64,000 nucleotides of DNA from Alloprevotella rava. Its GTDB lineage: Bacteria > Bacteroidota > Bacteroidia > Bacteroidales > Bacteroidaceae. Below are positions 1 through 64,000 of this stretch, one piece after another. The stretch's first letter is position 1; each line of letters opens with the position of its first letter. The DNA lies in the NCBI RefSeq assembly GCF_014195585.1, contig NZ_JACICA010000002.1:310001-374000 (forward strand), read 5' to 3'. Made by a program: the position numbers and the translations under genes. A model generated the notes under the pieces. The model did not search any database. It had not been told where the DNA came from and saw nothing but the letters and a program-made list of their open reading frames with translations.

Positions 1-1189
1 AACTATCGGCCAAAGCTGCTCCAAAATGGTAGGCAACGGCTGAAAAACCTTTCAGACTTTCGCGCGAACATCTCTGCCACGGTCCGAGGCGGAGATACTG
101 ATGGCGATTGACAGAATCGCAGGCAGTGGCCGACCACTTTATGGCGTTCGTGGCGTAGATAGCGGGCATATTGAAGAAGTGGAGCAGCGTTCGGCTGTCG
201 GCTTGAGCCAAATCGGCGTCTCTGCTGGAGGCTGAAGAAACGGGTAGTTCCATATTCGACTGCCCCGAACAGAGCCACACCTCTCCTATATATATATGGT
301 CAATAACTAAGCGGCGACTCGGAGCGGATAGGGTTGCTTTGTAAGGACCGCCGGCCGTTTGAGCGGGAAAGGTGAGTGCCCACTGCCCCACGGCATCTGC
401 CCGACAAGAAAGCGTGCGGCCGCAAAAACTAACCTTGACTTGTTCGCCAGCATTCGCCATGCCGCGAAAAACAACCGGCTCATTTCGCTGTATCACCATA
501 CCGTCCGTGTAGAGCGGTGGGAGTTGCAAACCGCCGTAATTACCCGTCAGACCGCTATATACGGTCTGAGCGATGATTGCAGCCCCTTTCGCGCTGGGAT
601 GGAGAGCATCTGCAAAAAGATCGGGGCGGGAATAGAGCGGCGCGTGTAGGTCAATCAGCCCAACGTTTGCAGCTTTGGCTACCTGCCGAATATGTTGCTG
701 GATGGCTGCGTGCCAATCGCGCGTTCCGCTACAAAAGCGCGCGTGGCGGTCGAATATGGGCGACATCAGGCATACCCATATCCGCGCTTTGGGATTGGCC
801 GCGCGGAACTGACTGATAAGGCGCAAATAATCAGCATTAAAGTCCTCGCTATAATTCGGCCAATTGCGCGGATCGGTGTCATTGAGGCCGAGATGGATTA
901 CTACCATGTCGGCCTTGAAAGCTAAAGCCTCTTCATACTCTTTCTGCTTCACGTAGGGCCTATGTCCTTTCTCGAGAAGCGTAGTTCCCGAATGTCCGAA
1001 GTTGCGCACCTCGTAGCCATCCCCCAAAAGGCGTTGCAATTGCGCCGGATAGCACTGAGTTTCGCGTTCGGGCAGTCCGTAGCCCCACGTCACACTATTG
1101 CCCACGCACGCCACCTTTATCTTGCTTGCTGCAAAGGAGGTGAGGGTCGTTAGCAATAGGCTACACAATAATATGATTTTTCTTGTCAT
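1..1189 (-). CDS. Secreted SGNH hydrolase / sialate O-acetylesterase fusion (3' end outside window)
   Basis: The reverse strand is open from an ATG at 1189 to the window edge (396 codons), so the C-terminus is missing. A signal peptide occupies about residues 1-21. The first domain is an SGNH/GDSL hydrolase: GNSVTWG with Ser32 as likely nucleophile, GLND at 101-104, and DALH with Asp194 and His197. From about residue 220 a second domain begins, of the sialate O-acetylesterase type, with the hallmark GQSNME at 309-314 (Ser311). Two esterase domains in one exported protein suggest periplasmic or surface deacetylation of host glycans or plant polysaccharides; the substrate is inferred from the family. 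Overlapping short reading frames on both strands are shadows. Confidence 0.85.
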   Translation of the reverse strand, partial: MTRKIILLCSLLLTTLTSFAASKIKVACVGNSVTWGYGLPERETQCYPAQLQRLLGDGYEVRNFGHSGTTLLEKGHRPYVKQKEYEEALAFKADMVVIHLGLNDTDPRNWPNYSEDFNADYLRLISQFRAANPKARIWVCLMSPIFDRHARFCSGTRDWHAAIQQHIRQVAKAANVGLIDLHAPLYSRPDLFADALHPSAKGAAIIAQTVYSGLTGNYGGLQLPPLYTDGMVIQRNEPVVFRGMANAGEQVKVSFCGRTLSCRADAVGQWALTFPAQTAGGPYKATLSAPSRRLVIDHIYIGEVWLCSGQSNMELPVSSASSRDADLAQADSRTLLHFFNMPAIYATNAIKWSATACDSVNRHQYLRLGPWQRCSRESLKGFSAVAYHFGAALADS

Positions 1190-1506
1190 AAATATAAAAG
1201 ATGAGTTTCGTTGCATAAAGCGCCGGCCGTTCAGCACCCTGCTCCCCAGCGCTGCTGCAATTTTCGGAAAATTCCCCGAGATAAGCAAGCCTTTCGATAC
1301 TTACATGAATAACAAAGGCGTAAAAGTAGGCAATGACGAAAAATATTATGAGAGGGACGAATATATATGTTATAAAACATATTTTCATGTGGTTACCCAT
1401 GGAAAATATAATTCTTTCTACTTTTTTGTCATATATATTGGTGTATCTCTCCTTTTTTCTGTAGATTAGAGGCCGACAATATGTCATCACTTAAATTATA
1501 TCACCT
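1190..1506. other. Divergent intergenic region without recognisable features
   Basis: These 317 bases separate the minus-strand esterase from the plus-strand secreted protein. The right half is AT-rich. I find no clear TTTG-N19-TAnnTTTG promoter for either gene, no hairpin terminator and none of the intergenic repeats seen elsewhere. A 109-codon minus-strand frame here has one hydrophobic stretch but no family features. Confidence 0.5.
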
Positions 1507-2880
1507 ATGAGACGAAACTTTACTGTTTTATCCGTGTGCTTCTGTCTGTGCCTACCTTTGTTGCAGGCGAGAGCACAAGTGTTGAAGAGCGTTGTGTGTA
1601 AGCCCAAAGCAGAGCTACAAACAGCACAAAGTGGCACTGTATCAGATGCGCAGTATGTCTTGCCAGTTCCTTTGCGAAACATTGCTACAATTAAGCAAGA
1701 AGACAATGCGGTTTGCAATTTGCTAGTTAGGCACAAAGCCATAAATGGCGGGGCTTGGCTCTTGGCTTCAAAGGAGCGAAATGTAGTCTTTAAGGACGCC
1801 TCAAAAAATGCCCCTAGAGAATGGAAGTGGACAATACCCGGAGCAACCGTTAGCTCCCAACAAACGAAGGATGCCACAGCGAAATACGCCGTTGAAGGCC
1901 TTTTCGACTTCCCCACACTTGAGGTGAAAACAATCAGAGGCACAAGTACTTATAAACCCGACTTGAAAATCAAAGCGGGCGGTACTGCTGAAATCACAAC
2001 GATCGATATGCGTAAGTGGGGATATACTTACCAGCTGGCCCTACTTCCCTTCAGCGAAGGACTGGATGTAGGCGGCTGTTTGGGAGGTACTAACAACAAA
2101 GATATAGTTGGAGTAGGAAATCTATTTATGATGGGAAGCGATGATATGTACCTTGATGGTGTCAATGTATATCTCCATCATAAACCCAAGAAATATAAAG
2201 AAAATGCCACACTTGTACTGAAAGTTTGGATGGTGAAACTTCCTGAGGACGGAGAGCTTAAGTTTACTTCGCTGCCCGTTGAAGTTCAGACGATGAAGAT
2301 GAAGGATATCAAAGCAGACGGCGAGGACGGCGCATGGGCACCAGTAGAGGGCGGCGCAGTAGCAGCCTTCCGTTTTGACGTACCTTTGGATCTCTTCGGA
2401 AAAGGTTTGTTCTTCATATCAATAGAAGGCTTCAGCAACGATCCAAGTACAGAGGACTTCTGCATTCTGACGGACCAAATCGGCGTTTCTCTTACTGAAG
2501 CTGAAGTCGGCAACCGCCTAGCGCACAATTCCTTTGCGCGACTGAAGGGCGAGACTGACTACTTGCGCCCCATCAGTATGTACGGCGGCGGCACGGGCAG
2601 CTTTGCCATTTGTCCGCTGGTTCGCGTTCCGCTCGAAACTACGGGTATCGGTTCGCTAAGAACTTCTGACAACGCTTCCTTCAAGGCTGTTGTTGCCCAG
2701 GACCAACTTCAAATCACAACATCTCAAGCGGGTCGCGTGAGAGTATTGGACTTAGCAGGGAAAACCATTAAGAGCCTCACGGTGAAAGCTGGTATGACCT
2801 CACTTCCTATAAGCCAACTGAACCACGGCCTATACATCGTGGAAGGTCCGCGCGGCGAAAGTTGCAAAGTTATATTCTAA
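1507..2880 (+). CDS. Secreted protein with C-terminal sorting-type domain
   Basis: The 457-residue product starts with a signal peptide (residues 1-23, ending ARA) followed by Gln24. The middle is a beta-rich region of no family I recognise. The last 70 residues resemble the Por/type IX secretion C-terminal tail: a VRVLDLAGK-like strand, then SLPISQLNHGLYIVEG and a short closing strand. It is therefore probably exported and displayed at the cell surface. The next gene starts 24 bases downstream and has the same layout, so the two are likely co-transcribed. Function unknown; a carbohydrate-binding or adhesive role is a guess. Confidence 0.75.
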   Translation: MRRNFTVLSVCFCLCLPLLQARAQVLKSVVCKPKAELQTAQSGTVSDAQYVLPVPLRNIATIKQEDNAVCNLLVRHKAINGGAWLLASKERNVVFKDASKNAPREWKWTIPGATVSSQQTKDATAKYAVEGLFDFPTLEVKTIRGTSTYKPDLKIKAGGTAEITTIDMRKWGYTYQLALLPFSEGLDVGGCLGGTNNKDIVGVGNLFMMGSDDMYLDGVNVYLHHKPKKYKENATLVLKVWMVKLPEDGELKFTSLPVEVQTMKMKDIKADGEDGAWAPVEGGAVAAFRFDVPLDLFGKGLFFISIEGFSNDPSTEDFCILTDQIGVSLTEAEVGNRLAHNSFARLKGETDYLRPISMYGGGTGSFAICPLVRVPLETTGIGSLRTSDNASFKAVVAQDQLQITTSQAGRVRVLDLAGKTIKSLTVKAGMTSLPISQLNHGLYIVEGPRGESCKVIF

Positions 2881-2904
2881 TTTATCAGCAAAACATTTAG
2901 AGTC

Positions 2905-5004
2905 ATGAATACATTTATCAAAGGTACGTTAGCATCTTTATGCGCAATGTTTTTCATTGGTGGAGCGAACGCTCAAACCCACCAATGGCAGTTTGTCACT
3001 ACTGGAGAGGGTAGCACATACGCTATTGAGAAAGACGGCTCCCTTTGGGCTTGGGGCTGGAACGAGAGTGGCCAGCTGGGCATAGGAGGTGGCGCACAAA
3101 AAGTGTCCGTGCCCACACAGGTAGGTACTGAAAAGACATGGAAATATGCCGTGGCCGGACAATCATACGCCTTCTTCATCAAAGCAGACGGCACACTCTG
3201 GGCCGTAGGAGATAATACCAAAGGCGTACAAGGCGTGGGCGACGGAATGGGACATAAGACGCCCATCCAAGTAGGCACAGATACCAATTGGAAAAGCGTT
3301 TCTGTTTCGCGCTTCTTCGGACATACCGCCATCGGCCTTAAAACTGACGGTACGCTCTGGGGTTGGGGCGAAGGAGAATTAGGAACGCTTGGTTTGGGCA
3401 ACTATAAGAACCAACCCACTCCTAAACAAATCGGTACCGACACGGATTGGGCACAAGTGACCGTGGGAGATAACACGACGCTTGCCTTGAAGACCGACGG
3501 ATCTCTTTGGGGCTGGGGTTGGAACGATAATGGTACGCTGTGCGACCTGCCTAAGAAGACAAAGACGCCTGCTCGCATCGGTACGGACAACGATTGGGTA
3601 CAAGTGTATTCCGTTTCTACCTGTGCATACGGTATTAAAGCCGACGGCTCTCTTTGGGTTTGGGGCTCAGACGATAAAAACATTCTTGGACTCAACGATG
3701 AAAACATTACAAAGGTGCAGCAGCCTCTCAAGATTAATGCTTTCAAAGAACCGGTAGCCTTTATCTCTGGTTACAGAGAAGGTAGAGTTGTTGGTTTAGG
3801 TTCGGGCGGCGTGGCCACGAAATTATATGCTTGGGGAACAAATGCAGACGGCGCGTTGGGCAATGGCACAGGCGTGGCGATAGATAACCCCACCGGAGGA
3901 ATTACCTATACGGGCGTTCCAGTAGAAGTGAAGTTGCCGGCCGACGTGAAAGTAACTCAGCTTACTTCGGGCGAGGGCTATTCTATCGTACTTACCGACA
4001 AGGGAAAGCTCTACGGCTGGGGCAAAAACAGAGGTGGACAATTGGGCGACCACGCTAATGAGAGCCAGATGACTTTCTCCAGTTTGCCAATCGTTGCAGG
4101 GGAGAAAGCAGAAGAAGTTCAAACTACGTTCACGTTTGATGCCGAGAATATTCCTGCATCTCTCAAAGAAGCCAAGGTGTTGATCCTAACTGGCGCGTGG
4201 GGCACTGAAGATTTCTCTAAACTCACGGCAGCTATCGGTAACAACTCAGGATTCCCGCCAGCGGGCAATACTACGATTGAAAAAGTGGATATGAGTCAGG
4301 CCACCATCAAGGCTAGGACCTATCTCTATGTTACTTATGGTGTGAACAACGTGGGTACTTTCCAGGGCTGCAAGGCTCTCAAAGAAGTGGTGATGCCTGC
4401 TGATGCTGAGGCCGCTAATTTTGTAAGCTTCCGCTCGGCATTCCAGAATTGCCGCGTGCTGGAAAGCATCGAAATGAAGGGATGTAGCAGTGTGCGCAAC
4501 CTGACGGACGCTTTCTTCGGCTGCGAAAAACTGAAGCGCTGCGACCTCTCAGCTGCCGCTAACATTACGATGACGGAGAGCATGTTTGATCAATGTTCAG
4601 AGCTGGAAGAGGTAATCCTGCCTGGAAGTATTGCGTTGCAGAAATACGCCTTTGGAAACTGCTTGAAGTTGAAGAAAATCGATTGGAGCAGGTTTACAGG
4701 CAAGAAAGCTCCTGTATTTGCTAAGGATCTCTTCCAATATATCACCGACTACAAGGCTATCACGCTCATCGTTCCTGAAGCTGCCTACGAATGGTTTACT
4801 GCTCACGCTGATTGGAGCAAACTTAACATCGTGAAGGCTACTACTACTGGTCTCTCCGAATTGCAGCCAAGCACCCCCGCTTATGCTGGAAAAGTGTATG
4901 ACCTGCAAGGTCGCTATCTGACTACTGTTGCCAACGAATCAGAGCTAAACCGCCTGCCTGTAGGTATGTATATCTGCAATGGCAAGAAGGTACTGGTGAA
5001 ATAA
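2905..5004 (+). CDS. Secreted RCC1-repeat / BspA-like leucine-rich repeat surface protein
   Basis: This 699-residue protein has a signal peptide (1-23, mature N-terminus Gln24). From about 25 to 395 it carries tandem RCC1-type propeller blades, each with a core like LKTDGSLWGWG followed by G-L/Q-G. From about 405 to 640 come BspA-type (LRR_5) repeats, with phrases such as FQGCKALKEVVMP and FDQCSELEEVILPG. The end (about 655-699) is the Prevotella-type tail KVYDLQGR...LPVGMYICNGKK. RCC1 propellers and BspA repeats are both binding scaffolds, so an adhesin or substrate-binding surface protein is most likely. It is probably co-transcribed with the gene before it and is followed at once by a terminator-like inverted-repeat element. 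Confidence 0.82.
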   Translation: MNTFIKGTLASLCAMFFIGGANAQTHQWQFVTTGEGSTYAIEKDGSLWAWGWNESGQLGIGGGAQKVSVPTQVGTEKTWKYAVAGQSYAFFIKADGTLWAVGDNTKGVQGVGDGMGHKTPIQVGTDTNWKSVSVSRFFGHTAIGLKTDGTLWGWGEGELGTLGLGNYKNQPTPKQIGTDTDWAQVTVGDNTTLALKTDGSLWGWGWNDNGTLCDLPKKTKTPARIGTDNDWVQVYSVSTCAYGIKADGSLWVWGSDDKNILGLNDENITKVQQPLKINAFKEPVAFISGYREGRVVGLGSGGVATKLYAWGTNADGALGNGTGVAIDNPTGGITYTGVPVEVKLPADVKVTQLTSGEGYSIVLTDKGKLYGWGKNRGGQLGDHANESQMTFSSLPIVAGEKAEEVQTTFTFDAENIPASLKEAKVLILTGAWGTEDFSKLTAAIGNNSGFPPAGNTTIEKVDMSQATIKARTYLYVTYGVNNVGTFQGCKALKEVVMPADAEAANFVSFRSAFQNCRVLESIEMKGCSSVRNLTDAFFGCEKLKRCDLSAAANITMTESMFDQCSELEEVILPGSIALQKYAFGNCLKLKKIDWSRFTGKKAPVFAKDLFQYITDYKAITLIVPEAAYEWFTAHADWSKLNIVKATTTGLSELQPSTPAYAGKVYDLQGRYLTTVANESELNRLPVGMYICNGKKVLVK

Positions 5005-5022
5005 GGAATAAGGCTAAATAGG

Positions 5023-5157
5023 AGTCCCCTCCATCTCCCCCATGAGGGGGAGTGCTCAGCTATCACTTGTTTAGGATTCTCCGACAGGTCTGACCAGTCG
5101 GACTAGTCCGAGAACCAAAGCTGAGCACTCCCACTTATAAAGGAGCTGGAGGGGGCT
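5023..5157 (+). repeat. Element with 39-bp terminal inverted repeats, copy 1
   Basis: Left arm 5023-5061 and right arm 5119-5157 are 39-base inverted copies with a few mismatches; each runs from AGYCCCCTCCA to GGGAGTGCTCAGCT. The 57-base core holds decamer repeats. A second element with the same arms lies at 24562-24780. Both lie just 3' of a gene and in the same orientation relative to it, so the RNA hairpin may end transcription. No target-site duplication is obvious and there is no coding capacity. Confidence 0.8.
5081..5110. repeat. GACCAGTCCG-type decamer repeats
   Basis: Three degenerate tandem units of the roughly 10-bp motif (GACAGGTCTG, ACCAGTCGG, ACTAGTCCG) form the core of the inverted-repeat element. 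The same decamer recurs at 12079-12108, 24608-24680 and 32585-32610, always near an ATAAGG array. Confidence 0.75.
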
Positions 5158-5173
5158 TTCATATTCGTGATTT

Positions 5174-5395
5174 TTCGCCCTTTTTGTGAAAATTCGTGGG
5201 CTAAAAACATCAACAGATTTCTTACTTTTTCCCTTTCACGAAGGCCACAAAATCGAGCACGAAAGGGAGAGAGCGCCCCATCCAATCCTCCTGATCATCG
5301 GTTTCCTTATTGCGTCAACGGATACAATAAGGATGTCGGCTGACAGAATAAGGAAGCCAGCCGACACAATAAGGAAACTGACGGGCAGGATAAGG
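5174..5395 (+). repeat. Composite intergenic element, type 1, copy A
   Basis: In order: an arm TTCGCCCTTTTTGTGAA...TTCGTGGGCT (5174-5202), a TTCTTACTTTTTCCC box (5219-5233), a GGGAGAGAGCG segment near 5266, then the phased ATAAGG array (5305-5395). Copies B (43125-43326), C (53203-53445) and D (24545 down to 24344, minus strand) keep this order at nearly the same spacing; A and B align without gaps from the arm to the array. The 170 bases after the array are less conserved. The 116-codon frame across it is not convincing as a gene. Confidence 0.8.
5305..5395 (+). repeat. 21-bp phased ATAAGG array A
   Basis: One CCTTAT at 5305 is followed by four ATAAGG hexamers starting at 5327, 5348, 5369 and 5390, exactly 21 bp apart. 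The 15-bp spacers are similar to each other and approximate the palindrome TGTCAGCTGACA (for example TGTCGGCTGACA). Confidence 0.9.
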
Positions 5396-5707
5396 CCGCA
5401 AACGAGCAGAAAAATGAAAAAAAGTGCAGTTTTTGAGGTGAAAAACTACCAAAACCGGAAAATCTCACCCAAAACTATCCTGCAAAATCCTCCGACAAAG
5501 AAAAATTTTGGCCGCTCCACTCTTTTCTCGCGCTAAAAGGAGAAATGGGTTTGTAAAATAATAAGGCGGTTAAGCAGCATAAAGATAAGAAATCAGAGAA
5601 AGGAGATGTAGATTAGAACAATTTTCTTATTTTACAGGATAACTACGATTATATTTTGGCAAATCTTTATTTATCTGTAATTTTGTGCCACTTTACAAAA
5701 TTTATTT

Positions 5708-7009
5708 ATGCTTTTCCCGCTCAATAGTAAGCACACAAAGAGAAAAAAGAATGGGCCGTTGGCACTCAGCCCTATGTTGTTCATGGTAGGAATGTTTGTA
5801 CTCCTATCTTTCATTTGCGGAGGCTTTTCCAAAGTGCCCCTGCTCATCGTTTTCATCACTACGTCCGTCTTCTCCCTTTTCACGCTGCGCCACACGCCCT
5901 TTGAGGAGCGTCTGACTATATACAGCAGGGGCGCTGGGCAGGACAACCTGCTTCTGATGATATGGATCTTTGTTTTAGCAGGTGCTTTCGCCGCCACGGC
6001 GCGACAGATGGGGGCAGTGGACGCTACTGTGAATCTGTGTATGCAATTATTGCCGCCGTCGATGCTCCTTCCCGGACTTTTCTTAGCTTCATGCTTTATC
6101 TCGATGAGTATAGGCACAAGCGTTGGGACAATTGTTGCCCTCGTGCCTATCGCCGTCGGAATGGCCGGTCCATCAGGGCTGACAGAGCCTATGATGGTGG
6201 CCAGCTGCGTGGGCGGTGCTTTCTTTGGCGACAACCTTAGTTTCATCAGCGACACCACTGTGGTGGCCACCCGCACGCAGGGGGTAAAAATGAGCGATAA
6301 GTTCCGAACCAACTTTGCCGTAGCTCTGCCTGCCGCTCTCCTCACTTTTGTGCTCTATATGTACTTAGGGTGGGGCACTACGAGTCATATCGCCGTGGGC
6401 GCGGTGGACTATTGGAAGATTCTGCCCTATGTGGTGGTCATCATCACAGCCATTCTGGGGCTCAACGTGCTGATAGTGCTCACGGGCGGTATTCTGCTCA
6501 CGGGTATCATTGGCATTTGGGCAGGCAGCTATGATGTTGCTGGCTGGCTTTCCTCGATCTGCGATGGCATTGGCGGTATGAGCGAACTGATACTTATATC
6601 TATGATGGCGGGCGGCCTACTTGCCGTGATTCGTGCAGGCGGAGGTATCACTTGGTTGATCCATAACCTGACGCGACAAGTGAAGACTGTGCGCGGCGGC
6701 GAACTGGGCATTGCCACCCTTGTTAGTCTCACCAATCTCTGCACGGCTAACAATACCGTGGCCATCCTTTCCGTTGGTCCGTTGGCCAAAGCCATCAGTC
6801 AGCGCTTTGGAGTTGATCCGCGCCGCGCGGCAAGTATTCTCGACACCTTCTCATGTGTTGTTCAAGGCATCATACCCTATGGTGCGCAACTCCTTATGGC
6901 CGGCGGTTTAGCATCGCTTGCGCCCACGAGCATCATGCCTTTCCTCTTCTATCCCTATATCCTGGCTTTCGTCATGCTTATGAGCATCGCGGTGAGAAGG
7001 AATAAGTAG
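5708..7009 (+). CDS. Na+/H+ antiporter, NhaC family
   Basis: A 433-residue polytopic inner-membrane protein with about 11-12 hydrophobic segments. It carries motifs of the NhaC/ion-transporter superfamily: ISMSIGTSVGTIVALVP near residues 135-150 and GGAFFGDNLSFISDTTVVA near 176-194. The family exchanges protons for cytoplasmic sodium (some members malate/lactate or other substrates), supporting pH and sodium homeostasis. Length is usual for the family. It stands alone between composite element A and the lrp leader. Substrate specificity cannot be read from sequence. A sodium economy is also suggested by the hppA gene at 60420. Confidence 0.88.
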   Translation: MLFPLNSKHTKRKKNGPLALSPMLFMVGMFVLLSFICGGFSKVPLLIVFITTSVFSLFTLRHTPFEERLTIYSRGAGQDNLLLMIWIFVLAGAFAATARQMGAVDATVNLCMQLLPPSMLLPGLFLASCFISMSIGTSVGTIVALVPIAVGMAGPSGLTEPMMVASCVGGAFFGDNLSFISDTTVVATRTQGVKMSDKFRTNFAVALPAALLTFVLYMYLGWGTTSHIAVGAVDYWKILPYVVVIITAILGLNVLIVLTGGILLTGIIGIWAGSYDVAGWLSSICDGIGGMSELILISMMAGGLLAVIRAGGGITWLIHNLTRQVKTVRGGELGIATLVSLTNLCTANNTVAILSVGPLAKAISQRFGVDPRRAASILDTFSCVVQGIIPYGAQLLMAGGLASLAPTSIMPFLFYPYILAFVMLMSIAVRRNK

Positions 7010-7048
7010 GTCGATAGCATAAAAAGGCGTGTTCTCAAACCAAAGATA

Positions 7049-7133
7049 GGAAGTAAGAAAACTGTACTTTCGGAAGATAAAATCAAGGAAAAAATGTTCT
7101 TTCTGCTATTTTCCATACAGTTTCCTTACTTCC
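7049..7133. terminator. Long inverted repeat between the antiporter gene and lrp
   Basis: The 18-base arm 7049-7066 (GGAAGTAAG...ACTGTA) pairs with 7116-7133 with a single mismatch across a 49-base loop. It starts 40 bases after the antiporter stop and lies upstream of the probable lrp promoter. It lacks a strong T-tract, so it may be a 3'-end stabiliser or a regulator-binding dyad rather than a simple terminator. Confidence 0.5.
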
Positions 7134-7213
7134 CCAATAAAAAAAACAGACAAAAGATAAAATTTCCACTAATTTTCTCTACATTTATATTATTATATCC
7201 ATCAGAAAAACGT

Positions 7214-7221
7214 TAACTTTG
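7214..7221 (+). promoter_or_regulatory. Possible -7 box (TAACTTTG) for lrp/asnC gene
   Basis: TAACTTTG matches the Bacteroidetes -7 consensus TAnnTTTG and lies 40 bases before the start codon. No TTTG is found at the expected -33 distance, so the match is only partial. Confidence 0.4.
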
Positions 7222-7261
7222 CTATCTGATTAAGGACACATAAAAAAATATTCTATAATAA

Positions 7262-7801
7262 ATGGAGAAGATAGATAATCTAGACCTGCATATCTTAGGT
7301 GTTATTACTGAGAATGCCCGAGTTCCTTTCAAGGACGTTGCAGCTGTTTGTGGAGTTTCCAGAGCTGCCATTCATCAACGCGTACAGCGCCTCATCGAAG
7401 CTGGTATTATCGTTGGTTCTGGTTATAATGTAAATCCAAAGGCCATAGGCTACAGTACCTGCACTTATGTTGGTATTCGCTTAGAGCGCGGTTCGATGTA
7501 CAGAGATGTAGCCACAAAACTCGACAAGATACCTGAAATCGTGGAGTGTCACTTCACAACGGGCAACTACACTATGCTGGTGAAACTTTATAGCCACGAC
7601 AATGAGCATCTCATGGAGCTACTCAACCATAAGATTCAGGAAATCCCCGGCGTAATCTCTACGGAGACTCTCATCAGCCTCGAACAAACCATCAGCCGTG
7701 AGATACCTATCCCTACAATAAACATTGTGGACAAGAAACCTCGCAAACCTCGCACTCCCCGCAAGAAAGTCGATGTTGCGGATACGGAAGACATCGATTA
7801 A
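7262..7801 (+). CDS. Lrp/AsnC family transcriptional regulator
   Basis: 179 residues: an N-terminal winged helix-turn-helix (about 1-60, with VCGVSRAAIHQRVQRLIEAGII as the recognition region) and a C-terminal RAM/AsnC ligand-binding domain (about 65-150, with GNYTMLVKL and PGVISTETLISLEQ). Such proteins form octamers that bind amino acids and control amino-acid metabolism genes. The last 30 residues form a basic tail rich in KPRKPRTPRKK, which may add nonspecific DNA contacts. The next gene starts 10 bases downstream and is probably co-transcribed. The effector cannot be predicted. Confidence 0.9.
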   Translation: MEKIDNLDLHILGVITENARVPFKDVAAVCGVSRAAIHQRVQRLIEAGIIVGSGYNVNPKAIGYSTCTYVGIRLERGSMYRDVATKLDKIPEIVECHFTTGNYTMLVKLYSHDNEHLMELLNHKIQEIPGVISTETLISLEQTISREIPIPTINIVDKKPRKPRTPRKKVDVADTEDID

Positions 7802-7811
7802 ATAAAGGGCT

Positions 7812-8099
7812 ATGTACTTCGAAGGTATCCTGATAGGATTTTGTACCTTTCTGATTATCGGCTCCTTTCACCCAGTGGTCATCAAGACAGAGTACTATTT
7901 CGGTACACGCCCTTGGTGGATTTTTCTCCTGCTCGGACTCGCTGGCATGATAAGCGCACTCTTCATTGAGAGTACTTTCTGGAGTTGCCTCTCCGCAATC
8001 ACTGGTTTCTCTCTGCTTTGGTCCATTCTGGAACTCTTTGAGCAGAAAGAACGCGTTAAGAAAGGCTGGTTCCCGAAGAATCCTAAACGAAAATACTAA
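7812..8099 (+). CDS. DUF4491 family small membrane protein
   Basis: 95 residues with three predicted transmembrane segments (about 5-24, 36-53 and 57-75) and a basic cytoplasmic tail ending KKGWFPKNPKRKY. The sequence FHPVVIKTEYYFGT...PWWIFLLLG is typical of DUF4491, a small family restricted mainly to Bacteroidetes and of unknown function. It follows the Lrp-type regulator after 10 bases and is closed by a strong terminator, so the two form a short operon. Confidence 0.85.
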   Translation: MYFEGILIGFCTFLIIGSFHPVVIKTEYYFGTRPWWIFLLLGLAGMISALFIESTFWSCLSAITGFSLLWSILELFEQKERVKKGWFPKNPKRKY

Positions 8100-8100
8100 G

Positions 8101-8145
8101 CTGATGAATGAGAGCCCAAGGTTCTCATTCATCAGTCTTTCTTTT
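8101..8145 (+). terminator. Rho-independent terminator after DUF4491 gene
   Basis: A perfect 13-bp stem (CTGATGAATGAGA at 8101-8113 with 8123-8135) and 9-base loop are followed by TCTTTCTTTT. Confidence 0.85.
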
Positions 8146-8251
8146 CTGACATTCACTACATCCCACCCCGCAATCAGCATCTGCTTGGCAAACCGTTGCC
8201 AACAAAAGATACAGAAAGCGAGAAGCCTACAACTCATACACATATATAATC

Positions 8252-10000
8252 ATGTCCTTCAACATCAACTTAGATTACGACAGCGTAACTAATCACTACC
8301 CCAACCACCAAGCTCGGCCCATCATCGGAATTACGGGAAATTTCGGTGAAAATGGTTGTACGCTCGGCGAAGGATATTATAAGAGTTTGGAGGCGGCAGG
8401 TGCTATTCCAGTTGTCCTACCTCCTACGCAAAACATTGCAGAAATTCTCACGCTACTTGATCGTGTCGACGGAATTCTCTTAAGTGGTGGTTCCGACATC
8501 AATCCGCTTTATCTGGACACTGATCCTATCCCCGAATTACATAGTATCAATCCGCAACGCGACCGCTTCGAATTGTTGCTCACTCGGTTTGCGTTCGACC
8601 GCCAAATACCGATGCTGGGCATTTGTCGCGGTATGCAGGTGCTTGCAGTCGCACTGGGTGGCAGCCTTCATCAAGATATTCGTGCGGCCCTACCTGATGC
8701 TCCACTCTTGAAGCACTCCCAGGACGCGCCACGATACTTGCCCACACATTTTGTTGAGGCAGAAACGGACAGCACCATAAGCAGCCTGTTGGGTTCGCGC
8801 TTTGCGGTGAACAGTTTCCACCACCAAGCCGTCAACGAAGCAGGACCTCATCTCCGCGTAGTGGCTCGCAGTGCCGACGGCGTAGTAGAAGCCGTGGAAA
8901 GCAACGAGGAGAAAAGTATCATAGGTGTACAATGGCATCCCGAATGCTTTATTCAGAACGGCGACGAAACTATGCTGCCGCTCTTCCGCTGGCTGATGAC
9001 GCAGGCTGAGTCCTTCCGCCGCGCCCGCAAAGTACACCAACAGATTCTTACCCTTGACTCGCACACCGACACCCCTATGTTTTTCGAGCAAGGCGTCAAC
9101 TTCGACCACCGTGACCCAAAGGTGCTCGTCGATCTCCATAAGCTACACGAAGGCATGATTGACTCTGTCGTCATGGTGGCTTATCTAAAACAAGAAGGGC
9201 GCAGCACAAGCGAGCTCGAAGCAGCCACCTGCAAAGCGCAGCGCATATTGCAAGAAATCAAAGATATGGTAAGAAGCGTGCGCGGAGCCGAGATAGCCTA
9301 CACTCCGAAGGATGCCCACCGCCTCAAATCTATGGGACGGAAAGCTATCTTCCTCGGAATTGAGAACGGCTACGCTATAGGCCGCGATTTGACAAACATA
9401 GCGCGCTTTCGCAATGAGGGAGTGGTCTATATGACCCTTTGCCACAACGGAGATAACGACATCTGCGATGCCGCATCCCGTTCTAACAACGAACACAACG
9501 GCTTGAGCGATTTCGGCAAGCAGGTTGTCGACGAAATGAACCGCGTGGGCATGATGGTAGACCTTTCGCACGCTGGAGAAAAGAGTTTCTACGACGTCTT
9601 ATCCTATAGTCAGTTGCCGCCCGTCTGCTCCCATTCATCGAGCCGCGCCCTTTGCAATCATCCGCGTAACCTCACGGACGAGCAGCTGCGGGCTTTGGCC
9701 GACAAGGGAGGCGTTGCGCAAGTCACCTTCTACCACGGATTCCTCCGCGAAGACGGTCAAGCCACAATTAGCGACGTTGTAGCCCACCTGCTCCATATGA
9801 TAGACGTGGCTGGCATTGACCACGTTGGCATCGGAAGCGACTTCGATGGCGACGGAGGCGTTCCAGGCTTGGCTTCAGAGGCTGAAATGCTCAACCTCAC
9901 CCGCCGACTCATCAACGAAGGCTTCACAAACTCACAGCTCCGCAAGATATGGGGCGGCAACTTCCTCCGAGTGATGAGCCAGTGGCAGAAAAAATACTAA
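8252..10000 (+). CDS. Peptidase C26 (gamma-glutamyl hydrolase) - M19 dipeptidase fusion
   Basis: 582 residues in two enzyme domains. Residues about 20-250 form a class-I glutamine-amidotransferase-like peptidase C26 of the PuuD type, with LLSGGSDINP, the nucleophile in GICRGMQ (Cys125) and the His-Glu pair in GVQWHPE. Residues about 268-580 form an M19 (renal-type) dipeptidase with its binuclear zinc ligands: HTD in LDSHTDTP, the Glu of GIENGYAIG, the His of DLSHAG and SHSSSR, and GSDFDGDGG. No signal peptide is visible, so it is probably cytoplasmic. The pairing suggests gamma-glutamyl cleavage followed by dipeptide hydrolysis, for example in glutathione-like or gamma-glutamyl peptide catabolism (inference). 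A terminator hairpin follows. Confidence 0.9.
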   Translation: MSFNINLDYDSVTNHYPNHQARPIIGITGNFGENGCTLGEGYYKSLEAAGAIPVVLPPTQNIAEILTLLDRVDGILLSGGSDINPLYLDTDPIPELHSINPQRDRFELLLTRFAFDRQIPMLGICRGMQVLAVALGGSLHQDIRAALPDAPLLKHSQDAPRYLPTHFVEAETDSTISSLLGSRFAVNSFHHQAVNEAGPHLRVVARSADGVVEAVESNEEKSIIGVQWHPECFIQNGDETMLPLFRWLMTQAESFRRARKVHQQILTLDSHTDTPMFFEQGVNFDHRDPKVLVDLHKLHEGMIDSVVMVAYLKQEGRSTSELEAATCKAQRILQEIKDMVRSVRGAEIAYTPKDAHRLKSMGRKAIFLGIENGYAIGRDLTNIARFRNEGVVYMTLCHNGDNDICDAASRSNNEHNGLSDFGKQVVDEMNRVGMMVDLSHAGEKSFYDVLSYSQLPPVCSHSSSRALCNHPRNLTDEQLRALADKGGVAQVTFYHGFLREDGQATISDVVAHLLHMIDVAGIDHVGIGSDFDGDGGVPGLASEAEMLNLTRRLINEGFTNSQLRKIWGGNFLRVMSQWQKKY

Positions 10001-10002
10001 AC

Positions 10003-10102
10003 AAAAGTCCCCTTTATCTCCTTCATAAAGAGAAACGTTCGGATATGGCTCATCGGAGCTGACAGAACCTAACTATTTATGGAGAAGATAAAGGGATTTT
10101 TT
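10003..10102 (+). terminator. Large stem-loop terminator after C26-M19 gene
   Basis: The arm at 10003-10021 (AAAAGTCCCCTTTATCTCC) pairs imperfectly with 10081-10102 (GGAGAAGATAAAGGG then TTTTTT). The outer design, a CCCCT...ATCTCC arm directly after a gene, resembles the 39-bp-arm elements at 5023 and 24562, so it may be a relative or ancestor of them. Confidence 0.65.
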
Positions 10103-10118
10103 AATAACTTATATCTAC

Positions 10119-11102
10119 ATGATACTTTCTTTCAAATTCCTCACAACAGCTTTAGTCGTCGGACTGGTAGGTCTGACAAGTTGTAAAAGCAAGCAAGAAC
10201 CCGATGCGGTAAAACCCGACGCTGAACTGGCACAAGTGCAATTCAACGCCGACAGTGCCTATCAGTATATCGTGGATCAATGTGCTTTCGGCGCGCGTGT
10301 CCCAAATAGCGAAGCCCACGACCGTTGTGCTGATTACATCGTCAATGTTTTCAAGCGATTCGGACTGACCGTCAACGAACAGAAAACGACTGTCAAAGGA
10401 TGGGACGGAAAAATGCTCCAGTGTAATAATATCACTGCCAGCTACAAGCCCGAACTCCGTGAGCGCATTGTGATTTGTTCCCATTGGGATAGTCGTCCCT
10501 GGGCCGATGCTGATCCTGATTCTTCAAAGCATCGTGAGCCCGTTATGGCCGCCAATGATGGCGCGAGCGGTGTGGCTGTTATGATGGAATTGGCACGTCA
10601 GATTCAGCAGCTCAACCCATCTGTTGGTGTCGACTTCGTATGTTTCGATTCAGAAGATTATGGTGCTCCCTACTGGGGTCCACAAACCAACGACGAGAAC
10701 GATTGGTGCCTCGGCAGTCAGTATTGGGCCAACAACTTACCTAAGGACTACAAACCGCGCTACGGCATTCTCCTCGATATGGTAGGCGGCGACGATGCAC
10801 AATTTAAGTTTGAATACTACAGCATGCAGTATGCGCAAAACGTTGTAGCAAAGGTGTGGAGCGCGGCACAAAGCGTGGGGGCTGACAACTACTTTTTGCA
10901 GCAAGACGGAACGGCAGTCACTGACGACCACATCCCCATGAATAGTATTGCAAATATCCCCACAATCGACATCATCTCCGACAACGGCAACGGTTTCTCC
11001 CGCACCTGGCACACCACCATAGACACGCCGCAGAACATCTCTCGTGAGACGCTCAAAGCCGTAGGACAAACGCTCATACAAACGCTTTTTGAAGAAAAAT
11101 AA
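10119..11102 (+). CDS. M28-family lipoprotein, probable glutaminyl-peptide cyclotransferase
   Basis: 327 residues; residues 1-22 form a lipoprotein signal with lipobox LTSC, so the protein should be anchored at Cys22 in the periplasm. The M28 fold is clear: SHWDSRPW (His122), NDGASGVAV (Asp147), FDSEDYG (Glu179-Asp180), TDDHIP (His271) and TWHTT (Trp297-His298). The Trp-His pair and the Glu-acidic pair match type II (animal-like) glutaminyl cyclases more than M28 aminopeptidases. Such enzymes convert N-terminal Gln to pyroglutamate on exported proteins. A plain aminopeptidase remains possible. The sufE gene starts 38 bases downstream. Confidence 0.8.
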   Translation: MILSFKFLTTALVVGLVGLTSCKSKQEPDAVKPDAELAQVQFNADSAYQYIVDQCAFGARVPNSEAHDRCADYIVNVFKRFGLTVNEQKTTVKGWDGKMLQCNNITASYKPELRERIVICSHWDSRPWADADPDSSKHREPVMAANDGASGVAVMMELARQIQQLNPSVGVDFVCFDSEDYGAPYWGPQTNDENDWCLGSQYWANNLPKDYKPRYGILLDMVGGDDAQFKFEYYSMQYAQNVVAKVWSAAQSVGADNYFLQQDGTAVTDDHIPMNSIANIPTIDIISDNGNGFSRTWHTTIDTPQNISRETLKAVGQTLIQTLFEEK

Positions 11103-11140
11103 AAAGCTTTTATTTATCAATCATCGTAACTTCAGAAACA

Positions 11141-11560
11141 ATGACAATAGAAGAATCACAGCAAGAAATTATTGAAGAGTTCAGCGAAATGGACGACTGG
11201 ATGGATCGCTACCAGTTGCTCATCGACATGGGGGAGGAACAAACCCCTCTGCCTGCTGAAGAGAAAAACGAGAGTAACCTCATCGATGGTTGCCAAAGCC
11301 GCGTATGGATTGTGTGCAACGAACAAGACGGTCGCCTGCACTTCCGCGCTGAGAGCGATGCGCTGATTGTGAAAGGCATTATAGCGCTTCTCATCCGCGT
11401 TATCAACGACCACACGCCGCAGGAGATTCTCGATGCCAAACTCCATTTCATCGACGACATTGGCTTGCGCGAGCATCTCTCGCCTACGCGCTCCAATGGT
11501 TTGCTGGCCATGATCAAACAAATCAACTTCTATGCCTTGGCCTACAAGGCAAAAGGATAA
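11141..11560 (+). CDS. sufE: SufE family cysteine-desulfuration protein
   Basis: 139 residues, the normal length for SufE. The acceptor cysteine is Cys51 in LIDGCQSRVW, and the C-terminal half contains the family segment GLLAMIKQI. SufE takes sulfane sulfur from the desulfurase SufS and passes it to the SufBCD scaffold for Fe-S cluster assembly in the cytoplasm. No other suf gene is in this window, so it acts in trans. It follows the M28 lipoprotein gene at 38 bases and ends in a perfect-stem hairpin. Confidence 0.92.
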   Translation: MTIEESQQEIIEEFSEMDDWMDRYQLLIDMGEEQTPLPAEEKNESNLIDGCQSRVWIVCNEQDGRLHFRAESDALIVKGIIALLIRVINDHTPQEILDAKLHFIDDIGLREHLSPTRSNGLLAMIKQINFYALAYKAKG

Positions 11561-11567
11561 CACCACA

Positions 11568-11610
11568 GAAGGCTCACCCCATCACAAAACAAGGTGAGCC
11601 TTCATTGTAT
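11568..11610 (+). terminator. Hairpin after sufE
   Basis: A perfect 11-bp stem (GAAGGCTCACC at 11568-11578 with GGTGAGCCTTC at 11593-11603), 14-base loop, only a weak T-tract. Confidence 0.7.
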
Positions 11611-11817
11611 TCGTTCGAAAAATCGACACACGGGATACTATGAAGTACAACTCCTTTCTTGTAAACTCTTTTCGCATTCTATGCGGCTGAGAATCGCGCG
11701 AAATACAACTCAGAATTATCCGACCGAAACAACGCAACTATGGAGCGTTCGCCTTCCTTATTGGAAGGATAGTTTTATGCCGAAATTTTCATTTTTTGCT
11801 TTATTCTGACAAACAGA

Positions 11818-11992
11818 ATAAGGATAACAGGGATGAAGAATATAGAAACCACCGCAGATAGAATAAAGATATTTGAAAATACAATAAGGCTGTCAGCTGA
11901 CTTCCTTATTGTATCCGCCAACGCAATAAGGAAAATGACGAATAGGCTTATTTTAGAAGAAAACAAGCTTATTGCGTGATGCAATAAGCTTG
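11818..11992. repeat. ATAAGG array F with terminal palindrome
   Basis: Hexamers occur at 11818 (+), 11873 (ATAAAG), 11884 (+), 11904 (CCTTAT), 11926 (+) and 11946 (GCTTAT). The set 11884-11904-11926-11946 keeps the 20/22-bp offsets expected for mixed orientations in a 21-bp register; the first two do not. It ends in a perfect 12-bp-stem palindrome at 11964-11992 (CAAGCTTATTGC, 5-base loop) with another CTTATTG core. It lies between the convergent ends of sufE and the trmH-like gene. Apart from the sufE hairpin, nothing else is recognisable in 11561-12139 except the decamers at 12079. Confidence 0.8.
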
Positions 11993-12078
11993 CTATATTG
12001 AAAAACTCAATTGACAAGAAAAAGGACAGAAACTATTTATTCGAAATCAGAAGAGAGAGGGGATTTTTTTAAATTCTC

Positions 12079-12108
12079 CGACTCGTCAGACCAGTCGGAC
12101 CAGTCGGA
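12079..12108. repeat. GACCAGTCGG decamer repeats
   Basis: Three tandem decamer-like units (ACTCGTCAG, ACCAGTCGG, ACCAGTCGG) lie 87 bases after array F and 32 bases before the 3' end of the trmH-like gene. Confidence 0.75.
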
Positions 12109-12139
12109 TAAAGAAGGCTGCTGCTCTTCCTCTCCTCAA

Positions 12140-12676
12140 CTATTTCGTAAAGCCCAATTGTCGGGCAAATTCCCACATCACGATGCCGGCGGTAACGCTC
12201 ACGTTGAGCGAATGCTTAGTGCCGAACTGCGGAATTTCAATACAAGCATCCGAAGCATCTACCACTTGCTGCTGGACGCCTTTCACCTCATTGCCCATCA
12301 CCAAAGCATAACGGCCGTTGGACGGCAAGGAGATTTCGTCGAGCTTGAGGCTTCCCTCCACCTGCTCGATGCTGTAGATGGTGTAACCTTCAGCACGCAA
12401 TGTTGCCAAGGCCTCTTCCGTTGTGGAATAATACTGCCAGTCCACACTGTCTTCTGCCCCGAGTGCCGTCTTATGTATCTCCTGCTGAGGAGGACATCCC
12501 GTGATGCCACAAAGACAAACGCGCTGCAAGCGGAAAGCATCGGCCGTCCGAAAAACACTCCCCACATTGTGAAGACTCCGAATATTGTCGAGCACCATCA
12601 CTACGGGCAATTTCTCGGCCACCTTAAACTCGGCCACTTCCAAACGCCCCATTTCTTCCACTCTCAGTTTGTGCAT
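12140..12676 (-). CDS. TrmH/SpoU family RNA 2'-O-methyltransferase
   Basis: The chosen ATG at 12676 (MHKLRVEEMGRL) gives 178 residues; the frame stays open to a TTG at 12736 but that extension looks non-native. The SPOUT knot motifs are present: VVMVLDNIRSLHNVGSVFRTAD at the start (motif 1), ALVMGNEVKGV (motif 2) and IPQFGTKHSLNVSVTAGIV (motif 3), the last forming the SAM-binding trefoil knot. These enzymes methylate ribose of tRNA or rRNA; the exact target is not predictable. A possible -7 box (TAACTTTG, minus strand 12754-12747) lies upstream. Confidence 0.9.
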   Translation of the reverse strand: MHKLRVEEMGRLEVAEFKVAEKLPVVMVLDNIRSLHNVGSVFRTADAFRLQRVCLCGITGCPPQQEIHKTALGAEDSVDWQYYSTTEEALATLRAEGYTIYSIEQVEGSLKLDEISLPSNGRYALVMGNEVKGVQQQVVDASDACIEIPQFGTKHSLNVSVTAGIVMWEFARQLGFTK

Positions 12677-12755
12677 GATTTCTATCTTTAAGAGGGCCAT
12701 GCGGCGAACTATTCTGCCCGTCGATAGATGCCCCAATTTTTGGCTGCAAAGTTAA

Positions 12756-13217
12756 GTTATTCCTGTTGATAAGTAGTGGAAAAGCCGTTGAAAACTGGTG
12801 GAAACACGGCTAATAACCTACTGCTGACAGAAGAGTTAAAGCTATTGACAGTTTTCCACTATATACCACTGTTTTACTCCTATTTTACGCAGCTTTTCCA
12901 ACGGAAATTGACCACTATAAAAGACCTTTTTTCAGCCGTTCAAAACTTATCCACAGGCTGTGTAAAACCCTCTATAAAAAAGATTGTAACTATTTAAGAA
13001 CAGATACTTATAGTTTGTTTTCAGGTGTGGATATCGGCGTGGAAAAGTAAGCTTTCTCTGTGGATTACATAATTTCCAAATTTTATACAAAAAACTTATC
13101 CACCGTTTCCACAGGCAATTATCATCAACATAACTTTCTTTTCTTTTTCTAAGAATAAAAAAAGAAAAAAGAATATATAGAAAATGTTTTGCGTGGTGGA
13201 TGGTGGAAAACGAGAAA
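12756..13217. other. Candidate chromosomal replication origin (oriC) with clustered DnaA-box-like sites
   Basis: This noncoding stretch between the trmH-like gene and xerD is packed with boxes. One perfect DnaA box TTATCCACA is at 12947-12955. Three one-mismatch boxes are at 13026-13034 (minus), 13059-13067 (minus) and 13096-13104. At least seven related GTGGAAA/TTTCCAC sites lie at 12776, 12798, 12852, 12894, 13039, 13105 and 13203, on both strands. An A/T-rich tract with almost no G or C at about 13131-13190 could serve as an unwinding element. dnaA and dnaN are not nearby and gene orientation does not switch cleanly here, so this rests on the box cluster alone. Confidence 0.6.
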
Positions 13218-14114
13218 TCAATTCTTCTGATTTCTCGGAAAGTGTTGCAGAATCTGATCCCGAAGAAAGCGGCGATCAATGTGGGTATAGATTTCGGTTG
13301 TACTGATGCTTTCGTGTCCCAGCATGGTCTGAATGGCGCGCAGGTTGGCTCCGCCTTCCAGCAGGTGGGTGGCAAAGCTGTGTCGGAAGGTGTGGGGAGA
13401 GATGGTCTTTTGTATGCCCGCTTGTTCGGCGTAGACCTTGATGTTGTGGAATACAGTGATGCGCGACAGATGCTTCTTGCGCGCCGCACTGATAAAGACG
13501 TAATCTTCTTCGCCAGGTTTGATGTCGATGAATTTGCGGAAAGTGAACCACGCCTTTAGTTCGCGAATGGCTCGTTCAGAGATGGGCACTAACCGCTGCT
13601 TGTTGCCCTTTCCCGTGACGCGCAAAAATCCCTCGTCGAGGTAGAGATCGGAGAGTAGGAGGTTGCAAAGCTCGCTCACACGCAAGCCGCAGGAGTAGAG
13701 TACCTCAATGGCTGCGCGGTCGCGCTGACCTTCGGGCGTATTCACATTGATGGCTCCTTGGATAGCATCGATCTCCTCCACGCTAAGCACCTCGGGCAAG
13801 TGTTTTCCTATCTTTGGCGATTCGAGAAGTTCCGTAGGGTCTTGTTCCAAATAGCCATCGAGAACGAGAAATTTATAGAACGAGCGAACACCTGAAAGAA
13901 TCCGCGCAATGGAACGTTCGCCAATGCCGACATCCATAAGGGCCGCTGCAAAAGAATGGAAATGGTCGAGTTCAACCTTGAGAAAATCAATCTTTTCATC
14001 CTCAAAATAAGTAAGGAGTTTCTCTACGTCGTGGAGATAAGCCTCGCGCGTGTTGTTAGAAAGTCCTTGTTCGAGCGTTATATAGCTCTTGTATTTTTTC
14101 AGAATACTATTCAT
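13218..14114 (-). CDS. xerD: Site-specific tyrosine recombinase XerD
   Basis: 298 residues, the standard Xer length. An N-terminal SAM-like core-binding domain (1-95) is followed by the catalytic domain with all key residues: Arg145 in CGLRVSEL, Lys in GKGNKQR (169-174), His241 and Arg244 in HTFRHSF, His267 in LGHESI and nucleophile Tyr276 in TEIYTHI. XerC/XerD resolve chromosome dimers at dif with FtsK. It is divergent from aroQ; a -7 box (TATCTTTG, minus strand 14147-14140) lies in the shared region with TTTG 16 bases away. The neighbourhood is housekeeping, so a phage or integron integrase is unlikely. Confidence 0.93.
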   Translation of the reverse strand: MNSILKKYKSYITLEQGLSNNTREAYLHDVEKLLTYFEDEKIDFLKVELDHFHSFAAALMDVGIGERSIARILSGVRSFYKFLVLDGYLEQDPTELLESPKIGKHLPEVLSVEEIDAIQGAINVNTPEGQRDRAAIEVLYSCGLRVSELCNLLLSDLYLDEGFLRVTGKGNKQRLVPISERAIRELKAWFTFRKFIDIKPGEEDYVFISAARKKHLSRITVFHNIKVYAEQAGIQKTISPHTFRHSFATHLLEGGANLRAIQTMLGHESISTTEIYTHIDRRFLRDQILQHFPRNQKN

Positions 14115-14212
14115 GAATGAAAAGAACGTTGATAGGCGGCAAAGATACGGATAAATCGTGCGGCAAAGCGAAAAAAATGAAGTAACTTTGCAGTCTAATA
14201 ATATATAGGCCT

Positions 14213-14635
14213 ATGAAAATACTGATTATGAATGGTCCGAATCTCAACCTGTTGGGACAGCGCGAACCGAGCATATACGGCACGGGAACGATGGAAACCT
14301 ATGTGGCTGAACTTCGAAAGCTTTACCCCGAAGTTGAGCTGGAGTATTTCCAAAGCAATATAGAAGGCCTCATGATTGATCGCCTGCAAGCCACTCTCAG
14401 AGACGGCACAAACGGCGTGGTTCTCAATGCGGGTGCCTATACGCATACGAGTATCGCGTTGGGAGATTGCATCCGTTCGCTGGCATGTCCCGTTGTGGAG
14501 GTGCATATCTCCAATGTGTACCAGCGCGAAGAGTATCGCCACCGCTCCATGATTAGTGCAACCTGTAAAGGTATTATTGCTGGCTTCGGCCTTCATAGTT
14601 ACCGCTTAGGTATCGAGGCTCTGCTAAAAGATTAA
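14213..14635 (+). CDS. aroQ: 3-dehydroquinate dehydratase, type II
   Basis: 140 residues. The type II signature IMNGPNLNLLGQREPSIYG spans residues 5-23 and contains the catalytic Tyr and the Arg of the flexible lid. VVLNAGAYTHTS, the HISN segment (VEVHISNVYQREEYR) and GFGLHSYRLGIEAL complete the dodecameric fold. It dehydrates 3-dehydroquinate to 3-dehydroshikimate in the shikimate pathway, in the cytoplasm. A TAACTTTG -7-like box lies at 14183-14190. pyk follows after 30 bases, starting a run of co-directional genes to 18485. Confidence 0.95.
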   Translation: MKILIMNGPNLNLLGQREPSIYGTGTMETYVAELRKLYPEVELEYFQSNIEGLMIDRLQATLRDGTNGVVLNAGAYTHTSIALGDCIRSLACPVVEVHISNVYQREEYRHRSMISATCKGIIAGFGLHSYRLGIEALLKD

Positions 14636-14665
14636 ATTTGTTTCAGAAAAAACAAGATAAGGAAG

Positions 14666-16111
14666 ATGAAATACAAGAAGACCAAGATTGTTGCTACCAT
14701 TAGTGACGCACGTTGCGATGTATCGCTGATACAGAAACTCTATGATGAAGGCATGAACGTAGTACGCCTGAACACGGCTCACCAAGGGCCGGAAGGTATG
14801 AAACGCGTAATTGATAATGTGCGCGAGGTTTCTAGCCACATCGCTCTGCTGGTGGATACGAAAGGACCTGAAGTGCGCACAACGGTTTGTGACGCCCCTA
14901 TCACATTCAAAGCTGGCGAAACAGTGAAGATTGCTGGACTGCCGGGGGAGAAGACCACGAAGGAGCGCATCTGCGTAAGCTACCCCGAATTTGTGCGGGA
15001 TGTGGCTGTGGGTTCGCAAATATTGATTGACGATGGTGACCTCGGACTGCGCGTTACAGAAAAGAACGCTGATTGTGTGACTTGTACCGTGGAGAACGAA
15101 GCCACGCTGGGAGCGCGCAAGAGTGTCAATGTGCCGGGTGTGCGTATCAACCTGCCCGCTCTGACGGAGAAGGACCACAACAACATACTCTTTGCTATCG
15201 ACTACGATGTTGATTTCATCGCCCACAGCTTTGTGCGTTCGAAAGAAGACATCCTGGAAATTCGCAAGATACTCGAAGAGAAGAAGAGCGATATAAAAAT
15301 CATCGCCAAAATTGAGAACCAAGAGGGCGTAGACAATATAGAAGAAATTTTGGAAGTAGCCGACGGCGTGATGGTGGCTCGTGGTGATTTGGGTATTGAA
15401 GTGCCGCAAGAATACATCCCTGGCATTCAGCGCCGCATAATTGCAGCCTGCATCCGCGCCCATAAGCCCGTTATCGTGGCTACGCAGATGCTGCAGAGCA
15501 TGATTCGCAACCCGCGCCCCACACGTACAGAAGTGACCGACATTGCCAATGCTGTTTACAGTCGCGCTGATGCTGTCATGCTGAGCGGTGAGACTGCTTA
15601 CGGCGACTACCCAGTTGAGGCTGTCCACGTTATGTCTACCGTGGCACGCCAGGCAGAAGTCGACAATCTGGATGGAGTGACGGCCGACATCGATGTACCT
15701 CTCTCTCAGTATCCTACTGTGACAGAATTTTTCGCCAAAGAAGCAGTGATGGCCACTAAGACTATGCAGCTCCATGGTATTATCATGGATAGTTTCACGG
15801 GTCGCACAGCGCGCTACGTTTCTTCCTTCCGTGGTCGCAATACGGTGTTTGCCCTTTGCTATAAGCCCAAGACAGTGCGCCATTTGGCACTGAGTTTCGG
15901 TGTTTATCCCATCTATCTGCCCATGAATACCTTCGGTCACGCCTTCCTTCTTGTGGCGTTGAAGAAACTGATTGCTGAAGGATTGCTCCATTATGAGGAC
16001 CGCATTTGTTATCTTGGTTCTCACTGCAAAGAACAAAGCACAAGTTTTATGGAGATGAACATCGTGCGCAACCTGTTGGACGAAGAAGAGAAGGAAGTGT
16101 ATAGAAACTAA
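14666..16111 (+). CDS. pyk: Pyruvate kinase
   Basis: 481 residues. It begins with TKIVATISDARCDVSLIQKLYDEG, followed by MNVVRLNTAH, DTKGPEVRT, the active-site Lys in IIAKIENQEGV, the Mg-binding MVARGDLGIEVP, and KPVIVATQMLQSM...PTRTEVTDIANAV. The C-terminal allosteric domain is present (VMATKTMQLHGIIM...FRGRNTVFALC). It converts phosphoenolpyruvate and ADP to pyruvate and ATP, the last glycolytic step. The gene sits between aroQ and a methyltransferase gene that begins within 100 bases. An oppositely oriented 496-codon frame overlaps it completely and is a shadow. Confidence 0.95.
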   Translation: MKYKKTKIVATISDARCDVSLIQKLYDEGMNVVRLNTAHQGPEGMKRVIDNVREVSSHIALLVDTKGPEVRTTVCDAPITFKAGETVKIAGLPGEKTTKERICVSYPEFVRDVAVGSQILIDDGDLGLRVTEKNADCVTCTVENEATLGARKSVNVPGVRINLPALTEKDHNNILFAIDYDVDFIAHSFVRSKEDILEIRKILEEKKSDIKIIAKIENQEGVDNIEEILEVADGVMVARGDLGIEVPQEYIPGIQRRIIAACIRAHKPVIVATQMLQSMIRNPRPTRTEVTDIANAVYSRADAVMLSGETAYGDYPVEAVHVMSTVARQAEVDNLDGVTADIDVPLSQYPTVTEFFAKEAVMATKTMQLHGIIMDSFTGRTARYVSSFRGRNTVFALCYKPKTVRHLALSFGVYPIYLPMNTFGHAFLLVALKKLIAEGLLHYEDRICYLGSHCKEQSTSFMEMNIVRNLLDEEEKEVYRN

Positions 16112-16204
16112 CATTTGAGGAATGAGTGGCGAGGTATAGGCCTATTTTTTCGGAGCTTGTATCTCGTAACTTACAACTCGTGTGTAGTAAGAAATAACTC
16201 AATC

Positions 16205-16891
16205 GTGCAACATCATCACACAAACGGAGCAACGCAAATACCGCTGGCAGAAACTGACAGCGTAGAGCGGCTGTACGACTACTTGGAATCCCACTGCACT
16301 CCGGAGGATGAATACATGCACCGCCTTTATCGAGCCACCAACACACAGCTCGTGCGGCCGCGCATGGCCAGCGGACACATGCAGGGAATACTCCTGCGCA
16401 TGATTGCACAAATGGTGCGCCCCCAGACCGTACTCGAAATCGGCACTTACTCTGGCTATTCCGCTCTGTGTCTGGCTTCGGGGATGGAAAAAGGTACTAA
16501 GATCTATACTTTCGAGGTGAATGATGAGCAGGAGGACTTTACCAAGCCGTGGTTTGATAATTCTCCCTATCCGGCCGATATAGAAATGATTATTGGCGAC
16601 GTTCTAAAGTTGCTCCCCGATATGGACATTCGTTTCGACCTCGTTTTTATCGATGCCAACAAAAGGGACTACCGCGCCTACTACGACCTTGTCTTTCCGC
16701 GTCTCAATCCGGGCGGCGTGATTCTGGCGGATAATACGCTCTGGGATAATCACGTTATCGATCCAGCTTATGATGACGATGTGCAGACAAAGGCTATTAA
16801 AGATTTCAATGATTATGTGGTGCAGGACAGCCGTGTGGAGAAAATTATTCTCCCGCTGCGCGACGGACTTACTATGATTCGTAAAAAATAA
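16205..16891 (+). CDS. O-methyltransferase, class I SAM-dependent (family 3)
   Basis: I chose the GTG at 16205 (228 residues) because homologues of this type begin shortly before an LYDYLESHC-like helix; the frame extends upstream to a TTG at 16115, giving 258 residues. The family features are RPRMASGHMQG, the SAM-binding VLEIGTYSGYSALCLASG, the acidic FIDANKRDYRAYY and the metal-binding VILADNTLWDNHV. It resembles cation-dependent catechol-type O-methyltransferases, but bacterial members often have unknown substrates. The rbfA gene follows after 7 bases, so co-expression is likely. Confidence 0.85.
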   Translation: MQHHHTNGATQIPLAETDSVERLYDYLESHCTPEDEYMHRLYRATNTQLVRPRMASGHMQGILLRMIAQMVRPQTVLEIGTYSGYSALCLASGMEKGTKIYTFEVNDEQEDFTKPWFDNSPYPADIEMIIGDVLKLLPDMDIRFDLVFIDANKRDYRAYYDLVFPRLNPGGVILADNTLWDNHVIDPAYDDDVQTKAIKDFNDYVVQDSRVEKIILPLRDGLTMIRKK

Positions 16892-16898
16892 GACCAAT

Positions 16899-17237
16899 AT
16901 GGAAACTACCCGTCAACAGAAAATAGACCGCCTGATACAGAAAGAGCTCGGCGAAATGTTTCAACGCCAAACTCAAGCTATGCGAGGCGTGCTTGTGAGT
17001 GTAAGTAATGTGCGCGTAAGCCCAGATCTCAGCGTGTGCAACGTTTATGTCAGTGTTTTTCCTTCAGAAAAGGCCGATGAGATAGTAAAAAATCTCAACG
17101 ACAACGTTCGCAGTATTCGCTACGACCTCGGACAGCGCGTGAGACATCAGCTCCGAATCATCCCCGAACTAAAGTTCTTCAAAGATGATACCCTCGACTA
17201 CATCGAGCACATTGATGAACTTTTGGGCAACAAGTAA
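16899..17237 (+). CDS. rbfA: Ribosome-binding factor A
   Basis: 112 residues, typical of RbfA. It opens with RQQKIDRLIQKELGEMFQ, has the KH-like core VSVSNVRVSPDLSVCNVYVSVFP, and closes with LRIIPELKFFKDDTLDYIEHIDELL. RbfA binds the 30S subunit near helix 1 of 16S rRNA and assists late maturation and cold adaptation. It lies 7 bases after the methyltransferase gene and 12 bases before the LolC/E-type permease gene. Confidence 0.93.
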   Translation: METTRQQKIDRLIQKELGEMFQRQTQAMRGVLVSVSNVRVSPDLSVCNVYVSVFPSEKADEIVKNLNDNVRSIRYDLGQRVRHQLRIIPELKFFKDDTLDYIEHIDELLGNK

Positions 17238-17249
17238 GTAGCGACACCC

Positions 17250-18485
17250 ATGTCGTTTCCATTCTACATTGCGCGCCGCTATCTTTTTTCTAAGAAGCAG
17301 CACAACGTTATTAACCTTATTAGCGGCATCTCCGTGGTAGGGGTAGCACTGGCTACACTTGCCATGGTTTGCGTTATGTCTGGCTTCAATGGTTTTCAAG
17401 ACCTCATTGGGAATCTTTTCACTGCCTTCGATCCGCAGCTGGAATTGGTTCCAACGCAGGGTAAGGTAATGGCAGAAGACGATCCCTCGCTGGTGGCTGT
17501 GAGGCGCAATAGCAAAGTGGCAGCGGCCACAAACAGCTATGAGGACAACGCCCTCATACTTTTCAAAGGGCGCCCTTTGGTGATCACGCTAAAAGGCGTG
17601 GACGACAATTTCACAAAGACGTCCGAAATCAAGAATATTCTTTACGGACAAGGGCAGTATTCGCTCCATCGTGGCAATTTGAATTACGGTATCCCAGGTT
17701 ATAATCTCGCTCTGCAAATGGGAGGTTTGAATTTCGGGACGCTGCAAATCTGTGTGCCCAAAAAGGGCGAGCAAATCAATCTGGCTAATCCGATAGAAAA
17801 CATCAATGTTGATGATTTGACGGCTTCAGGAATCTGTTTTCAGGTTCATCAGCAGAAGTATGACGATAATCTCATGCTTTGTTCTCTCCCCTTTGTTCAA
17901 GGGCTTTATAATCAAGAAGGCTGCATCACTAAGTTAGAACTCAAACTCAAAGATGGCGTTGACGAACAAGTGGCTAAAAAGGAATTGCAACAATTGGCAG
18001 GGCCACGATTCAGAGTGCTCGATCGCTATGAGCAACACGAGGAAACGTTCAACGTGATGCAGATAGAAAAACTCTTCGCCTTTGCTTTTCTCACCTTCAT
18101 AGTCCTCGTGGCTTGCTTCAATATCATAGGTAGCGTTTCGATGCTAATTATTGACAAAACAAAGGACATATCCACGCTTCGTCACCTCGGAGCTACCAAT
18201 AAACAGATAGTGCACATTTTTCTCTTTGAGGGCTGGCTCATTTCCTTTATGGGAGCGATTATTGGCATTGTTCTCGGTCTCATTTTATGCCTTTTGCAGC
18301 AGCAGTTCGGGCTGCTAAAGCTCGAGCCAACAGGCGGCGGCAACTTTATCGTGGATGCGTATCCCATCAGCGTTCATGTGCTCGACATCGTGATAATCTT
18401 CTTCACCGTCATCATTGTTGGTTTCCTCAGCGTGTGGTATCCGGTGAACTATCTGAGCCGCAAAAGCATGGATTCGCAAGCATAA
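17250..18485 (+). CDS. LolC/LolE-type ABC transporter permease (FtsX/MacB fold)
   Basis: 411 residues starting FPFYIARRYLFSKKQHNVINLISGISVVGVALAT, the LolC/E opening. A transmembrane helix at about 22-45 is followed by a large periplasmic domain (about 46-270) and three C-terminal helices (about 275-400) in an FtsX domain, with LRHLGATNKQIVHIFLFEGWLI as the cytoplasmic coupling segment. The family extracts lipoproteins from the inner membrane and hands them to LolA. The LolD ATPase is not adjacent. It ends the aroQ-pyk-rbfA group; a type 2 intergenic repeat element follows. Confidence 0.88.
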   Translation: MSFPFYIARRYLFSKKQHNVINLISGISVVGVALATLAMVCVMSGFNGFQDLIGNLFTAFDPQLELVPTQGKVMAEDDPSLVAVRRNSKVAAATNSYEDNALILFKGRPLVITLKGVDDNFTKTSEIKNILYGQGQYSLHRGNLNYGIPGYNLALQMGGLNFGTLQICVPKKGEQINLANPIENINVDDLTASGICFQVHQQKYDDNLMLCSLPFVQGLYNQEGCITKLELKLKDGVDEQVAKKELQQLAGPRFRVLDRYEQHEETFNVMQIEKLFAFAFLTFIVLVACFNIIGSVSMLIIDKTKDISTLRHLGATNKQIVHIFLFEGWLISFMGAIIGIVLGLILCLLQQQFGLLKLEPTGGGNFIVDAYPISVHVLDIVIIFFTVIIVGFLSVWYPVNYLSRKSMDSQA

Positions 18486-18604
18486 GCCAACGTTTAGACT
18501 TATTGAATCCTATTGTCTAACTCCCCATATTTTTGAATATAAGCACTTGTCTTTGCTGCGCACTTAGTATGTATATCTACTCCTACCAGCAAAAACTTAT
18601 TTTT

Positions 18605-18769
18605 TGTTGTCACGTTGTCACAGAGGTGTAAACGCGTTGATAGATAGCTGTTTATAAGCGTGACAGCAGTGTGACAACAAAATTTTATTGTCACCTTGTT
18701 GTCACGCCTATAATATGTACGTTATCAGATAGTTAAGACTAAAGTGTGACGACGTGACGACGTGACGAT
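18605..18769 (-). repeat. GTGACAAC-box repeats (type 2 composite, copy G)
   Basis: At least seven GTGAC/GTCAC boxes lie here, mostly as TTGTCAC or GTGACAAC, ending in the tandem GTGACGACGTGACGACGTGACG at 18746-18767 (direct 9-bp repeats). Read on the minus strand, it aligns with 48719-48890 box for box. With array G it forms a composite that fills the space between the convergent ends of the LolC/E-type and sbcC genes. Confidence 0.8.
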
Positions 18770-18840
18770 GAAAAAACAAAATGTAGGGAGGAGGGAGAGC
18801 ATGTATAGATATAGTTTTCTTTGTTCTGTGCTCCACTACT

Positions 18841-18929
18841 ATAAGGGTGTTGACTGACGCAATAAGGATGTCAGCTGACAGAATAAGGCTATCAACTGAT
18901 ACGCTTATTGTATCTGCTGATAGCCTTAT
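18841..18929. repeat. 21-bp phased ATAAGG array G
   Basis: ATAAGG starts at 18841, 18862 and 18883, then GCTTAT at 18903 and CCTTAT at 18924. Direct steps are exactly 21 bp; the switch of orientation changes the step to 20. Between 18862 and 18883 lies the perfect palindrome TGTCAGCTGACA. The array ends 16 bases before the sbcC stop codon. Confidence 0.9.
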
Positions 18930-18944
18930 TCTATTTGTAACTAT

Positions 18945-21900
18945 TTAGACAATAGTGATGCGGCTCTGCCCGCTACTGGGGAGTTTCTCAACTCGAATCT
19001 GTGGGCTGATTTGGTTGCGGATTTGGTCGGTATGACTGATGACGCCCACCTTTCGTCCCTGCGAGTCTTCGAGGCTTGAGAGGGCTTGCATCACCAGTTC
19101 GAGGCTCTCGTGGTCGAGGTTGCCGAAGCCTTCGTCAATGAAAAGTGAGCCGATGCTTAGGCCGCTGGATGAGAGATTGGCTAGGCCGAGGGCTAACGTT
19201 AAGGAAACGACGAACGTCTCTCCGCCGCTGAGCGAACTGACATAGCGTTTCTCGTCGAACATATCGCGGTCGATGATTTCGAGCATCAGCGTGCCAGGCA
19301 TGTTTTGCAGGCGATAGCGCGGACAGAACTTCTCCAGCTGCACATTGGCGTGGTTGACGAGGAAACGGAATGTGTAGCTCTGCGCCAGTTCGCGGAATTT
19401 CTTTCCATCGGCCGAACCGAGCAGTTGGTCCAGTCGTTGCCATTCGGCTGCGTTGTCTTTTGCTTGTTGGAACTCTTCTTTCCGCTCTTGGGATTGAGCA
19501 ATGCTGTTGTTATGGGCCTGTAGGCGTGTGCGCAAGCCCACGATTGCTTCGTTGAGTTGTGCCTGCTGTTCGATGAGTGCCTGCTGCTGTTCGATGAGCT
19601 GTTGGCGCGTGTTGTCGTCAGTATTGGCGGGACGATTGCTTTCAGCCTGTAGTTGGAGCAGTGCTTTGCGCACTTGTTCCACTTGGTGCGCTGCGAGCGT
19701 TGCAGCCTTCTTGCGCGCATCGAGTTCGGTGCGCAGCTCGTTCCAGTTGCGCGGATCGGAGAAAATCTGCTTTAGCTCCGTCATTTGTATAGGCGCGTGC
19801 GTTCCGTTGAACTTGAGAATCCACAAGTCCATTGTAGACATTCCGTCGCTGTATTCCTCCTGTTTCTGTCGGCGCGTTTTCTCCAAGTTTTTATGTTGCC
19901 CCTCCAGGCGGTTAAGTTCGTTGTTGGTGGAGTCGAAAGCCTCCTGCGCTTTCTGCTGTGCTTGCAACATACCGGCGATATACTTTTTGAGGCGTTCCTC
20001 CTCGAGGCTGGGCGAAGATTCGCCAAAGAGGCGGCGCATTTCCTCGCGTTTGTCGTTGAGTCGTTGAAGGGCAGCATCCTTTTCGTCGCGCGCTTGCACC
20101 AGTTGGCGGTTGGCTTCTGTTTCGTTGTCCTTCATGGTCTTCACTTCCTCGCGCAGGATATTGATTTTGCCGTTCAGATCCTCCAGGCTGTTATTGGTGC
20201 GATTCCAATCGTCGAAGAGATTGTTGAGGCGCAGGCGGAAGTTGTCCGAGTTCTTTTGCCATTCTGTCAGCCAGCTTGAGAGCGTGATCATGCTGTCAAG
20301 GTCGCGGTAGAGTTCGCTGCAAACGCGGTCGCTTCTGTGGAGGTTTTGTTGCAGTCGCTCAATGTCGGACTGCTTTATCTTCAAGTCGGAGCGGAACGTG
20401 TTTACTTGATTTTCGTTGATCTGAATGCGCGCATTGAATTGCTCAATCTTCTCCGTGATTTCGTTGATGAGATTTTGGTGCTGATTGTAGGTGTCCATGT
20501 CTTTTGTAGACTCCTCACAACTTTTCATTGTGTTGTCGATGAGCATACCAAAGAGGGTGAAGCGCGCGCTGCGGTTGGTGGTTGGTGAGCAGTCGGTGAA
20601 TGAAGGATCGAGGTAGACATAGTTTTGCCATTCCGTTTCGTCCGCCGCTTGACTTTGTTCGAGTTCTTGCAGGTAAGTCTTATCAGCTTTTAGCTCTGCT
20701 TCATCGGCCGCCAACTTATTAGAGAGTTCCGAGAATTTCTTCTCTGCATTTTTGAACAGTTCCTCCGCTTCATCGAAGTCCTTACTGAGATTTTCGATGA
20801 GATTACCCAATTCGCGTTGCGTCTCCGTGTGGTAAGGATGATGTGTGGCACCGCAAACGGGGCAAGCCGTACCTTCTTTGAGATTTTTGCGCAATCGCTG
20901 AATGTTCTCACTATTGGAGAGCATATAGCTCTCGCGCTTTCGTTCGACATCCTCTTTGCGTACCATCATCTCCAGTCTTGTTCGTTCCAAGTCCTTACGC
21001 GTTTGTTCGAGGTTTCCCGTGTCGCGCGCAATTTTTGCCCGGCGTTCGTCAATACGTTCATAGCCCGTCACGATACGTTTCCAGAGTTCGCGTGCAGGTT
21101 TGAGCCCTTGCAGGCGATTGCGGAGTTGCGAGAGGCGCAGTTGGAGTTCGTCGCCGTTGTGTCCTTGATTGGCTTGGCGATGAATGAGCAATTCTGATTT
21201 TAGTCTGTTGAGCTGTGCTTGATCCTCCTGCTGTTTTTTCTCCAAACGCTCCAAAGTGTCGGAGAGAGTTTTGTGTTCAGCCTGCTTCGTTTTCAGTTCG
21301 TTGCTATCCTGCGCATTCTGTGTGGATTCCGTTCGGAAACTTGCCAGTTTGTCCTTGACAAGTTCGAACTTATCAAACATAACGCGGTGCACATTCAGTG
21401 TCTGTCGGTGGAGTTCCTTTTCTTTGATTTCCTCCTCCGTTTTTTCCATCACTGCGAGCTTTTCGTGATAGCGCGTTTGCCTATCTATAAGTGTACCTTG
21501 TGCTTGTTTGAGTTGCTGCAAGAGCTTTGTCACCTGATTTTCCGCTTCAGAAATTTCTCCCGACAGCTGATTTCCTTTGTTGATAGCCGGCTGCCAACGC
21601 ATTTGTTCGTTCTCGGCATCGGCCGTTTGCTCTTTGCTGGTGTCGAGCGCCGATATAGCCTGCTTCAGGCGCGTTCTGCAATCTGAGAGTTGGCTCATAA
21701 TCTCTTCGTCCTGGGCTTTAAGCTGCTCTATGTCGTTGGCGCGCACTTCTATCTTTTGGAAGAGCGGTAGCACCTCCTGCACAGAGTCGTAGCGTTCCAG
21801 TTTGAGCTGCTCACCTCTCATTTCGACCACGCGTTTCTGGGCTTCCATGTTGTGATTTTCGGCAGCTTCCAGTTGGGCCTTGGTTTGTGCGTAATTGTTG

Positions 21901-22706
21901 AGCCACAGTAGTTGCTCATCAATACTTTTCTGTTTTTCGCCTGCAAAGTTGTGAGCAGCAGTTTTCTGATGAAGGTCGTTGTTGAGTTCGTCGAGTTCGT
22001 CAGGCGTCAGGCAATAGCTAAGCAAACCTTTAATGTTGCTATCCATTTCCAGCACTTGCTTTTCAGCATCAGCATGTAGTTCGTGGATTTTCTGCGAGAT
22101 GCGGCCGTAGATGTCCGTACCTGTGAGTTTCTCCAATAGCGACGACTTATCGCTCTTCTTAGCTTGCAGAAAAGTGGCAAAACTGTTCTGCGCCAGCATC
22201 ACGGTGCGGGAAAATTGCGTATAATCGAGTCCGATGATTTCTGTGATTTTCTGTTGTATTTCACTATTGCGACCGTTGAAAGTAGTCTTCTTCGGCGCGA
22301 GCTGACGGAAGGAGCGTTGCACATCATCGTAGTTGCCCGTGCGCTTCATGCGGCAGCTCCAGCCGGCCTCATAGCGCGCTCCGTCGGGCATAGTGAATTC
22401 TACCTGCGCATAGGCTTCTTTCTTACCTCGGCGCAAGAGATTGCGCGTGTCGTAGGTCTGAAGATTTTTTACCACGCTGTCGTCCTGCGATAGCATTTCT
22501 TTGTTCAGCCGTTCAGCGTTGTCGAGGCGCGGGGCTTCATCGTAGAGCGCCAAACAGATGGCGTCGAGCAGTGTGGATTTGCCCGCGCCCGTATCGCCAC
22601 AAATAGCGAAGAGACCAGCCGAGCGCAGCGGTTCGGCTGTGAAGTCAATGACCTGTTCGCCCTCAAAGGAGGTCAGGTTGGAGAGGATTATCTTATCTAT
22701 TTTCAC
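18945..22706 (-). CDS. sbcC: Exonuclease SbcCD, ATPase subunit SbcC
   Basis: 1253 residues from a GTG start. The N-terminal half-ATPase has FEGEQVIDF and the Walker A loop GDTGAGKSTLLDA near residue 36. Long coiled coils (about 180-1050) flank a zinc hook CPVCGATHHP near residue 615. The C-terminal half carries the signature SLSGGETFVVSLTLALGLA and Walker B SLFIDEGFGNLD. With SbcD it opens DNA hairpins and trims protein-blocked ends. sbcD is immediately upstream with a 19-base gap, so the pair is one transcript. The 3' end abuts ATAAGG array G. Confidence 0.95.
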   Translation of the reverse strand: MKIDKIILSNLTSFEGEQVIDFTAEPLRSAGLFAICGDTGAGKSTLLDAICLALYDEAPRLDNAERLNKEMLSQDDSVVKNLQTYDTRNLLRRGKKEAYAQVEFTMPDGARYEAGWSCRMKRTGNYDDVQRSFRQLAPKKTTFNGRNSEIQQKITEIIGLDYTQFSRTVMLAQNSFATFLQAKKSDKSSLLEKLTGTDIYGRISQKIHELHADAEKQVLEMDSNIKGLLSYCLTPDELDELNNDLHQKTAAHNFAGEKQKSIDEQLLWLNNYAQTKAQLEAAENHNMEAQKRVVEMRGEQLKLERYDSVQEVLPLFQKIEVRANDIEQLKAQDEEIMSQLSDCRTRLKQAISALDTSKEQTADAENEQMRWQPAINKGNQLSGEISEAENQVTKLLQQLKQAQGTLIDRQTRYHEKLAVMEKTEEEIKEKELHRQTLNVHRVMFDKFELVKDKLASFRTESTQNAQDSNELKTKQAEHKTLSDTLERLEKKQQEDQAQLNRLKSELLIHRQANQGHNGDELQLRLSQLRNRLQGLKPARELWKRIVTGYERIDERRAKIARDTGNLEQTRKDLERTRLEMMVRKEDVERKRESYMLSNSENIQRLRKNLKEGTACPVCGATHHPYHTETQRELGNLIENLSKDFDEAEELFKNAEKKFSELSNKLAADEAELKADKTYLQELEQSQAADETEWQNYVYLDPSFTDCSPTTNRSARFTLFGMLIDNTMKSCEESTKDMDTYNQHQNLINEITEKIEQFNARIQINENQVNTFRSDLKIKQSDIERLQQNLHRSDRVCSELYRDLDSMITLSSWLTEWQKNSDNFRLRLNNLFDDWNRTNNSLEDLNGKINILREEVKTMKDNETEANRQLVQARDEKDAALQRLNDKREEMRRLFGESSPSLEEERLKKYIAGMLQAQQKAQEAFDSTNNELNRLEGQHKNLEKTRRQKQEEYSDGMSTMDLWILKFNGTHAPIQMTELKQIFSDPRNWNELRTELDARKKAATLAAHQVEQVRKALLQLQAESNRPANTDDNTRQQLIEQQQALIEQQAQLNEAIVGLRTRLQAHNNSIAQSQERKEEFQQAKDNAAEWQRLDQLLGSADGKKFRELAQSYTFRFLVNHANVQLEKFCPRYRLQNMPGTLMLEIIDRDMFDEKRYVSSLSGGETFVVSLTLALGLANLSSSGLSIGSLFIDEGFGNLDHESLELVMQALSSLEDSQGRKVGVISHTDQIRNQISPQIRVEKLPSSGQSRITIV

Positions 22707-22725
22707 TGTAGTATATTCTGCTCAG

Positions 22726-23955
22726 TTAAATATCGGTACATTCCTTTTCTGCTTGTTCGAAACGCAGGCGGAGGGAGTCGGGCATTTCGCTGCCGTAGCG
22801 ACTGTCGAACACTATCTGGGCCATTTCCATGGGGGTCAGACTGCGTATGTTTTCGATGCTTTCTGTTGTTGATTGCGCTTTAGAAGCTGTTTTCGGTGTT
22901 TCGCGCGTCATGCGACAGAAGTGGACTGCTTTTGTGCTCAAGGCTTCCGTCACCTCGTGGAGGAAGTTTGGTTCTGGCTGTTCCTCCAGCACGCGGAGCT
23001 CCAGATAGGGCCATGCTTCGCCATCGTCCTTCTTTCCGCGCTCCGGCAGCTTGTAGATTTCGTCCATAATAGTGAGCGGAGTGGCAGAGCCTTTGGCCGG
23101 AATGGTGAGCAAATGGCGCAATGGGTTGTATTCAAGATGGCTCACAACAGCATTGCCGTCCTCACCGATTTCCACCATTTTCACGCCGTGATGATAGAAC
23201 CTTTCGCTGAAACTCATTGGGAGAGCCGACCCGGCATAGTAGGCGTTGGTGCTCACTTGCTGGGCTTTGTGGATGTGTCCTAAAGCTACATAACTGAATC
23301 CTTCGCCCATGATGTCGGCGTCTACCCGGTCCTGACCGCCCACCACGAGGCGTTCGCTGTGTTCTTCGGCGTTGATGTCGGCACCTGCCGCATAGTAGTG
23401 GGCACAAGCCAAAGTGGGCAGCACCTTAAAGGGCGATTTGCGAAAACGCTTCTGCAAACCGTTGCGAAAATAGCGCAAACCCTCCTCCACGGACATACCT
23501 GCGGGATAGTCGCCGCTGCGCAGATAGGGAATAGCGAAGCAAACCACGCGGGCCTCGGCATCATCGCGCAAACTCAAAGGGAGGAGGTACTCGTCGAAGT
23601 CCACTTCTCCTTCCTCGTTGCGGTGTATCAGTCCGCGCACATAGATGTTGTGAGTTTTCAGCAAGGCTTGCGGAGCTTCCAATCGGCCTGCCGAGTCGTG
23701 ATTACCAGCTGTGATGACGATTTGAATACCCGGAACGGTCTCCGTAGCATCGTTGAGAAACTGATAGAACATTTCTTCCGCGCGGGCCGAGGGATTGGCC
23801 GAATCGAACACGTCGCCGCTGATGAGCAACGCGTCGGGCTGCTGCTGGCGGAGCGTTTCGAGCATCCAGCGCAAGAAATGGGTGAATTCCCCCTCGCGCT
23901 CATGTCGGTGGAAACTATTTCCCAAGTGCCAGTCGGCAGTATGAATGAGTTTCAT
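22726..23955 (-). CDS. sbcD: Exonuclease SbcCD, nuclease subunit SbcD
   Basis: The ATG at 23955 begins the conserved MKLIHTADWHLGNSFHR; the frame extends 27 codons upstream to 24036, but that part is not family-like. The 409-residue product has calcineurin-type phosphoesterase motifs: HTADWHLG (Asp, His), LLISGDVFDSANPS, VITAGNHDSAGRL and LGHIHKAQQ. It is the Mre11-like manganese nuclease partner of SbcC. A TACTTTTG box (minus strand 23986-23979) lies just upstream as a possible -7 element. An inverted repeat of GCCACG lies at 24011-24033. Confidence 0.93.
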   Translation of the reverse strand: MKLIHTADWHLGNSFHRHEREGEFTHFLRWMLETLRQQQPDALLISGDVFDSANPSARAEEMFYQFLNDATETVPGIQIVITAGNHDSAGRLEAPQALLKTHNIYVRGLIHRNEEGEVDFDEYLLPLSLRDDAEARVVCFAIPYLRSGDYPAGMSVEEGLRYFRNGLQKRFRKSPFKVLPTLACAHYYAAGADINAEEHSERLVVGGQDRVDADIMGEGFSYVALGHIHKAQQVSTNAYYAGSALPMSFSERFYHHGVKMVEIGEDGNAVVSHLEYNPLRHLLTIPAKGSATPLTIMDEIYKLPERGKKDDGEAWPYLELRVLEEQPEPNFLHEVTEALSTKAVHFCRMTRETPKTASKAQSTTESIENIRSLTPMEMAQIVFDSRYGSEMPDSLRLRFEQAEKECTDI

Positions 23956-24343
23956 TTTCTTCTGTTTATATTGTGATACAAAAGTAGTGATAAGCGCGAA
24001 AATAAAGAACGCCACGCGTGGAATTATTCGTGGCATTCAGTAAGTGGGGAATTAGAAAACGACGGGATTGCACCTACTTCCGAACAACGGCCTTTGCCGC
24101 TCCTGAAAGTATGTACCTGAATGAATAATAGAAAAAGTTACCGATTTATTAACAAAAGATGATTATCAGTATGAAGCTAAAAATGGAGAATCTGCCCCAT
24201 CTGTATCAATTTTCGCCCACTTTTTGGTGGGATAGATTTGAGAAAATGGAGAAGAAAGCTTCAGTTAGTATTGTTTTTCATAGTTTTTCTTTCATTTTCG
24301 GTCGTATTTTTTCAAAAATGCGCCCATACCTCTCCGTCTGTTT

Positions 24344-24545
24344 CCTTATTGTGTCCGCTGGCTTCCTTATTCTGTTGGCGGATTCCCTTATTGTATTGGC
24401 TGACGCAATAAGGATATTTGCGTTCAGGAAGGTGGAGTTGCTCGCTCTCTCCATTTTGTGCGCGGTTTTGTGGCGTTTGTGGGAGGGAAAAAGTGAGAAT
24501 ATTCTTGACTGAATTTAGCCCACGAATTTTCACGAAAGGGGCGAA
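24344..24545 (-). repeat. Composite intergenic element, type 1, copy D (with 21-bp array)
   Basis: Read on the minus strand: arm TTCGCCCCTTTCGTGAA...TTCGTGGGCT (24545-24517), a TTCTCACTTTTTCCC box (24495-24481), a GGAGAGAGCG segment, then the array. CCTTAT hexamers are at 24344, 24365 and 24386 (21 bp apart) and ATAAGG at 24408. The arm-to-array span, 202 bp, equals that of copy B. It lies between the 3' side of envC and the 5' side of sbcD. The remaining bases, 23987-24343, hold only AT-rich sequence and the small hairpin at 24011. Confidence 0.85.
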
Positions 24546-24561
24546 GAAGCACAAATAAGGG

Positions 24562-24780
24562 AGCTTCTTTCAGCTCCTCTATAAGTGGGAGTGCTCAGCT
24601 TGGGTTCTCGGATGGGTCAGACTAGTCGGACCAGTCCGATATTCAGTTCTCCGACCAGTCCGACCAGTCCGACCAGTCGGAGAACCAAATGCGGGAAAGC
24701 GGAAATCCAAGAAATTGTTAGAGAATCCTGCTACAAGTGCTAGCCGAGCACTCCCTCTTATGGGGGAGATGGAGGGGGCT
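24562..24780 (-). repeat. Element with 39-bp terminal inverted repeats, copy 2, with decamer block
   Basis: Arms 24562-24600 and 24742-24780 are 39 bases each and share the layout of copy 1 (5023-5157). The core is longer, about 141 bases, and contains at least six GACCAGTCCG-type units at 24608-24680. It begins 14 bases after the envC stop codon in the direction of transcription and is followed by composite D, the same order as copy 1 and composite A. A terminator role is plausible. Confidence 0.8.
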
Positions 24781-24794
24781 TTTTCTTTCTCCCA

Positions 24795-26339
24795 TCACCT
24801 CAACCACGATTGCGGGTTGAGGGTGGCGGTTTCTTTGCGGATTTGGAAATGGAGCGTGCAGTTGCCCGAACCGTCGGCAGCTACTGAGCCGAGGGTTTGA
24901 CCTCCGTTGACTTGTTGTCCGTTGTGGACAGAGACAGACGAGAGGTTGCAATAAACGGTCATGTATTCGCCGTGGCGGACAATGATATTATACATTCCTC
25001 CGAGGGAGAAGATGGAGGTTACTTGGCCTTTATAGACAGCGCGTGCCTGTGCACCAGGGCGTCCTGTAATGTTGATACCCTTGTTGTCAAGCTGAATGCC
25101 GTTCAGACCGTTTACGTTGTAAGAGCCATAGCGCGCGGTGACGGCGAAACTACCCGTGATGGGCATTGGCAGGCGACCGCGATTGGCTGCAAAGCCACCA
25201 CTGATGGCGCGGTCCACATTGTCGGCGGCAGAGAATGTAGGTGTGGGTTCCTGGGTGTCGTAGCGGTTAGGAGCATTCTTAGCTGCTTCGGCCTTCTTAG
25301 CCTCGGCTGCTTTTGCCGCTGCTGTCTGGGCAGCAACGCGCGCTTTCCGTGCTTTCTCGGCTGCGGCTTTCTTGGCAGCAGCAGTCTTTGCGGCTGCGGC
25401 TTTGGCGGCTGCGGCTTTTGCTTCGGCAGCAGCTTTCTCGGCGGCTTTCTTAGCTTCGGCCGCTTTGGCAGCAGCTGCTTTTGCGGCCGCGGCACGGCGT
25501 GCTTCCTCTTCCTGCTTCTTCTTGCGTGCAGCTGCATTGGCGGCAGCTTTGCGTGCCTTCTCGGCAGCCGCTTTTCGGGCCGCTTCTTCGGCAGCACGGC
25601 GGCGTGCTGCTGCGGCAATTTCGGCCTGGATGAGACGGTCTATCTGAGCGTTGAGGGAAGCGTACTTCTTACGTTGTTGCGTTATGGAAGCTTGCAGTTC
25701 CTTTTGTTTCTGGTTCAGTTCGTTTACCACTTGCTGCTGTTGCACTTTCTTGCCGTGGAGCACTTGCTGTTGTTGGCGTCCCTCGATGAGCAGTTGGTTT
25801 TTCTGCGTCTTAATGCCGAGAATTTCGTCCTTCTTTTTTTGAACGGCGAGTTCTTTCTGACGAATGATTTCGCCCTGTACCTTTTGGTATTTGCTGTAGT
25901 TGTTTACATAGCGCATACGGCGGTACATATCGTTGAAACTGCGCGCGTTGAGGATGAAGAGCCACTTGTTGTTGAGCAGCTTATTGCGGAAGGTGTAGAG
26001 AACGGCCCGATGGTATTTTTTCTTAATGATATCGAGCTCTTGCTGCAATACGCTGAGTTCTTTCTCCAGCACGCTGAGGTTGTTGGTAAGGACAACCATT
26101 TCGTTCTGTATGCCTTCAACATATTTCTGCTGTTCGCCAATCTGCGTGTTAAGGACGAGCAGATTGTTGAGCTGCGAACGCACGTCTTTCTTTGTGGTGT
26201 TGAGGAGTTGTTCTGATTCTTTGAGTTTTTTCTGCATGGCCGTGCGCTCCACCTTCAGACTATTGATTTTTTTCGTCTGGGCGTGCGTTGTCAGAGAGAG
26301 CATGAGAACAAACAGGAGGAATACGAGATGTTTTCGCAT
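24795..26339 (-). CDS. EnvC-like murein hydrolase activator with degenerate M23/LytM domain
   Basis: 514 residues: signal peptide (1-20, then Gln21), a long coiled coil (about 25-240), an unusual Ala/Lys/Arg-rich stretch of about 120 residues (about 245-365) and a C-terminal M23 domain (about 395-514). The metal site is incomplete: the first His of the usual HxxxD is Gln (GIQLDNKG) and the final HxH reads HFQ. This fits EnvC/NlpD-type activators, which switch on amidases rather than cutting peptidoglycan themselves, during cell division. It ends the dut-TPR-DUF4292-envC run. GC-rich repeats in the Ala segment generate long opposite-strand frames that are shadows. Confidence 0.9.
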   Translation of the reverse strand: MRKHLVFLLFVLMLSLTTHAQTKKINSLKVERTAMQKKLKESEQLLNTTKKDVRSQLNNLLVLNTQIGEQQKYVEGIQNEMVVLTNNLSVLEKELSVLQQELDIIKKKYHRAVLYTFRNKLLNNKWLFILNARSFNDMYRRMRYVNNYSKYQKVQGEIIRQKELAVQKKKDEILGIKTQKNQLLIEGRQQQQVLHGKKVQQQQVVNELNQKQKELQASITQQRKKYASLNAQIDRLIQAEIAAAARRRAAEEAARKAAAEKARKAAANAAARKKKQEEEARRAAAAKAAAAKAAEAKKAAEKAAAEAKAAAAKAAAAKTAAAKKAAAEKARKARVAAQTAAAKAAEAKKAEAAKNAPNRYDTQEPTPTFSAADNVDRAISGGFAANRGRLPMPITGSFAVTARYGSYNVNGLNGIQLDNKGINITGRPGAQARAVYKGQVTSIFSLGGMYNIIVRHGEYMTVYCNLSSVSVHNGQQVNGGQTLGSVAADGSGNCTLHFQIRKETATLNPQSWLR

Positions 26340-26376
26340 AGGAGATAGTTTTCTTCTTTCGGCAGAAGCCGTGCTA

Positions 26377-27210
26377 CTAATTCATTTGGATGAGTCGGCC
26401 GAGTATGTCGTCGGCCGAGCGTTGCTTGTAAGTGTCTTTCACAGTAGTGCGAGTTTCCCAGTCGCTATTGTTGTTGGGGCCGGTGAGCTGGATGTCGAGC
26501 TGCGCGTCCTTTCCGAGTCCCGTTATGTTAAGGGTGATGGCTTTTGGGAATGGTTTTCCGCCCACATTAACAAAGGAAGCGTATTTACACACCAATTGTC
26601 CTTTCTGCTCGGCTTGTTTGCTCTGCACGGTGATGCGGTCGAGCAATGCCGTGCTGGTTTGTGTCAGAAACTGGTAGTCGAGTTTCGGCGCGTCAGGTAA
26701 GGATAGCAACGTGTGGTCGCCTGCCGACGACAGATGGAAGCGGTTGAGGGAATTGTTAGCATTGTGTTGTCCTGGTACGAAAATTTCGTTCCAGAAGATA
26801 GCTTGCAGCGAATAGAAATCAATATTGGCTTGCTGGAGGAAGCGAACCTCGTTGTAGTTGCCACGACAATACTGCTTGTTGATGCGATCAATAAGCAGAA
26901 CGTTTTGCGGCGTGAATTCGAGGCGGCCTACTTCGAAGCCGAGGAAAGAAAGGGAGAGTTGGATGACATCATTACGCTTCATATTGAGCCGCCCGTTGCA
27001 GCTGATGTTTTTTCCCGCAGCGTTGATGTTTACCTTGACGCGGCTGGTGAGGTAATTAGCGGTCTGTGCGTTCTGAACGACCTTTCTTTTGTAAGCTGCC
27101 TCGGCGTTGTCGATGGCTTTGGTGTGCTCGGTCGTGTTCTGAATGTTTTTAGTGGTATGACAAGCCGACAAAAGGAGGGCTGCCAGGGGGAGTATTTTCA
27201 GAATGTTCAT
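26377..27210 (-). CDS. DUF4292 family lipoprotein
   Basis: Starting at the ATG at 27210 gives 277 residues with a lipoprotein signal (MNILKILPLAALLLSACHTT, Cys17). The body has the DUF4292 pattern: LTSRVKVNINAAGKNISCNGRLNM, then IQLSLSFLGFEVGRLEFTPQNVLLIDRINKQY and a long beta-rich region, which resembles LolA/LolB-like lipid-binding folds. An upstream ATG at 27282 overlaps the TPR gene and is less likely. Function is not established; association with envelope biogenesis is inferred from the fold and the neighbouring envC and TPR lipoprotein genes. Confidence 0.85.
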   Translation of the reverse strand: MNILKILPLAALLLSACHTTKNIQNTTEHTKAIDNAEAAYKRKVVQNAQTANYLTSRVKVNINAAGKNISCNGRLNMKRNDVIQLSLSFLGFEVGRLEFTPQNVLLIDRINKQYCRGNYNEVRFLQQANIDFYSLQAIFWNEIFVPGQHNANNSLNRFHLSSAGDHTLLSLPDAPKLDYQFLTQTSTALLDRITVQSKQAEQKGQLVCKYASFVNVGGKPFPKAITLNITGLGKDAQLDIQLTGPNNNSDWETRTTVKDTYKQRSADDILGRLIQMN

Positions 27211-27239
27211 ATTCTTGAGCTTGATAATGGTGGTGACGC

Positions 27240-29039
27240 TTAGGGGCGACGGCGTTGAATTTTTCGCCGCAGCTGTGCGCACTGTTTTTTATCGGAAGAA
27301 ACGTTGAGAGCCTTGCGCCAAAAGGCAAGAGCCTTGCGACGGTCGCCACAACGATAGTATATATCGCCAGCATGGAGGTAGAGCGTAGCACTTACCTCGT
27401 CGTTGGGAGTATGTTTGAGGGTTTGGTCAATATAAATACGCGCCTGCTGATAGCGACGGTTCTGGTAGAGAATCCAAGCATAGGTGTCGAGATAAGTAGA
27501 GTTCTGCGGCTCGGCATCTACCGTTTTCCGACTCATAGCTTCAGCCTGGTCAAGATTACGACGTTCAAGGCTGAGAAAGTAAGCGTAATTATTGAGACAA
27601 AGTAGGTTGTTTGGATTGAGATCTGCCGCCTGTTTATAAAGCGAAAAGGCTTTTTCGTGGCGGCCCTTTTCGTGTTCGATGTCAGCCAGCATGCTGAGCA
27701 TATCAGAAGCTGTTTCTTTGTCGCTCTCATTATCAATTCTGCTGATACCTTCATAGAGAACTTTCAGCGCCTCCTCTGTGCGGTCCTGCTGAAGGAGTGT
27801 GGCACCCTCGTAGTAGTAGAAAACGATTTCCGAAGGGGAGTAGTTGATGCCTTCGCGGCAGAGACGCAGAACTTCCTTTTGGTTCTGCTGATTTATAGCT
27901 ATCTGAAGCAGCTGCAAACGGGCTTGCTTGTAGTCCGGCTCTACTTCCAGAATTTTGTTCATTATAGGTGCGAGCGAATCGACCGGCATATTGAGAGCTG
28001 CAACATAATAGGCGCAAAGTTCAGCCAAGGACCTATCTGCCTGCGGCTGGTCTAAAGCTTCGCGGAAGAGAGGGAGAGCGGCCAACGAGTCCCCTTTTTG
28101 GGTCGTTGTCCCAATGTAGCCGCGCATCGCCTCTACTTTAGCGTCGCTTTGCGTTTGCGGATTGAGCACCACCTCTCGAACCATCTGTTGATAGAGCGAA
28201 TCTTGGTGCGTCTGGTTGTAGTATGCCAGCATAGAGATTTGAGCAAACGCGTTGTCGGGTTCAGATGTCAGTACGTCGCGATATACCATCGCTGCCTGCT
28301 CGGGATGCCCGTTTTGGAAATATAGGTCGCCCAGAAGAACGCGATACTTGAGTTCGTTGGGATATTCGGCGCAGAGATCCTCAATCGTTTTGTAGGCGTG
28401 GTCATCATCCTTCTGGCCAATGTACATCTGAAACTTCTCGAGCGCTAAGTCCTCGTTGGGGCCCACTATGTCCTCTAAGCGGTTGATTGTTTGTATAGCT
28501 CCTTGAAAGTTTCCGGTTTGCTCGTATAGTTTCATCAAAGTGCCGAGCGTTTCCTCCGAAGGCTCCACGGCAGCAAGTTCTTCGTAGAGCTGCGTAGCTC
28601 CTTTGAAATCGGCGCGGCGAATGAGTTCGTTGGCGAGTGTTTCTTTATAGAAACGATTTGCTGGGGCTAAATCCACAGCGCGCCGCAGCAACGAGTCGCC
28701 TTCTTTAACAAGCGTCGTGTCAAAAGCCCCGGCTTGCGCGAGTTTTAGGATGGCCATGTCGAAAACAGCCTCGGAGGCATCGGGATTCAGTTCCAAAGCC
28801 CCAGTAAGTAAGTCGTAGGAAGCGTCATAGTTATTCTTTTCACGCTGACGTACCGCCTCGAGATAGAGATCATTGAAGCGTCGCTGCTGCTCATAAGAAA
28901 GCGTGCGGCGAGGTACTTCATGCTGTGTCGCATCCTTATCTTTTTGAGCAGACTGCGGTGCAGAACAACCAACGGAAAGTAGCAGCACAACCAGCAAGCA
29001 GCTGTGCGCCCACATCCGATATTTCCAACTATTCTTCAC
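27240..29039 (-). CDS. TPR-repeat lipoprotein
   Basis: 599 residues with a lipoprotein signal (Cys25 in LLSVGCSAP). At least 12 tetratricopeptide-type helix pairs run from about residue 50 to 590, for example YRVLLGDLYFQNGHPEQAAM and LNNYAYFLSLERRNLDQAEAM. TPR arrays are protein-interaction scaffolds; here probably periplasmic and outer-membrane anchored. It starts 20 bases after dut and is followed after 29 bases by the DUF4292 gene, a gene order common in Bacteroidales. A specific partner cannot be named. Confidence 0.88.
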   Translation of the reverse strand: MKNSWKYRMWAHSCLLVVLLLSVGCSAPQSAQKDKDATQHEVPRRTLSYEQQRRFNDLYLEAVRQREKNNYDASYDLLTGALELNPDASEAVFDMAILKLAQAGAFDTTLVKEGDSLLRRAVDLAPANRFYKETLANELIRRADFKGATQLYEELAAVEPSEETLGTLMKLYEQTGNFQGAIQTINRLEDIVGPNEDLALEKFQMYIGQKDDDHAYKTIEDLCAEYPNELKYRVLLGDLYFQNGHPEQAAMVYRDVLTSEPDNAFAQISMLAYYNQTHQDSLYQQMVREVVLNPQTQSDAKVEAMRGYIGTTTQKGDSLAALPLFREALDQPQADRSLAELCAYYVAALNMPVDSLAPIMNKILEVEPDYKQARLQLLQIAINQQNQKEVLRLCREGINYSPSEIVFYYYEGATLLQQDRTEEALKVLYEGISRIDNESDKETASDMLSMLADIEHEKGRHEKAFSLYKQAADLNPNNLLCLNNYAYFLSLERRNLDQAEAMSRKTVDAEPQNSTYLDTYAWILYQNRRYQQARIYIDQTLKHTPNDEVSATLYLHAGDIYYRCGDRRKALAFWRKALNVSSDKKQCAQLRRKIQRRRP

Positions 29040-29059
29040 GTTTTATTTATCTTTCAATA

Positions 29060-29494
29060 TCATTTTTCTCCGCTGTGGCCGAAGCCACCTGCGCCGCGTT
29101 CGGTCTCGTTGAGCTGTTCAACAGGTGTCCACTCCACTGTTTCGTGGCGGGCTACAACCATCTGCGCAATGCGGTCGCCGTCGTTGATAGTAAAGGCGTC
29201 GCGCGAAAGATTGATGAGGATGACGCCTATCTCACCTCTATAGTCGGCGTCGATAGTTCCCGGCGTGTTTAGGCAGGTGATACCTTTCTTTATAGCCAGT
29301 CCTGAGCGTGGCCGCACTTGAGCTTCGTAGCCCTCGGGTAGAGCTATGAAAAGTCCCGTGGGCACGATGCAACGCTCCAAAGGTTGCAGCGTGATGGAAG
29401 TATCGAGGTTGGCACGCAAATCCATGCCCGCACTGAGCGGCGTCTCATACTTAGGCAGCGCGTGGTGGGAGCGGTTGACAATTTCTATCTTCAT
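29060..29494 (-). CDS. dut: Deoxyuridine 5'-triphosphate nucleotidohydrolase (dUTPase)
   Basis: The ATG at 29494 ([20 protein letters not shown]) gives 144 residues. All five dUTPase motifs are visible: [46 protein letters not shown], and the C-terminal [11 protein letters not shown] that closes over the active site. It hydrolyses dUTP to dUMP, preventing uracil incorporation. The longer frame to 29554 adds a non-conserved stretch. Divergent from dgt (29643); a TAATTTTG box in between is a possible -7 element. Confidence 0.95.
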
Positions 29495-29642
29495 GGAAAT
29501 TCTCTTGTTTGGAATAGGGAACAAAATTACTGAAAAGCGTTTACATACTTCCATATTTTATGGAAAATCAGCGGGCTGCATAGTTTTTTACCGTATTTTT
29601 GCATTTCCACTTCCTTATGGGAGGGACAAAAAGAAGTATAGT

Positions 29643-30974
29643 ATGGATTGGAAGCAACTTATCTCCTACAAGCGCTTCGGTAAGGAGGATGAATACCGCG
29701 TAGTGAATGAACGACGCACCGAATTTCAGCGCGACTACGACCGTCTTATCTTTTCATCGGCCTTTCGTCGCATGCAGAACAAGACACAAGTTTTTCCCTT
29801 GCCGGGAAGTATTTTTGTCCACAACCGTCTGACCCATTCGCTCGAGGTGTCGAGCGTGGGGCGCTCTTTAGGTACTGACATCGGCAACGAACTTCTCCGC
29901 CGGCATCCTCATCTGGATCGCGCCGATATGGATGCTCTCGGTTCGATTGTTAGTGCTGCTTGTTTGGCTCATGATATGGGCAATCCGCCTTTCGGACATA
30001 GTGGCGAGCGCGCCATACGCAGTTTTTTCCTCGAAGGGCGCGGCGCGATGCTCCGTGAGCAATTGTCGGCCGACACTTGGGCAGATATTACCAACTTCGA
30101 TGGTAATGCCAACGCCTTTCGCCTACTTACCCATCAGTTCAACGGACATCGCCGCGGCGGCTTCGTTATGACTTATTCCACACTGGCTTCTATCGTTAAA
30201 TATCCTCGTTGCTCCCATTTGGCCGGTAAGCGTTCCAAGTTCGGCTTCTTTTATACTGAAAGCGAGGACTATCTGAAGATTGCCAACGAACTGGGAATCC
30301 CTCGCTCTGCTTCAGATCCCGACACACTTTCTTATGCCCGCTATCCGTTGGTCTATCTCGTTGAGGCGGCCGACGATATTTGCTATGAAATAATGGATAT
30401 TGAGGACGCCCACAAGCTGCGCCTGCTTTCGGACGAGCGGACGGAGGCTTTGCTTCTCGGCTTCTTTGACGAGCAAACCCGTCAGCGTCTTCAGCATTCT
30501 TATGATGTGGTGACGGACTATAATGATCGCATCGTTTATTATCGCTCCTGTGTTATCAACGCTTTGGAGCAAGCTTGCGTCCGCGTATTCCTCAACCACG
30601 AAGAAGAGATCTTGGCAGGAACATTTGAAGGAACGCTCATCGGACATTTACCCGAGCCACTAAAAGAAGCTTACAAGCGTTGCGAGGAAGTGGCCGCCAG
30701 CAGGATTTATAAGGCCAAGGAAGTGACAGATGTGGACTTGGCCGGTTATCACATTATTTATACGCTCCTCGAGCTTATGACCGACGCCGTTCTCTCCCCC
30801 GAAAAGGCCTACTCCCGCCTTTTGTTGAGCCAGGCCTCCCGTCAGTACGAACTTCACTCGGAGAATCTCTCCACCCGCATTATGGCCGTCCTCGACTACC
30901 TAAGCGGCATGACCGATGTCTTTGCGCTCGACCTTTATCGCAAAATCTCCGGCCAGAGTCTCCCTATGGTGTGA
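29643..30974 (+). CDS. dgt: dGTP triphosphohydrolase (HD-domain dNTPase)
   Basis: The ATG at 29643 (MDWKQLISYKRFG) gives 443 residues; the frame runs upstream to 29346 but overlaps dut. It has the dGTPase opening YDRLIFSSAFRRMQNKTQVF, the His of RLTHSLEVSSVGRSLG, the HD pair in ACLAHDMGNPPFGHSGE, and later YLVEAADDICYEIMDIEDAH. It removes triphosphate from dGTP or other dNTPs. A TATTTTTG -7-like box lies at 29594-29601. The flippase gene follows after 16 bases. Confidence 0.93.
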   Translation: MDWKQLISYKRFGKEDEYRVVNERRTEFQRDYDRLIFSSAFRRMQNKTQVFPLPGSIFVHNRLTHSLEVSSVGRSLGTDIGNELLRRHPHLDRADMDALGSIVSAACLAHDMGNPPFGHSGERAIRSFFLEGRGAMLREQLSADTWADITNFDGNANAFRLLTHQFNGHRRGGFVMTYSTLASIVKYPRCSHLAGKRSKFGFFYTESEDYLKIANELGIPRSASDPDTLSYARYPLVYLVEAADDICYEIMDIEDAHKLRLLSDERTEALLLGFFDEQTRQRLQHSYDVVTDYNDRIVYYRSCVINALEQACVRVFLNHEEEILAGTFEGTLIGHLPEPLKEAYKRCEEVAASRIYKAKEVTDVDLAGYHIIYTLLELMTDAVLSPEKAYSRLLLSQASRQYELHSENLSTRIMAVLDYLSGMTDVFALDLYRKISGQSLPMV

Positions 30975-30990
30975 ATCCTTTTCCCTATAC

Positions 30991-32472
30991 ATGAAAAAAG
31001 ACACCTATAATCATGTTCTGAAATACACCGGCTTGTTGGGCGGCGTACAAGTGTTCTATATACTGATGTCTATAGTCCGCAACAAATTTACGGCTATGTT
31101 CATCGGAGCTTGGGGTATCGGATTGGTGGAGACCTATAACCGCGCCGTCGATCTCATAGCGAACATGACGAATTTCGGTATTGGCTTCAGCGCTGTGCGC
31201 CGGCTGTCGGAGCTTCACGAGCAGGGAAAGGAGGAAGCCATAAGGATGTATATCCGCCTCATACGTTCGTGGGCACTCGTCACGGCTCTCCTCGGCACGC
31301 TGATATGTCTCTTGTCCGCTCCACTACTGAGCTATTTCACGCTCTCCGACTTCCATACCACTAAAGGCTTTGTCTTGGTAGCTCCCATGGTGGGGATACT
31401 GGCTATCACGGGCGGAGAAGTGGCCATCCTTAAGGGGTTGCAACGCCTCAAGCAGATGGCCGCCATCAGTGCCTTGGGAGCGCTGGTCACGATGCTCTTG
31501 ACCATTCCTGGCTACTGGTTGTTGGGTCTGCACGGCGTTATTCCTGTGCTGCTGTCTACTACGGCTGCTGTCTGCCTGCTGAATCTCTACGCCACAACCC
31601 GCGACTATCCTTACCGCGTTGGGCTTCGGAGCATGAAGCTCATGAAGAGCGGCGGCCATTTATTGAAGTTGGGCGGGGCTTACATACTGGCAGGGACGAT
31701 CGGCAGCGGGGCAGAACTCATCGTGCGCTCTTATGTCACTAATTCCACGAGCTTGAATCGCGCCGGTCTTTATGCCGTGGGTGTGACCCTCATAGTTTCC
31801 TACGCGCGCTTGGCTTTTGTGGCCATGGATGCCGACTTCTTCCCCCGACTCAGTGCAGCTGGCGACGACCGCAAGCGGCGCAACAACGCCATCAACCGTC
31901 AAATTGATGTACTGGTGCTGTTGATGACTCCGTTTCTCATAGCTTTCGCGCTGTTTCTCCCTATCATTGTTCGCGTGCTCTATACATCCGAGTTCCTCCC
32001 TGTGGTTTCGATGGTGCTTTGCGGCCTTTCGTTTATGTATTTCAAGGCTGTTTATACACCCATCGCCTATCTGCCGTTGGCGCGAGGCCATTCTCGGCTC
32101 TATTTTTTGATGGAATTTCTTTACAACGTAGTGTTCACGGTGCTCGTCATAGTGGGGTATCACGTTCGGGGTATTGTGGGGGCAGGTATCGCCCTTTCGT
32201 TGGCCAATCTCTTTGATCTTATCAATATCTCGCTGGTTTATGCGCGCGTCTATGACTTTCGCTTCGAACGCCGTACACTGCTGCGTTGCATCGTGCAGTA
32301 TGCCCTGTTGGTGGCAGGTATTGGAGCAGCTACGATAGCCAATTGGGGAGTGAAACTTCTCTTGGGCTTGCCCGTGCTTGTCCTTAGTCTGTGGCTCGCT
32401 TGGAACTTGCTGAGAAAGAAAACGAATATAGTTGACAAAATCAAGAATGTAATAGGGCGGAAAAAGCAGTAG
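30991..32472 (+). CDS. Polysaccharide flippase, MATE/Wzx superfamily
   Basis: The ATG at 30991 (MKKDTYNHVLKYTGLLGG) gives 493 residues with 12-14 hydrophobic segments. YNRAVDLIANMTNFGIGFSAVRRLSE and YAVGVTLIVSYARLAFVAMDADFFPRL are typical of lipopolysaccharide-O-antigen flippase-like proteins. It would move undecaprenyl-linked glycans across the inner membrane. It is 12 kb from the polysaccharide locus, which has its own flippase (45834), so it probably serves another glycan. No glycosyltransferase is adjacent. Composite element E follows. Confidence 0.85.
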   Translation: MKKDTYNHVLKYTGLLGGVQVFYILMSIVRNKFTAMFIGAWGIGLVETYNRAVDLIANMTNFGIGFSAVRRLSELHEQGKEEAIRMYIRLIRSWALVTALLGTLICLLSAPLLSYFTLSDFHTTKGFVLVAPMVGILAITGGEVAILKGLQRLKQMAAISALGALVTMLLTIPGYWLLGLHGVIPVLLSTTAAVCLLNLYATTRDYPYRVGLRSMKLMKSGGHLLKLGGAYILAGTIGSGAELIVRSYVTNSTSLNRAGLYAVGVTLIVSYARLAFVAMDADFFPRLSAAGDDRKRRNNAINRQIDVLVLLMTPFLIAFALFLPIIVRVLYTSEFLPVVSMVLCGLSFMYFKAVYTPIAYLPLARGHSRLYFLMEFLYNVVFTVLVIVGYHVRGIVGAGIALSLANLFDLINISLVYARVYDFRFERRTLLRCIVQYALLVAGIGAATIANWGVKLLLGLPVLVLSLWLAWNLLRKKTNIVDKIKNVIGRKKQ

Positions 32473-32488
32473 TTTGCTTGAGGTTTTA

Positions 32489-32576
32489 GCCCACGAATTT
32501 TTACGAAAGGGGCGAATGTTCACGAATTTCTTTATCATATTCGTGGGTGTTCGCCCTTTTCGTGAATATTCGTGGG
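32489..32576. repeat. Large inverted repeat, arms of the type 1 composite (copy E)
   Basis: Left arm 32489-32516 (GCCCACGAAT...GGGGCGAA) and right arm 32550-32576 (TTCGCCC...ATTCGTGGG) match at about 24 of 27 positions, with a 33-base loop that contains a further CACGAAT...ATTCGTG pair. Transcribed, it would fold into a long hairpin directly after the flippase gene. Confidence 0.8.
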
Positions 32577-32584
32577 AGAGAGTT

Positions 32585-32610
32585 TCGGACAGGTCCGACA
32601 GGTCGGACGA
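32585..32610. repeat. GACAGGTCGG decamer repeats
   Basis: Degenerate tandem units GGACAGGTCC, GACAGGTCGGAC follow the large inverted repeat after 8 bases. Same family as at 5081, 12079 and 24608. Confidence 0.65.
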
Positions 32611-32741
32611 ATCTGAGAAAGACGATGAAAAACAGCATATTTTTGTAAACAGAATTCTTAATTTTAGCTGCTCGTGGCTGGCTCGAAATCGAGCGCAGGT
32701 GGTAGCCATCGAAAAGAACGCAGCAGAAAAGCGTCCGTACA

Positions 32742-32810
32742 ATAAGGCTGTCAGCTCACATCCTTATTGTGTCAGCCGACGCAATAAGGAAACTGAAAAA
32801 TACAATAAGG
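32742..32810. repeat. 21-bp phased ATAAGG array E
   Basis: ATAAGG at 32742, CCTTAT at 32762, ATAAGG at 32784 and 32805: steps of 20, 22 and 21. Spacers again approximate TGTCAGCTGACA. It lies 124 bases before the argS promoter. Nothing else is recognisable in 32611-32741 or 32811-32933. Confidence 0.9.
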
Positions 32811-32933
32811 AAACCGACGGACGGGAGTGGAGAAAATTTTCGGGAAATACGCTAAAAATGATCGGAAAAAGGGAGAAAAGCTCCGATATGTGCCTTGTGT
32901 CGGTTGAGAGGGCTAACAATCTTCGTGAAAATC

Positions 32934-32964
32934 TTTGTGTTACCCACCGATAAAGCTATCTTTG
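32934..32964 (+). promoter_or_regulatory. argS promoter
   Basis: TTTG at 32934-32937 and TATCTTTG at 32957-32964 are 19 bases apart, a full match to the Bacteroidetes -33/-7 consensus. Transcription should start near 32971, leaving a leader of about 32 nt before the argS ATG. Confidence 0.8.
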
Positions 32965-33002
32965 TTCGCTAATAAGTATAGAAGAATAATCAATAAATCG
33001 GA

Positions 33003-34817
33003 ATGAAAATAGAAACAGCACTGGTCGCTGCCGTGCAGAAAGCGGTTGAAACGCTCTACGGGCAGCAGATCGACGAGAAGCAAGTACAGCTGCAAAAAAC
33101 TAAGAAAGAGTTCGAAGGCCATCTGACCCTCGTGGTGTTCCCCTTCGTACGCCTGGCGCGCAAGAAGCCAGAGGAAGTGGCACAGGAAATAGGCGAACAG
33201 TTGCAGCAAACCGACATAGTGGCGAGTTTCAACGTAGTGAAAGGCTTCTTGAACCTCGTCATCGCGCCCAAAGCTTGGATAGAGCTCTTGGCCGATATTG
33301 ACGCGGCCGACAAGTACGGCTTCGTGCCCGTTACAGACCAGAGCCCGTTGATGATGATAGAGTATTCCTCGCCCAATACCAACAAACCGCTCCACTTGGG
33401 CCACGTGCGCAACAACCTCTTAGGTTGGTCGCTGGCTCAGCTTGAGGAAGCCAACGGTAACCGCGTTGTGAAGACCAACATCGTTAACGACCGCGGCATC
33501 CACATTTGCAAATCCATGCTCGCATGGGTGAAATATGGCAACGGAGAAACTCCCGAGACCAGCGGAAAGAAGGGTGACCACCTCATTGGCGACTACTACG
33601 TGGCTTTCGATAAGCACTATCGCGAAGAGGTCAAAGAACTGCAAGCACGCTATATGGCGGAGGGCCTGAACGAAGAAGAGGCCAAAGCAAAGGCCGAACA
33701 AGAAGCTCCGCTCATCAAGGAAGCTCACGAAATGCTCGTGAAATGGGAACAGGGCGATGCGGAAGTACGCGCGCTTTGGGAGAAGATGAACAGCTGGGTG
33801 TATGCCGGATTCGATGAAACCTATAAGGCACTTGGCGTTAGCTTTGATAAAATCTACTACGAAAGTAATACCTACCTCGTTGGCCGCAAGAAGGTGGAAG
33901 AAGGCTTGGAGAAAAACCTCTTCATCCGCAAGGCGGACAACTCCGTTTGGGCAGATCTCACGGCAGAGGGACTGGATCAGAAACTATTGCTTCGTTCTGA
34001 CGGTACGTCCGTTTATATGACCCAAGACATTGGTACTGCTGAGATGCGTTTCAACGATTATCCCATCGACAAGATGGTTTACGTTGTTGGCAACGAGCAG
34101 AACTACCACTTCCAAGTCTTGAGTATCCTGCTCGACAAACTGGGCTTCGAATGGGGCAAGAGTCTTGTTCATTTCTCCTATGGTATGGTCGAGCTGCCCA
34201 ATGGTAAGATGAAGAGCCGCGAGGGAACTGTTGTTGACGCCGACGACTTAATCGCTGAAATGAAGCGTCAGGCTCGTCAGACCATTGATGCTGCCGGCAA
34301 GTTTGGCGAACGTACTGAAGAAGAGAAAGACGAAGTGGCTCGCATTGTAGGCCTCGGCGCGCTGAAATACTTCCTCCTAAAAGTTGACGCCCGCAAGAAC
34401 ATGCTCTTCAATCCAGCAGAGAGCATCGACTTCAATGGTAATACCGGCCCATTCATTCAATATACCTACGCCCGCATCCGTTCCATCCTTCGCAAGGCCG
34501 AAGCTGAGCAGATGCAGGTTTCGTGCAACTTTGCCGCTACGCCTGAAATCTCTACGAAGGAAGAAGCCGTTGTTCAGCATCTTAGCGACTTTGCCAGCGT
34601 AGTGCGCCAGGCCGGCGAGGAATATGCCCCTAATGCGATTGCTAACTACTGCTACGAATTGGCAAAAGAGTACAACCAGTTCTACCACGACTATAAAGTG
34701 CTGGGCGAAACAGATGAAAACAAGCGTCAGTTCCGTCTGGTTTTGAGTCGCAACGTTGCCAAGGTACTTCGCTTAGGTATGGGCCTGCTCGGCATTGAGA
34801 TGCCAGAGCGCATGTAA
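33003..34817 (+). CDS. argS: Arginyl-tRNA synthetase
   Basis: 604 residues. Order: N-terminal Add-1 tRNA-binding domain (1-110), class I catalytic core with the HIGH motif in SSPNTNKPLHLGHVRN (about residues 120-135), a variant KMSKS loop GKMKSREGT (about 400-408), and the C-terminal DALR anticodon-binding domain (about 485-604, with NYCYELAKEYNQFYHDYKVL). It charges tRNA-Arg with arginine. Its promoter is well defined; the RNase H gene begins 21 bases after its stop codon. Confidence 0.96.
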   Translation: MKIETALVAAVQKAVETLYGQQIDEKQVQLQKTKKEFEGHLTLVVFPFVRLARKKPEEVAQEIGEQLQQTDIVASFNVVKGFLNLVIAPKAWIELLADIDAADKYGFVPVTDQSPLMMIEYSSPNTNKPLHLGHVRNNLLGWSLAQLEEANGNRVVKTNIVNDRGIHICKSMLAWVKYGNGETPETSGKKGDHLIGDYYVAFDKHYREEVKELQARYMAEGLNEEEAKAKAEQEAPLIKEAHEMLVKWEQGDAEVRALWEKMNSWVYAGFDETYKALGVSFDKIYYESNTYLVGRKKVEEGLEKNLFIRKADNSVWADLTAEGLDQKLLLRSDGTSVYMTQDIGTAEMRFNDYPIDKMVYVVGNEQNYHFQVLSILLDKLGFEWGKSLVHFSYGMVELPNGKMKSREGTVVDADDLIAEMKRQARQTIDAAGKFGERTEEEKDEVARIVGLGALKYFLLKVDARKNMLFNPAESIDFNGNTGPFIQYTYARIRSILRKAEAEQMQVSCNFAATPEISTKEEAVVQHLSDFASVVRQAGEEYAPNAIANYCYELAKEYNQFYHDYKVLGETDENKRQFRLVLSRNVAKVLRLGMGLLGIEMPERM

Positions 34818-34838
34818 AACCTTTTGACAAGCAGAGTT

Positions 34839-35516
34839 GTGGCAAAGGAGAAATACTATGTAGTTTGGCAAGGACGCAAACCAGGCATCTATGAATCGTG
34901 GGCAGACTGCCGCGAACAGGTGCATGGGGCTGAAGGAGCCCGCTACAAGAGTTTTCCAACACGAGCCGAGGCGCAGGCAGCGTATGAAGCCGGTGCACCC
35001 GCCCGTCCGCAACGGAAAAAGACCACAACAGTTGCAAAGACCCGCTCCGTTAGCGCGTTGCCCGACAACCCGCCCGAAGATCGCCACGACACCGTACTGA
35101 ATCTCCCGCCCGAGGTGACGGCCAACGCGCTGGCAGTGGATGCTGCCTGCTCCGGTAATCCTGGCAAGATGGAGTATAGAGGTGTCGATCTGGCCACGGG
35201 ACAAGAGGTCTTTCATTTCGGACCTGTTTGGGGGACGAACAATATCGGCGAATTTCTCGCCATAGTCCACGGATTGGCGTGGCTAAAGCAGCGAGGCGAA
35301 AAGAAGACTATCTACAGCGACAGCCGTAATGCGCTGCTCTGGGTGCGCGCGAAAAAATGTAAGACAACCTTGGCGCGGACAGCTCGAACCGAGGAACTCT
35401 ACCAAATCATAGCACGCGCTGAGAAATGGCTGGCAGAAAATCGTCGCAATGTGCCGCTAAAAAAATGGGAGACCTCCAAATGGGGAGAGATACCTGCCGA
35501 CTTCGGTCGGAAATAA
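34839..35516 (+). CDS. Ribonuclease H1 with viroplasmin (hybrid-binding) domain
   Basis: The GTG at 34839 (AKEKYYVVWQGRKPGIY) gives 225 residues. Residues 1-50 are the caulimovirus viroplasmin / RNase H1 hybrid-binding domain (YYVVWQGRKPGIYESWADC...YKSFPTRAEA). After a basic linker, the RNase H fold has acidic residues in AVDAACSGNPG, NIGEFLAIVHGL and IYSDSRNALLWV, fitting a D-E-D active site. It would cleave RNA in RNA-DNA hybrids. The frame also has a TTG start 15 bases upstream. It lies just after argS, a plausible two-gene transcript. Confidence 0.88.
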   Translation: MAKEKYYVVWQGRKPGIYESWADCREQVHGAEGARYKSFPTRAEAQAAYEAGAPARPQRKKTTTVAKTRSVSALPDNPPEDRHDTVLNLPPEVTANALAVDAACSGNPGKMEYRGVDLATGQEVFHFGPVWGTNNIGEFLAIVHGLAWLKQRGEKKTIYSDSRNALLWVRAKKCKTTLARTARTEELYQIIARAEKWLAENRRNVPLKKWETSKWGEIPADFGRK

Positions 35517-35586
35517 CTGATGGGCTCAGCAGCAGGTGCCGCCTGGCCGTGCGAGTGAGCTTGATAACAAACGCTACAATCAACCA

Positions 35587-37425
35587 ATGAAAGAATTTTT
35601 CGAGGTTCTGCGACGCTATGTTGCTCCTTATAAAGGCTACCTTTTAGGTTCCCTTCTGTTCAATATTCTCTCTGCCGTGCTCAACGTTTTTTCGTTTGTC
35701 ACGCTTATGCCGATGCTCAAGATTCTCTTTCGTATCGACACGCAGACCTATGCTTTCATGGCGTGGGATGCAGCTGACAAAAGTTTCAAGGATGTGCTCG
35801 TCAACAATATGTACTACTACACGCAGACGTGGATGGGAGAATTTGGCGCAAGTACTACGCTGCTGTTCCTCGGCCTATTCCTCATCACGGCTACATTGCT
35901 GAAAACGAGCACCTACTTTGCTTCGGCGGCCATTATGGTACCGATGCGCACGGGCATCGTTAGAGACATTCGCAATTCGGTGTATCACAAAATCACGGAA
36001 TTGCCGCTCTCGTTCTTCAGTGAAGAGCGCAAAGGCGACATCATCGCCCGCATGTCCGGTGATGTGAACGAGATAGAAAACAGTATCACGGGTTCGCTCG
36101 AGATGCTCGTAAAGAATCCAATTCTTATCCTCTGTTATCTCGGCGTGTTGGTGTACACCAGTTGGCAGCTCACTCTGTTCACCGTTCTGGTGCTTCCGCT
36201 CCTGATTTGGGCGATGAGTACCATAGGGCGCAAGCTAAAAGCGAAATCGCTCGCTGCACAAAACAAATGGAGCGAGACAATGGCGCAGCTCGAGGAAACC
36301 TTGGGCGGAATGCGCATCGTGAAGGCATTTACTGCTGAACAGAAAATGCGGAATCGTTTCGAGAACGTTACAGATGATTACCGCCGCCTAACAAATAAAG
36401 TGAGCATCCGTCAGGCCAGCGCGCACCCCGTGAGCGAATTTTTGGGAACTGTACTCATCGTCATCGTTCTCTGGTATGGCGGCACGCTCATCCTTGATGG
36501 AGAAAACCCGCCCATTGATGCGCCGCAGTTTATCTTTTATATGGTGATACTCTACAGTATCATACAGCCGCTCAAAGACTTCTCGAAAGCCAGCTACAAT
36601 ATCCCAAAGGGCATGGCAAGCGTTGAACGCGTCAACAAGATACTCAACGCGGAAAATACCATCGTGGAAGCTCCTGCTCCGAAAGAGGTGAAGAAGCTCG
36701 AAAAGGAGATACTCTTCCGCAACGTAAGTTTCTCCTACAACGGGCGGCAGCAAGTGCTCCAGGACATTAACCTGCATGTGGGCAAAGGCCGCACGGTGGC
36801 ACTTGTGGGCCAGAGCGGTTCGGGCAAGAGTACACTTGTTGATCTCTTGCCGCGCTATCACGACGTGACAGGTGGGGAAATCCTCATCGACGGAATAAAT
36901 GTGAAGGATTTCCGCCTTAAAGGTCTTCGCGGACTTATTGGTAATGTCAATCAGGACGCTATTCTTTTCAACGATTCTTTCTTCAACAATATCGCCTTCG
37001 GAGTAGAGAACGCAACGATGGAACAGGTGGTGGAAGCCGCCAAGATTGCAAATGCTCACGACTTTATTATGGAGAGCGAGCAGGGCTACGATACCAACGT
37101 GGGCGACCGCGGCTGCCGTCTGTCGGGCGGTCAGCGTCAGCGCATCAGTATAGCCCGTGCAATTTTGAAAAACCCAGACATACTCATCCTCGACGAGGCT
37201 ACGTCTGCGCTCGACACAGAGTCGGAGCGTCTCGTGCAGGAGGCGTTGGAGCGCCTGATGAAGACGCGCACCACCATCGCTATTGCGCACCGCCTTTCAA
37301 CAATCAAAAACGCCGACGAGATTTGTGTGCTCTACGAAGGAAAGATTGTGGAGCGCGGCACACACGACGAACTCATCGCTCTGAACGGCTACTACAAGCG
37401 CCTCAATGATATGCAGCAGCTTTAG
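35587..37425 (+). CDS. MsbA-like ABC exporter (fused permease and ATPase)
   Basis: From the ATG at 35587 the product has 612 residues. Six transmembrane helices (about 15-340) include the coupling phrase LPLSFFSEERKGDIIARMSGDVNEIE. The ATPase (about 370-612) carries Walker A GQSGSGKST, signature LSGGQRQR, Walker B ILILDEATSALD and the H-loop IAHRLSTI. It resembles lipid A/lipid or peptide exporters (MsbA group); the cargo is unknown. An epimerase and a PAP2 lipid phosphatase gene follow on the same strand, so a lipid substrate is a reasonable guess. Confidence 0.9.
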   Translation: MKEFFEVLRRYVAPYKGYLLGSLLFNILSAVLNVFSFVTLMPMLKILFRIDTQTYAFMAWDAADKSFKDVLVNNMYYYTQTWMGEFGASTTLLFLGLFLITATLLKTSTYFASAAIMVPMRTGIVRDIRNSVYHKITELPLSFFSEERKGDIIARMSGDVNEIENSITGSLEMLVKNPILILCYLGVLVYTSWQLTLFTVLVLPLLIWAMSTIGRKLKAKSLAAQNKWSETMAQLEETLGGMRIVKAFTAEQKMRNRFENVTDDYRRLTNKVSIRQASAHPVSEFLGTVLIVIVLWYGGTLILDGENPPIDAPQFIFYMVILYSIIQPLKDFSKASYNIPKGMASVERVNKILNAENTIVEAPAPKEVKKLEKEILFRNVSFSYNGRQQVLQDINLHVGKGRTVALVGQSGSGKSTLVDLLPRYHDVTGGEILIDGINVKDFRLKGLRGLIGNVNQDAILFNDSFFNNIAFGVENATMEQVVEAAKIANAHDFIMESEQGYDTNVGDRGCRLSGGQRQRISIARAILKNPDILILDEATSALDTESERLVQEALERLMKTRTTIAIAHRLSTIKNADEICVLYEGKIVERGTHDELIALNGYYKRLNDMQQL

Positions 37426-37540
37426 TGGGAGGCGCAGCAGCATTGGTGGGAGATAATGAACGGCAAATGCCAAGAAATCTCCGGCAAGTGTGGCAGGACT
37501 GACCCTTCCGACTGTTTTGAGAAAAGTTAAGACAAAGAAA

Positions 37541-38569
37541 ATGACAGATACAAAAGAGAAAATACTCATCACAGGGGCGAGCGGCTTCATCGGAAGCTTT
37601 CTCGTGGCGGGCGGCCTTGAACTGGGATTCGATGTGTGGGCAGCTGTCCGCAAATCCAGTTCGCGCCGCTATTTGCAAGACCCGCGCATCCATTTCCTCG
37701 AACTGGATTTCGATGACGACGACCTACTTGCTGCGCAGCTTGAGAAACATGTTGCCGAACACGGGGCTTTTGCTCATGTGCTTCATGCAGCTGGTGCCAC
37801 GAAAGCCCGTAGTGAGGCCGATTTTATCCGAGCAAATGCTGAAGGCACGGCACGTCTCGCTCGACAGCTCCTGCAGACCAAAGCACTTCCCGCTTCCACA
37901 GGTCGTTTTGTCTTTTTCTCCAGTCTCTCTGTTTATGGTCCTGTTCGCGAGGAGGACAACCGCCCCATTTTGGAAAGTGATGAGCAAATGCCCGATACGG
38001 CTTATGGTCGGTCGAAGCAACAAGCCGAGCAAGAGCTGGCTCATATCCCCGATTTGAACTATATCATCCTTCGTCCCACGGGAGTTTACGGTCCGCGCGA
38101 AAAGGATTATTTCCTGATGGCCAAATCTATCATTCAGCGCGTCGACTTTTCTGTTGGCTACAAGCCGCAGACCATTACCTTTATATATGTCCGCGACCTT
38201 GTAGAAGCCGCCTATCTCGCGCTAAGTCATGGAGAAAGCGGCCGCGCATACTTCCTTACTGACGGACACAATTATAGTAGCCGTGATTTTAGTAACTTGC
38301 TCCAAAAAGAGTTGAATATCCGCGGCGTACTACATATAAAAGCACCCATCTGGTTCTTAAAGCTGGTGTGCTTTATCAACGGCGGACTGGCGAGCCTCTT
38401 TGGCAAAACCACCACGCTCAATATGGACAAATTCAACATCCTAAAGCAGCGCAACTGGCAGTGTGACATACGCCCCGCCGAACAAGAGTTAGGTTATCGT
38501 CCGCAGTATCCGTTGGAGCGCGGCGTAAAGGAAACTGTGAATTGGTATATACAAAACGGCTGGCTCTAA
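37541..38569 (+). CDS. NAD(P)-dependent epimerase/dehydratase (extended SDR)
   Basis: From the ATG at 37541 the product has 342 residues. The dinucleotide fold opens with ILITGASGFIGSFLVAGGL, and the catalytic Tyr-Lys pair lies in TAYGRSKQQAEQ, with Ser in FFSSLSVYG. RPTGVYGPREKDYF and FIYVRDLVEAAYLAL are typical of extended SDRs. The substrate could be a nucleotide sugar or a lipid; 3-ketosphinganine reductases of Bacteroides also belong to this group. It lies between the MsbA-like exporter and a PAP2 enzyme. Confidence 0.85.
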   Translation: MTDTKEKILITGASGFIGSFLVAGGLELGFDVWAAVRKSSSRRYLQDPRIHFLELDFDDDDLLAAQLEKHVAEHGAFAHVLHAAGATKARSEADFIRANAEGTARLARQLLQTKALPASTGRFVFFSSLSVYGPVREEDNRPILESDEQMPDTAYGRSKQQAEQELAHIPDLNYIILRPTGVYGPREKDYFLMAKSIIQRVDFSVGYKPQTITFIYVRDLVEAAYLALSHGESGRAYFLTDGHNYSSRDFSNLLQKELNIRGVLHIKAPIWFLKLVCFINGGLASLFGKTTTLNMDKFNILKQRNWQCDIRPAEQELGYRPQYPLERGVKETVNWYIQNGWL

Positions 38570-38613
38570 AGCCCTCACCATAAGCAAAGCCCTCGGGCTG
38601 AACAATAAAACAA

Positions 38614-39591
38614 ATGAATCGGATAGCAATACCGAGAAAATCAGAAGCAGAAGGCTTCCGTCTGTTGCCCATCGAATGGGCCACTATTCTATATGCGCTC
38701 TTCACCACAGCGCTCTTATTCTTATTTTGGAAAAATATGCACGCGCCCGGCTTTCTCCTTGCTGAGCGCATCGCCGTGTTAGGAGGTGTTGCTGCCTTTG
38801 CCAGTCTCAATCGTTTGCTACCTTTGAAGAGCACACGATTGCTCCGTACGCTGTTCTCCCTCAGCTTACTTGCCTACTGGTATCCGGACACTTACGAATT
38901 TTGCCAGGTCTTTCCTAATCTCGACCACGTCTTTGCCCATGCTGATTTGATGCTGTTCGGCTGTCAGCCCAGTTTGGCCTTCAGTGCAGCATATCCCTCA
39001 TGTTTCTCCAGCGAACTATTCCACATGGGCTATTTCAGTTACTATCCCATGATAGCAGTAACTTGCCTATTGCCTTTCTTTGTGAAAGGAAAGAGCGAAG
39101 AGTCGCGTTTGGCAACGTATGAGCACATCAGCTTCATCGTGATGGCCGGATTCTATCTTTACTATGTTGTATTCTTGTTTTTGCCCGTAGCTGGTCCTCA
39201 GTTCTACTTTCAGGCCATTGGTTTCGACAATGCTTCCAATGGCTATCTCCCAGCTTTGGGCGACTACTTCCGCTATCATACCGAGCTCCACAAATCGGGC
39301 GAAATCAGCGGCCTATTCCAATGGCTCGTAGAGTTCACGCAGGGAGCTGGAGAACGCCCCACCGCCGCATTCCCCAGTTCGCACGTCGGAATGAGTACGA
39401 TAATGATGATCCTCATCTTTAAGCAGCGGCGCGTTGTGGCCTATTATTTTTTGCCTTTCTACCTTCTGCTCTGCGCCTCCACTGTATATATCCAGGCACA
39501 TTATTTAGTTGATGTCATCGGCGGCTTAGTAACCGCTGTGCTCTTCTATTATATCTGCGAGAAAGTGTATAAGAAAGCGATGAGGCAATAA
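38614..39591 (+). CDS. PAP2-superfamily membrane phosphatase/phosphotransferase
   Basis: 325 residues with about 7-8 hydrophobic helices. The C-terminal part has PAP2 motifs: AAFPSSHVGMST (phosphatase motif C2) and STVYIQAHYLVDVIGG (C3, His and Asp). The layout resembles the PAP2_3 / inositol-phosphorylceramide-synthase-like subgroup rather than undecaprenyl-PP phosphatases. It may act on phospholipid or sphingolipid head groups in the inner membrane. It starts 44 bases after the epimerase gene and is closed by a terminator. The precise reaction cannot be told from sequence. Confidence 0.85.
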   Translation: MNRIAIPRKSEAEGFRLLPIEWATILYALFTTALLFLFWKNMHAPGFLLAERIAVLGGVAAFASLNRLLPLKSTRLLRTLFSLSLLAYWYPDTYEFCQVFPNLDHVFAHADLMLFGCQPSLAFSAAYPSCFSSELFHMGYFSYYPMIAVTCLLPFFVKGKSEESRLATYEHISFIVMAGFYLYYVVFLFLPVAGPQFYFQAIGFDNASNGYLPALGDYFRYHTELHKSGEISGLFQWLVEFTQGAGERPTAAFPSSHVGMSTIMMILIFKQRRVVAYYFLPFYLLLCASTVYIQAHYLVDVIGGLVTAVLFYYICEKVYKKAMRQ

Positions 39592-39624
39592 AGCCCTCTC
39601 CGGCGAGTAGGGCTTTTCCCTTTC
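39591..39624 (+). terminator. Terminator after PAP2 gene
   Basis: A 7-bp stem AAGCCCT/AGGGCTT (39591-39597 with 39609-39615) with an 11-base loop is followed by TTCCCTTTC. Confidence 0.65.
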
Positions 39625-39676
39625 TCCCAAAGGCTGTGTCATTCAATATCTCAAATCTCCTAACTACCAAACCAAT

Positions 39677-41065
39677 ATGAAAAAAATCCTTACCTTAACC
39701 TTTGGCTTGCTGTCTGCAGTGGCTTTCGCCCAGAAGAACGGCGCCATCACAGAAAGTATGCTGCAACAAATCAAGCAGCAGAACCCATCAACCGCCACCG
39801 ACCGCGCGCTGCGCAACGCTTTGGCAGCTAATGGTATCAACGACCTGACAAAGCGTGCCGACAAGGCAGCTGTTGACGGCAACTTCACTTATCGCGTTCC
39901 CTCCAATGGAGTGACCGATCAGCAATCCAGTGGTCGTTGCTGGCTCTTCACCGGACTCAACGTGATGCGTGCTCGCATGATTAAGGACTACAAGCTCGGA
40001 GAGTTCACTCTCTCCCATTCGTTTCTCTCTTTCTATGATCAGTTGGAGAAATCAAACCTCTTCTTGCAGTGTGTCATCGACTACGCCAAGGAACCGATAG
40101 ACTCCCGCCAGAATACCTGGCTCTTCGAGCATCCTTTGTCCGATGGCGGCACGTTCTGTGGCGTACAAGATCTCGTGATGAAGTATGGCATTGTTCCGGC
40201 CGAAGTATTCCCCGAGAGCTACAATGCTAACAACACATCGAAGATGGCAGAAATCATTTCCTTGAAGCTTCGCCAGTACGGACTCGAACTGCGCGACATG
40301 GTCAGCAAAGGAAAGAGCGCTACCGATTTGCAGAAGCGCAAAACAACGATGCTGGGCGAAGTGTACCACATCCTGCAAATCTGCCTCGGCACACCCGTTG
40401 AAAAGTTCGTTTGGACCCTCCGAACGGCCGACGGAAAAGCTGTCAGCACGGGCGAGTACACACCCAAACAGTTCTATCAAGAATTTGTGGGTAAGGATCT
40501 CAAGAACGATTACGTGATGCTTATGAACGACCCGACGCGTCCTTACTACAAACTTTACGCAGTCGACCTCGACCGCCATACATACGACGGCCGCAACTGG
40601 ACATATATCAACCTGCCGATGAACGAGATTAAGGCGATGGCCGTGAAGTCCCTCAAGGATACCACCATGATGTATATGTCCTGCGACGTAGGTAAGTTCC
40701 TCGACAAAAAGACGGGTGTTCTTGACATCGAGAATTATGACTACGCTTCGCTCTTCAATACCACCTTCCCCATGAATAAGGCTGAGCGCATCCAGACCCA
40801 TGCTTCTGCTTCCAGCCACGCCATGACGCTCATGGCCGTAGGGCTCGACGCAACAGGCAAGACCACAAAATGGATGGTAGAAAACAGCTGGGGCCCAGCG
40901 TATGGTCACAAAGGACACCTTATCATGACCGACAAATGGTTGGATGAATACCTGTTCCGCTTGGTAGTGGACAAAAAATACGTCGACGCAAAGACGCTGG
41001 ACATCCTCAACCAGAAACCAACGCTTCTTCCTGCTTGGGATCCTCTCTTTCAGGCAGAACAGTAA
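39677..41065 (+). CDS. Secreted C1B-family cysteine aminopeptidase (bleomycin hydrolase type)
   Basis: 462 residues with a signal peptide (1-18) followed by Gln19. Papain-like C1B motifs are present: oxyanion Gln and nucleophile Cys in VTDQQSSGRCWLFTGLN, catalytic His in ASASSHAMTLMAVG and Asn in MVENSWGPAYGHKG. Bleomycin hydrolase/PepC enzymes are usually cytoplasmic hexamers; an exported form is common in oral and gut Bacteroidetes and would feed on peptides. The usual self-trimming C-terminus is extended here (ILNQKPTLLPAWDPLFQAEQ). A hairpin lies 41 bases downstream. Confidence 0.92.
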   Translation: MKKILTLTFGLLSAVAFAQKNGAITESMLQQIKQQNPSTATDRALRNALAANGINDLTKRADKAAVDGNFTYRVPSNGVTDQQSSGRCWLFTGLNVMRARMIKDYKLGEFTLSHSFLSFYDQLEKSNLFLQCVIDYAKEPIDSRQNTWLFEHPLSDGGTFCGVQDLVMKYGIVPAEVFPESYNANNTSKMAEIISLKLRQYGLELRDMVSKGKSATDLQKRKTTMLGEVYHILQICLGTPVEKFVWTLRTADGKAVSTGEYTPKQFYQEFVGKDLKNDYVMLMNDPTRPYYKLYAVDLDRHTYDGRNWTYINLPMNEIKAMAVKSLKDTTMMYMSCDVGKFLDKKTGVLDIENYDYASLFNTTFPMNKAERIQTHASASSHAMTLMAVGLDATGKTTKWMVENSWGPAYGHKGHLIMTDKWLDEYLFRLVVDKKYVDAKTLDILNQKPTLLPAWDPLFQAEQ

Positions 41066-41105
41066 GCATACATCCTTTGCGGCTTTGGTCGCTTATATAT
41101 ATAAT

Positions 41106-41131
41106 GAGTGGCAAGTGAGAACTTGTCACTC
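41106..41131 (+). terminator. Hairpin between C1B peptidase and helicase genes
   Basis: GAGTGGCAAGT pairs with ACTTGTCACTC over a 4-base loop (GAGA), all 11 positions paired with one G-U. AATTTTAT follows. It spans the upstream GTG (41108) of the helicase frame, arguing that translation begins at the ATG at 41147. Confidence 0.65.
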
Positions 41132-41146
41132 AATTTTATAAAGTTC

Positions 41147-42976
41147 ATGCAAAATCCAGAACTGGAGCGCGCTCGGCAGATAGTGGAATGGACAGGTACG
41201 AACCTGTTTCTCACGGGCAAAGCTGGAACAGGGAAAACTACCTTCCTGCGGCAGCTTCGCGAGCGCAATCCCAAGCGCATGGTGATACTCGCACCCACAG
41301 GAGTTGCCGCTATCAACGCCGGCGGCTCAACCATCCATTCGTTTTTTCAGTTCGACTTCGGCCCTTACCTGCCCGGACGGACGAAGATGGAGTATAAGTT
41401 GCGCAAGGACAAGATGAAACTCATTCGCAGCCTTGACCTCATCGTCATTGATGAGATATCTATGGTTCGGGGCGATATGATGGATCGCATCGATGAGCTA
41501 TTGCGCCACTATCGCACTCCCTTCCAACCATTCGGCGGTGTACAACTGCTGCTCATTGGCGACCTCCAGCAGTTGGCTCCCGTAGTGAAAGACGACGAAT
41601 GGGAACTGCTGCGCTCCGATTATCCTACACCTTATTTTTTCAGTAGCCGAGCTCTCAACGAGAGCGGTTATGCCACCATCGAACTGCACCATGTTTATCG
41701 TCAGAGTGACCCACATTTTGTAGAGCTCCTCAATCGTGTGCGCAGCAATACGGCAGATGCTGAAGTGCTCCGCCAGTTCAACGAACGCTATGTGCCCGAT
41801 TTCGAACCGCCCGAGGAAGCTGGCTATGTGCGCCTTGTGACCCACAACCAGCAGGCCCGAGAATACAACGCCCAGGAACTGGAGCGTCTTTCCACACAAG
41901 AGTATGTGTTCGAGGCCTGCGTGGAGGGCGTTTTTCCCGAATCTTCTTTCCCTACCGACGAAGAGCTTGTGCTCAAACAAGGCGCGCAGGTGATGTTTGT
42001 TAAAAACGATGTGAAGCACCGCTACTTCAACGGAATGCTCGGCACGGTGGAGCAACTCACGGACAAGCACATAGTGGTTTGTCCGTTCGATAATGATGAG
42101 CGCATCGAAGTGGACATCGACGCTTGGGAGAATACGCGCTACGAGATGAATCCGCGTACGAAGGAGGTGGAAGAACGCATTGTGGGAATGTTCAAGCAGT
42201 ATCCGCTCAAACTCGCATGGGCCATCACCGTCCACAAGAGCCAGGGGCTCACCTTCGAACATGCTATCATCGATGTACACGCTGCTTTTGCCGCCGGACA
42301 AACTTATGTGGCACTGAGCCGCTGCAAGTCGCTCGAAGGAATGGTGCTCAGTGCGCCCATTCCTCCGCGGGCTATCATCACCGATGCCAATGTAGATCGC
42401 TACCACCGCGAACTGCCTGCGCGCACCCCCGACGAATCTGGCATCCGCCAATTGCAGCGCATCCATTTCGTCAACCTTATTGCCTCTCTCTTCGACTTTC
42501 GCAGCATCGAGCATCTCCTGGCTCTCTTTCTGCGCCATCTGGAAGAGCATTTCTACAAGGAGTATCCCGCCACACTGGAGCGTTTTCGCAAAGAACAGCT
42601 GGCTCTGAATCACACGCTCTTCCCCGTTGCCCATCGCTTTCATATTCAGTATGAGCAGCTGGTGGCTGCCTCCGACGACTATACCAACGATCCGCTTTTG
42701 CAAGAGCGCATATCGAAGGGCGCCACCTATTTCCGCACACAGTTGGGTCCGCTCCAAACGTTGTTGGCAGATACAGATTTGGCTTCCAAGAACAAAGAAG
42801 TGCTCCGCCGCTATATGGATCTTGACGCTGAACTCAATGAGGCCATCCGCCAGCGCAAAGCCCTTTTCGATTATGTCCTGCGAAATGGTTTCCACATGGC
42901 TGACTATCAGCGGGCGCACGCACTGATCATGGCAGGCGAGAAGCCGAGGAAAAAAGAGGAGCATACAGAACAGTAA
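41147..42976 (+). CDS. PIF1/RecD2-type superfamily 1B DNA helicase
   Basis: From the ATG at 41147 the product has 609 residues. Helicase motifs: Walker A FLTGKAGTGKTTFL near residue 20, Ia VILAPTGVAAINAGGSTIHSFF, Walker B LIVIDEISMVRGDMMDRID, motif III LLIGDLQQLAPVV, and the UvrD-C2-like LAWAITVHKSQGLTFEHAIID plus YVALSRCKSLEG. This is the PIF1-like arrangement, 5'-3' helicases that act at forks, G-quadruplexes or R-loops. The C-terminal 180 residues form a helical accessory domain of unknown role. A GTG-started form (41108) is possible but overlaps a hairpin. Confidence 0.88.
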   Translation: MQNPELERARQIVEWTGTNLFLTGKAGTGKTTFLRQLRERNPKRMVILAPTGVAAINAGGSTIHSFFQFDFGPYLPGRTKMEYKLRKDKMKLIRSLDLIVIDEISMVRGDMMDRIDELLRHYRTPFQPFGGVQLLLIGDLQQLAPVVKDDEWELLRSDYPTPYFFSSRALNESGYATIELHHVYRQSDPHFVELLNRVRSNTADAEVLRQFNERYVPDFEPPEEAGYVRLVTHNQQAREYNAQELERLSTQEYVFEACVEGVFPESSFPTDEELVLKQGAQVMFVKNDVKHRYFNGMLGTVEQLTDKHIVVCPFDNDERIEVDIDAWENTRYEMNPRTKEVEERIVGMFKQYPLKLAWAITVHKSQGLTFEHAIIDVHAAFAAGQTYVALSRCKSLEGMVLSAPIPPRAIITDANVDRYHRELPARTPDESGIRQLQRIHFVNLIASLFDFRSIEHLLALFLRHLEEHFYKEYPATLERFRKEQLALNHTLFPVAHRFHIQYEQLVAASDDYTNDPLLQERISKGATYFRTQLGPLQTLLADTDLASKNKEVLRRYMDLDAELNEAIRQRKALFDYVLRNGFHMADYQRAHALIMAGEKPRKKEEHTEQ

Positions 42977-43017
42977 GGAAGCACCATTCGTGCTCCCCGA
43001 TAAGGAGGAGAATGGAA

Positions 43018-43154
43018 AGCCCACGAATGTTCACGAAAGGAGCGAATATTCACGAAATTGAATAACTCTTTTCGATGGATTGGACAAGCCAGACCCATTC
43101 GACACCCATTGCTGATTCGTGCTCATTCGCTCCTTTCGTGCTCTTTCGTGGGCT
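43018..43154. repeat. Large inverted repeat, arms of type 1 composite (copy B)
   Basis: Arms 43018-43047 (AGCCCACGAAT...GGAGCGAAT) and 43125-43154 (ATTCGCTCC...TTCGTGGGCT) match at about 26 of 30 positions, loop 77 bases. The central sequence differs from copy E (GGAGCG here, GGGGCG there), and the partner arm changes with it. Confidence 0.8.
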
Positions 43155-43326
43155 AAAATTATCAACAGATTTCTTACTTTTCCCCTCCAGCGAACGCTTC
43201 GAAATTGAATACGGAAGGGAGAGAGCGAACAATCCCATTCTCCTGCGCACGGATTTCCTTATTGCGTCAGCCAGCACAATAAGGTTGTCGGTTGACAGGA
43301 TAAAGAAGCCAGCTGACACAATAAGG
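43125..43326 (+). repeat. Composite intergenic element, type 1, copy B (with 21-bp array)
   Basis: Arm 43125-43154, TTCTTACTTTTCCCC box at 43171-43185, GGGAGAGAGCG segment near 43218, then the array: CCTTAT at 43257, ATAAGG at 43279, degenerate ATAAAG at 43300, ATAAGG at 43321. It aligns without gaps to copy A from CGTGGGCTA to the first ATAAGG. It sits between the helicase gene and the first polysaccharide gene. Confidence 0.85.
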
Positions 43327-43808
43327 AAACTGACAGACGGAGCAGGGGCTGCTGACGACCAAAAATGGCTGTTTTCTTCTGAAAAGAGTAGAAAAAACAG
43401 ACTTTCTCCGATTTTTGGTGGATTTTCTCTCACTGATTTTTTGAGAAAACCACTTTCCCCAACGAAAAAAGCTGTACAAAAATTCTCTTTACTTAAATGC
43501 GTTTGTTAATAAAAGCGTACGTTTTTACTGCGATGGTAATCCTTTTTTCAAGCAGAAAAAGGCTGCTGGAGAATAAGGGAAAACTGCGGAAGAAGCGCCT
43601 TATCCTATCCTGCCGCCCAAGCATAAGCGTAGCTTTTTTCCCTAAATAAGCAGAAAGGTAGAGCCTTTTTTGTATTTTTGTAGGCCTTTTCCAGATTTTG
43701 TGAAAATAAACAAAGGGAGAGATACACTAAAATAGAAAAATATTACGTTCTTTAGGGTAACAGACACTACAGTCTCTGGCAAGCCTTCAGGCCGTCCTGA
43801 CAACCATT
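43327..43808. other. Noncoding leader region of the polysaccharide locus
   Basis: These 482 bases hold the non-conserved tail of composite B and an AT-rich stretch. A TATTTTTG at 43673-43680 could be a -7 box but has no TTTG at the right distance. No UpxY/RfaH-type antiterminator gene, invertible promoter or terminator is seen. Confidence 0.5.
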
Positions 43809-44573
43809 ATGCTCAAGATATCCATCATCACAACAGTCTATAACAACGGTAGCACTATCGAGGACACCATCAAAAGTGTTCTCGCGCAGGACTATCCCAA
43901 TATAGAGCACGTTATTGTGGATGGTGGGAGCACGGACAATACTTCGGCCGTCATCGAGAAATATCGTGACCAGATAGGGCAGTATGTTTCCGAACCCGAC
44001 AAAGGGCCTTACGACGGCATGAACAAAGGCGTGCGTATGGCCACGGGAGATGTCGTGGGAATCCTCAATTCCGACGATTTCTTCACAGCTCCTAATATTG
44101 TGAGTCAGCTGGCTGCAGCTTTCGAGGAGTATGACTGCGACGCCGTTTACGGAGATGTTCACTACGTTCGCCCAGAGAATCTGAAGAAAATCATACGCTA
44201 CTATTCTTCGCGTTATTTTCGCCCGTCGTGGATGCGACTTGGTTTCATGCCCGCGCATCCCTCTTTCTACTGCAAACGCTCTGTTTATCTGCAACACGGA
44301 CTTTTCGACACTTCCTATAAGGTGGCAGCAGATTTTGAGCAACTGCTCCGTTTGATTTATATACACCGCATCAAAACCCACTACTTACCGCTGGACTGCG
44401 TGACTATGCGTATCGGCGGTTTGTCGAGTTCGGGTGTGCCCAGTCACCTACAGATTTTCAAGGACCACAAGCGCGCCCTGAAGAACAACGGAGTGAGAAG
44501 CAACAGTTTCCTACTGGCGTTGCGCTATATCTATAAGATAGGAGAATTACTGGTTAGCAAAATTCGCTATTGA
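43809..44573 (+). CDS. Glycosyltransferase family 2
   Basis: 254 residues. GT-A fold motifs: ISIITTVYNNGSTIEDTIKS at the start, IVDGGSTDNTSAVI, SEPDKGPYDGMNKGV, the DxD-type ILNSDDFF and AVYGDVHYV. It transfers an activated sugar during surface glycan assembly at the cytoplasmic face. The sequence is close to the N-terminal half of the GT2-acetyltransferase fusion at 47259, so the two look like paralogues. It opens the plus-strand arm of the polysaccharide locus. Confidence 0.9.
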   Translation: MLKISIITTVYNNGSTIEDTIKSVLAQDYPNIEHVIVDGGSTDNTSAVIEKYRDQIGQYVSEPDKGPYDGMNKGVRMATGDVVGILNSDDFFTAPNIVSQLAAAFEEYDCDAVYGDVHYVRPENLKKIIRYYSSRYFRPSWMRLGFMPAHPSFYCKRSVYLQHGLFDTSYKVAADFEQLLRLIYIHRIKTHYLPLDCVTMRIGGLSSSGVPSHLQIFKDHKRALKNNGVRSNSFLLALRYIYKIGELLVSKIRY

Positions 44574-44672
44574 TACACACGGCAGAGCGGAGCAGGGAGA
44601 AGAAAAAACACCTCCTGCATGTCGCGCTACCTCGCTGCCGCAAATTTCACAACGAATCAAAGATTTTTGATT

Positions 44673-45776
44673 ATGAAACAAAAGATAATGGTTTCGGAAA
44701 TAGATATTATCGGAATGCTGCAAAAGGTGCTCCGTCGTTGGAAGCTCCTCTGTATCTATATGCTGGTGGGAGCCGTTGTCGGAGTTGTTGTGGCTCTGAA
44801 CACGCCTAAGTGGTTCAAGGCCAACGTAGTGTTAGCACCCGAGCTCATCAGTGGCAGCATGGGTCTCTCAGAGAGCTTGAGCGACATGGCCTCTTCCTTC
44901 GGTCTCGACCTGGGAGGAAAGGGCAAGCAGAGTATGGATGCCATTTATCCGCAGATATATCCCGACCTCTTTGCCTCTACTGATTTTATCATCCCTTTAT
45001 TCAGCGTGAACGTAGTGACCAAGGACGGACAGAAGAAGACATACTTGGACCATCTCGTGCAAGACCTCAAAATACCTTTCTGGCAGAAACCCAAACTCTG
45101 GGTACTGACAGCTGTCAAGAAACTAAAGGAAAGAAACGCTGCACCAGGCACAACGGGCATCGGAAAGATGAATCCCTTCCGCCTGACAGAGGACGAGGAG
45201 CAGATAGTGGACATGGTGCGCGGCTCTATAGGGTGTCAGATTGACAAGAAGACCAACGTCATCAACATCAGTATCGCCGACCCCGATCCACAAGTAGCTG
45301 CCATCATGGTTGATACTCTCCAGGTGCGCCTGCAAGCCTATATCACTCAGTATCGTACGAAGAAAGCGCGCGCCGACGAACGTTACTACACGAAGCTGCA
45401 ACAAGAGAGTAAGGAAGCTTATCTAAAGGCACAAAAAGCTTATGCCGATTTTGCCGACTCCAATCAAGATGCCATATTGGCCTCGGTGCGTTCGCAAGAA
45501 GATGAGTTGGAAAACGAAATGCAACTCAAGTTCAATGTCTACAGCCAAATTCAGACACAGGTGCAACAAGCTCGCGCAAAAGTGCAAGAGCAAACGCCAG
45601 CTTTCACCATTATCGAGAAAGCCACTGTGCCCAACAAGCCGAGCAGCACACCACGGTCGATGATCTTGCTCTTATTTGTAGTGTTGAGTGCCTGCCTCCA
45701 CGTTGTTTGGGTGCTTATAATTTCTCCAGCTCGGCAAAAGAAGTGCACACAGGTTGTAGGACTTGACGAAGAATAG
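44673..45776 (+). CDS. Wzz/GNVR-type polysaccharide chain-length regulator (arm 1)
   Basis: From the ATG at 44673 the product has 367 residues. It has transmembrane helices near residues 28-48 and 335-355 that bracket a periplasmic domain with a coiled coil (about 235-310). Conserved phrases shared with the second Wzz (52003) are YPQIYPDLFASTDFI, MNPFRLTEDEEQIVDMV and IADPDPQVAAIMVDTL. Such proteins set glycan length with the Wzy polymerase. There is no fused BY-kinase. It lies between a glycosyltransferase and a flippase gene. Confidence 0.88.
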   Translation: MKQKIMVSEIDIIGMLQKVLRRWKLLCIYMLVGAVVGVVVALNTPKWFKANVVLAPELISGSMGLSESLSDMASSFGLDLGGKGKQSMDAIYPQIYPDLFASTDFIIPLFSVNVVTKDGQKKTYLDHLVQDLKIPFWQKPKLWVLTAVKKLKERNAAPGTTGIGKMNPFRLTEDEEQIVDMVRGSIGCQIDKKTNVINISIADPDPQVAAIMVDTLQVRLQAYITQYRTKKARADERYYTKLQQESKEAYLKAQKAYADFADSNQDAILASVRSQEDELENEMQLKFNVYSQIQTQVQQARAKVQEQTPAFTIIEKATVPNKPSSTPRSMILLLFVVLSACLHVVWVLIISPARQKKCTQVVGLDEE

Positions 45777-45833
45777 TTGGGCATCGCTTTAACTCTACAA
45801 CTATTCTGCGGCATTCAGTAAAGCAAATTTCAA

Positions 45834-47183
45834 ATGTTAGGAAAGATAAAAGCACTGCTGGCAAGTAATGACAACCGCTCAGTAATGCTGCGGCACAACA
45901 TACTCTTGTCTGTTGTTCTCAAAATAATAGGGTTGGCCACATCGCTCTTGATTGTGCCCGTCACGCTCCACTATCTGCAAAAGGAAGAATACGGCATCTG
46001 GATGGCTATCTCCTCTGTGCTCTATTGGTTTTCCTTTTTCGACATCGGGCTGGGTAATGGTATGCGCAACTACTTGACCAAATCCATTTCGACAGGTCAT
46101 TTGGAAATGGGAAGAGCCTATTTGAGTACGACGCTCTGGGTGCTCTTTCTCATTGCTTGCGGGCTCGGACTGATTTCTTTCTTTGGGCTGAATTATATTG
46201 ACCTTACCAAGGTGTTCAACACGCGGGCAGTGTCCGACGAAGTGCTGCATGGCGTGCTGTTTACAGCTATTGCGTTCACGCTGGCAAACCTCGTGGTGCG
46301 CAACGTAGGCTTTGTATTTGTGGCTTTGCAAAAGTATGCGCTCAACGACTTCCTGCTCATCTCAGGCAACATTATTTCGCTCATCGTCATCTTTGTGTTG
46401 AGCAAGACAGCAGAGCCGAGTCTCTTCAAGGTAGTACTCGTATTTTCTGCCACTCCCGTATGTATCTTTCTCTTGGCGGCAATTCCGCTTTTCCGACATT
46501 ATAAAGGTTTGCGCCCGTCCTATCGTGCCGTTGATCATCGCTTGGCTGGTGGTATCATCAATAAGGGTATGGGCTTTTTTGTTATTCAGATCACCAGCTG
46601 TCTCGTTATCTTCGGTTCGTCCAATCTTTTTATCTCCCATTATTATGGTCCGGCTGAAGTCTCCGTTTATAATGTTGCTTACAAATACCTGAATCTTCTG
46701 GCCGTAGGTTATGCTGTAGTGTTAGCTCCCATGTGGAACGCTTACACCGATGCTTATGTGAAGAACGATTTCGATTGGATTCGCCGTGCCTACAACAAAG
46801 CTTTTCGCATCTGGCTACTGACGCTCGCTGGCGGACTCCTTATGCTGCTGTTGTCGGGCTTATTTTATCGTCTGTGGATAGGCTCTTCGCTGCAAGTGCC
46901 CATAGAGATGTCGGTCAGCGTGTTCCTTTACGTTTCATTCTTCAACCTGAATAATTGCGCCACATATCTCATCAACGGACTCAACAAAATACGGGTACAA
47001 ATCTATACTTCAGTAGTCATAACGGCCATCTATGTTTTGGTGCTGAATTTCTTTGGTACGCGCCTTGAGCCGCAAGGCATCGTGCTCTCTATGGCCGCTT
47101 GCTACGCCGTGATGAGCCTCATACATTGCTATCAGTGCTACCTGCTCATCAATCGCCGCGCTCGTGGTGTTTGGAATAAATAG
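45834..47183 (+). CDS. Polysaccharide flippase (Wzx-like, MATE fold)
   Basis: 449 residues with 12-14 hydrophobic helices. Wzx-type phrases include LLIVPVTLHYLQKEEYGIWMAISSVLYW, SFFDIGLGNGMRNYLTKS and AVVLAPMWNAYTDAYVK. It is expected to flip lipid-linked repeat units to the periplasm, where the polymerase (EpsG-like, other arm) acts. Start ATG at 45834 follows the Wzz gene by 57 bases. Confidence 0.88.
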   Translation: MLGKIKALLASNDNRSVMLRHNILLSVVLKIIGLATSLLIVPVTLHYLQKEEYGIWMAISSVLYWFSFFDIGLGNGMRNYLTKSISTGHLEMGRAYLSTTLWVLFLIACGLGLISFFGLNYIDLTKVFNTRAVSDEVLHGVLFTAIAFTLANLVVRNVGFVFVALQKYALNDFLLISGNIISLIVIFVLSKTAEPSLFKVVLVFSATPVCIFLLAAIPLFRHYKGLRPSYRAVDHRLAGGIINKGMGFFVIQITSCLVIFGSSNLFISHYYGPAEVSVYNVAYKYLNLLAVGYAVVLAPMWNAYTDAYVKNDFDWIRRAYNKAFRIWLLTLAGGLLMLLLSGLFYRLWIGSSLQVPIEMSVSVFLYVSFFNLNNCATYLINGLNKIRVQIYTSVVITAIYVLVLNFFGTRLEPQGIVLSMAACYAVMSLIHCYQCYLLINRRARGVWNK

Positions 47184-47258
47184 TTTCCAGCGCGTTGAAC
47201 CTGCTTGTAGAGTCCTATTATGTAAATGCGTTTATTCACACCTCAAAACTGTCCCTCA

Positions 47259-48527
47259 ATGCAACATAAAATCAGTGTTATAACAGTGGTCTACAACGAT
47301 GTACAAGGTATTCGTCAGACCCTTGAAAGTTTCTTTTCGCAGACGTGTGCAGAGAAAGAACTCATCGTGATTGATGGGGGAAGTCAGGACGGTACGGCCG
47401 ATGTCGTGCGCGAATATGCCGACCGTTTGGCTTATTGGTGTTCGGAGAGAGACGGGGGGATTTATGATGCGATGAATAAGGGTATCGCTCACGTCACGGG
47501 AGAATGGATCAACGTTCTCAATGCTGGTGATGTCTACGCCAATGAAGCAACACTGCAACAGGTGGTGGATTTTATGGCAGAACAAGGCGCAGCGGCCGAT
47601 GTGATTTATGGAGATAGCATTGCAGTAGGCCCCGATTATGACCAATTGGAGAAAGCCTCGACTGATGTAAGCTTGATGAACTACTATCCCATATATCGCC
47701 ATGGAAGTTCTTTCATCCGCACGGAAGTGCAACAGCAGTTTCTTTACGATTTGAGCCAGCGCGCTCGCTTGGGGTATGCACTGGATTGGCACATGATTTA
47801 TCGTGTTTACAAAGCTGGTTATCGCTTCCAAAAAATAAATATCCCCATCGAGCGCTATCTTGTGGAAGGAGCATCGAGCAACGTATATCGTAATTTCTAC
47901 TATAATTATAAAGTCACTTCCGAGGGACGTTTCAATTTGCGCCACTTTTTGGTGCTCGCAAAGAGCACTGTGCGCTATGCTTTTTCTCGTTCTTGGTTGT
48001 ACCGATATTTGAAGGGTTTTGGAACGGAAGTGATAGTGAACGATGTTTTGCCCCATCTGCCGTGGCGTTTGCGCCGTGCATATCTGAAACTCTTAGGTAT
48101 GCGAGTAGGCAAAGGCTCTTTTGTGATGAAGCGCACCTATTTTATGGCTCCGTGGCATATAGAAATCGGTGAGGGAAGCCATATAAACCGTGGTTGTACG
48201 CTGGATGCCCGTGCGGGCATTACTATTGGCAATAGCGTTTCTATTTCCCATCAAGTAAACATTATGACGGGCAGTCATGATGTGCGTAGTCGTCGTTTTG
48301 AAGGCGTATTTGAACCTATAACAATTGCCGACTATGCTTGGCTGGGCATAGGTTGTACGATTCTGAAAGGCGTGCATATAGGCAAAGGTGCAGTGGTGTG
48401 TGCAGGCGCTGTTGTAACAAAGGATGTCCCTCCTTATGCGATTGTGGGCGGTGTGCCCGCGCGTAAAATCGGAGAACGGCCGCAGGATTTGGACTATCAT
48501 TGCCATTGGAACGAGCCTTTTACATAA
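47259..48527 (+). CDS. Fusion of GT2 glycosyltransferase and left-handed beta-helix acetyltransferase
   Basis: From the ATG at 47259 ([14 protein letters not shown]) the product has 422 residues; an ATG 11 codons upstream (47226) is possible. Residues 1-250 are a GT2 domain: [37 protein letters not shown] and [10 protein letters not shown]. Residues about 270-415 form a hexapeptide-repeat acyltransferase of the WbbJ/Maa kind: [40 protein letters not shown] and [21 protein letters not shown]. One polypeptide may thus both attach and O-acetylate a sugar. A frameshift joining separate genes is excluded because the frame is continuous. Confidence 0.88.
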
Positions 48528-48580
48528 TCAACGTTTTTTGAAGAGCGTGCGGCGCAGCATATATATGTCGTTGTAAATAC

Positions 48581-48671
48581 CCTTATTACGTTTGAAAATA
48601 CAATAAGGATGTCAGCTGATAGCCTTATTGCGTCAGCCGACGCGCTTATTGTATTGGAGGTTGCAATAAGG
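48581..48671. repeat. 21-bp phased ATAAGG array H
   Basis: CCTTAT at 48581, ATAAGG at 48603, CCTTAT at 48623, GCTTAT at 48644 and ATAAGG at 48666: steps 22, 20, 21, 22, all in one register. Together with 48719-48890 it forms the second copy of the type 2 composite, at the convergent ends of the two polysaccharide arms. Confidence 0.9.
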
Positions 48672-48718
48672 AAATAGAAAAATAGGTATAAACACGCCTC
48701 TCCCTAAGTTTTGTTTTT

Positions 48719-48890
48719 TTTGTTGTCACGTCGTCACGTTGTCACGATTGGTGGCTAATATCTTGAAATAGATTGTATTACAGGCGTGACAACAACGTGA
48801 CAACAAAAGTCAGAATAAAAGTTGTTGTCACACGCATAAGTGTTTGTTTATCGACCTCTTGTGGACTGTCTGTGACGATGTGACAACAAA
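48719..48890 (+). repeat. GTGACAAC-box repeats (type 2 composite, copy H)
   Basis: Boxes in order: TTGTCAC-GTCGTCAC-GTTGTCAC, then GCGTGACAACAACGTGACAACAAAA, then GTTGTCACACGCATAA, then TGTGACGATGTGACAACAAA. The reverse strand of 18605-18769 shows the same order and near-identical spacers. The boxes face each other, so single-stranded folding or protein binding is possible. Confidence 0.8.
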
Positions 48891-48920
48891 TATCCGAAAT
48901 AGGGGGTGTTGACGAATTGT

Positions 48921-49730
48921 CTATTCGTATTTGCGTGTGAAGAGTTTGCGGAGCGTGGCAGCTATGCGTGTGAGAAAGAACGGGAAGTTGTAGGCGAAAG
49001 GTCGGCGCAGGAATAGCGCGAGATAGCTAAAGGTTAGGCCGAACGCCACTTGCAGACGGTAGCTGTAAGGATAGGTCTTATGAGATGCAGAATTATCGCG
49101 ATTGCGAACGTAATAAACAGCATCTTTGCTCGACATGCGGATGGAGCGGATTCGGCGGGAGATGTCGAACATGAAGAGGGAGTCTTCTCCCAGTTTGTAT
49201 GCTTTGTTGAACCGTTCTGTGCCGATTACTTTTCTTGGAATCAGTTTGCAGCAAGAGCTGGAAAGGAAACTCCGCGCATTGAAGAAGGTGAGTTTTTGGC
49301 TACCTTGGAGGCGTTGGAAAACAGATGTAAGGAAGTAGTCCATTTTCTCGCCTGTGCTATCTCGGTACTGTATCACATTGGCATGGACGATGGCTTCTGG
49401 TGTGGCGCGTTGTAGCAATTCTTCGAGATAGTTATCGGTTATCCAATCATCGTCATCGAGGAAGGAAAGATACTCTCCCGTTGATTTGTCGATACCTATG
49501 TTGCGAGCGTTCGATACGCCCCCTTTTTCGGTTTGAATGAGCTGGAAGTTATGATTTGGATGCTCATGGATGTATTGCTGTATGCGTCCGAAGTACGGCT
49601 CGTTGCAACCATTCAGAACGATTACAGTTTCAAATTCTTCGGGCGCTAAAGTTTGGCGACAGAGAGAGTCGAGACATTCCCAAAGATATTTGGCGGGCTG
49701 ATAGGTGGGGACGATAACGGAAATCTTCAT
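48921..49730 (-). CDS. Glycosyltransferase family 2 (arm 2)
   Basis: 269 residues. GT-A motifs: ISVIVPTYQPAKYLWECLDSL, VIVLNGCNEPYFG, EKGGVSNARNIGIDKSTGEY and the DxD in LSFLDDDDWITDNYLEELL. The C-terminus has hydrophobic segments near 230-250. It differs from the plus-arm GT2s. It is the last gene of the minus-strand arm, 6 bases after the preceding glycosyltransferase-like gene. Confidence 0.9.
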   Translation of the reverse strand: MKISVIVPTYQPAKYLWECLDSLCRQTLAPEEFETVIVLNGCNEPYFGRIQQYIHEHPNHNFQLIQTEKGGVSNARNIGIDKSTGEYLSFLDDDDWITDNYLEELLQRATPEAIVHANVIQYRDSTGEKMDYFLTSVFQRLQGSQKLTFFNARSFLSSSCCKLIPRKVIGTERFNKAYKLGEDSLFMFDISRRIRSIRMSSKDAVYYVRNRDNSASHKTYPYSYRLQVAFGLTFSYLALFLRRPFAYNFPFFLTRIAATLRKLFTRKYE

Positions 49731-49736
49731 ACTTAA

Positions 49737-50789
49737 CTATTTTGTAGCGAGAATTTGTGTGTAGTCTGGGCGGAGCATTTTGGCGTCGACCACACACTGG
49801 AGTGAGGAATCCTCTGTGAGTTGTTTCAGTAGCTGGCACATTTGTCCTATGTTGTGAAATATAGGGTCGTAATTGTAGAACTGCCGGCAATAGTTGAGCG
49901 AAGGATTGTCGAAAATAAGAACCTTTTTGTGGTTGCTGACACATTCGAAACTCACACCGCTCACTTGGAAGCGGAACTGGGGCGGATAGGCCAATAGGAT
50001 AGTATCTGCTTGGAGGAAAAGCTGCTGATACTGCGACTGTGTGAGATAGTGATTGATAAAACGGATATTACCTATTTCTGTTTTTCCTTCTGGGTGGTTT
50101 CGCAGGATGAGTAAGATGTTTTCTCGTTTCAGAAAATCCTGCAAATCGGCATCCTTGAGCAGCTGTTGCATAAACACCCTATCCGGACTGGCCGAAGGAT
50201 GAAAGACAACGTGCCGATAAGCCGACAAGTCGGGCAGTGTGGTAGTGGCGTTTGACACCTGAAAGGGCGGGATGCAGCCATGGGAGATGATGTCTACATT
50301 CTTTATTCCGTTTTCAAGAAAAGGCTGAGCCATCTCAGAATTGAACACGATGAAACGATTATGGCGAGCCAGCCGTCGGAGAAAGAACGTTTTCAGTTTG
50401 CTGGAGTCAAAGCTTTGCGCGTTGCCATGACAAACGATGTTCATATTGCGACAGAGCGGGAAAAGTCCCAGCGTGATTTCCTCACAACTGGATACAATCA
50501 CGCTGCGATAGTCCTGCGGACGTATTTTCCAGCGGATGAAGAGCAGAACGAGAATAAAGAGGATGCGATTCAGCAGAGGTCGGTTGTCCCGTTGGTAAAG
50601 CCAGGAGGGAAGAATGGCTGCATACTCATCTTTGGCGTAGGGCAATTGATCTGCCAATTCTTTATGTAGCACCAAGCGAACATTGCGCTGGGTGGCTTTG
50701 AGCGCATCAATATGAATGTGGTCGAAATTAACGTGCCCCACTTGGTGGATATAATCTACATAAAGAATATCTTTCGCAGCTTTAGCCAT
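49737..50789 (-). CDS. Probable GT-B-type glycosyltransferase
   Basis: 350 residues of an uncommon family. Features include an N-terminal segment DILYVDYIHQVGHVNFDHIHI, a hydrophobic stretch near 90-105 (ILFILVLLFIRW), CRNMNIVCHGNAQSFDSSKL, and a C-terminal half with LILRNHPEG...IRFINHYLTQSQYQQLFLQADTIL and YPPQFRFQVSGVSFECV, which looks like a nucleotide-sugar-binding Rossmann half. Placement between a GT2 gene and EpsG supports a role in glycan assembly. The donor sugar is unknown and fold assignment is tentative. Confidence 0.65.
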   Translation of the reverse strand: MAKAAKDILYVDYIHQVGHVNFDHIHIDALKATQRNVRLVLHKELADQLPYAKDEYAAILPSWLYQRDNRPLLNRILFILVLLFIRWKIRPQDYRSVIVSSCEEITLGLFPLCRNMNIVCHGNAQSFDSSKLKTFFLRRLARHNRFIVFNSEMAQPFLENGIKNVDIISHGCIPPFQVSNATTTLPDLSAYRHVVFHPSASPDRVFMQQLLKDADLQDFLKRENILLILRNHPEGKTEIGNIRFINHYLTQSQYQQLFLQADTILLAYPPQFRFQVSGVSFECVSNHKKVLIFDNPSLNYCRQFYNYDPIFHNIGQMCQLLKQLTEDSSLQCVVDAKMLRPDYTQILATK

Positions 50790-50851
50790 AAGCTTATTTT
50801 GATGTTGTGTATATTTTTAACGTTCTTGAGTTTCTCTTTATTGTATCTGCC

Positions 50852-52003
50852 TTACTTAATCGTTTCGCTGTACACATCGAAGGTGATGCGCCGCAGATTG
50901 TAGCTCTCTGTGCTAAAGATAACGTTGTCGTAGCGGTAGATGATGTTGTTGGTGGATTGGTATATCTTGAGCATCGAATAGATAAAGAGGAAGCAGACGA
51001 AGAGCCGTCGGTTGTTTTGAACTGCGAAGCATTTGATCAAATCGAGCCATATCACCCAATAGCCAAAGGCAAAGAGATAGGAGAAACGAACGCTCAGAAC
51101 TCGGAATTCGCTTAGGAAGAAGAAGAGTGTAAAATAGATGAGGAGCGCGTTGATAAAGATATCTGCATTCTTGCGTACGACGTGGAGTTTGTTGTAGTAG
51201 ATAAGTACCAATATCCCTGTGAAAAGGCGTTCCAGATAGCCAATGCTGATTTGGAAACCTACGCCAGGTGCCATTTCCATATAGGCATCGATTTTTTGCT
51301 TTAGTGAGGGGTCGATGATGCTTGATGCAAAGCTCACTATCTCCATGAGCATCGGGATTCGCATGAGGTAGACGACATTTCCGATAAGGAAAACGATGAG
51401 GAACACCCAACGGCCCCACTTTCGGTGCAATAAGAAATAGAAGGGGATGAAGATCAGCGAGGTGGAATGGAAGAGAAAAGCCAAGCCACATATAAGGAAG
51501 TAGGGAATAGGTCGGCGTGCCTCTAAATAAGGCAAGGCATTAAGGAAGAGCATGATAGCGATAGAGTTTCGCATCAAGTCGGTCGACATCACCAACCCGC
51601 CCATGGCCAAGTATATGATTAGTGCTAACGGCGTGTTCTCAACGTAGCGCGAGAGGAAGCGGGCGAGCAATACGAGGTTGATTGCTGCGCAGACAAACGA
51701 GAAAAAGAAATAGTTGCTCGAAAGGCTCTTGCATGTCAGCATCAGTATCATGAAGCCCGGTTCGTACTGCCAATCGGATATTTCTGTCTTTGGCAGTTCC
51801 CACCATTTCCAAGTCATGAATACTCGGTAGTATTCTGCCCAGTCATAGAAACAGAATCCTCGGAAGCCGAAGAAGAAGAGGAACACGCCCAAGGCTAACC
51901 ATGTGAGGCGCTTGCGGATCTTTTCGTTTTTAGTATCATTCGACCACCAGGCCAAAATACTGAAAAAGACAATCAGTGCGAGGTAAGGGATTGAATACTC
52001 CAT
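50852..52003 (-). CDS. EpsG/Wzy-like polysaccharide polymerase
   Basis: 383 residues with 10-11 hydrophobic helices. The EpsG pattern is visible: LALGVFLFFFGFRGFCFYDWAEYYRVF near the start and YEPGFMILMLTCKSL, then the long loop DLMRNSIAIMLFLNALPYLEARRP. Such proteins polymerise lipid-linked repeat units in the periplasm. Its ATG overlaps the stop codon of the Wzz gene by one base (TGATG), so translation is probably coupled. The matching flippase is in the opposite arm. Confidence 0.85.
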   Translation of the reverse strand: MEYSIPYLALIVFFSILAWWSNDTKNEKIRKRLTWLALGVFLFFFGFRGFCFYDWAEYYRVFMTWKWWELPKTEISDWQYEPGFMILMLTCKSLSSNYFFFSFVCAAINLVLLARFLSRYVENTPLALIIYLAMGGLVMSTDLMRNSIAIMLFLNALPYLEARRPIPYFLICGLAFLFHSTSLIFIPFYFLLHRKWGRWVFLIVFLIGNVVYLMRIPMLMEIVSFASSIIDPSLKQKIDAYMEMAPGVGFQISIGYLERLFTGILVLIYYNKLHVVRKNADIFINALLIYFTLFFFLSEFRVLSVRFSYLFAFGYWVIWLDLIKCFAVQNNRRLFVCFLFIYSMLKIYQSTNNIIYRYDNVIFSTESYNLRRITFDVYSETIK

Positions 52004-53055
52004 CAGTTTTGGCTTTTAGTGAATGAAACTCGCTCTTTGATGCCTACTACCCACAAGCCGTCAAGCACTACAAATAACAACACCCATATCAGAACGATGG
52101 TCAGCGGGGAAATTCCGCTTGGGTGATTAGGAATCGTAGGGCTTGAAAGCTGCACAAAAACGGGATCTGCATACTGCACATCGGCGCGTGACTTCTGTAG
52201 TTGTTTCTGGCGTTTTTCGTAGTGCTGATAAGCAATCTGTAGCTCGTTTTCCAGCGTGGCGAGTTGCGTGCCAATAGTCTGCAGCGTCACATCCTGATTG
52301 GCATCAGCAAAGGCAGTATAGCGTTTTTTTGCTTTCTCGTATTCCGCTCTGCTCTCATCCAGTGCTTTCTGTGCATTGCTTAAAGCGATGCGTTCTTTCT
52401 GCGTCTTATAGTCCGCGACGAAGCGTTTCAACCGATTCTGAAGAGTATCGACGAGCGAAGCAGCTACGTGCGGATCTTGATCAACTGCCGTGATGCAAAT
52501 AATACCCGCTCGGCGATTGTAGATACAAGCCACCGAACCTTGAATAAGTTCAACCATATCTTCTTGTTCATCGGTCAGACGGAAAGGGTCAAGCTTATCT
52601 TCGCCGGATGTAGCAGCTTTTTTCTTCGGGAAGAGCTTCATGATGCTGCGTTTTGCCTGTGCGGCAAGTCCCAGCTTAGTGTCTTCCACAAGATGGCGGT
52701 AGTAAGTTTTTGTTATCCCAGTTTCGAGCGTGACAGGAACAGAGAAAAGCTCGACAATGAACGATTTTGTTGAAAAAATATCGGGATATAATGCAGGATA
52801 AACCCCATCTGCACCTATGTTAGTATTGAAATCTACTTCCAAATCTTTAAGCGTATTCTCTACGCTCTCAGAGAGAGAGGATTTTCCTGTTTGTTCTGGT
52901 GCTAAGAGAGTTTGAGCTGTATAGTATTGTGGAGTTTGTGTGGCTACGAATATGCCTACGAGCAAACCAAGTAGTAAGAAAACCACCAGACTGATACGAT
53001 CAGTGATGATTTTCTTACAGATATATTCGAAATTAAATTTGTTTTCTTCACTCAT
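52003..53055 (-). CDS. Wzz/GNVR-type polysaccharide chain-length regulator (arm 2)
   Basis: From the ATG at 53055 (MSEENKFNFEYICKK) the product has 350 residues. Two transmembrane helices (about 18-38 and 320-340) bracket a periplasmic domain. It shares YPALYPDIFSTKSFIVELFS, LDPFRLTDEQEDMVELIQGS and AVDQDPHVAASLVDTLQ with the arm 1 Wzz, but its linker contains an extra KLFPKKKAA segment. It is first in the minus arm, with a full consensus promoter. The frame extends to 53118, upstream of the expected transcription start. Confidence 0.88.
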   Translation of the reverse strand: MSEENKFNFEYICKKIITDRISLVVFLLLGLLVGIFVATQTPQYYTAQTLLAPEQTGKSSLSESVENTLKDLEVDFNTNIGADGVYPALYPDIFSTKSFIVELFSVPVTLETGITKTYYRHLVEDTKLGLAAQAKRSIMKLFPKKKAATSGEDKLDPFRLTDEQEDMVELIQGSVACIYNRRAGIICITAVDQDPHVAASLVDTLQNRLKRFVADYKTQKERIALSNAQKALDESRAEYEKAKKRYTAFADANQDVTLQTIGTQLATLENELQIAYQHYEKRQKQLQKSRADVQYADPVFVQLSSPTIPNHPSGISPLTIVLIWVLLFVVLDGLWVVGIKERVSFTKSQN

Positions 53056-53088
53056 TTGAGTGTATGTGCAAAAAGTTACTATATAGAG

Positions 53089-53119
53089 CAAAAGTAATTT
53101 ATTTTTCCCGTTATTCAAA
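53089..53119 (-). promoter_or_regulatory. Promoter of the minus-strand polysaccharide arm
   Basis: On the minus strand TTTG (53119-53116), a 19-base spacer and TACTTTTG (53096-53089) match the Bacteroidetes consensus fully. Transcription should start near 53083, about 28 nt before the Wzz start codon at 53055. Confidence 0.78.
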
Positions 53120-53202
53120 ACATCAGTTTAGATTTCCGCGCCTTCTATCTTCTCTGAAAAAGAAAGTGCACTTTTCCGTATCTCCCTATAACTTCGTCTC
53201 TC

Positions 53203-53445
53203 TTCGCCTTTTTTGTGAACATTTGTGGACTAAAAACACCTATGATTATCTCAATTATAGTCAATAATATTCTTACTTTTTCGTTCTGAGAATGGCTCAA
53301 AAATCGGCGCGGAAGGGAGCGGATGAATCGTTTCTCCTTCTTGAGCGTCGGTTTCCTTATTGTGTCAGCCAGCGCAATAAGGATGTCGGCTGACAGAATA
53401 AGGAAACCAATGGATACAATAAGGATGCAGACGAGGAGATTAAGG
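53203..53445 (+). repeat. Composite intergenic element, type 1, copy C (with 21-bp array)
   Basis: A degenerate arm TTCGCCTTTTTTGTGAACATT at 53203-53231, a TTCTTACTTTTTCG box at 53270-53283, then the array: CCTTAT at 53355, ATAAGG at 53377, 53398 and 53419, TTAAGG at 53440, all 21 or 22 bp apart. It lies between the divergent wzz and secDF genes, pointing to secDF. The 300 bases to 53750 show no other feature; a 96-codon frame there is not gene-like. Confidence 0.85.
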
Positions 53446-53750
53446 GAGTTTTTGAACGAAAAAGAGAAAAGAAGCGGGCCGTTTGTGTTGTTGAGCGGAG
53501 CGTTAGAGGAATTTTTCGGAAGAATAGGACAAGCTGCTTGCTCGGCAAAAGAAAAAAAATCGGCAGAAAGCGGAGAAGAATGCTTTTTTAGGAGAAAAGC
53601 GAATGTCAAATAATAGGATGGTTTTGTGGGTGTGTTTCTCTCAGTTTGAAAGCTTATTGTAGCAATCGGTGCGTGAGCATCGAGCGATCGGCAGCATGAA
53701 GAAGCGAGAGAGGAGACGGGAGGTGTTGGTGATTTACTGGCTTATGGGCA

Positions 53751-53776
53751 TAAAAAAAGGGATACCACTGTATCCC
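53751..53776 (-). terminator. Rho-independent terminator of the small RNA
   Basis: Stem GGGATAC/GTATCCC with loop AGTG on the minus strand, then TTTTTTT. On the plus strand it would follow an A-tract and so should not terminate. Confidence 0.75.
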
Positions 53777-53814
53777 AACCTTGTTAACCTTAAATCTAAT
53801 ACTATGAAAAACAC
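53752..53814 (-). ncRNA. Small RNA of about 60 nt with own promoter and terminator
   Basis: On the minus strand a full promoter (53848-53819) should start transcription near 53814. The RNA would run through CGTGTTTTTCATAGTATTAG and ATTTAAGGTTAACAAGGTT and end in a perfect 7-bp stem GGGATAC/GTATCCC (53776-53759, 4-base loop) followed by seven or eight T. No useful frame exists on this strand. The 5' part resembles, from memory, a conserved leader of short multicopy sRNAs in Bacteroidales, but I cannot confirm the family. Confidence 0.6.
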
Positions 53815-53818
53815 GTTG

Positions 53819-53848
53819 CAAAGGTAAGTAGTTTTTTTTATCCTGCAA
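53819..53848 (-). promoter_or_regulatory. Promoter of the small RNA
   Basis: TTG (53848-53846), 19-base spacer, TACCTTTG (53826-53819) on the minus strand, matching the -33/-7 consensus. Confidence 0.7.
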
Positions 53849-54154
53849 GTGTTTGAGCAAATTTTCTTTCTATAAAATGCTATTTTTAAAGAAATTTAGC
53901 GGAATGAGTATCTTATTGCTCCGTATATTAAACTCTTTTTACAGAAATCTTTGAGCAGCAGGAGAGGGCGCGGGAGGTGGTGAAGAAAGCATGCAGAGGC
54001 GCTGACAAACACACTCATTATTATATATAAAAGCTATAATTTCAGCGCAGTAACCCTTTTGTATTGTGAAAAAAGCGTATATTTGCACGCTAATTGTACT
54101 TATTTTAGCACAAGCTATAAGCAAATTCAATAAAAAACTAAATCAATAAAATCA
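53849..54154. other. secDF leader region
   Basis: AT-rich noncoding sequence. TATATTTG at 54078-54085 is a good -7 box for secDF; a TTTG at 54058-54061 is 16 rather than 19 bases upstream, so the -33 match is imperfect. The leader of about 60 nt ends with AT-rich AAATCAATAAAATCA before the ATG, with no Shine-Dalgarno, normal for the phylum. Confidence 0.5.
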
Positions 54155-57073
54155 ATGCAAAACAAAGGATTTGTAAAAGTCATTGCAGTCCTGCTTGCGC
54201 TGACTTGCCTCTTCTACTTCTCTTTCTCTTTTGTGGTGCGCCACTACGAGAGCAAGGCGGAGGCTATGAACGCGAAAGTGGCAGGCTCGGGTGACCGCTA
54301 CCTTGATTCAATGCGCAACGTGGTTGTTTATCCCGTTGTTGGCAAAACGCTCAAGGATTGCGAGGCCCTGCAGATCGGTCTGGGTCTTGACTTGAAGGGT
54401 GGTATGGATGTCATCCTCGAAGTTTCTGTTCCCGATGTAGTGAAAAATCTTGCTGGCGACAATGCCAACACTCCAGCTTTCAAGAAAGCTGCTGATGAGG
54501 CTTATGCTGACTACAAGCAAGGTAAGGGCGACTTCGTGGAAATGTTCGTTCGTCGTTATGGCGAAGCCAACGGCCAAGGAAAGTTAGGTGCTGTATTCGC
54601 AACTGGCTTAAAGGCAAAGAACATCACGTTCTCTTCTTCCGACAACGAGGTGCGTAGCGCGCTCAACGATGAGGTTGATGCTGCCGTAGAGAATGCTAAC
54701 CTCGTGGTACGCCAGCGTGTTGATAAGTTCGGTGTGGCTCAGCCCAATATCCAAATCCTTCGTGGTAAAGGCCAGATAGGTCAGATTATGGTCGAGATGC
54801 CGGGTATCAAGGAACCGGAACGTGTGCGCAAGCTGCTTCAGGGAAGTGCCAACCTCGAATTCTGGGAGACTTACAACCGCTCCGAGATTCAGAGTCAGCT
54901 GGCAAGCCTCGATCTCATCGGTACTGCTGCCGACACCACCGCAACTGATACTACAGCAACGGCTCAGCCTGCTGCCAAGACCAGCACTCCTGCTCTGAAG
55001 TTTAGCCAGCTTGTGATGAACGCTGGCGGTCGCGATGGTAGTGCTGTCGGTGTGGCTCGCCTGGCCGATACAGCCGCAGTAAATGCTATCATCAATAGTC
55101 CGGCTGCTAAGTCTAAGCTGCCGAAGGATCTGCGCCTGGCTTGGGACGTTAAGTCGAACAGCGGCATTGTGACGCTCTATGCGCTCAAAGGAAACGGCAA
55201 CAATATGACGCCGACCATGCAGGGGGCTGTGATTGCTGACGCAAAGGCCGACTTTAATCCTACAACCCATGCTCCTATCGTTTCGATGGACATGACGAGC
55301 GATGGTTCTCGCGAATGGGCCGCTATGACGGGTAAGAACGTGGGTCGCGATGTGGCAGTTGTCCTCGACGGCGTTGTGTACAGCGCTCCGCGCGTAAATG
55401 GTCAGATTTCTGGCGGTAAGACTGAAATCTCCGGTGTTTTCACTATCGACGACACTAAGGACCTTGCCAATGTGCTCAACTCTGGTAAGATGCCCGCGCC
55501 TACGAATATCATCTCTGAAGAGACTATCGGTCCGTCACTCGGTGCTGCCTCTATCCAGGCCGGCCTCGAGAGCGCGATTATCGCCTTCGTTCTGTTGATG
55601 ATCTTCATGTGCTGCTACTACGGTATTATTCCGGGTATGGTGGCAAACCTCGCACTGATTCTCAACTTCTTCTTCACGGCCGGTGTCCTTACATCGTTCC
55701 AGGCTGCCTTGACGATGAGCGGTATTGCCGGTATGGTGCTGTCGCTCGGTATGGCTGTCGACGCCAACGTGCTTATCTACGAGCGTACGAAAGAAGAGTT
55801 GCGTGCAGGTAAGAATATCAAGAGCGCGCTGGCAGCTGGTTACGGCAATGCCTTCAGTGCAATCTTCGACTCCAACCTTACTTCAATCATCACCGCCGTT
55901 ATTCTGTACAACGTTGGTACAGGCCCCATCCGCGGTTTCGCCCTCACGCTGGGTATCGGTATTTGCGCAAGCTTCTTTACCGCCGTTTGGATTAGCCGTA
56001 TCATCTTCGAACACTTCCTCAACAAGGACAAGTGGCTCAACTTGACGTTCGACACGAAGCTCAGCCGCGGCTTGCTTCAGAATTGCAATTTCAACTTCCT
56101 CCAGAAAGCCTCTAAGGCTTACGTCATCTTTGGTATCGTCCTGCTCGCAGGCCTTGCATCCTTGGGTGTGCGCGGTCTGAGCAAGGGTATCGACTTCACG
56201 GGTGGTCGCAACTTTGTGATCGAGTTTGAGCAGAAGAACACAACGCCCGAGCAAGTGAAGGAAGTGGTTGCTAAGAGCATTCGCCCATTGGACAACAACG
56301 CAACGGTTAATGCCATCGAGGTAAGTACCACGCAGGGCAAGGCAGTGCGTCTGACAACCAACTATATGATCAATAGCGATGCTACTGACGCTGACGAACA
56401 GGTAGAACAAGTGATTTGGAAGTCGCTTTACGATGGTGGACTCATCAAGGCCGACTACAACACGTTTAAGAACCGCGACGACCACACGGGTGGCTCCATC
56501 GTGAGTGCACAGAAGGTGGGCGCCAGCGTAGCTTCCGAAATGACGAAGGATGCTATTTGGGCAACGATGCTCTCCCTTATCGCCATCTTCATCTATATCC
56601 TCGTGCGTTTCCGCAACGTTGCGTTCTCCGTTGGTTCAGTTGTAGCTTTGACCATCGATACTATGCTCATCATTGGCATGTACTCCCTCTGCTGGGGTTG
56701 GGTTCCCTTCTCGCTTGAAGTGGATCAAACCTTCGTTGGAGCTGTGCTAACCGCCATTGGTTACTCAATCAATGATAAAGTGGTGGTATTTGACCGTATC
56801 CGCGAGAACTTAGGTCTCTACCCGCATCGTGAAACAACGAAACTCTTCAATGATTCTATCAATCAGACGCTGGCGCGTACGTTGATGACTTCATTGACCA
56901 CGTTGCTCGTATTGCTCTGTATCTTCATCCTCGGCGGTGACAGCATCCGTAGCTTTGCTTTCGCAATGATTCTCGGTGTCATCTTCGGCACGATGTCCTC
57001 TATCTTCCTCGCTGCTCCTATCGCAAACCGCGTGCTGGGCAAGAAGCGCGCAGCTGCAGCAACGGCAGAATAA
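54155..57073 (+). CDS. secDF: Protein translocase subunit SecDF (fusion)
   Basis: 972 residues joining SecD and SecF, the form usual in Bacteroidetes. The first part has an N-terminal helix (6-28), the P1 periplasmic domain with LGLDLKGGMDVILEV and VRQRVDKFGVAQPNIQ, and helices with AANVLIYERTKEELRAGKN-like SecD motif (VDANVLIYERTKEE). The second part, from about residue 650, has GLSKGIDFTGGRNFVIEF and DKVVVFDRIRENLG, the SecF motifs. It uses the proton or sodium gradient to finish export through SecYEG. An unusual Thr/Ala-rich insert (TAADTTATDTTATAQPAAKT) lies near residues 257-275. A hairpin follows the gene. Confidence 0.95.
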   Translation: MQNKGFVKVIAVLLALTCLFYFSFSFVVRHYESKAEAMNAKVAGSGDRYLDSMRNVVVYPVVGKTLKDCEALQIGLGLDLKGGMDVILEVSVPDVVKNLAGDNANTPAFKKAADEAYADYKQGKGDFVEMFVRRYGEANGQGKLGAVFATGLKAKNITFSSSDNEVRSALNDEVDAAVENANLVVRQRVDKFGVAQPNIQILRGKGQIGQIMVEMPGIKEPERVRKLLQGSANLEFWETYNRSEIQSQLASLDLIGTAADTTATDTTATAQPAAKTSTPALKFSQLVMNAGGRDGSAVGVARLADTAAVNAIINSPAAKSKLPKDLRLAWDVKSNSGIVTLYALKGNGNNMTPTMQGAVIADAKADFNPTTHAPIVSMDMTSDGSREWAAMTGKNVGRDVAVVLDGVVYSAPRVNGQISGGKTEISGVFTIDDTKDLANVLNSGKMPAPTNIISEETIGPSLGAASIQAGLESAIIAFVLLMIFMCCYYGIIPGMVANLALILNFFFTAGVLTSFQAALTMSGIAGMVLSLGMAVDANVLIYERTKEELRAGKNIKSALAAGYGNAFSAIFDSNLTSIITAVILYNVGTGPIRGFALTLGIGICASFFTAVWISRIIFEHFLNKDKWLNLTFDTKLSRGLLQNCNFNFLQKASKAYVIFGIVLLAGLASLGVRGLSKGIDFTGGRNFVIEFEQKNTTPEQVKEVVAKSIRPLDNNATVNAIEVSTTQGKAVRLTTNYMINSDATDADEQVEQVIWKSLYDGGLIKADYNTFKNRDDHTGGSIVSAQKVGASVASEMTKDAIWATMLSLIAIFIYILVRFRNVAFSVGSVVALTIDTMLIIGMYSLCWGWVPFSLEVDQTFVGAVLTAIGYSINDKVVVFDRIRENLGLYPHRETTKLFNDSINQTLARTLMTSLTTLLVLLCIFILGGDSIRSFAFAMILGVIFGTMSSIFLAAPIANRVLGKKRAAAATAE

Positions 57074-57102
57074 GATTCGAAAGACATATACATATATATA
57101 AT

Positions 57103-57135
57103 ATAGGAGTGGTTCTCTCGCAGGGCCACTCCTAT
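57103..57135 (+). terminator. Hairpin after secDF
   Basis: A perfect 10-bp stem ATAGGAGTGG/CCACTCCTAT with a 13-base loop, without a T-tract. Probable 3'-end stabiliser or weak terminator. Confidence 0.6.
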
Positions 57136-57216
57136 TGCTATCTATGAGAGGAAGAAAGCAGAGGTCAGCAGCAAGAAAAAAATTAGTATCTTTGCAATTC
57201 AAGCAAAAAGGCTCTT

Positions 57217-60141
57217 ATGGAAGAACAGATCCGCGTGAAAGGTGCACGCGTCAATAATCTCAAAAATATAGATTTAGAAATTCCCTTAGGTAAGTTTGTT
57301 GTGATAACGGGCCTGAGTGGTTCTGGTAAATCGTCGCTGGCTTTCGACACGCTCTATGCCGAAGGGCAGCGTCGCTATGTGGAGAGTCTGTCGGCTTATG
57401 CCCGTCAGTTTCTCGGACGCATGAATAAGCCCGACTGCGACTATATTAAAGGTCTTCCGCCCGCCATAGCTATCGAGCAAAAGGTGACGGCGCGCAATCC
57501 GCGCTCTACCGTGGGGACATCAACAGAAGTGTACGACTATTTGCGTATGCTCTTTGCACGAGCTGGCCACACGATTAGTCCCGTCAGCGGGCAGGAGGTG
57601 AAGAAACACAGTAGCGAGGATGTTGTCAGCTGCATGCTGTCCTATTCTCCCGGTACTCGTTTCACGCTGTTAGCACCCATAGTGTTGCGCCACGGCCGAA
57701 CGCTTCGTGAGCAGCTGGCTGTATATCTGAAGCAAGGTATCTCCCGCCTCGATGTCGATTTGCCCAATGCCTCTTCCGACACCTTGCAGGGAGGAACGCT
57801 CATCCATATCGACGACCTTCTGGCAAATGAGGAAAAGTTCAGCGAGATAGAGACAGCCTGGAATGCGCAGCAGAAAGCCACGGACACAGAGAGCGGAACG
57901 AGCGGTGTGTACCTACTCATCGACCGCCTCGCGGTAGACAATTCCAAAGATGTTCTAAACCGCTTCCGCGATTCGGTAGAAACCGCCTTCTTTGAAGGAG
58001 ATGGCGAATGCTTGTTGCGCTTCTATCCGAGCCGCGCTCTGCACCGCTTCTCCATTCGCTTTGAGGCCGACGGCATTTGCTTTGAAGAACCCAACGACCA
58101 GATGTTCTCTTTTAATTCTCCAGCAGGGGCGTGTCCAACGTGCGAAGGCTTTGGCAGCGTGATAGGTATAGACGAAAAGCTCGTCGTCCCTGACACGTCG
58201 CTCAGCATCATGGACGGAGCCGTGATTTGTTGGAGAGGTGAGAAAATGGGGATGTGGAAGCAGGAATTTATACGTAGGCAAAGCCCGAAAGGTTTTCCTA
58301 TATTTAAGCCTTACTATGAACTCACCCAGCAAGAAAAAGACATACTCTGGCACGGCGACGCTGAAGAACGCCAACGGGAAAAGACCGACCAAGTATTCAT
58401 AGATGCCTTTTTCGACATGCTCCGCGAGAACCAGTACAAGATACAATACCGCGTCATGTTGGCACGATACAGAGGCAAAACGATATGTCCCACCTGCCAC
58501 GGCTCACGTTTGAAGCCCGCGGCAGCGTATGTACACGTGGGCGGCCGCAACATTATGGAACTGGTGCGTATGCCCATCAGCGATTTGCAGCAGTTCTTCA
58601 ACAATCTCCAGTTAGATGAAGCCGACGAAAAAGTGTCTCGGCGTTTGCTGACCGAAATCCGCAACCGCCTGAACTTTTTGTCTGATGTCGGCCTCGGCTA
58701 CCTCACACTGGATCGTCTCTCCAACTCTCTTTCCGGCGGCGAAAGCCAGCGCATCAATCTGGCCACCAGTCTTGGCAGTAGTTTAGTGGGCTCGCTTTAT
58801 ATTCTCGACGAGCCCAGCATCGGATTACATTCCCGCGACACGGGCCGACTTATACACGTGCTCAAGCAGCTGCGGGACTTGGGCAACACCGTTATAGTGG
58901 TGGAACACGACGAAGAAATCATGCGCGCCGCCGACTATATCATAGACATCGGTCCGGAGGCTGGACGCCTCGGTGGACAGGTTGTGTTCGCTGGCGAAGT
59001 AGCCCCGCTTTTGTCCGCCCATACTGCGGAGAACAACGCGACCGCTCCGTCTGTCGCCACAAGTTCTCAAAGCCACACCGTCAACTATCTGCTCGGGCGC
59101 GAAAAGATTCTGTTGCCGAGCAGCCGGCGGAAATGGAACAACAGCATAGAGGTGAAGGGCGCGAGAGAGAACAACCTGCGCGGTATAGACGTAAAATTTC
59201 CGCTCAACATAATGACCGTGGTTACCGGCGTAAGCGGATCGGGCAAATCCACTTTGGTAAAAAAGATTCTCTACAATGCGCTGAAGCGTAAGTTGGACGA
59301 ACCCAGCGACACGCCGGGCGAATTCTCCAGTCTCTGCGGCGACCTCACGACTATCAAAGGTGTAGAGTTCGTTGATCAAAACCCCATCGGCAAGTCCTCC
59401 CGTTCAAATCCCGTCACCTATATCAAAGCCTACGACGAAATCCGCAAACTGATGGCTTCGCAGCCTTTGTCCAAGCAGATGAACTTCACGCCCGCGTTTT
59501 TCAGCTTCAACGCCGACGGCGGACGCTGTGAAGAATGTAAAGGCGAGGGAATTGTTAAGGTGGAGATGCAGTTTATGGCCGATTTGGTGCTCACCTGCGA
59601 ATCCTGCCACGGTATGCGCTTCAAGAAAGATGTGCTCGAAGTGCGCTACCAAGGTAAGAACATCCACGACATCCTTGAGATGACCGTCAACCAAGCTGTG
59701 GAATTTTTCACCCAGTATGGCAACGAGAAAATCTCCAAGCGCTTGCGCCCACTCCAAGATGTAGGTTTGGGCTACATCAAGTTAGGGCAAAGCAGTTCCA
59801 CCCTTTCTGGCGGTGAAAATCAGCGTGTGAAACTGGCCTACTACCTAAGCCTGGAGCGCACCGAGCCCACACTTTTCATTTTCGACGAGCCTACCACCGG
59901 TTTGCACTTCCATGATATTCAAAAACTCCTCCATAGTTTCAACGCACTCATTGAGCGCGGCCACAGCATTCTCATTATTGAGCACAACATGGACGTTATC
60001 AAAATGGCCGACTACGTTATCGACCTCGGCCCTGAAGGCGGACGCGACGGCGGACAGATCGTTGCTGTCGGTACGCCCGAAGAACTCGTGGCGCAGGGCA
60101 AAGGTTATACGGCGCAGTATCTCAAGGAAAAATTAGGATAG
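57217..60141 (+). CDS. uvrA: Excinuclease ABC subunit A
   Basis: 974 residues. First ATPase half: Walker [21 protein letters not shown], UvrB-binding and signal domains, zinc-module cysteines CPTCEGFG and CPTCHGSRL, and the signature [20 protein letters not shown]. Second half: [15 protein letters not shown], cysteines [10 protein letters not shown] and CESCHGMRF, signature [18 protein letters not shown] and Walker [13 protein letters not shown]. It finds bulky DNA damage and loads UvrB in nucleotide excision repair. A TATCTTTG -7-like box lies at 57187-57194. Bacteroidetes often carry a second uvrA; whether this is the main copy is unknown. A strong terminator follows. Confidence 0.96.
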
Positions 60142-60221
60142 GTGCTCACTTAGGCTGCATCCGACCCTTTCTATCGTTCAGTCAGCGGCTCTCAGCTGTC
60201 AGACTTTCCTGAAAAATCATC

Positions 60222-60265
60222 ACTCCCCTTATCGTGTTCATCATTGCGATAAGGGGAGTTTTTTG
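60222..60265 (+). terminator. Rho-independent terminator after uvrA
   Basis: A perfect 13-bp stem ACTCCCCTTATCG/CGATAAGGGGAGT with a 12-base loop is followed by TTTTTTG. Its arms contain CTTAT and ATAAGG but there is no 21-bp array here. The 150 bases up to hppA hold no other recognised feature. Confidence 0.9.
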
Positions 60266-60419
60266 TATCTAAAATCTCACGATTTGTCATGTAAAGATGC
60301 AAAAACATTACTTTTTTGTATGTTTTCTTGGGTGGATAAAAAATACTCCATATATTAGGCGTTCGAATCAATGAAAGCATACATACTGACAAGAATATTA
60401 AACCTTAAATAAAACATTT

Positions 60420-62627
60420 ATGACTGTAACTCCCCTTTTCTGGCTGGTGCCCATCGCATCAGTAGTGGCGTTGGCCATGGCCTGGTTCTTCTTCAAGAGT
60501 ATGATGAAGGCCGACGAGGGCACACCCCGTATGCGCGAAATTGCAGAGCATGTCCGCAAAGGCGCAATGGCTTATCTCAAACAGCAGTACCTCGTGGTGC
60601 TCAAAGTCTTTTTAGTGCTCGTCGTTCTCTTTGCTTTCATGGCCTACGTCCTTAAGATCCAAAATCCCTGGGTACCTTTCGCCTTCCTCACGGGCGGTCT
60701 TTTCAGTGGTTTGGCAGGCTTCTTCGGTATGAAGACCGCCACCTATGCCTCTGCCCGAACCGCCAATGCTGCGCGCAAGAGTTTGGACGGCGGTTTGCGT
60801 ATTGCTTTCCGCTCTGGCGCGGTAATGGGATTGGTCGTTGTGGGTCTCGGACTCTTGGACATTGCCCTGTGGTTCATCGCCCTCTCCTATGTCTACGGCA
60901 CTGACCACGTTGCGCTCATCACCATCACTACCACGATGCTCACCTTCGGTATGGGAGCTTCCACCCAAGCCCTCTTCGCCCGCGTTGGAGGCGGTATCTA
61001 TACGAAGGCAGCCGATGTAGGCGCGGACATTGTCGGAAAAGTTGAAGCCGACATCCCAGAGGACGACCCGCGCAACCCTGCCACCATTGCCGACAACGTA
61101 GGCGACAATGTGGGCGATGTTGCTGGTATGGGCGCCGACCTTTATGAGAGCTATTGCGGTTCCATCCTTTCTACAGCAGCTTTAGGCGCCACAGCCTTTG
61201 CTTCAGCTGGAGAGATGCAGCTGCGGGCTGTCATCGCCCCCATGATTATTGCCGCCGTCGGTATCTTCCTTTCGCTCTTCGGTATCTTTCTCGTGCGCAC
61301 CAAAGAAGGGGCAAGTATGAGCCAGTTGCTCCGTTCGCTGGCCGTCGGCACCAATACCAGTGCCGTGCTCATTGCACTCGCCACATTCCTCATCCTTTAT
61401 GTCCTCGGCCTCGACAACTGGGTAGGCCTGAGTTTCTCCGTCATCAGCGGTCTGACGGCGGGAGTTATCATCGGACAAGCCACAGAGTTCTACACCTCTC
61501 ATAGTTATAAGCCCACGCAGGCCATTTCCGAGTCGGCCCAAACAGGATCTGCCACGGTCATCATCAAAGGTATCGGTACGGGCATGATTTCCACCTGTAT
61601 CCCCGTACTCACTATCGGCGTGGCCATCATGCTGAGTTATCTCTGCGCCAATCATTTCGATCTCTCCATGAGTGCTGAGAGTCTCTCGAAAGGACTCTAC
61701 GGCATCGGCATTGCAGCTGTCGGAATGTTGTCCACGCTGGGTATCACGCTCGCTACTGACGCTTACGGCCCTATCGCCGACAACGCCGGCGGCAACGCTG
61801 AGATGAGCGAGCTGGGCGAGGAGGTGCGACACCGCACGGACGCACTCGATGCGCTTGGCAATACTACTGCTGCCACGGGCAAAGGCTTTGCCATTGGTTC
61901 GGCAGCACTCACCGCGCTGGCCTTGCTGGCTTCCTATGTAGAAGAAATAAAAATCGCCATGATGCGAGCCATGGAGAGCGGACAGCAATTCATCGATGCG
62001 GCCGGCAATGCCTTTGATCCTTCAAAGGCTTCGATGCCCGAAATGATGGAATACTTCCAGGTGACGCTGATGAACCCGCGCGTACTCGTAGGCGTATTCA
62101 TTGGCGCGATGGCTGCCTTCCTTTTCTGCGGCCTCACCATGGGAGCTGTCGGCCGTGCCGCGGCCAAGATGGTCGATGAAGTGCGCCGCCAGTTCCGCGA
62201 AATCAAAGGAATCCTCGAAGGCAAGGCCACGCCCGACTATGGTAGCTGTGTCGAAATCAGTACGCGCGCTGCCCAGCACGAAATGATTCTGCCCTCGCTC
62301 TTAGCCATCGTCATCCCCATCGTCACGGGCGTAGTCCTCGGCGTTGCCGGTGTGCTTGGTCTCCTCGTTGGTGGCCTCTGCGCTGGCTTTACGTTGGCTG
62401 TCTTCATGGCCAATGCCGGCGGTGCGTGGGACAATGCTAAGAAATTCGTGGAGGAAGGAAATTTCGGCGGCAAGGGTAGCGACGTCCACAAAGCCACGAT
62501 CGTGGGCGACACCGTAGGTGATCCGTTCAAGGACACGTCAGGCCCAAGTTTGAACATCCTTATCAAACTGATGAGCATGGTCAGCATCGTCATGGCCGGC
62601 CTTACGGTGGCCTGCAATTTGATGTAG
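60420..62627 (+). CDS. hppA: Membrane pyrophosphatase, ion-pumping, K+-dependent type
   Basis: 735 residues with about 16 transmembrane helices. Signature acidic motifs: [20 protein letters not shown] with [33 protein letters not shown], and the C-terminal [21 protein letters not shown]. These bind Mg-pyrophosphate. In [15 protein letters not shown] the residue before Ala-Thr is Ala, not Lys, which marks the K+-dependent subclass; many of these pump Na+ (with or without H+). It couples PPi hydrolysis to cation export at the inner membrane. Single gene between two strong terminators. Confidence 0.95.
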
Positions 62628-62648
62628 TGGTGCACGTATATAATCAAT

Positions 62649-62697
62649 AAAAAGCCCGATACTACCAGTCTTTTAAAGGTAGTGTCGGGCTTTTTTT
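62649..62697. terminator. Bidirectional terminator between hppA and FISUMP gene
   Basis: A 16-bp stem (AAAGCCCGATACTACC, 62651-62666, with 62678-62693, one G-U) is flanked by A-tract and T-tract, so it can end transcripts from both sides. Confidence 0.9.
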
Positions 62698-62777
62698 ATG
62701 AATTGCAGTAACGCATTAAATTGGGAGAATCATATACATCTTCTAATGACCTGTTTTGATTCTCCTGTTTCTTTTTT

Positions 62778-63563
62778 CTATTTGCGGACAGGTCGTATAT
62801 AATATCCCACAAAGCGCTCACAAGGAAATACACGATAACCGTCTTTACTAAAATATAATGCGAATGCCTCCAAGTTGTTTCTCTTGCTAAGTGAAGATGT
62901 CCAATACGCGCCAGATTCAAATACATCACAATGGTCTATCTCCAAGTGATAACCGGCAGCAGGCAAGAATATAGATTTTCCATTCTTTTTACTGACAACT
63001 TTGTATCCTGCTGTACCTTTCAGTATGGTCCATGTCCATTTACATTTATCAACCAATTCTTGAAATTCTGCTTGTGTTGGCATACGCCAAGGAGAACCGA
63101 GTCGGACTGTGGCAACATCATCCTTTGCTTCAAGTGTAGTTTTATTATCGGAAAATCCTTTCTGTCCTTTAGTAGGTGAATAGCCCATATCAGGATCAGT
63201 ACAGTACTTGGTTATCCATGTTTTTGAAACAGTGTGCGGATAAAAAGTCCAGTCAAATTCAGGGGTTTCTGACCATGTACTTCCCCATGACACAAAAGAG
63301 CCAAAGTACTGAGGAGCACTGGTACCAAGATTACATGTAGCCCACTTTACACTAAGTCCCAAATCAACATAGGAGGAAGTATTCTCTGTTGCTTTCTCCG
63401 CCGTTGGACCTTTGGCTTTGGTGTTTTTCCCAGCTTGTTGATGCGTCGTTGTTTTGGCTTTTCTGATCGGTTTTTGCTGGATGCTTCCATTTCCTCCGAA
63501 CATAGGCAGAGACCATAATAACATAGCTGACAACAGCAATTTAATGTGACATTTCATAAGCAT
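62778..63563 (-). CDS. Secreted FISUMP-domain (Fib_succ_major) protein
   Basis: From the ATG at 63563 (MLMKCHIKLLLSAMLLW) the product has 261 residues; nearby ATGs at 63557 and 63596 are alternatives. A signal peptide (about 1-25) and a Lys/Thr-rich linker lead to the Fibrobacter-succinogenes-major-domain: YVDLGLSVKWATCNLGTSAP, LGSPWRMPTQAEFQELVDKC, KNGKSIFLPAAGY and closing YYIRPVRK. Such domains occur widely in Bacteroidetes surface or exported proteins; the function is unknown, with a binding role supposed. The gene stands alone, and base composition (AT-rich, about 42% G+C by eye) is lower than its neighbours, hinting at more recent acquisition. Confidence 0.85.
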   Translation of the reverse strand: MLMKCHIKLLLSAMLLWSLPMFGGNGSIQQKPIRKAKTTTHQQAGKNTKAKGPTAEKATENTSSYVDLGLSVKWATCNLGTSAPQYFGSFVSWGSTWSETPEFDWTFYPHTVSKTWITKYCTDPDMGYSPTKGQKGFSDNKTTLEAKDDVATVRLGSPWRMPTQAEFQELVDKCKWTWTILKGTAGYKVVSKKNGKSIFLPAAGYHLEIDHCDVFESGAYWTSSLSKRNNLEAFALYFSKDGYRVFPCERFVGYYIRPVRK

Positions 63564-63840
63564 AATTTTTGTAGTAAACGAGTTTGAATATTTCAAAAAT
63601 CCTAATGCAATAAAAGGTTACACAGGATATAGCCATACAGGGAATTCACTTATTTTCATGCTGCTAAACGAAAGTCTTTGAAATGTTTTGATGGCGCGAT
63701 AAAGGTAACGATAAAAATGAAAGAGAATTATCTTTGATAGGTTTTTTATCATTCACATTAGGTTCTCGGGGAGAGCTGGAAAATTGCTTGATAAAGATAG
63801 TTGTAGGTATCTTTAGGAACGCATGGCATGATTAACATTC
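63564..63840. other. Intergenic region without recognised feature
   Basis: An AT-rich 277-base stretch between the FISUMP gene start and the end of the hydrolase gene. TACCTTTA on the minus strand near 63705 is a poor -7 match. A TATCTTTG occurs at about 63730 on the plus strand, with no gene behind it. None of the ATAAGG arrays or other repeats occur. Confidence 0.45.
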
Positions 63841-64000
63841 TTAGTGTCGCCCGATAAAGTCCACGATGGTTTCCACAACGGGGGTGGCGATGAGTTGCCG
63901 GGCGGCGTAGTCATCGGGGCGGGACATGTTCGGACTTTCCGCCATCAGATGGTTCAGCGTAGGCATCCAGCGAAAGTCCACGTTGGGCCTCTTCTCCAGT
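63841..64000 (-). CDS. Alpha/beta hydrolase, C-terminal end (5' part outside window)
   Basis: The stop codon (TAA, read as TTA at 63841-63843) ends a frame open to the window edge, about 52 residues visible. It contains FRWMPTLNHLMAES, in which His is the likely catalytic histidine of an alpha/beta hydrolase (LNHL motif), and ends VETIVDFIGRH, typical of the final helix. This pattern is common in dienelactone-hydrolase and acetyl-xylan-esterase-like or prolyl-oligopeptidase-type enzymes in Bacteroidetes. The nucleophile and acid lie outside, so the class is provisional. Confidence 0.6.
   Translation of the reverse strand, partial: LEKRPNVDFRWMPTLNHLMAESPNMSRPDDYAARQLIATPVVETIVDFIGRH

Follow-up and report, generated by a model that had tools for sequence, protein, structure and literature searches.

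Intergenic ATAAGG arrays with a step of two helical turns in Alloprevotella rava, and arrays of similar step in related genomes

Arrays of the window and of the genome

In Alloprevotella rava, a LolC/E-like permease gene and an SbcC-like gene converge on a gap that holds an array of the hexamer ATAAGG (here +) and its complement CCTTAT (here -), at positions 18841..18929 of the window, i.e. the whole stretch of 64,000 nucleotides that we have analysed (C2:310001-374000 of a draft genome of 2,557,292 bases in 28 contigs). An earlier note, made from the sequence of the window, had described this array as one of eight, with hexamers starting 21 bp apart in the same orientation, 20 bp apart in the order +- and 22 bp apart in the order -+; all eight arrays are present, all eight obey this rule, and the three decayed hexamers that the note had listed, at 43300, 53440 and 18903, are each as it had stated (Table 1). 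The perfect dyad TGTCAGCTGACA that it had placed at 18868-18879 also exists, but lies one base later, at 18869-18880. The array at 11884 extends in register, in degenerate form, beyond its exact hexamers, and a ninth in-register pair, absent from the note, occurs near the end of the window. In total, ATAAGG is found 67 times in the window when both strands are counted, where 23.5 occurrences would be expected, and none of 100 shuffles has reached 67.

Table 1. Positions in the window of the hexamer arrays, of the repeats that carry them and of neighbouring features
Feature	Position	Strand	Description
Array	5305..5395		Orientations -++++
Array	11863..11989 (about)		Exact hexamers at 11884-11931, +-+; degenerate in-register units on either side
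Array	18841..18929		Exact hexamers +++-; decayed unit at 18903 (GCTTAT)
Array	24344..24413		Orientations ---+
Array	32742..32810		Orientations +-++; upstream of argS
Array	43257..43326		Orientations -++; decayed unit ATAAAG at 43300
Array	48581..48671		Orientations -+-+; decayed unit at 48644
Array	53355..53445		Orientations -+++; a further unit at 53440 has decayed to TTAAGG; divergent gap
Two-unit array	60227..60254		CCTTAT followed by ATAAGG, 22 bp
Family A element	18574..18881	+	Contains GTTGTCAC-type inverted ends and an internal hairpin, followed by the array; copies from other parts of the genome are alignable across these positions
Family A element, second window copy with array	48576..48893	-	
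Family B element with array	5080..5400	+	
Family B element, inverted copy of 5080..5400	24319..24639	-	79% over 322 bp
Family B elements, related copies	43112-43337 and 53203-53456		
Further dispersed repeat TTTAGCCCACGAATTTTCACGAAAGGGGCGAA	24514-24556, 32485-32527, 43015-43057		Near arrays; inverted partner at 43116-43154
Palindromic repeat AGTCCCCTCCATCTCCCCC...	5021-5157 and 24560-24780		Adjoins family B elements
BTncRNA_FopS	53749-53814	-	Rfam match, 76 bits; shares its divergent gap with the array at 53355

Across the genome, the pattern ATAAGG-N15-ATAAGG has 218 matches, compared with one for a reversed-pattern control. The register outside the window has been followed in 18 stretches of 20 kb (360 kb), taken every 50 kb along contigs C1-C3, which hold 349 hexamers, against a mean of 145 and a maximum of 165 in 40 shuffles. 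Among the 201 ATAAGG/CCTTAT pairs lying at most 80 bp apart in these stretches, 183 are spaced by 21n, 21n-1 or 21n+1 bp, depending on their orientation: spacings of 21, 42 and 63 bp separate hexamers of the same orientation (34, 37 and 28 pairs), spacings of 20, 41 and 62 bp occur in the order +- (22, 17 and 7 pairs), and spacings of 22, 43 and 64 bp occur in the order -+ (24, 8 and 6 pairs), while every other spacing up to 80 bp combined accounts for the other 18; in the 40 shuffles, the mean number of pairs at 21, 20 and 22 bp is 0.025, 0 and 0, respectively. Tested in this way against shuffled sequence, the 21-bp spacing thus holds well beyond the eight loci of the earlier note.

The common unit consists of AATAAGG, followed by (A/C/G)TGTCAGCTGACA and then by C or G. 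Each 21 bp contains one dyad, which is TGTCAGCTGACA, a degenerate form of it, or a dyad of another type, for example TATTTTCAAACG, and successive dyads are joined by the 9-bp asymmetric linker CAATAAGGA, which may run in either direction; the spacings of 21, 20 and 22 bp follow from this arrangement by simple geometry. Arrays comprise 2-7 units. In 424 kb, window included, we have counted 40 arrays with at least two exact hexamers in register, and 38 of them are located outside called genes, although 80% of that DNA is called coding (the calls being those of our own simple hexamer model). The flanking genes are oriented ++ at 12 arrays, +- at nine, -- at eight and -+ at eight, with one array at the edge of a stretch, which roughly matches how the intergenic bases are distributed among these contexts; gaps of convergent, divergent and tandem type are occupied alike, and on this lack of a clear preference we reject a terminator or promoter role. 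Neighbouring units are direct in 44 cases (32 ++ and 12 --) and inverted in 57 (25 +- and 32 -+).

The arrays fold strongly and about equally on both strands, with mean folding z values of -4.7 and -4.9 for 38 arrays, compared with -1.2 for 63 neighbouring stretches. In the spacers between direct neighbours, the two halves are complementary at 241 of 448 pairs, against 192 when the halves are shuffled, and none of 2000 shuffles reaches the observed value; when the spacers are divided, those with a GC centre are matched by six of 2000 shuffles and the rest by 200 of 2000. Spacer halves between inverted neighbours show no excess of complementarity over the half-shuffled ones, and the -+ spacers are less complementary than shuffled in both subsets. 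The hexamers may already provide the pairing between inverted neighbours, which would free the spacer from pairing, a reading that we have formed after the fact. Mismatches of the G-T and C-A types within dyads are about equally frequent (53/69, 27/27 and 64/59), so neither strand of the hexamer is favoured; these approximately strand-symmetric mismatch counts, together with the folding, argue against an RNA role on a single strand. No Rfam family reaches its gathering score at the arrays, the only one to do so in the window being BTncRNA_FopS, which comprises paralogous sRNAs of Bacteroidetes (Table 1).

Host elements and the retention of the step

Many arrays are modules of larger dispersed repeats, of which families A and B are represented in the window. 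Family B carries the arrays at 5305, 24344, 43257 and 53355, and at the arrays 11884 and 32742 the repeat homology barely exceeds the array itself. Family A has GTTGTCAC-type inverted ends, as observed by eye in the alignment, and no clear target duplication is visible at three close copies. Among 13 aligned sample copies of this family, nine run straight into an array, three reach the array after extra sequence, and one has none. The part between GTTGTCAC and the array (e.g. around 18760-18840 of the window) is poorly conserved in sequence and nearly constant in length, measuring 69-72 bp in seven of eight copies and 79 bp in one.

In family A, the units mostly owe their order and orientation to inheritance along with the entire element: the orientation is ++-+ in six of the eight compared copies, ++-- in one and +++- in one. 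Copying of the element, and not local growth alone, accounts therefore for much of the pattern, and the suggestion of the earlier note that arrays grow by duplication and inversion of units at each site is not supported as stated.

The step itself is closely kept. Adjacent hexamers are in register in 101 cases and out of register, at 12-30 bp, in seven; over two steps, the corresponding counts are 12 and three. Substitution is heavy, with 6.1 differences in 15 positions between adjacent spacers (n=15), compared with 7.0 of 15 for random spacer pairs. The length of the array has been compared with that of its surroundings in one element family, family A, by automatic alignments: nine of the 13 known copies were tried, one was dropped as its flank anchor was missing, and eight were compared, with an array anchor that demanded a spacing of 21 bp between the first two units, a demand at which none of the nine copies failed. 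The flank shows 5.9 gap events per pair of copies and a gap/substitution ratio of 0.19, and the stretch between the flank and the array a ratio of 0.35; in the 80-bp array, the hexamers are in register in each of the eight copies with an ungapped mismatch of 0.275 per site, and a free aligner yields a ratio of 0.05. Copy L163, one of the three family A copies that reach the array after extra sequence and lie outside this comparison, shows a gap of 1 bp within one of its array units. The comparison of flank and array in family A is the best evidence that length matters. That the step is independent of orientation and survives heavy substitution, as the earlier note had held, is thus upheld, with the array keeping its length better than the flank in the eight copies; the selection for sites on one face of the DNA, which the note had put forward on this basis, may reasonably be inferred.

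Related genomes: a common step and different units

This genome has 51 occurrences of three hexamers in register; any occurrence at all is limited to six of the 57 other members of the genus, where the spacers are different, and to nine of 298 genomes of the family, this one included. The relatives are distant, with a best ArgS identity of 79%. As a trait common to sister genomes, on which the earlier note had staked its pattern, it is therefore the length of the step and the hairpin-like layout that are found, and not mainly ATAAGG itself.

The sister genomes have been sampled at 58 loci in the neighbourhoods of argS and lolE, which were picked by protein, regardless of arrays. Their non-coding DNA contains 27 near-tandem arrays at lags of 18-26, of which 14 are at 21 and nine at 22, compared with a single array, at lag 20, in shuffled non-coding DNA; lag counts at somewhat different settings agree. 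Arrays at 21 and 22 number nine and 12 in genome G072, seven and two in G044, and two and one in G042, while G073 has two at 22 and the sample of G004 contains none at either lag. The units vary among species and within genomes. In G072, units of the form GTTTG-core-CAAAC recur at 21 bp and units with a TCACGA/TCGTGA core at 22 bp; further unit families are found in G013, G044 and G060, and several unit families coexist in one genome in G072 and G013. The TCACGA/TCGTGA cores of G072 are exactly 22 bp apart in all 32 consecutive pairs found at 15-30 bp, 18 in the same and 14 in opposite orientation, counts to be read with the fact that the TCACGA core differs from its reverse complement at just two bases, which makes a flip indistinguishable from substitution. 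In the 21-bp family of the same genome, 21 neighbour pairs comprise 13 of the same orientation, three opposite and five undecided. The census yields 83 arrays of period 21/22, whose consensus units are only weakly palindromic overall, with 14 at p<=0.05.

Eighteen other genera of the family, sampled in stretches of at most 20 kb, favour the step of 22 bp, with 16 of the 22 arrays at lags 18-26 (shuffled: one at 22 and one at 20); a lag-22 array is found in nine of the 18 genomes, and the 6-mer count at lag 22 is 136, against a mean of 21. In 15 genomes from other families of the order, arrays are no more frequent than in shuffles; the 6-mer count at lag 21 is 59 there, against a mean of 29 (sd 13.5). 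A lag census has also been made on 80 loci picked among the listed matches to three hexamers in register, many of which are simple 7-mer and coding repeats; with the arrays that contain the search pattern dropped (11, 14 and 30), arrays at 21/22 make up 10 of 20 at Prevotella-like loci, four of 18 in other Bacteroidota (mostly Bacteroidales) and eight of 37 in the rest, where several are of low complexity, all of these counts being selection-biased.

Two further observations concern array-like sequences in this material. Intergenic-looking tandem arrays with periods of 13, 16 and 18 occur at loci L187, L195 and L198 of sister genomes. Seven Prevotella-type contigs, several of them from the rumen (L036, L044, L045, L050, L067, L101 and L112), contain 21-bp AATAAGG...CTTATT arrays, in which the two orientations of the hexamer alternate, roughly half a step apart.

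Origin of the step and known systems

The reading that we favour, to which we assign somewhat less than an even chance, is that these are BIME/MITE-like intergenic hairpin arrays that are held at two helical turns, probably for the geometry of a protein-DNA complex. A DNA-binding protein, either of the nucleoid type or an oligomer encoded by the element, would occupy one dyad after another along a single face of the helix, and for this reason the length of the unit would matter and its orientation would not; orientation would change through foldback inversion (by hairpin or template switch) of the linkers between dyads, and the arrays would spread along with their host elements. The coexistence of several unit families in one genome could not be read by one sequence-specific protein, and speaks for a factor that reads length or structure, or for several related proteins. 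Against the geometric reading stand this coexistence, the weak palindromicity of the units (14/83), the 21-bp demand of the array anchor and the single element family and automatic alignments behind the comparison of flank and array, the array-poor genomes G004 and G073, the mostly same-way 21-bp family of G072, the gap in L163 and the confinement of spacer covariation to direct neighbours, which fits foldback better than protein half-sites. A wider proposal, which we regard as rather doubtful, is that of an intergenic satellite class extending over the family, where the two-turn length and the layout of a dyad plus an invertible linker are conserved and the sequence is free to turn over; it would imply an undescribed protein lattice, or an enzyme, that reads length or structure. 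The similar step and different sequences of related species hint that the length of the step matters and not the sequence. Were the two-turn geometry read by a protein, the arrays would represent a new type of architectural site, spread over the whole chromosome, in a major group of gut bacteria; if the step stems from the making of the repeats, they would be a natural record of a process that copies or cuts DNA by two turns.

The latter is the substance of the main rival, a neutral origin, which we consider unlikely: units would be made and inverted when replication slips or switches template at short inverted repeats, and the step would reflect the geometry of their making and not later selection. 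The species-specific sequences and several unit families with a common step agree with it, as do the strong foldback on both strands, the covariation of spacer halves between direct neighbours alone and the lack of a clear gene-context preference; the units of an array, however, are nearly as divergent from each other as random ones (6.1 against 7.0 of 15) and are hence old, yet few indels have broken the register, while a neutral array would be expected to lose it at the rate of the flank. The folding and the covariation in direct-neighbour spacers would equally suit a function at the RNA level, with transcribed arrays acting as chains of hairpins (at mRNA ends or as protein-binding RNA), but the equal folding of both strands, the mismatches that favour neither hexamer strand, the occurrence in convergent, divergent and tandem gaps alike, the failure of any Rfam family to reach its gathering score on the arrays, and an exact two-turn spacing that such a role does not require make it improbable.

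The ends of Tn7/Mu-like elements carry several two-turn binding sites, and the arrays could be sites of an element-borne transposase or recombinase of this kind, or belong to a REP/RAYT-like system, as their location within dispersed repeats with inverted ends and a layout that stays constant while the sequence changes between species would allow; the results of the searches for machinery and mobile relatives leave this reading quite improbable. At E<=0.001, Y1_Tnp (IS200/IS605-like, RAYT) has no match in our genome, which is 99.94% complete, with the control matching in five of 14 genomes. Among 13 relatives, Y1_Tnp is absent from six, all of which have arrays (G013, G014, G044, G076, G078 and G082, some of them incomplete), is found once in each of five array-bearing ones (G048, G060, G068, G072 and G081), and occurs twice in the array-poor G004 and once in the array-poor G073; its presence does not track the arrays, and REP/RAYT is rejected as required machinery. 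Mu-transpos_C has no match in eight genomes, a result that says little, as the control also matched nowhere. A blastn comparison of window positions 18574-18940 with phages and plasmids has found no relative at the settings used, and viral contigs contain no match to the one exact pattern searched. A last alternative concerns the two-copy 22-bp pairs of other genera. Regulators of the LytTR and AraC types bind direct repeats two turns apart, and these pairs might be their ordinary operators, since many of the matches there have just 2-2.9 units and one pair reads (A)CGTTAGTT; we consider this very improbable, as the pairs show no promoter preference and the multi-unit, genome-dispersed arrays of this genome or of G072 are left unexplained.

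Iteron and operator arrays also present sites every two helical turns, in the service of one replicon or promoter and one protein. The present arrays share with them the recurrence of sites at two turns, and differ in being scattered over the chromosome without a clear preference of context.

BIME/REP sequences, as described in the parts of the two papers compared, are intergenic, often exceed 100 copies, and combine imperfect palindromes in mixed orientation into mosaics, with regular spacing in some species (PMC2817692, PMC3733652); the arrays are likewise intergenic, high-copy, palindromic and of mixed orientation. According to the same parts, REP units measure approximately 21-37 nt, and the inter-REP DNA of Stenotrophomonas is of variable length (PMC2817692, PMC3733652), whereas our units follow an exact 21-bp step and have AATAAGG as their constant part, and no RAYT gene has been found in this genome. 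GTAG does not appear in the unit logo, and CGTC is seen in some of the units, where it is one variant of a dyad arm (TGTC/CGTC) and no constant tag.

In the order Bacteroidales, the BrickBuilt MITE of Porphyromonas gingivalis consists, in the parts of its description compared, of 23-nt direct repeats in up to 22.8 copies at 19 loci, and flips of unit orientation are not described in those parts (PMC4596501). Like the arrays, it is intergenic and contains tandem units of short period nested in a larger element with inverted repeats; unlike it, the arrays have a period of 21 bp, 2-7 units and mixed orientation, and number 40 in 424 kb. As far as those parts go, the period and the mixed orientation, set against 23-nt repeats of one orientation, rule out identity with BrickBuilt. 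Titles and abstract openings in the open-licence literature have yielded no description of these arrays, which is weak evidence of absence.

Dispersed, intergenic, palindromic and of mixed orientation, the arrays appear to behave like BIMEs and MITEs, but no RAYT, a defining feature of REP/RAYT systems, has been found in this genome. Bacterial intergenic repeats are usually defined by their sequence; here, it is the two-turn length that seems to be common to related species.
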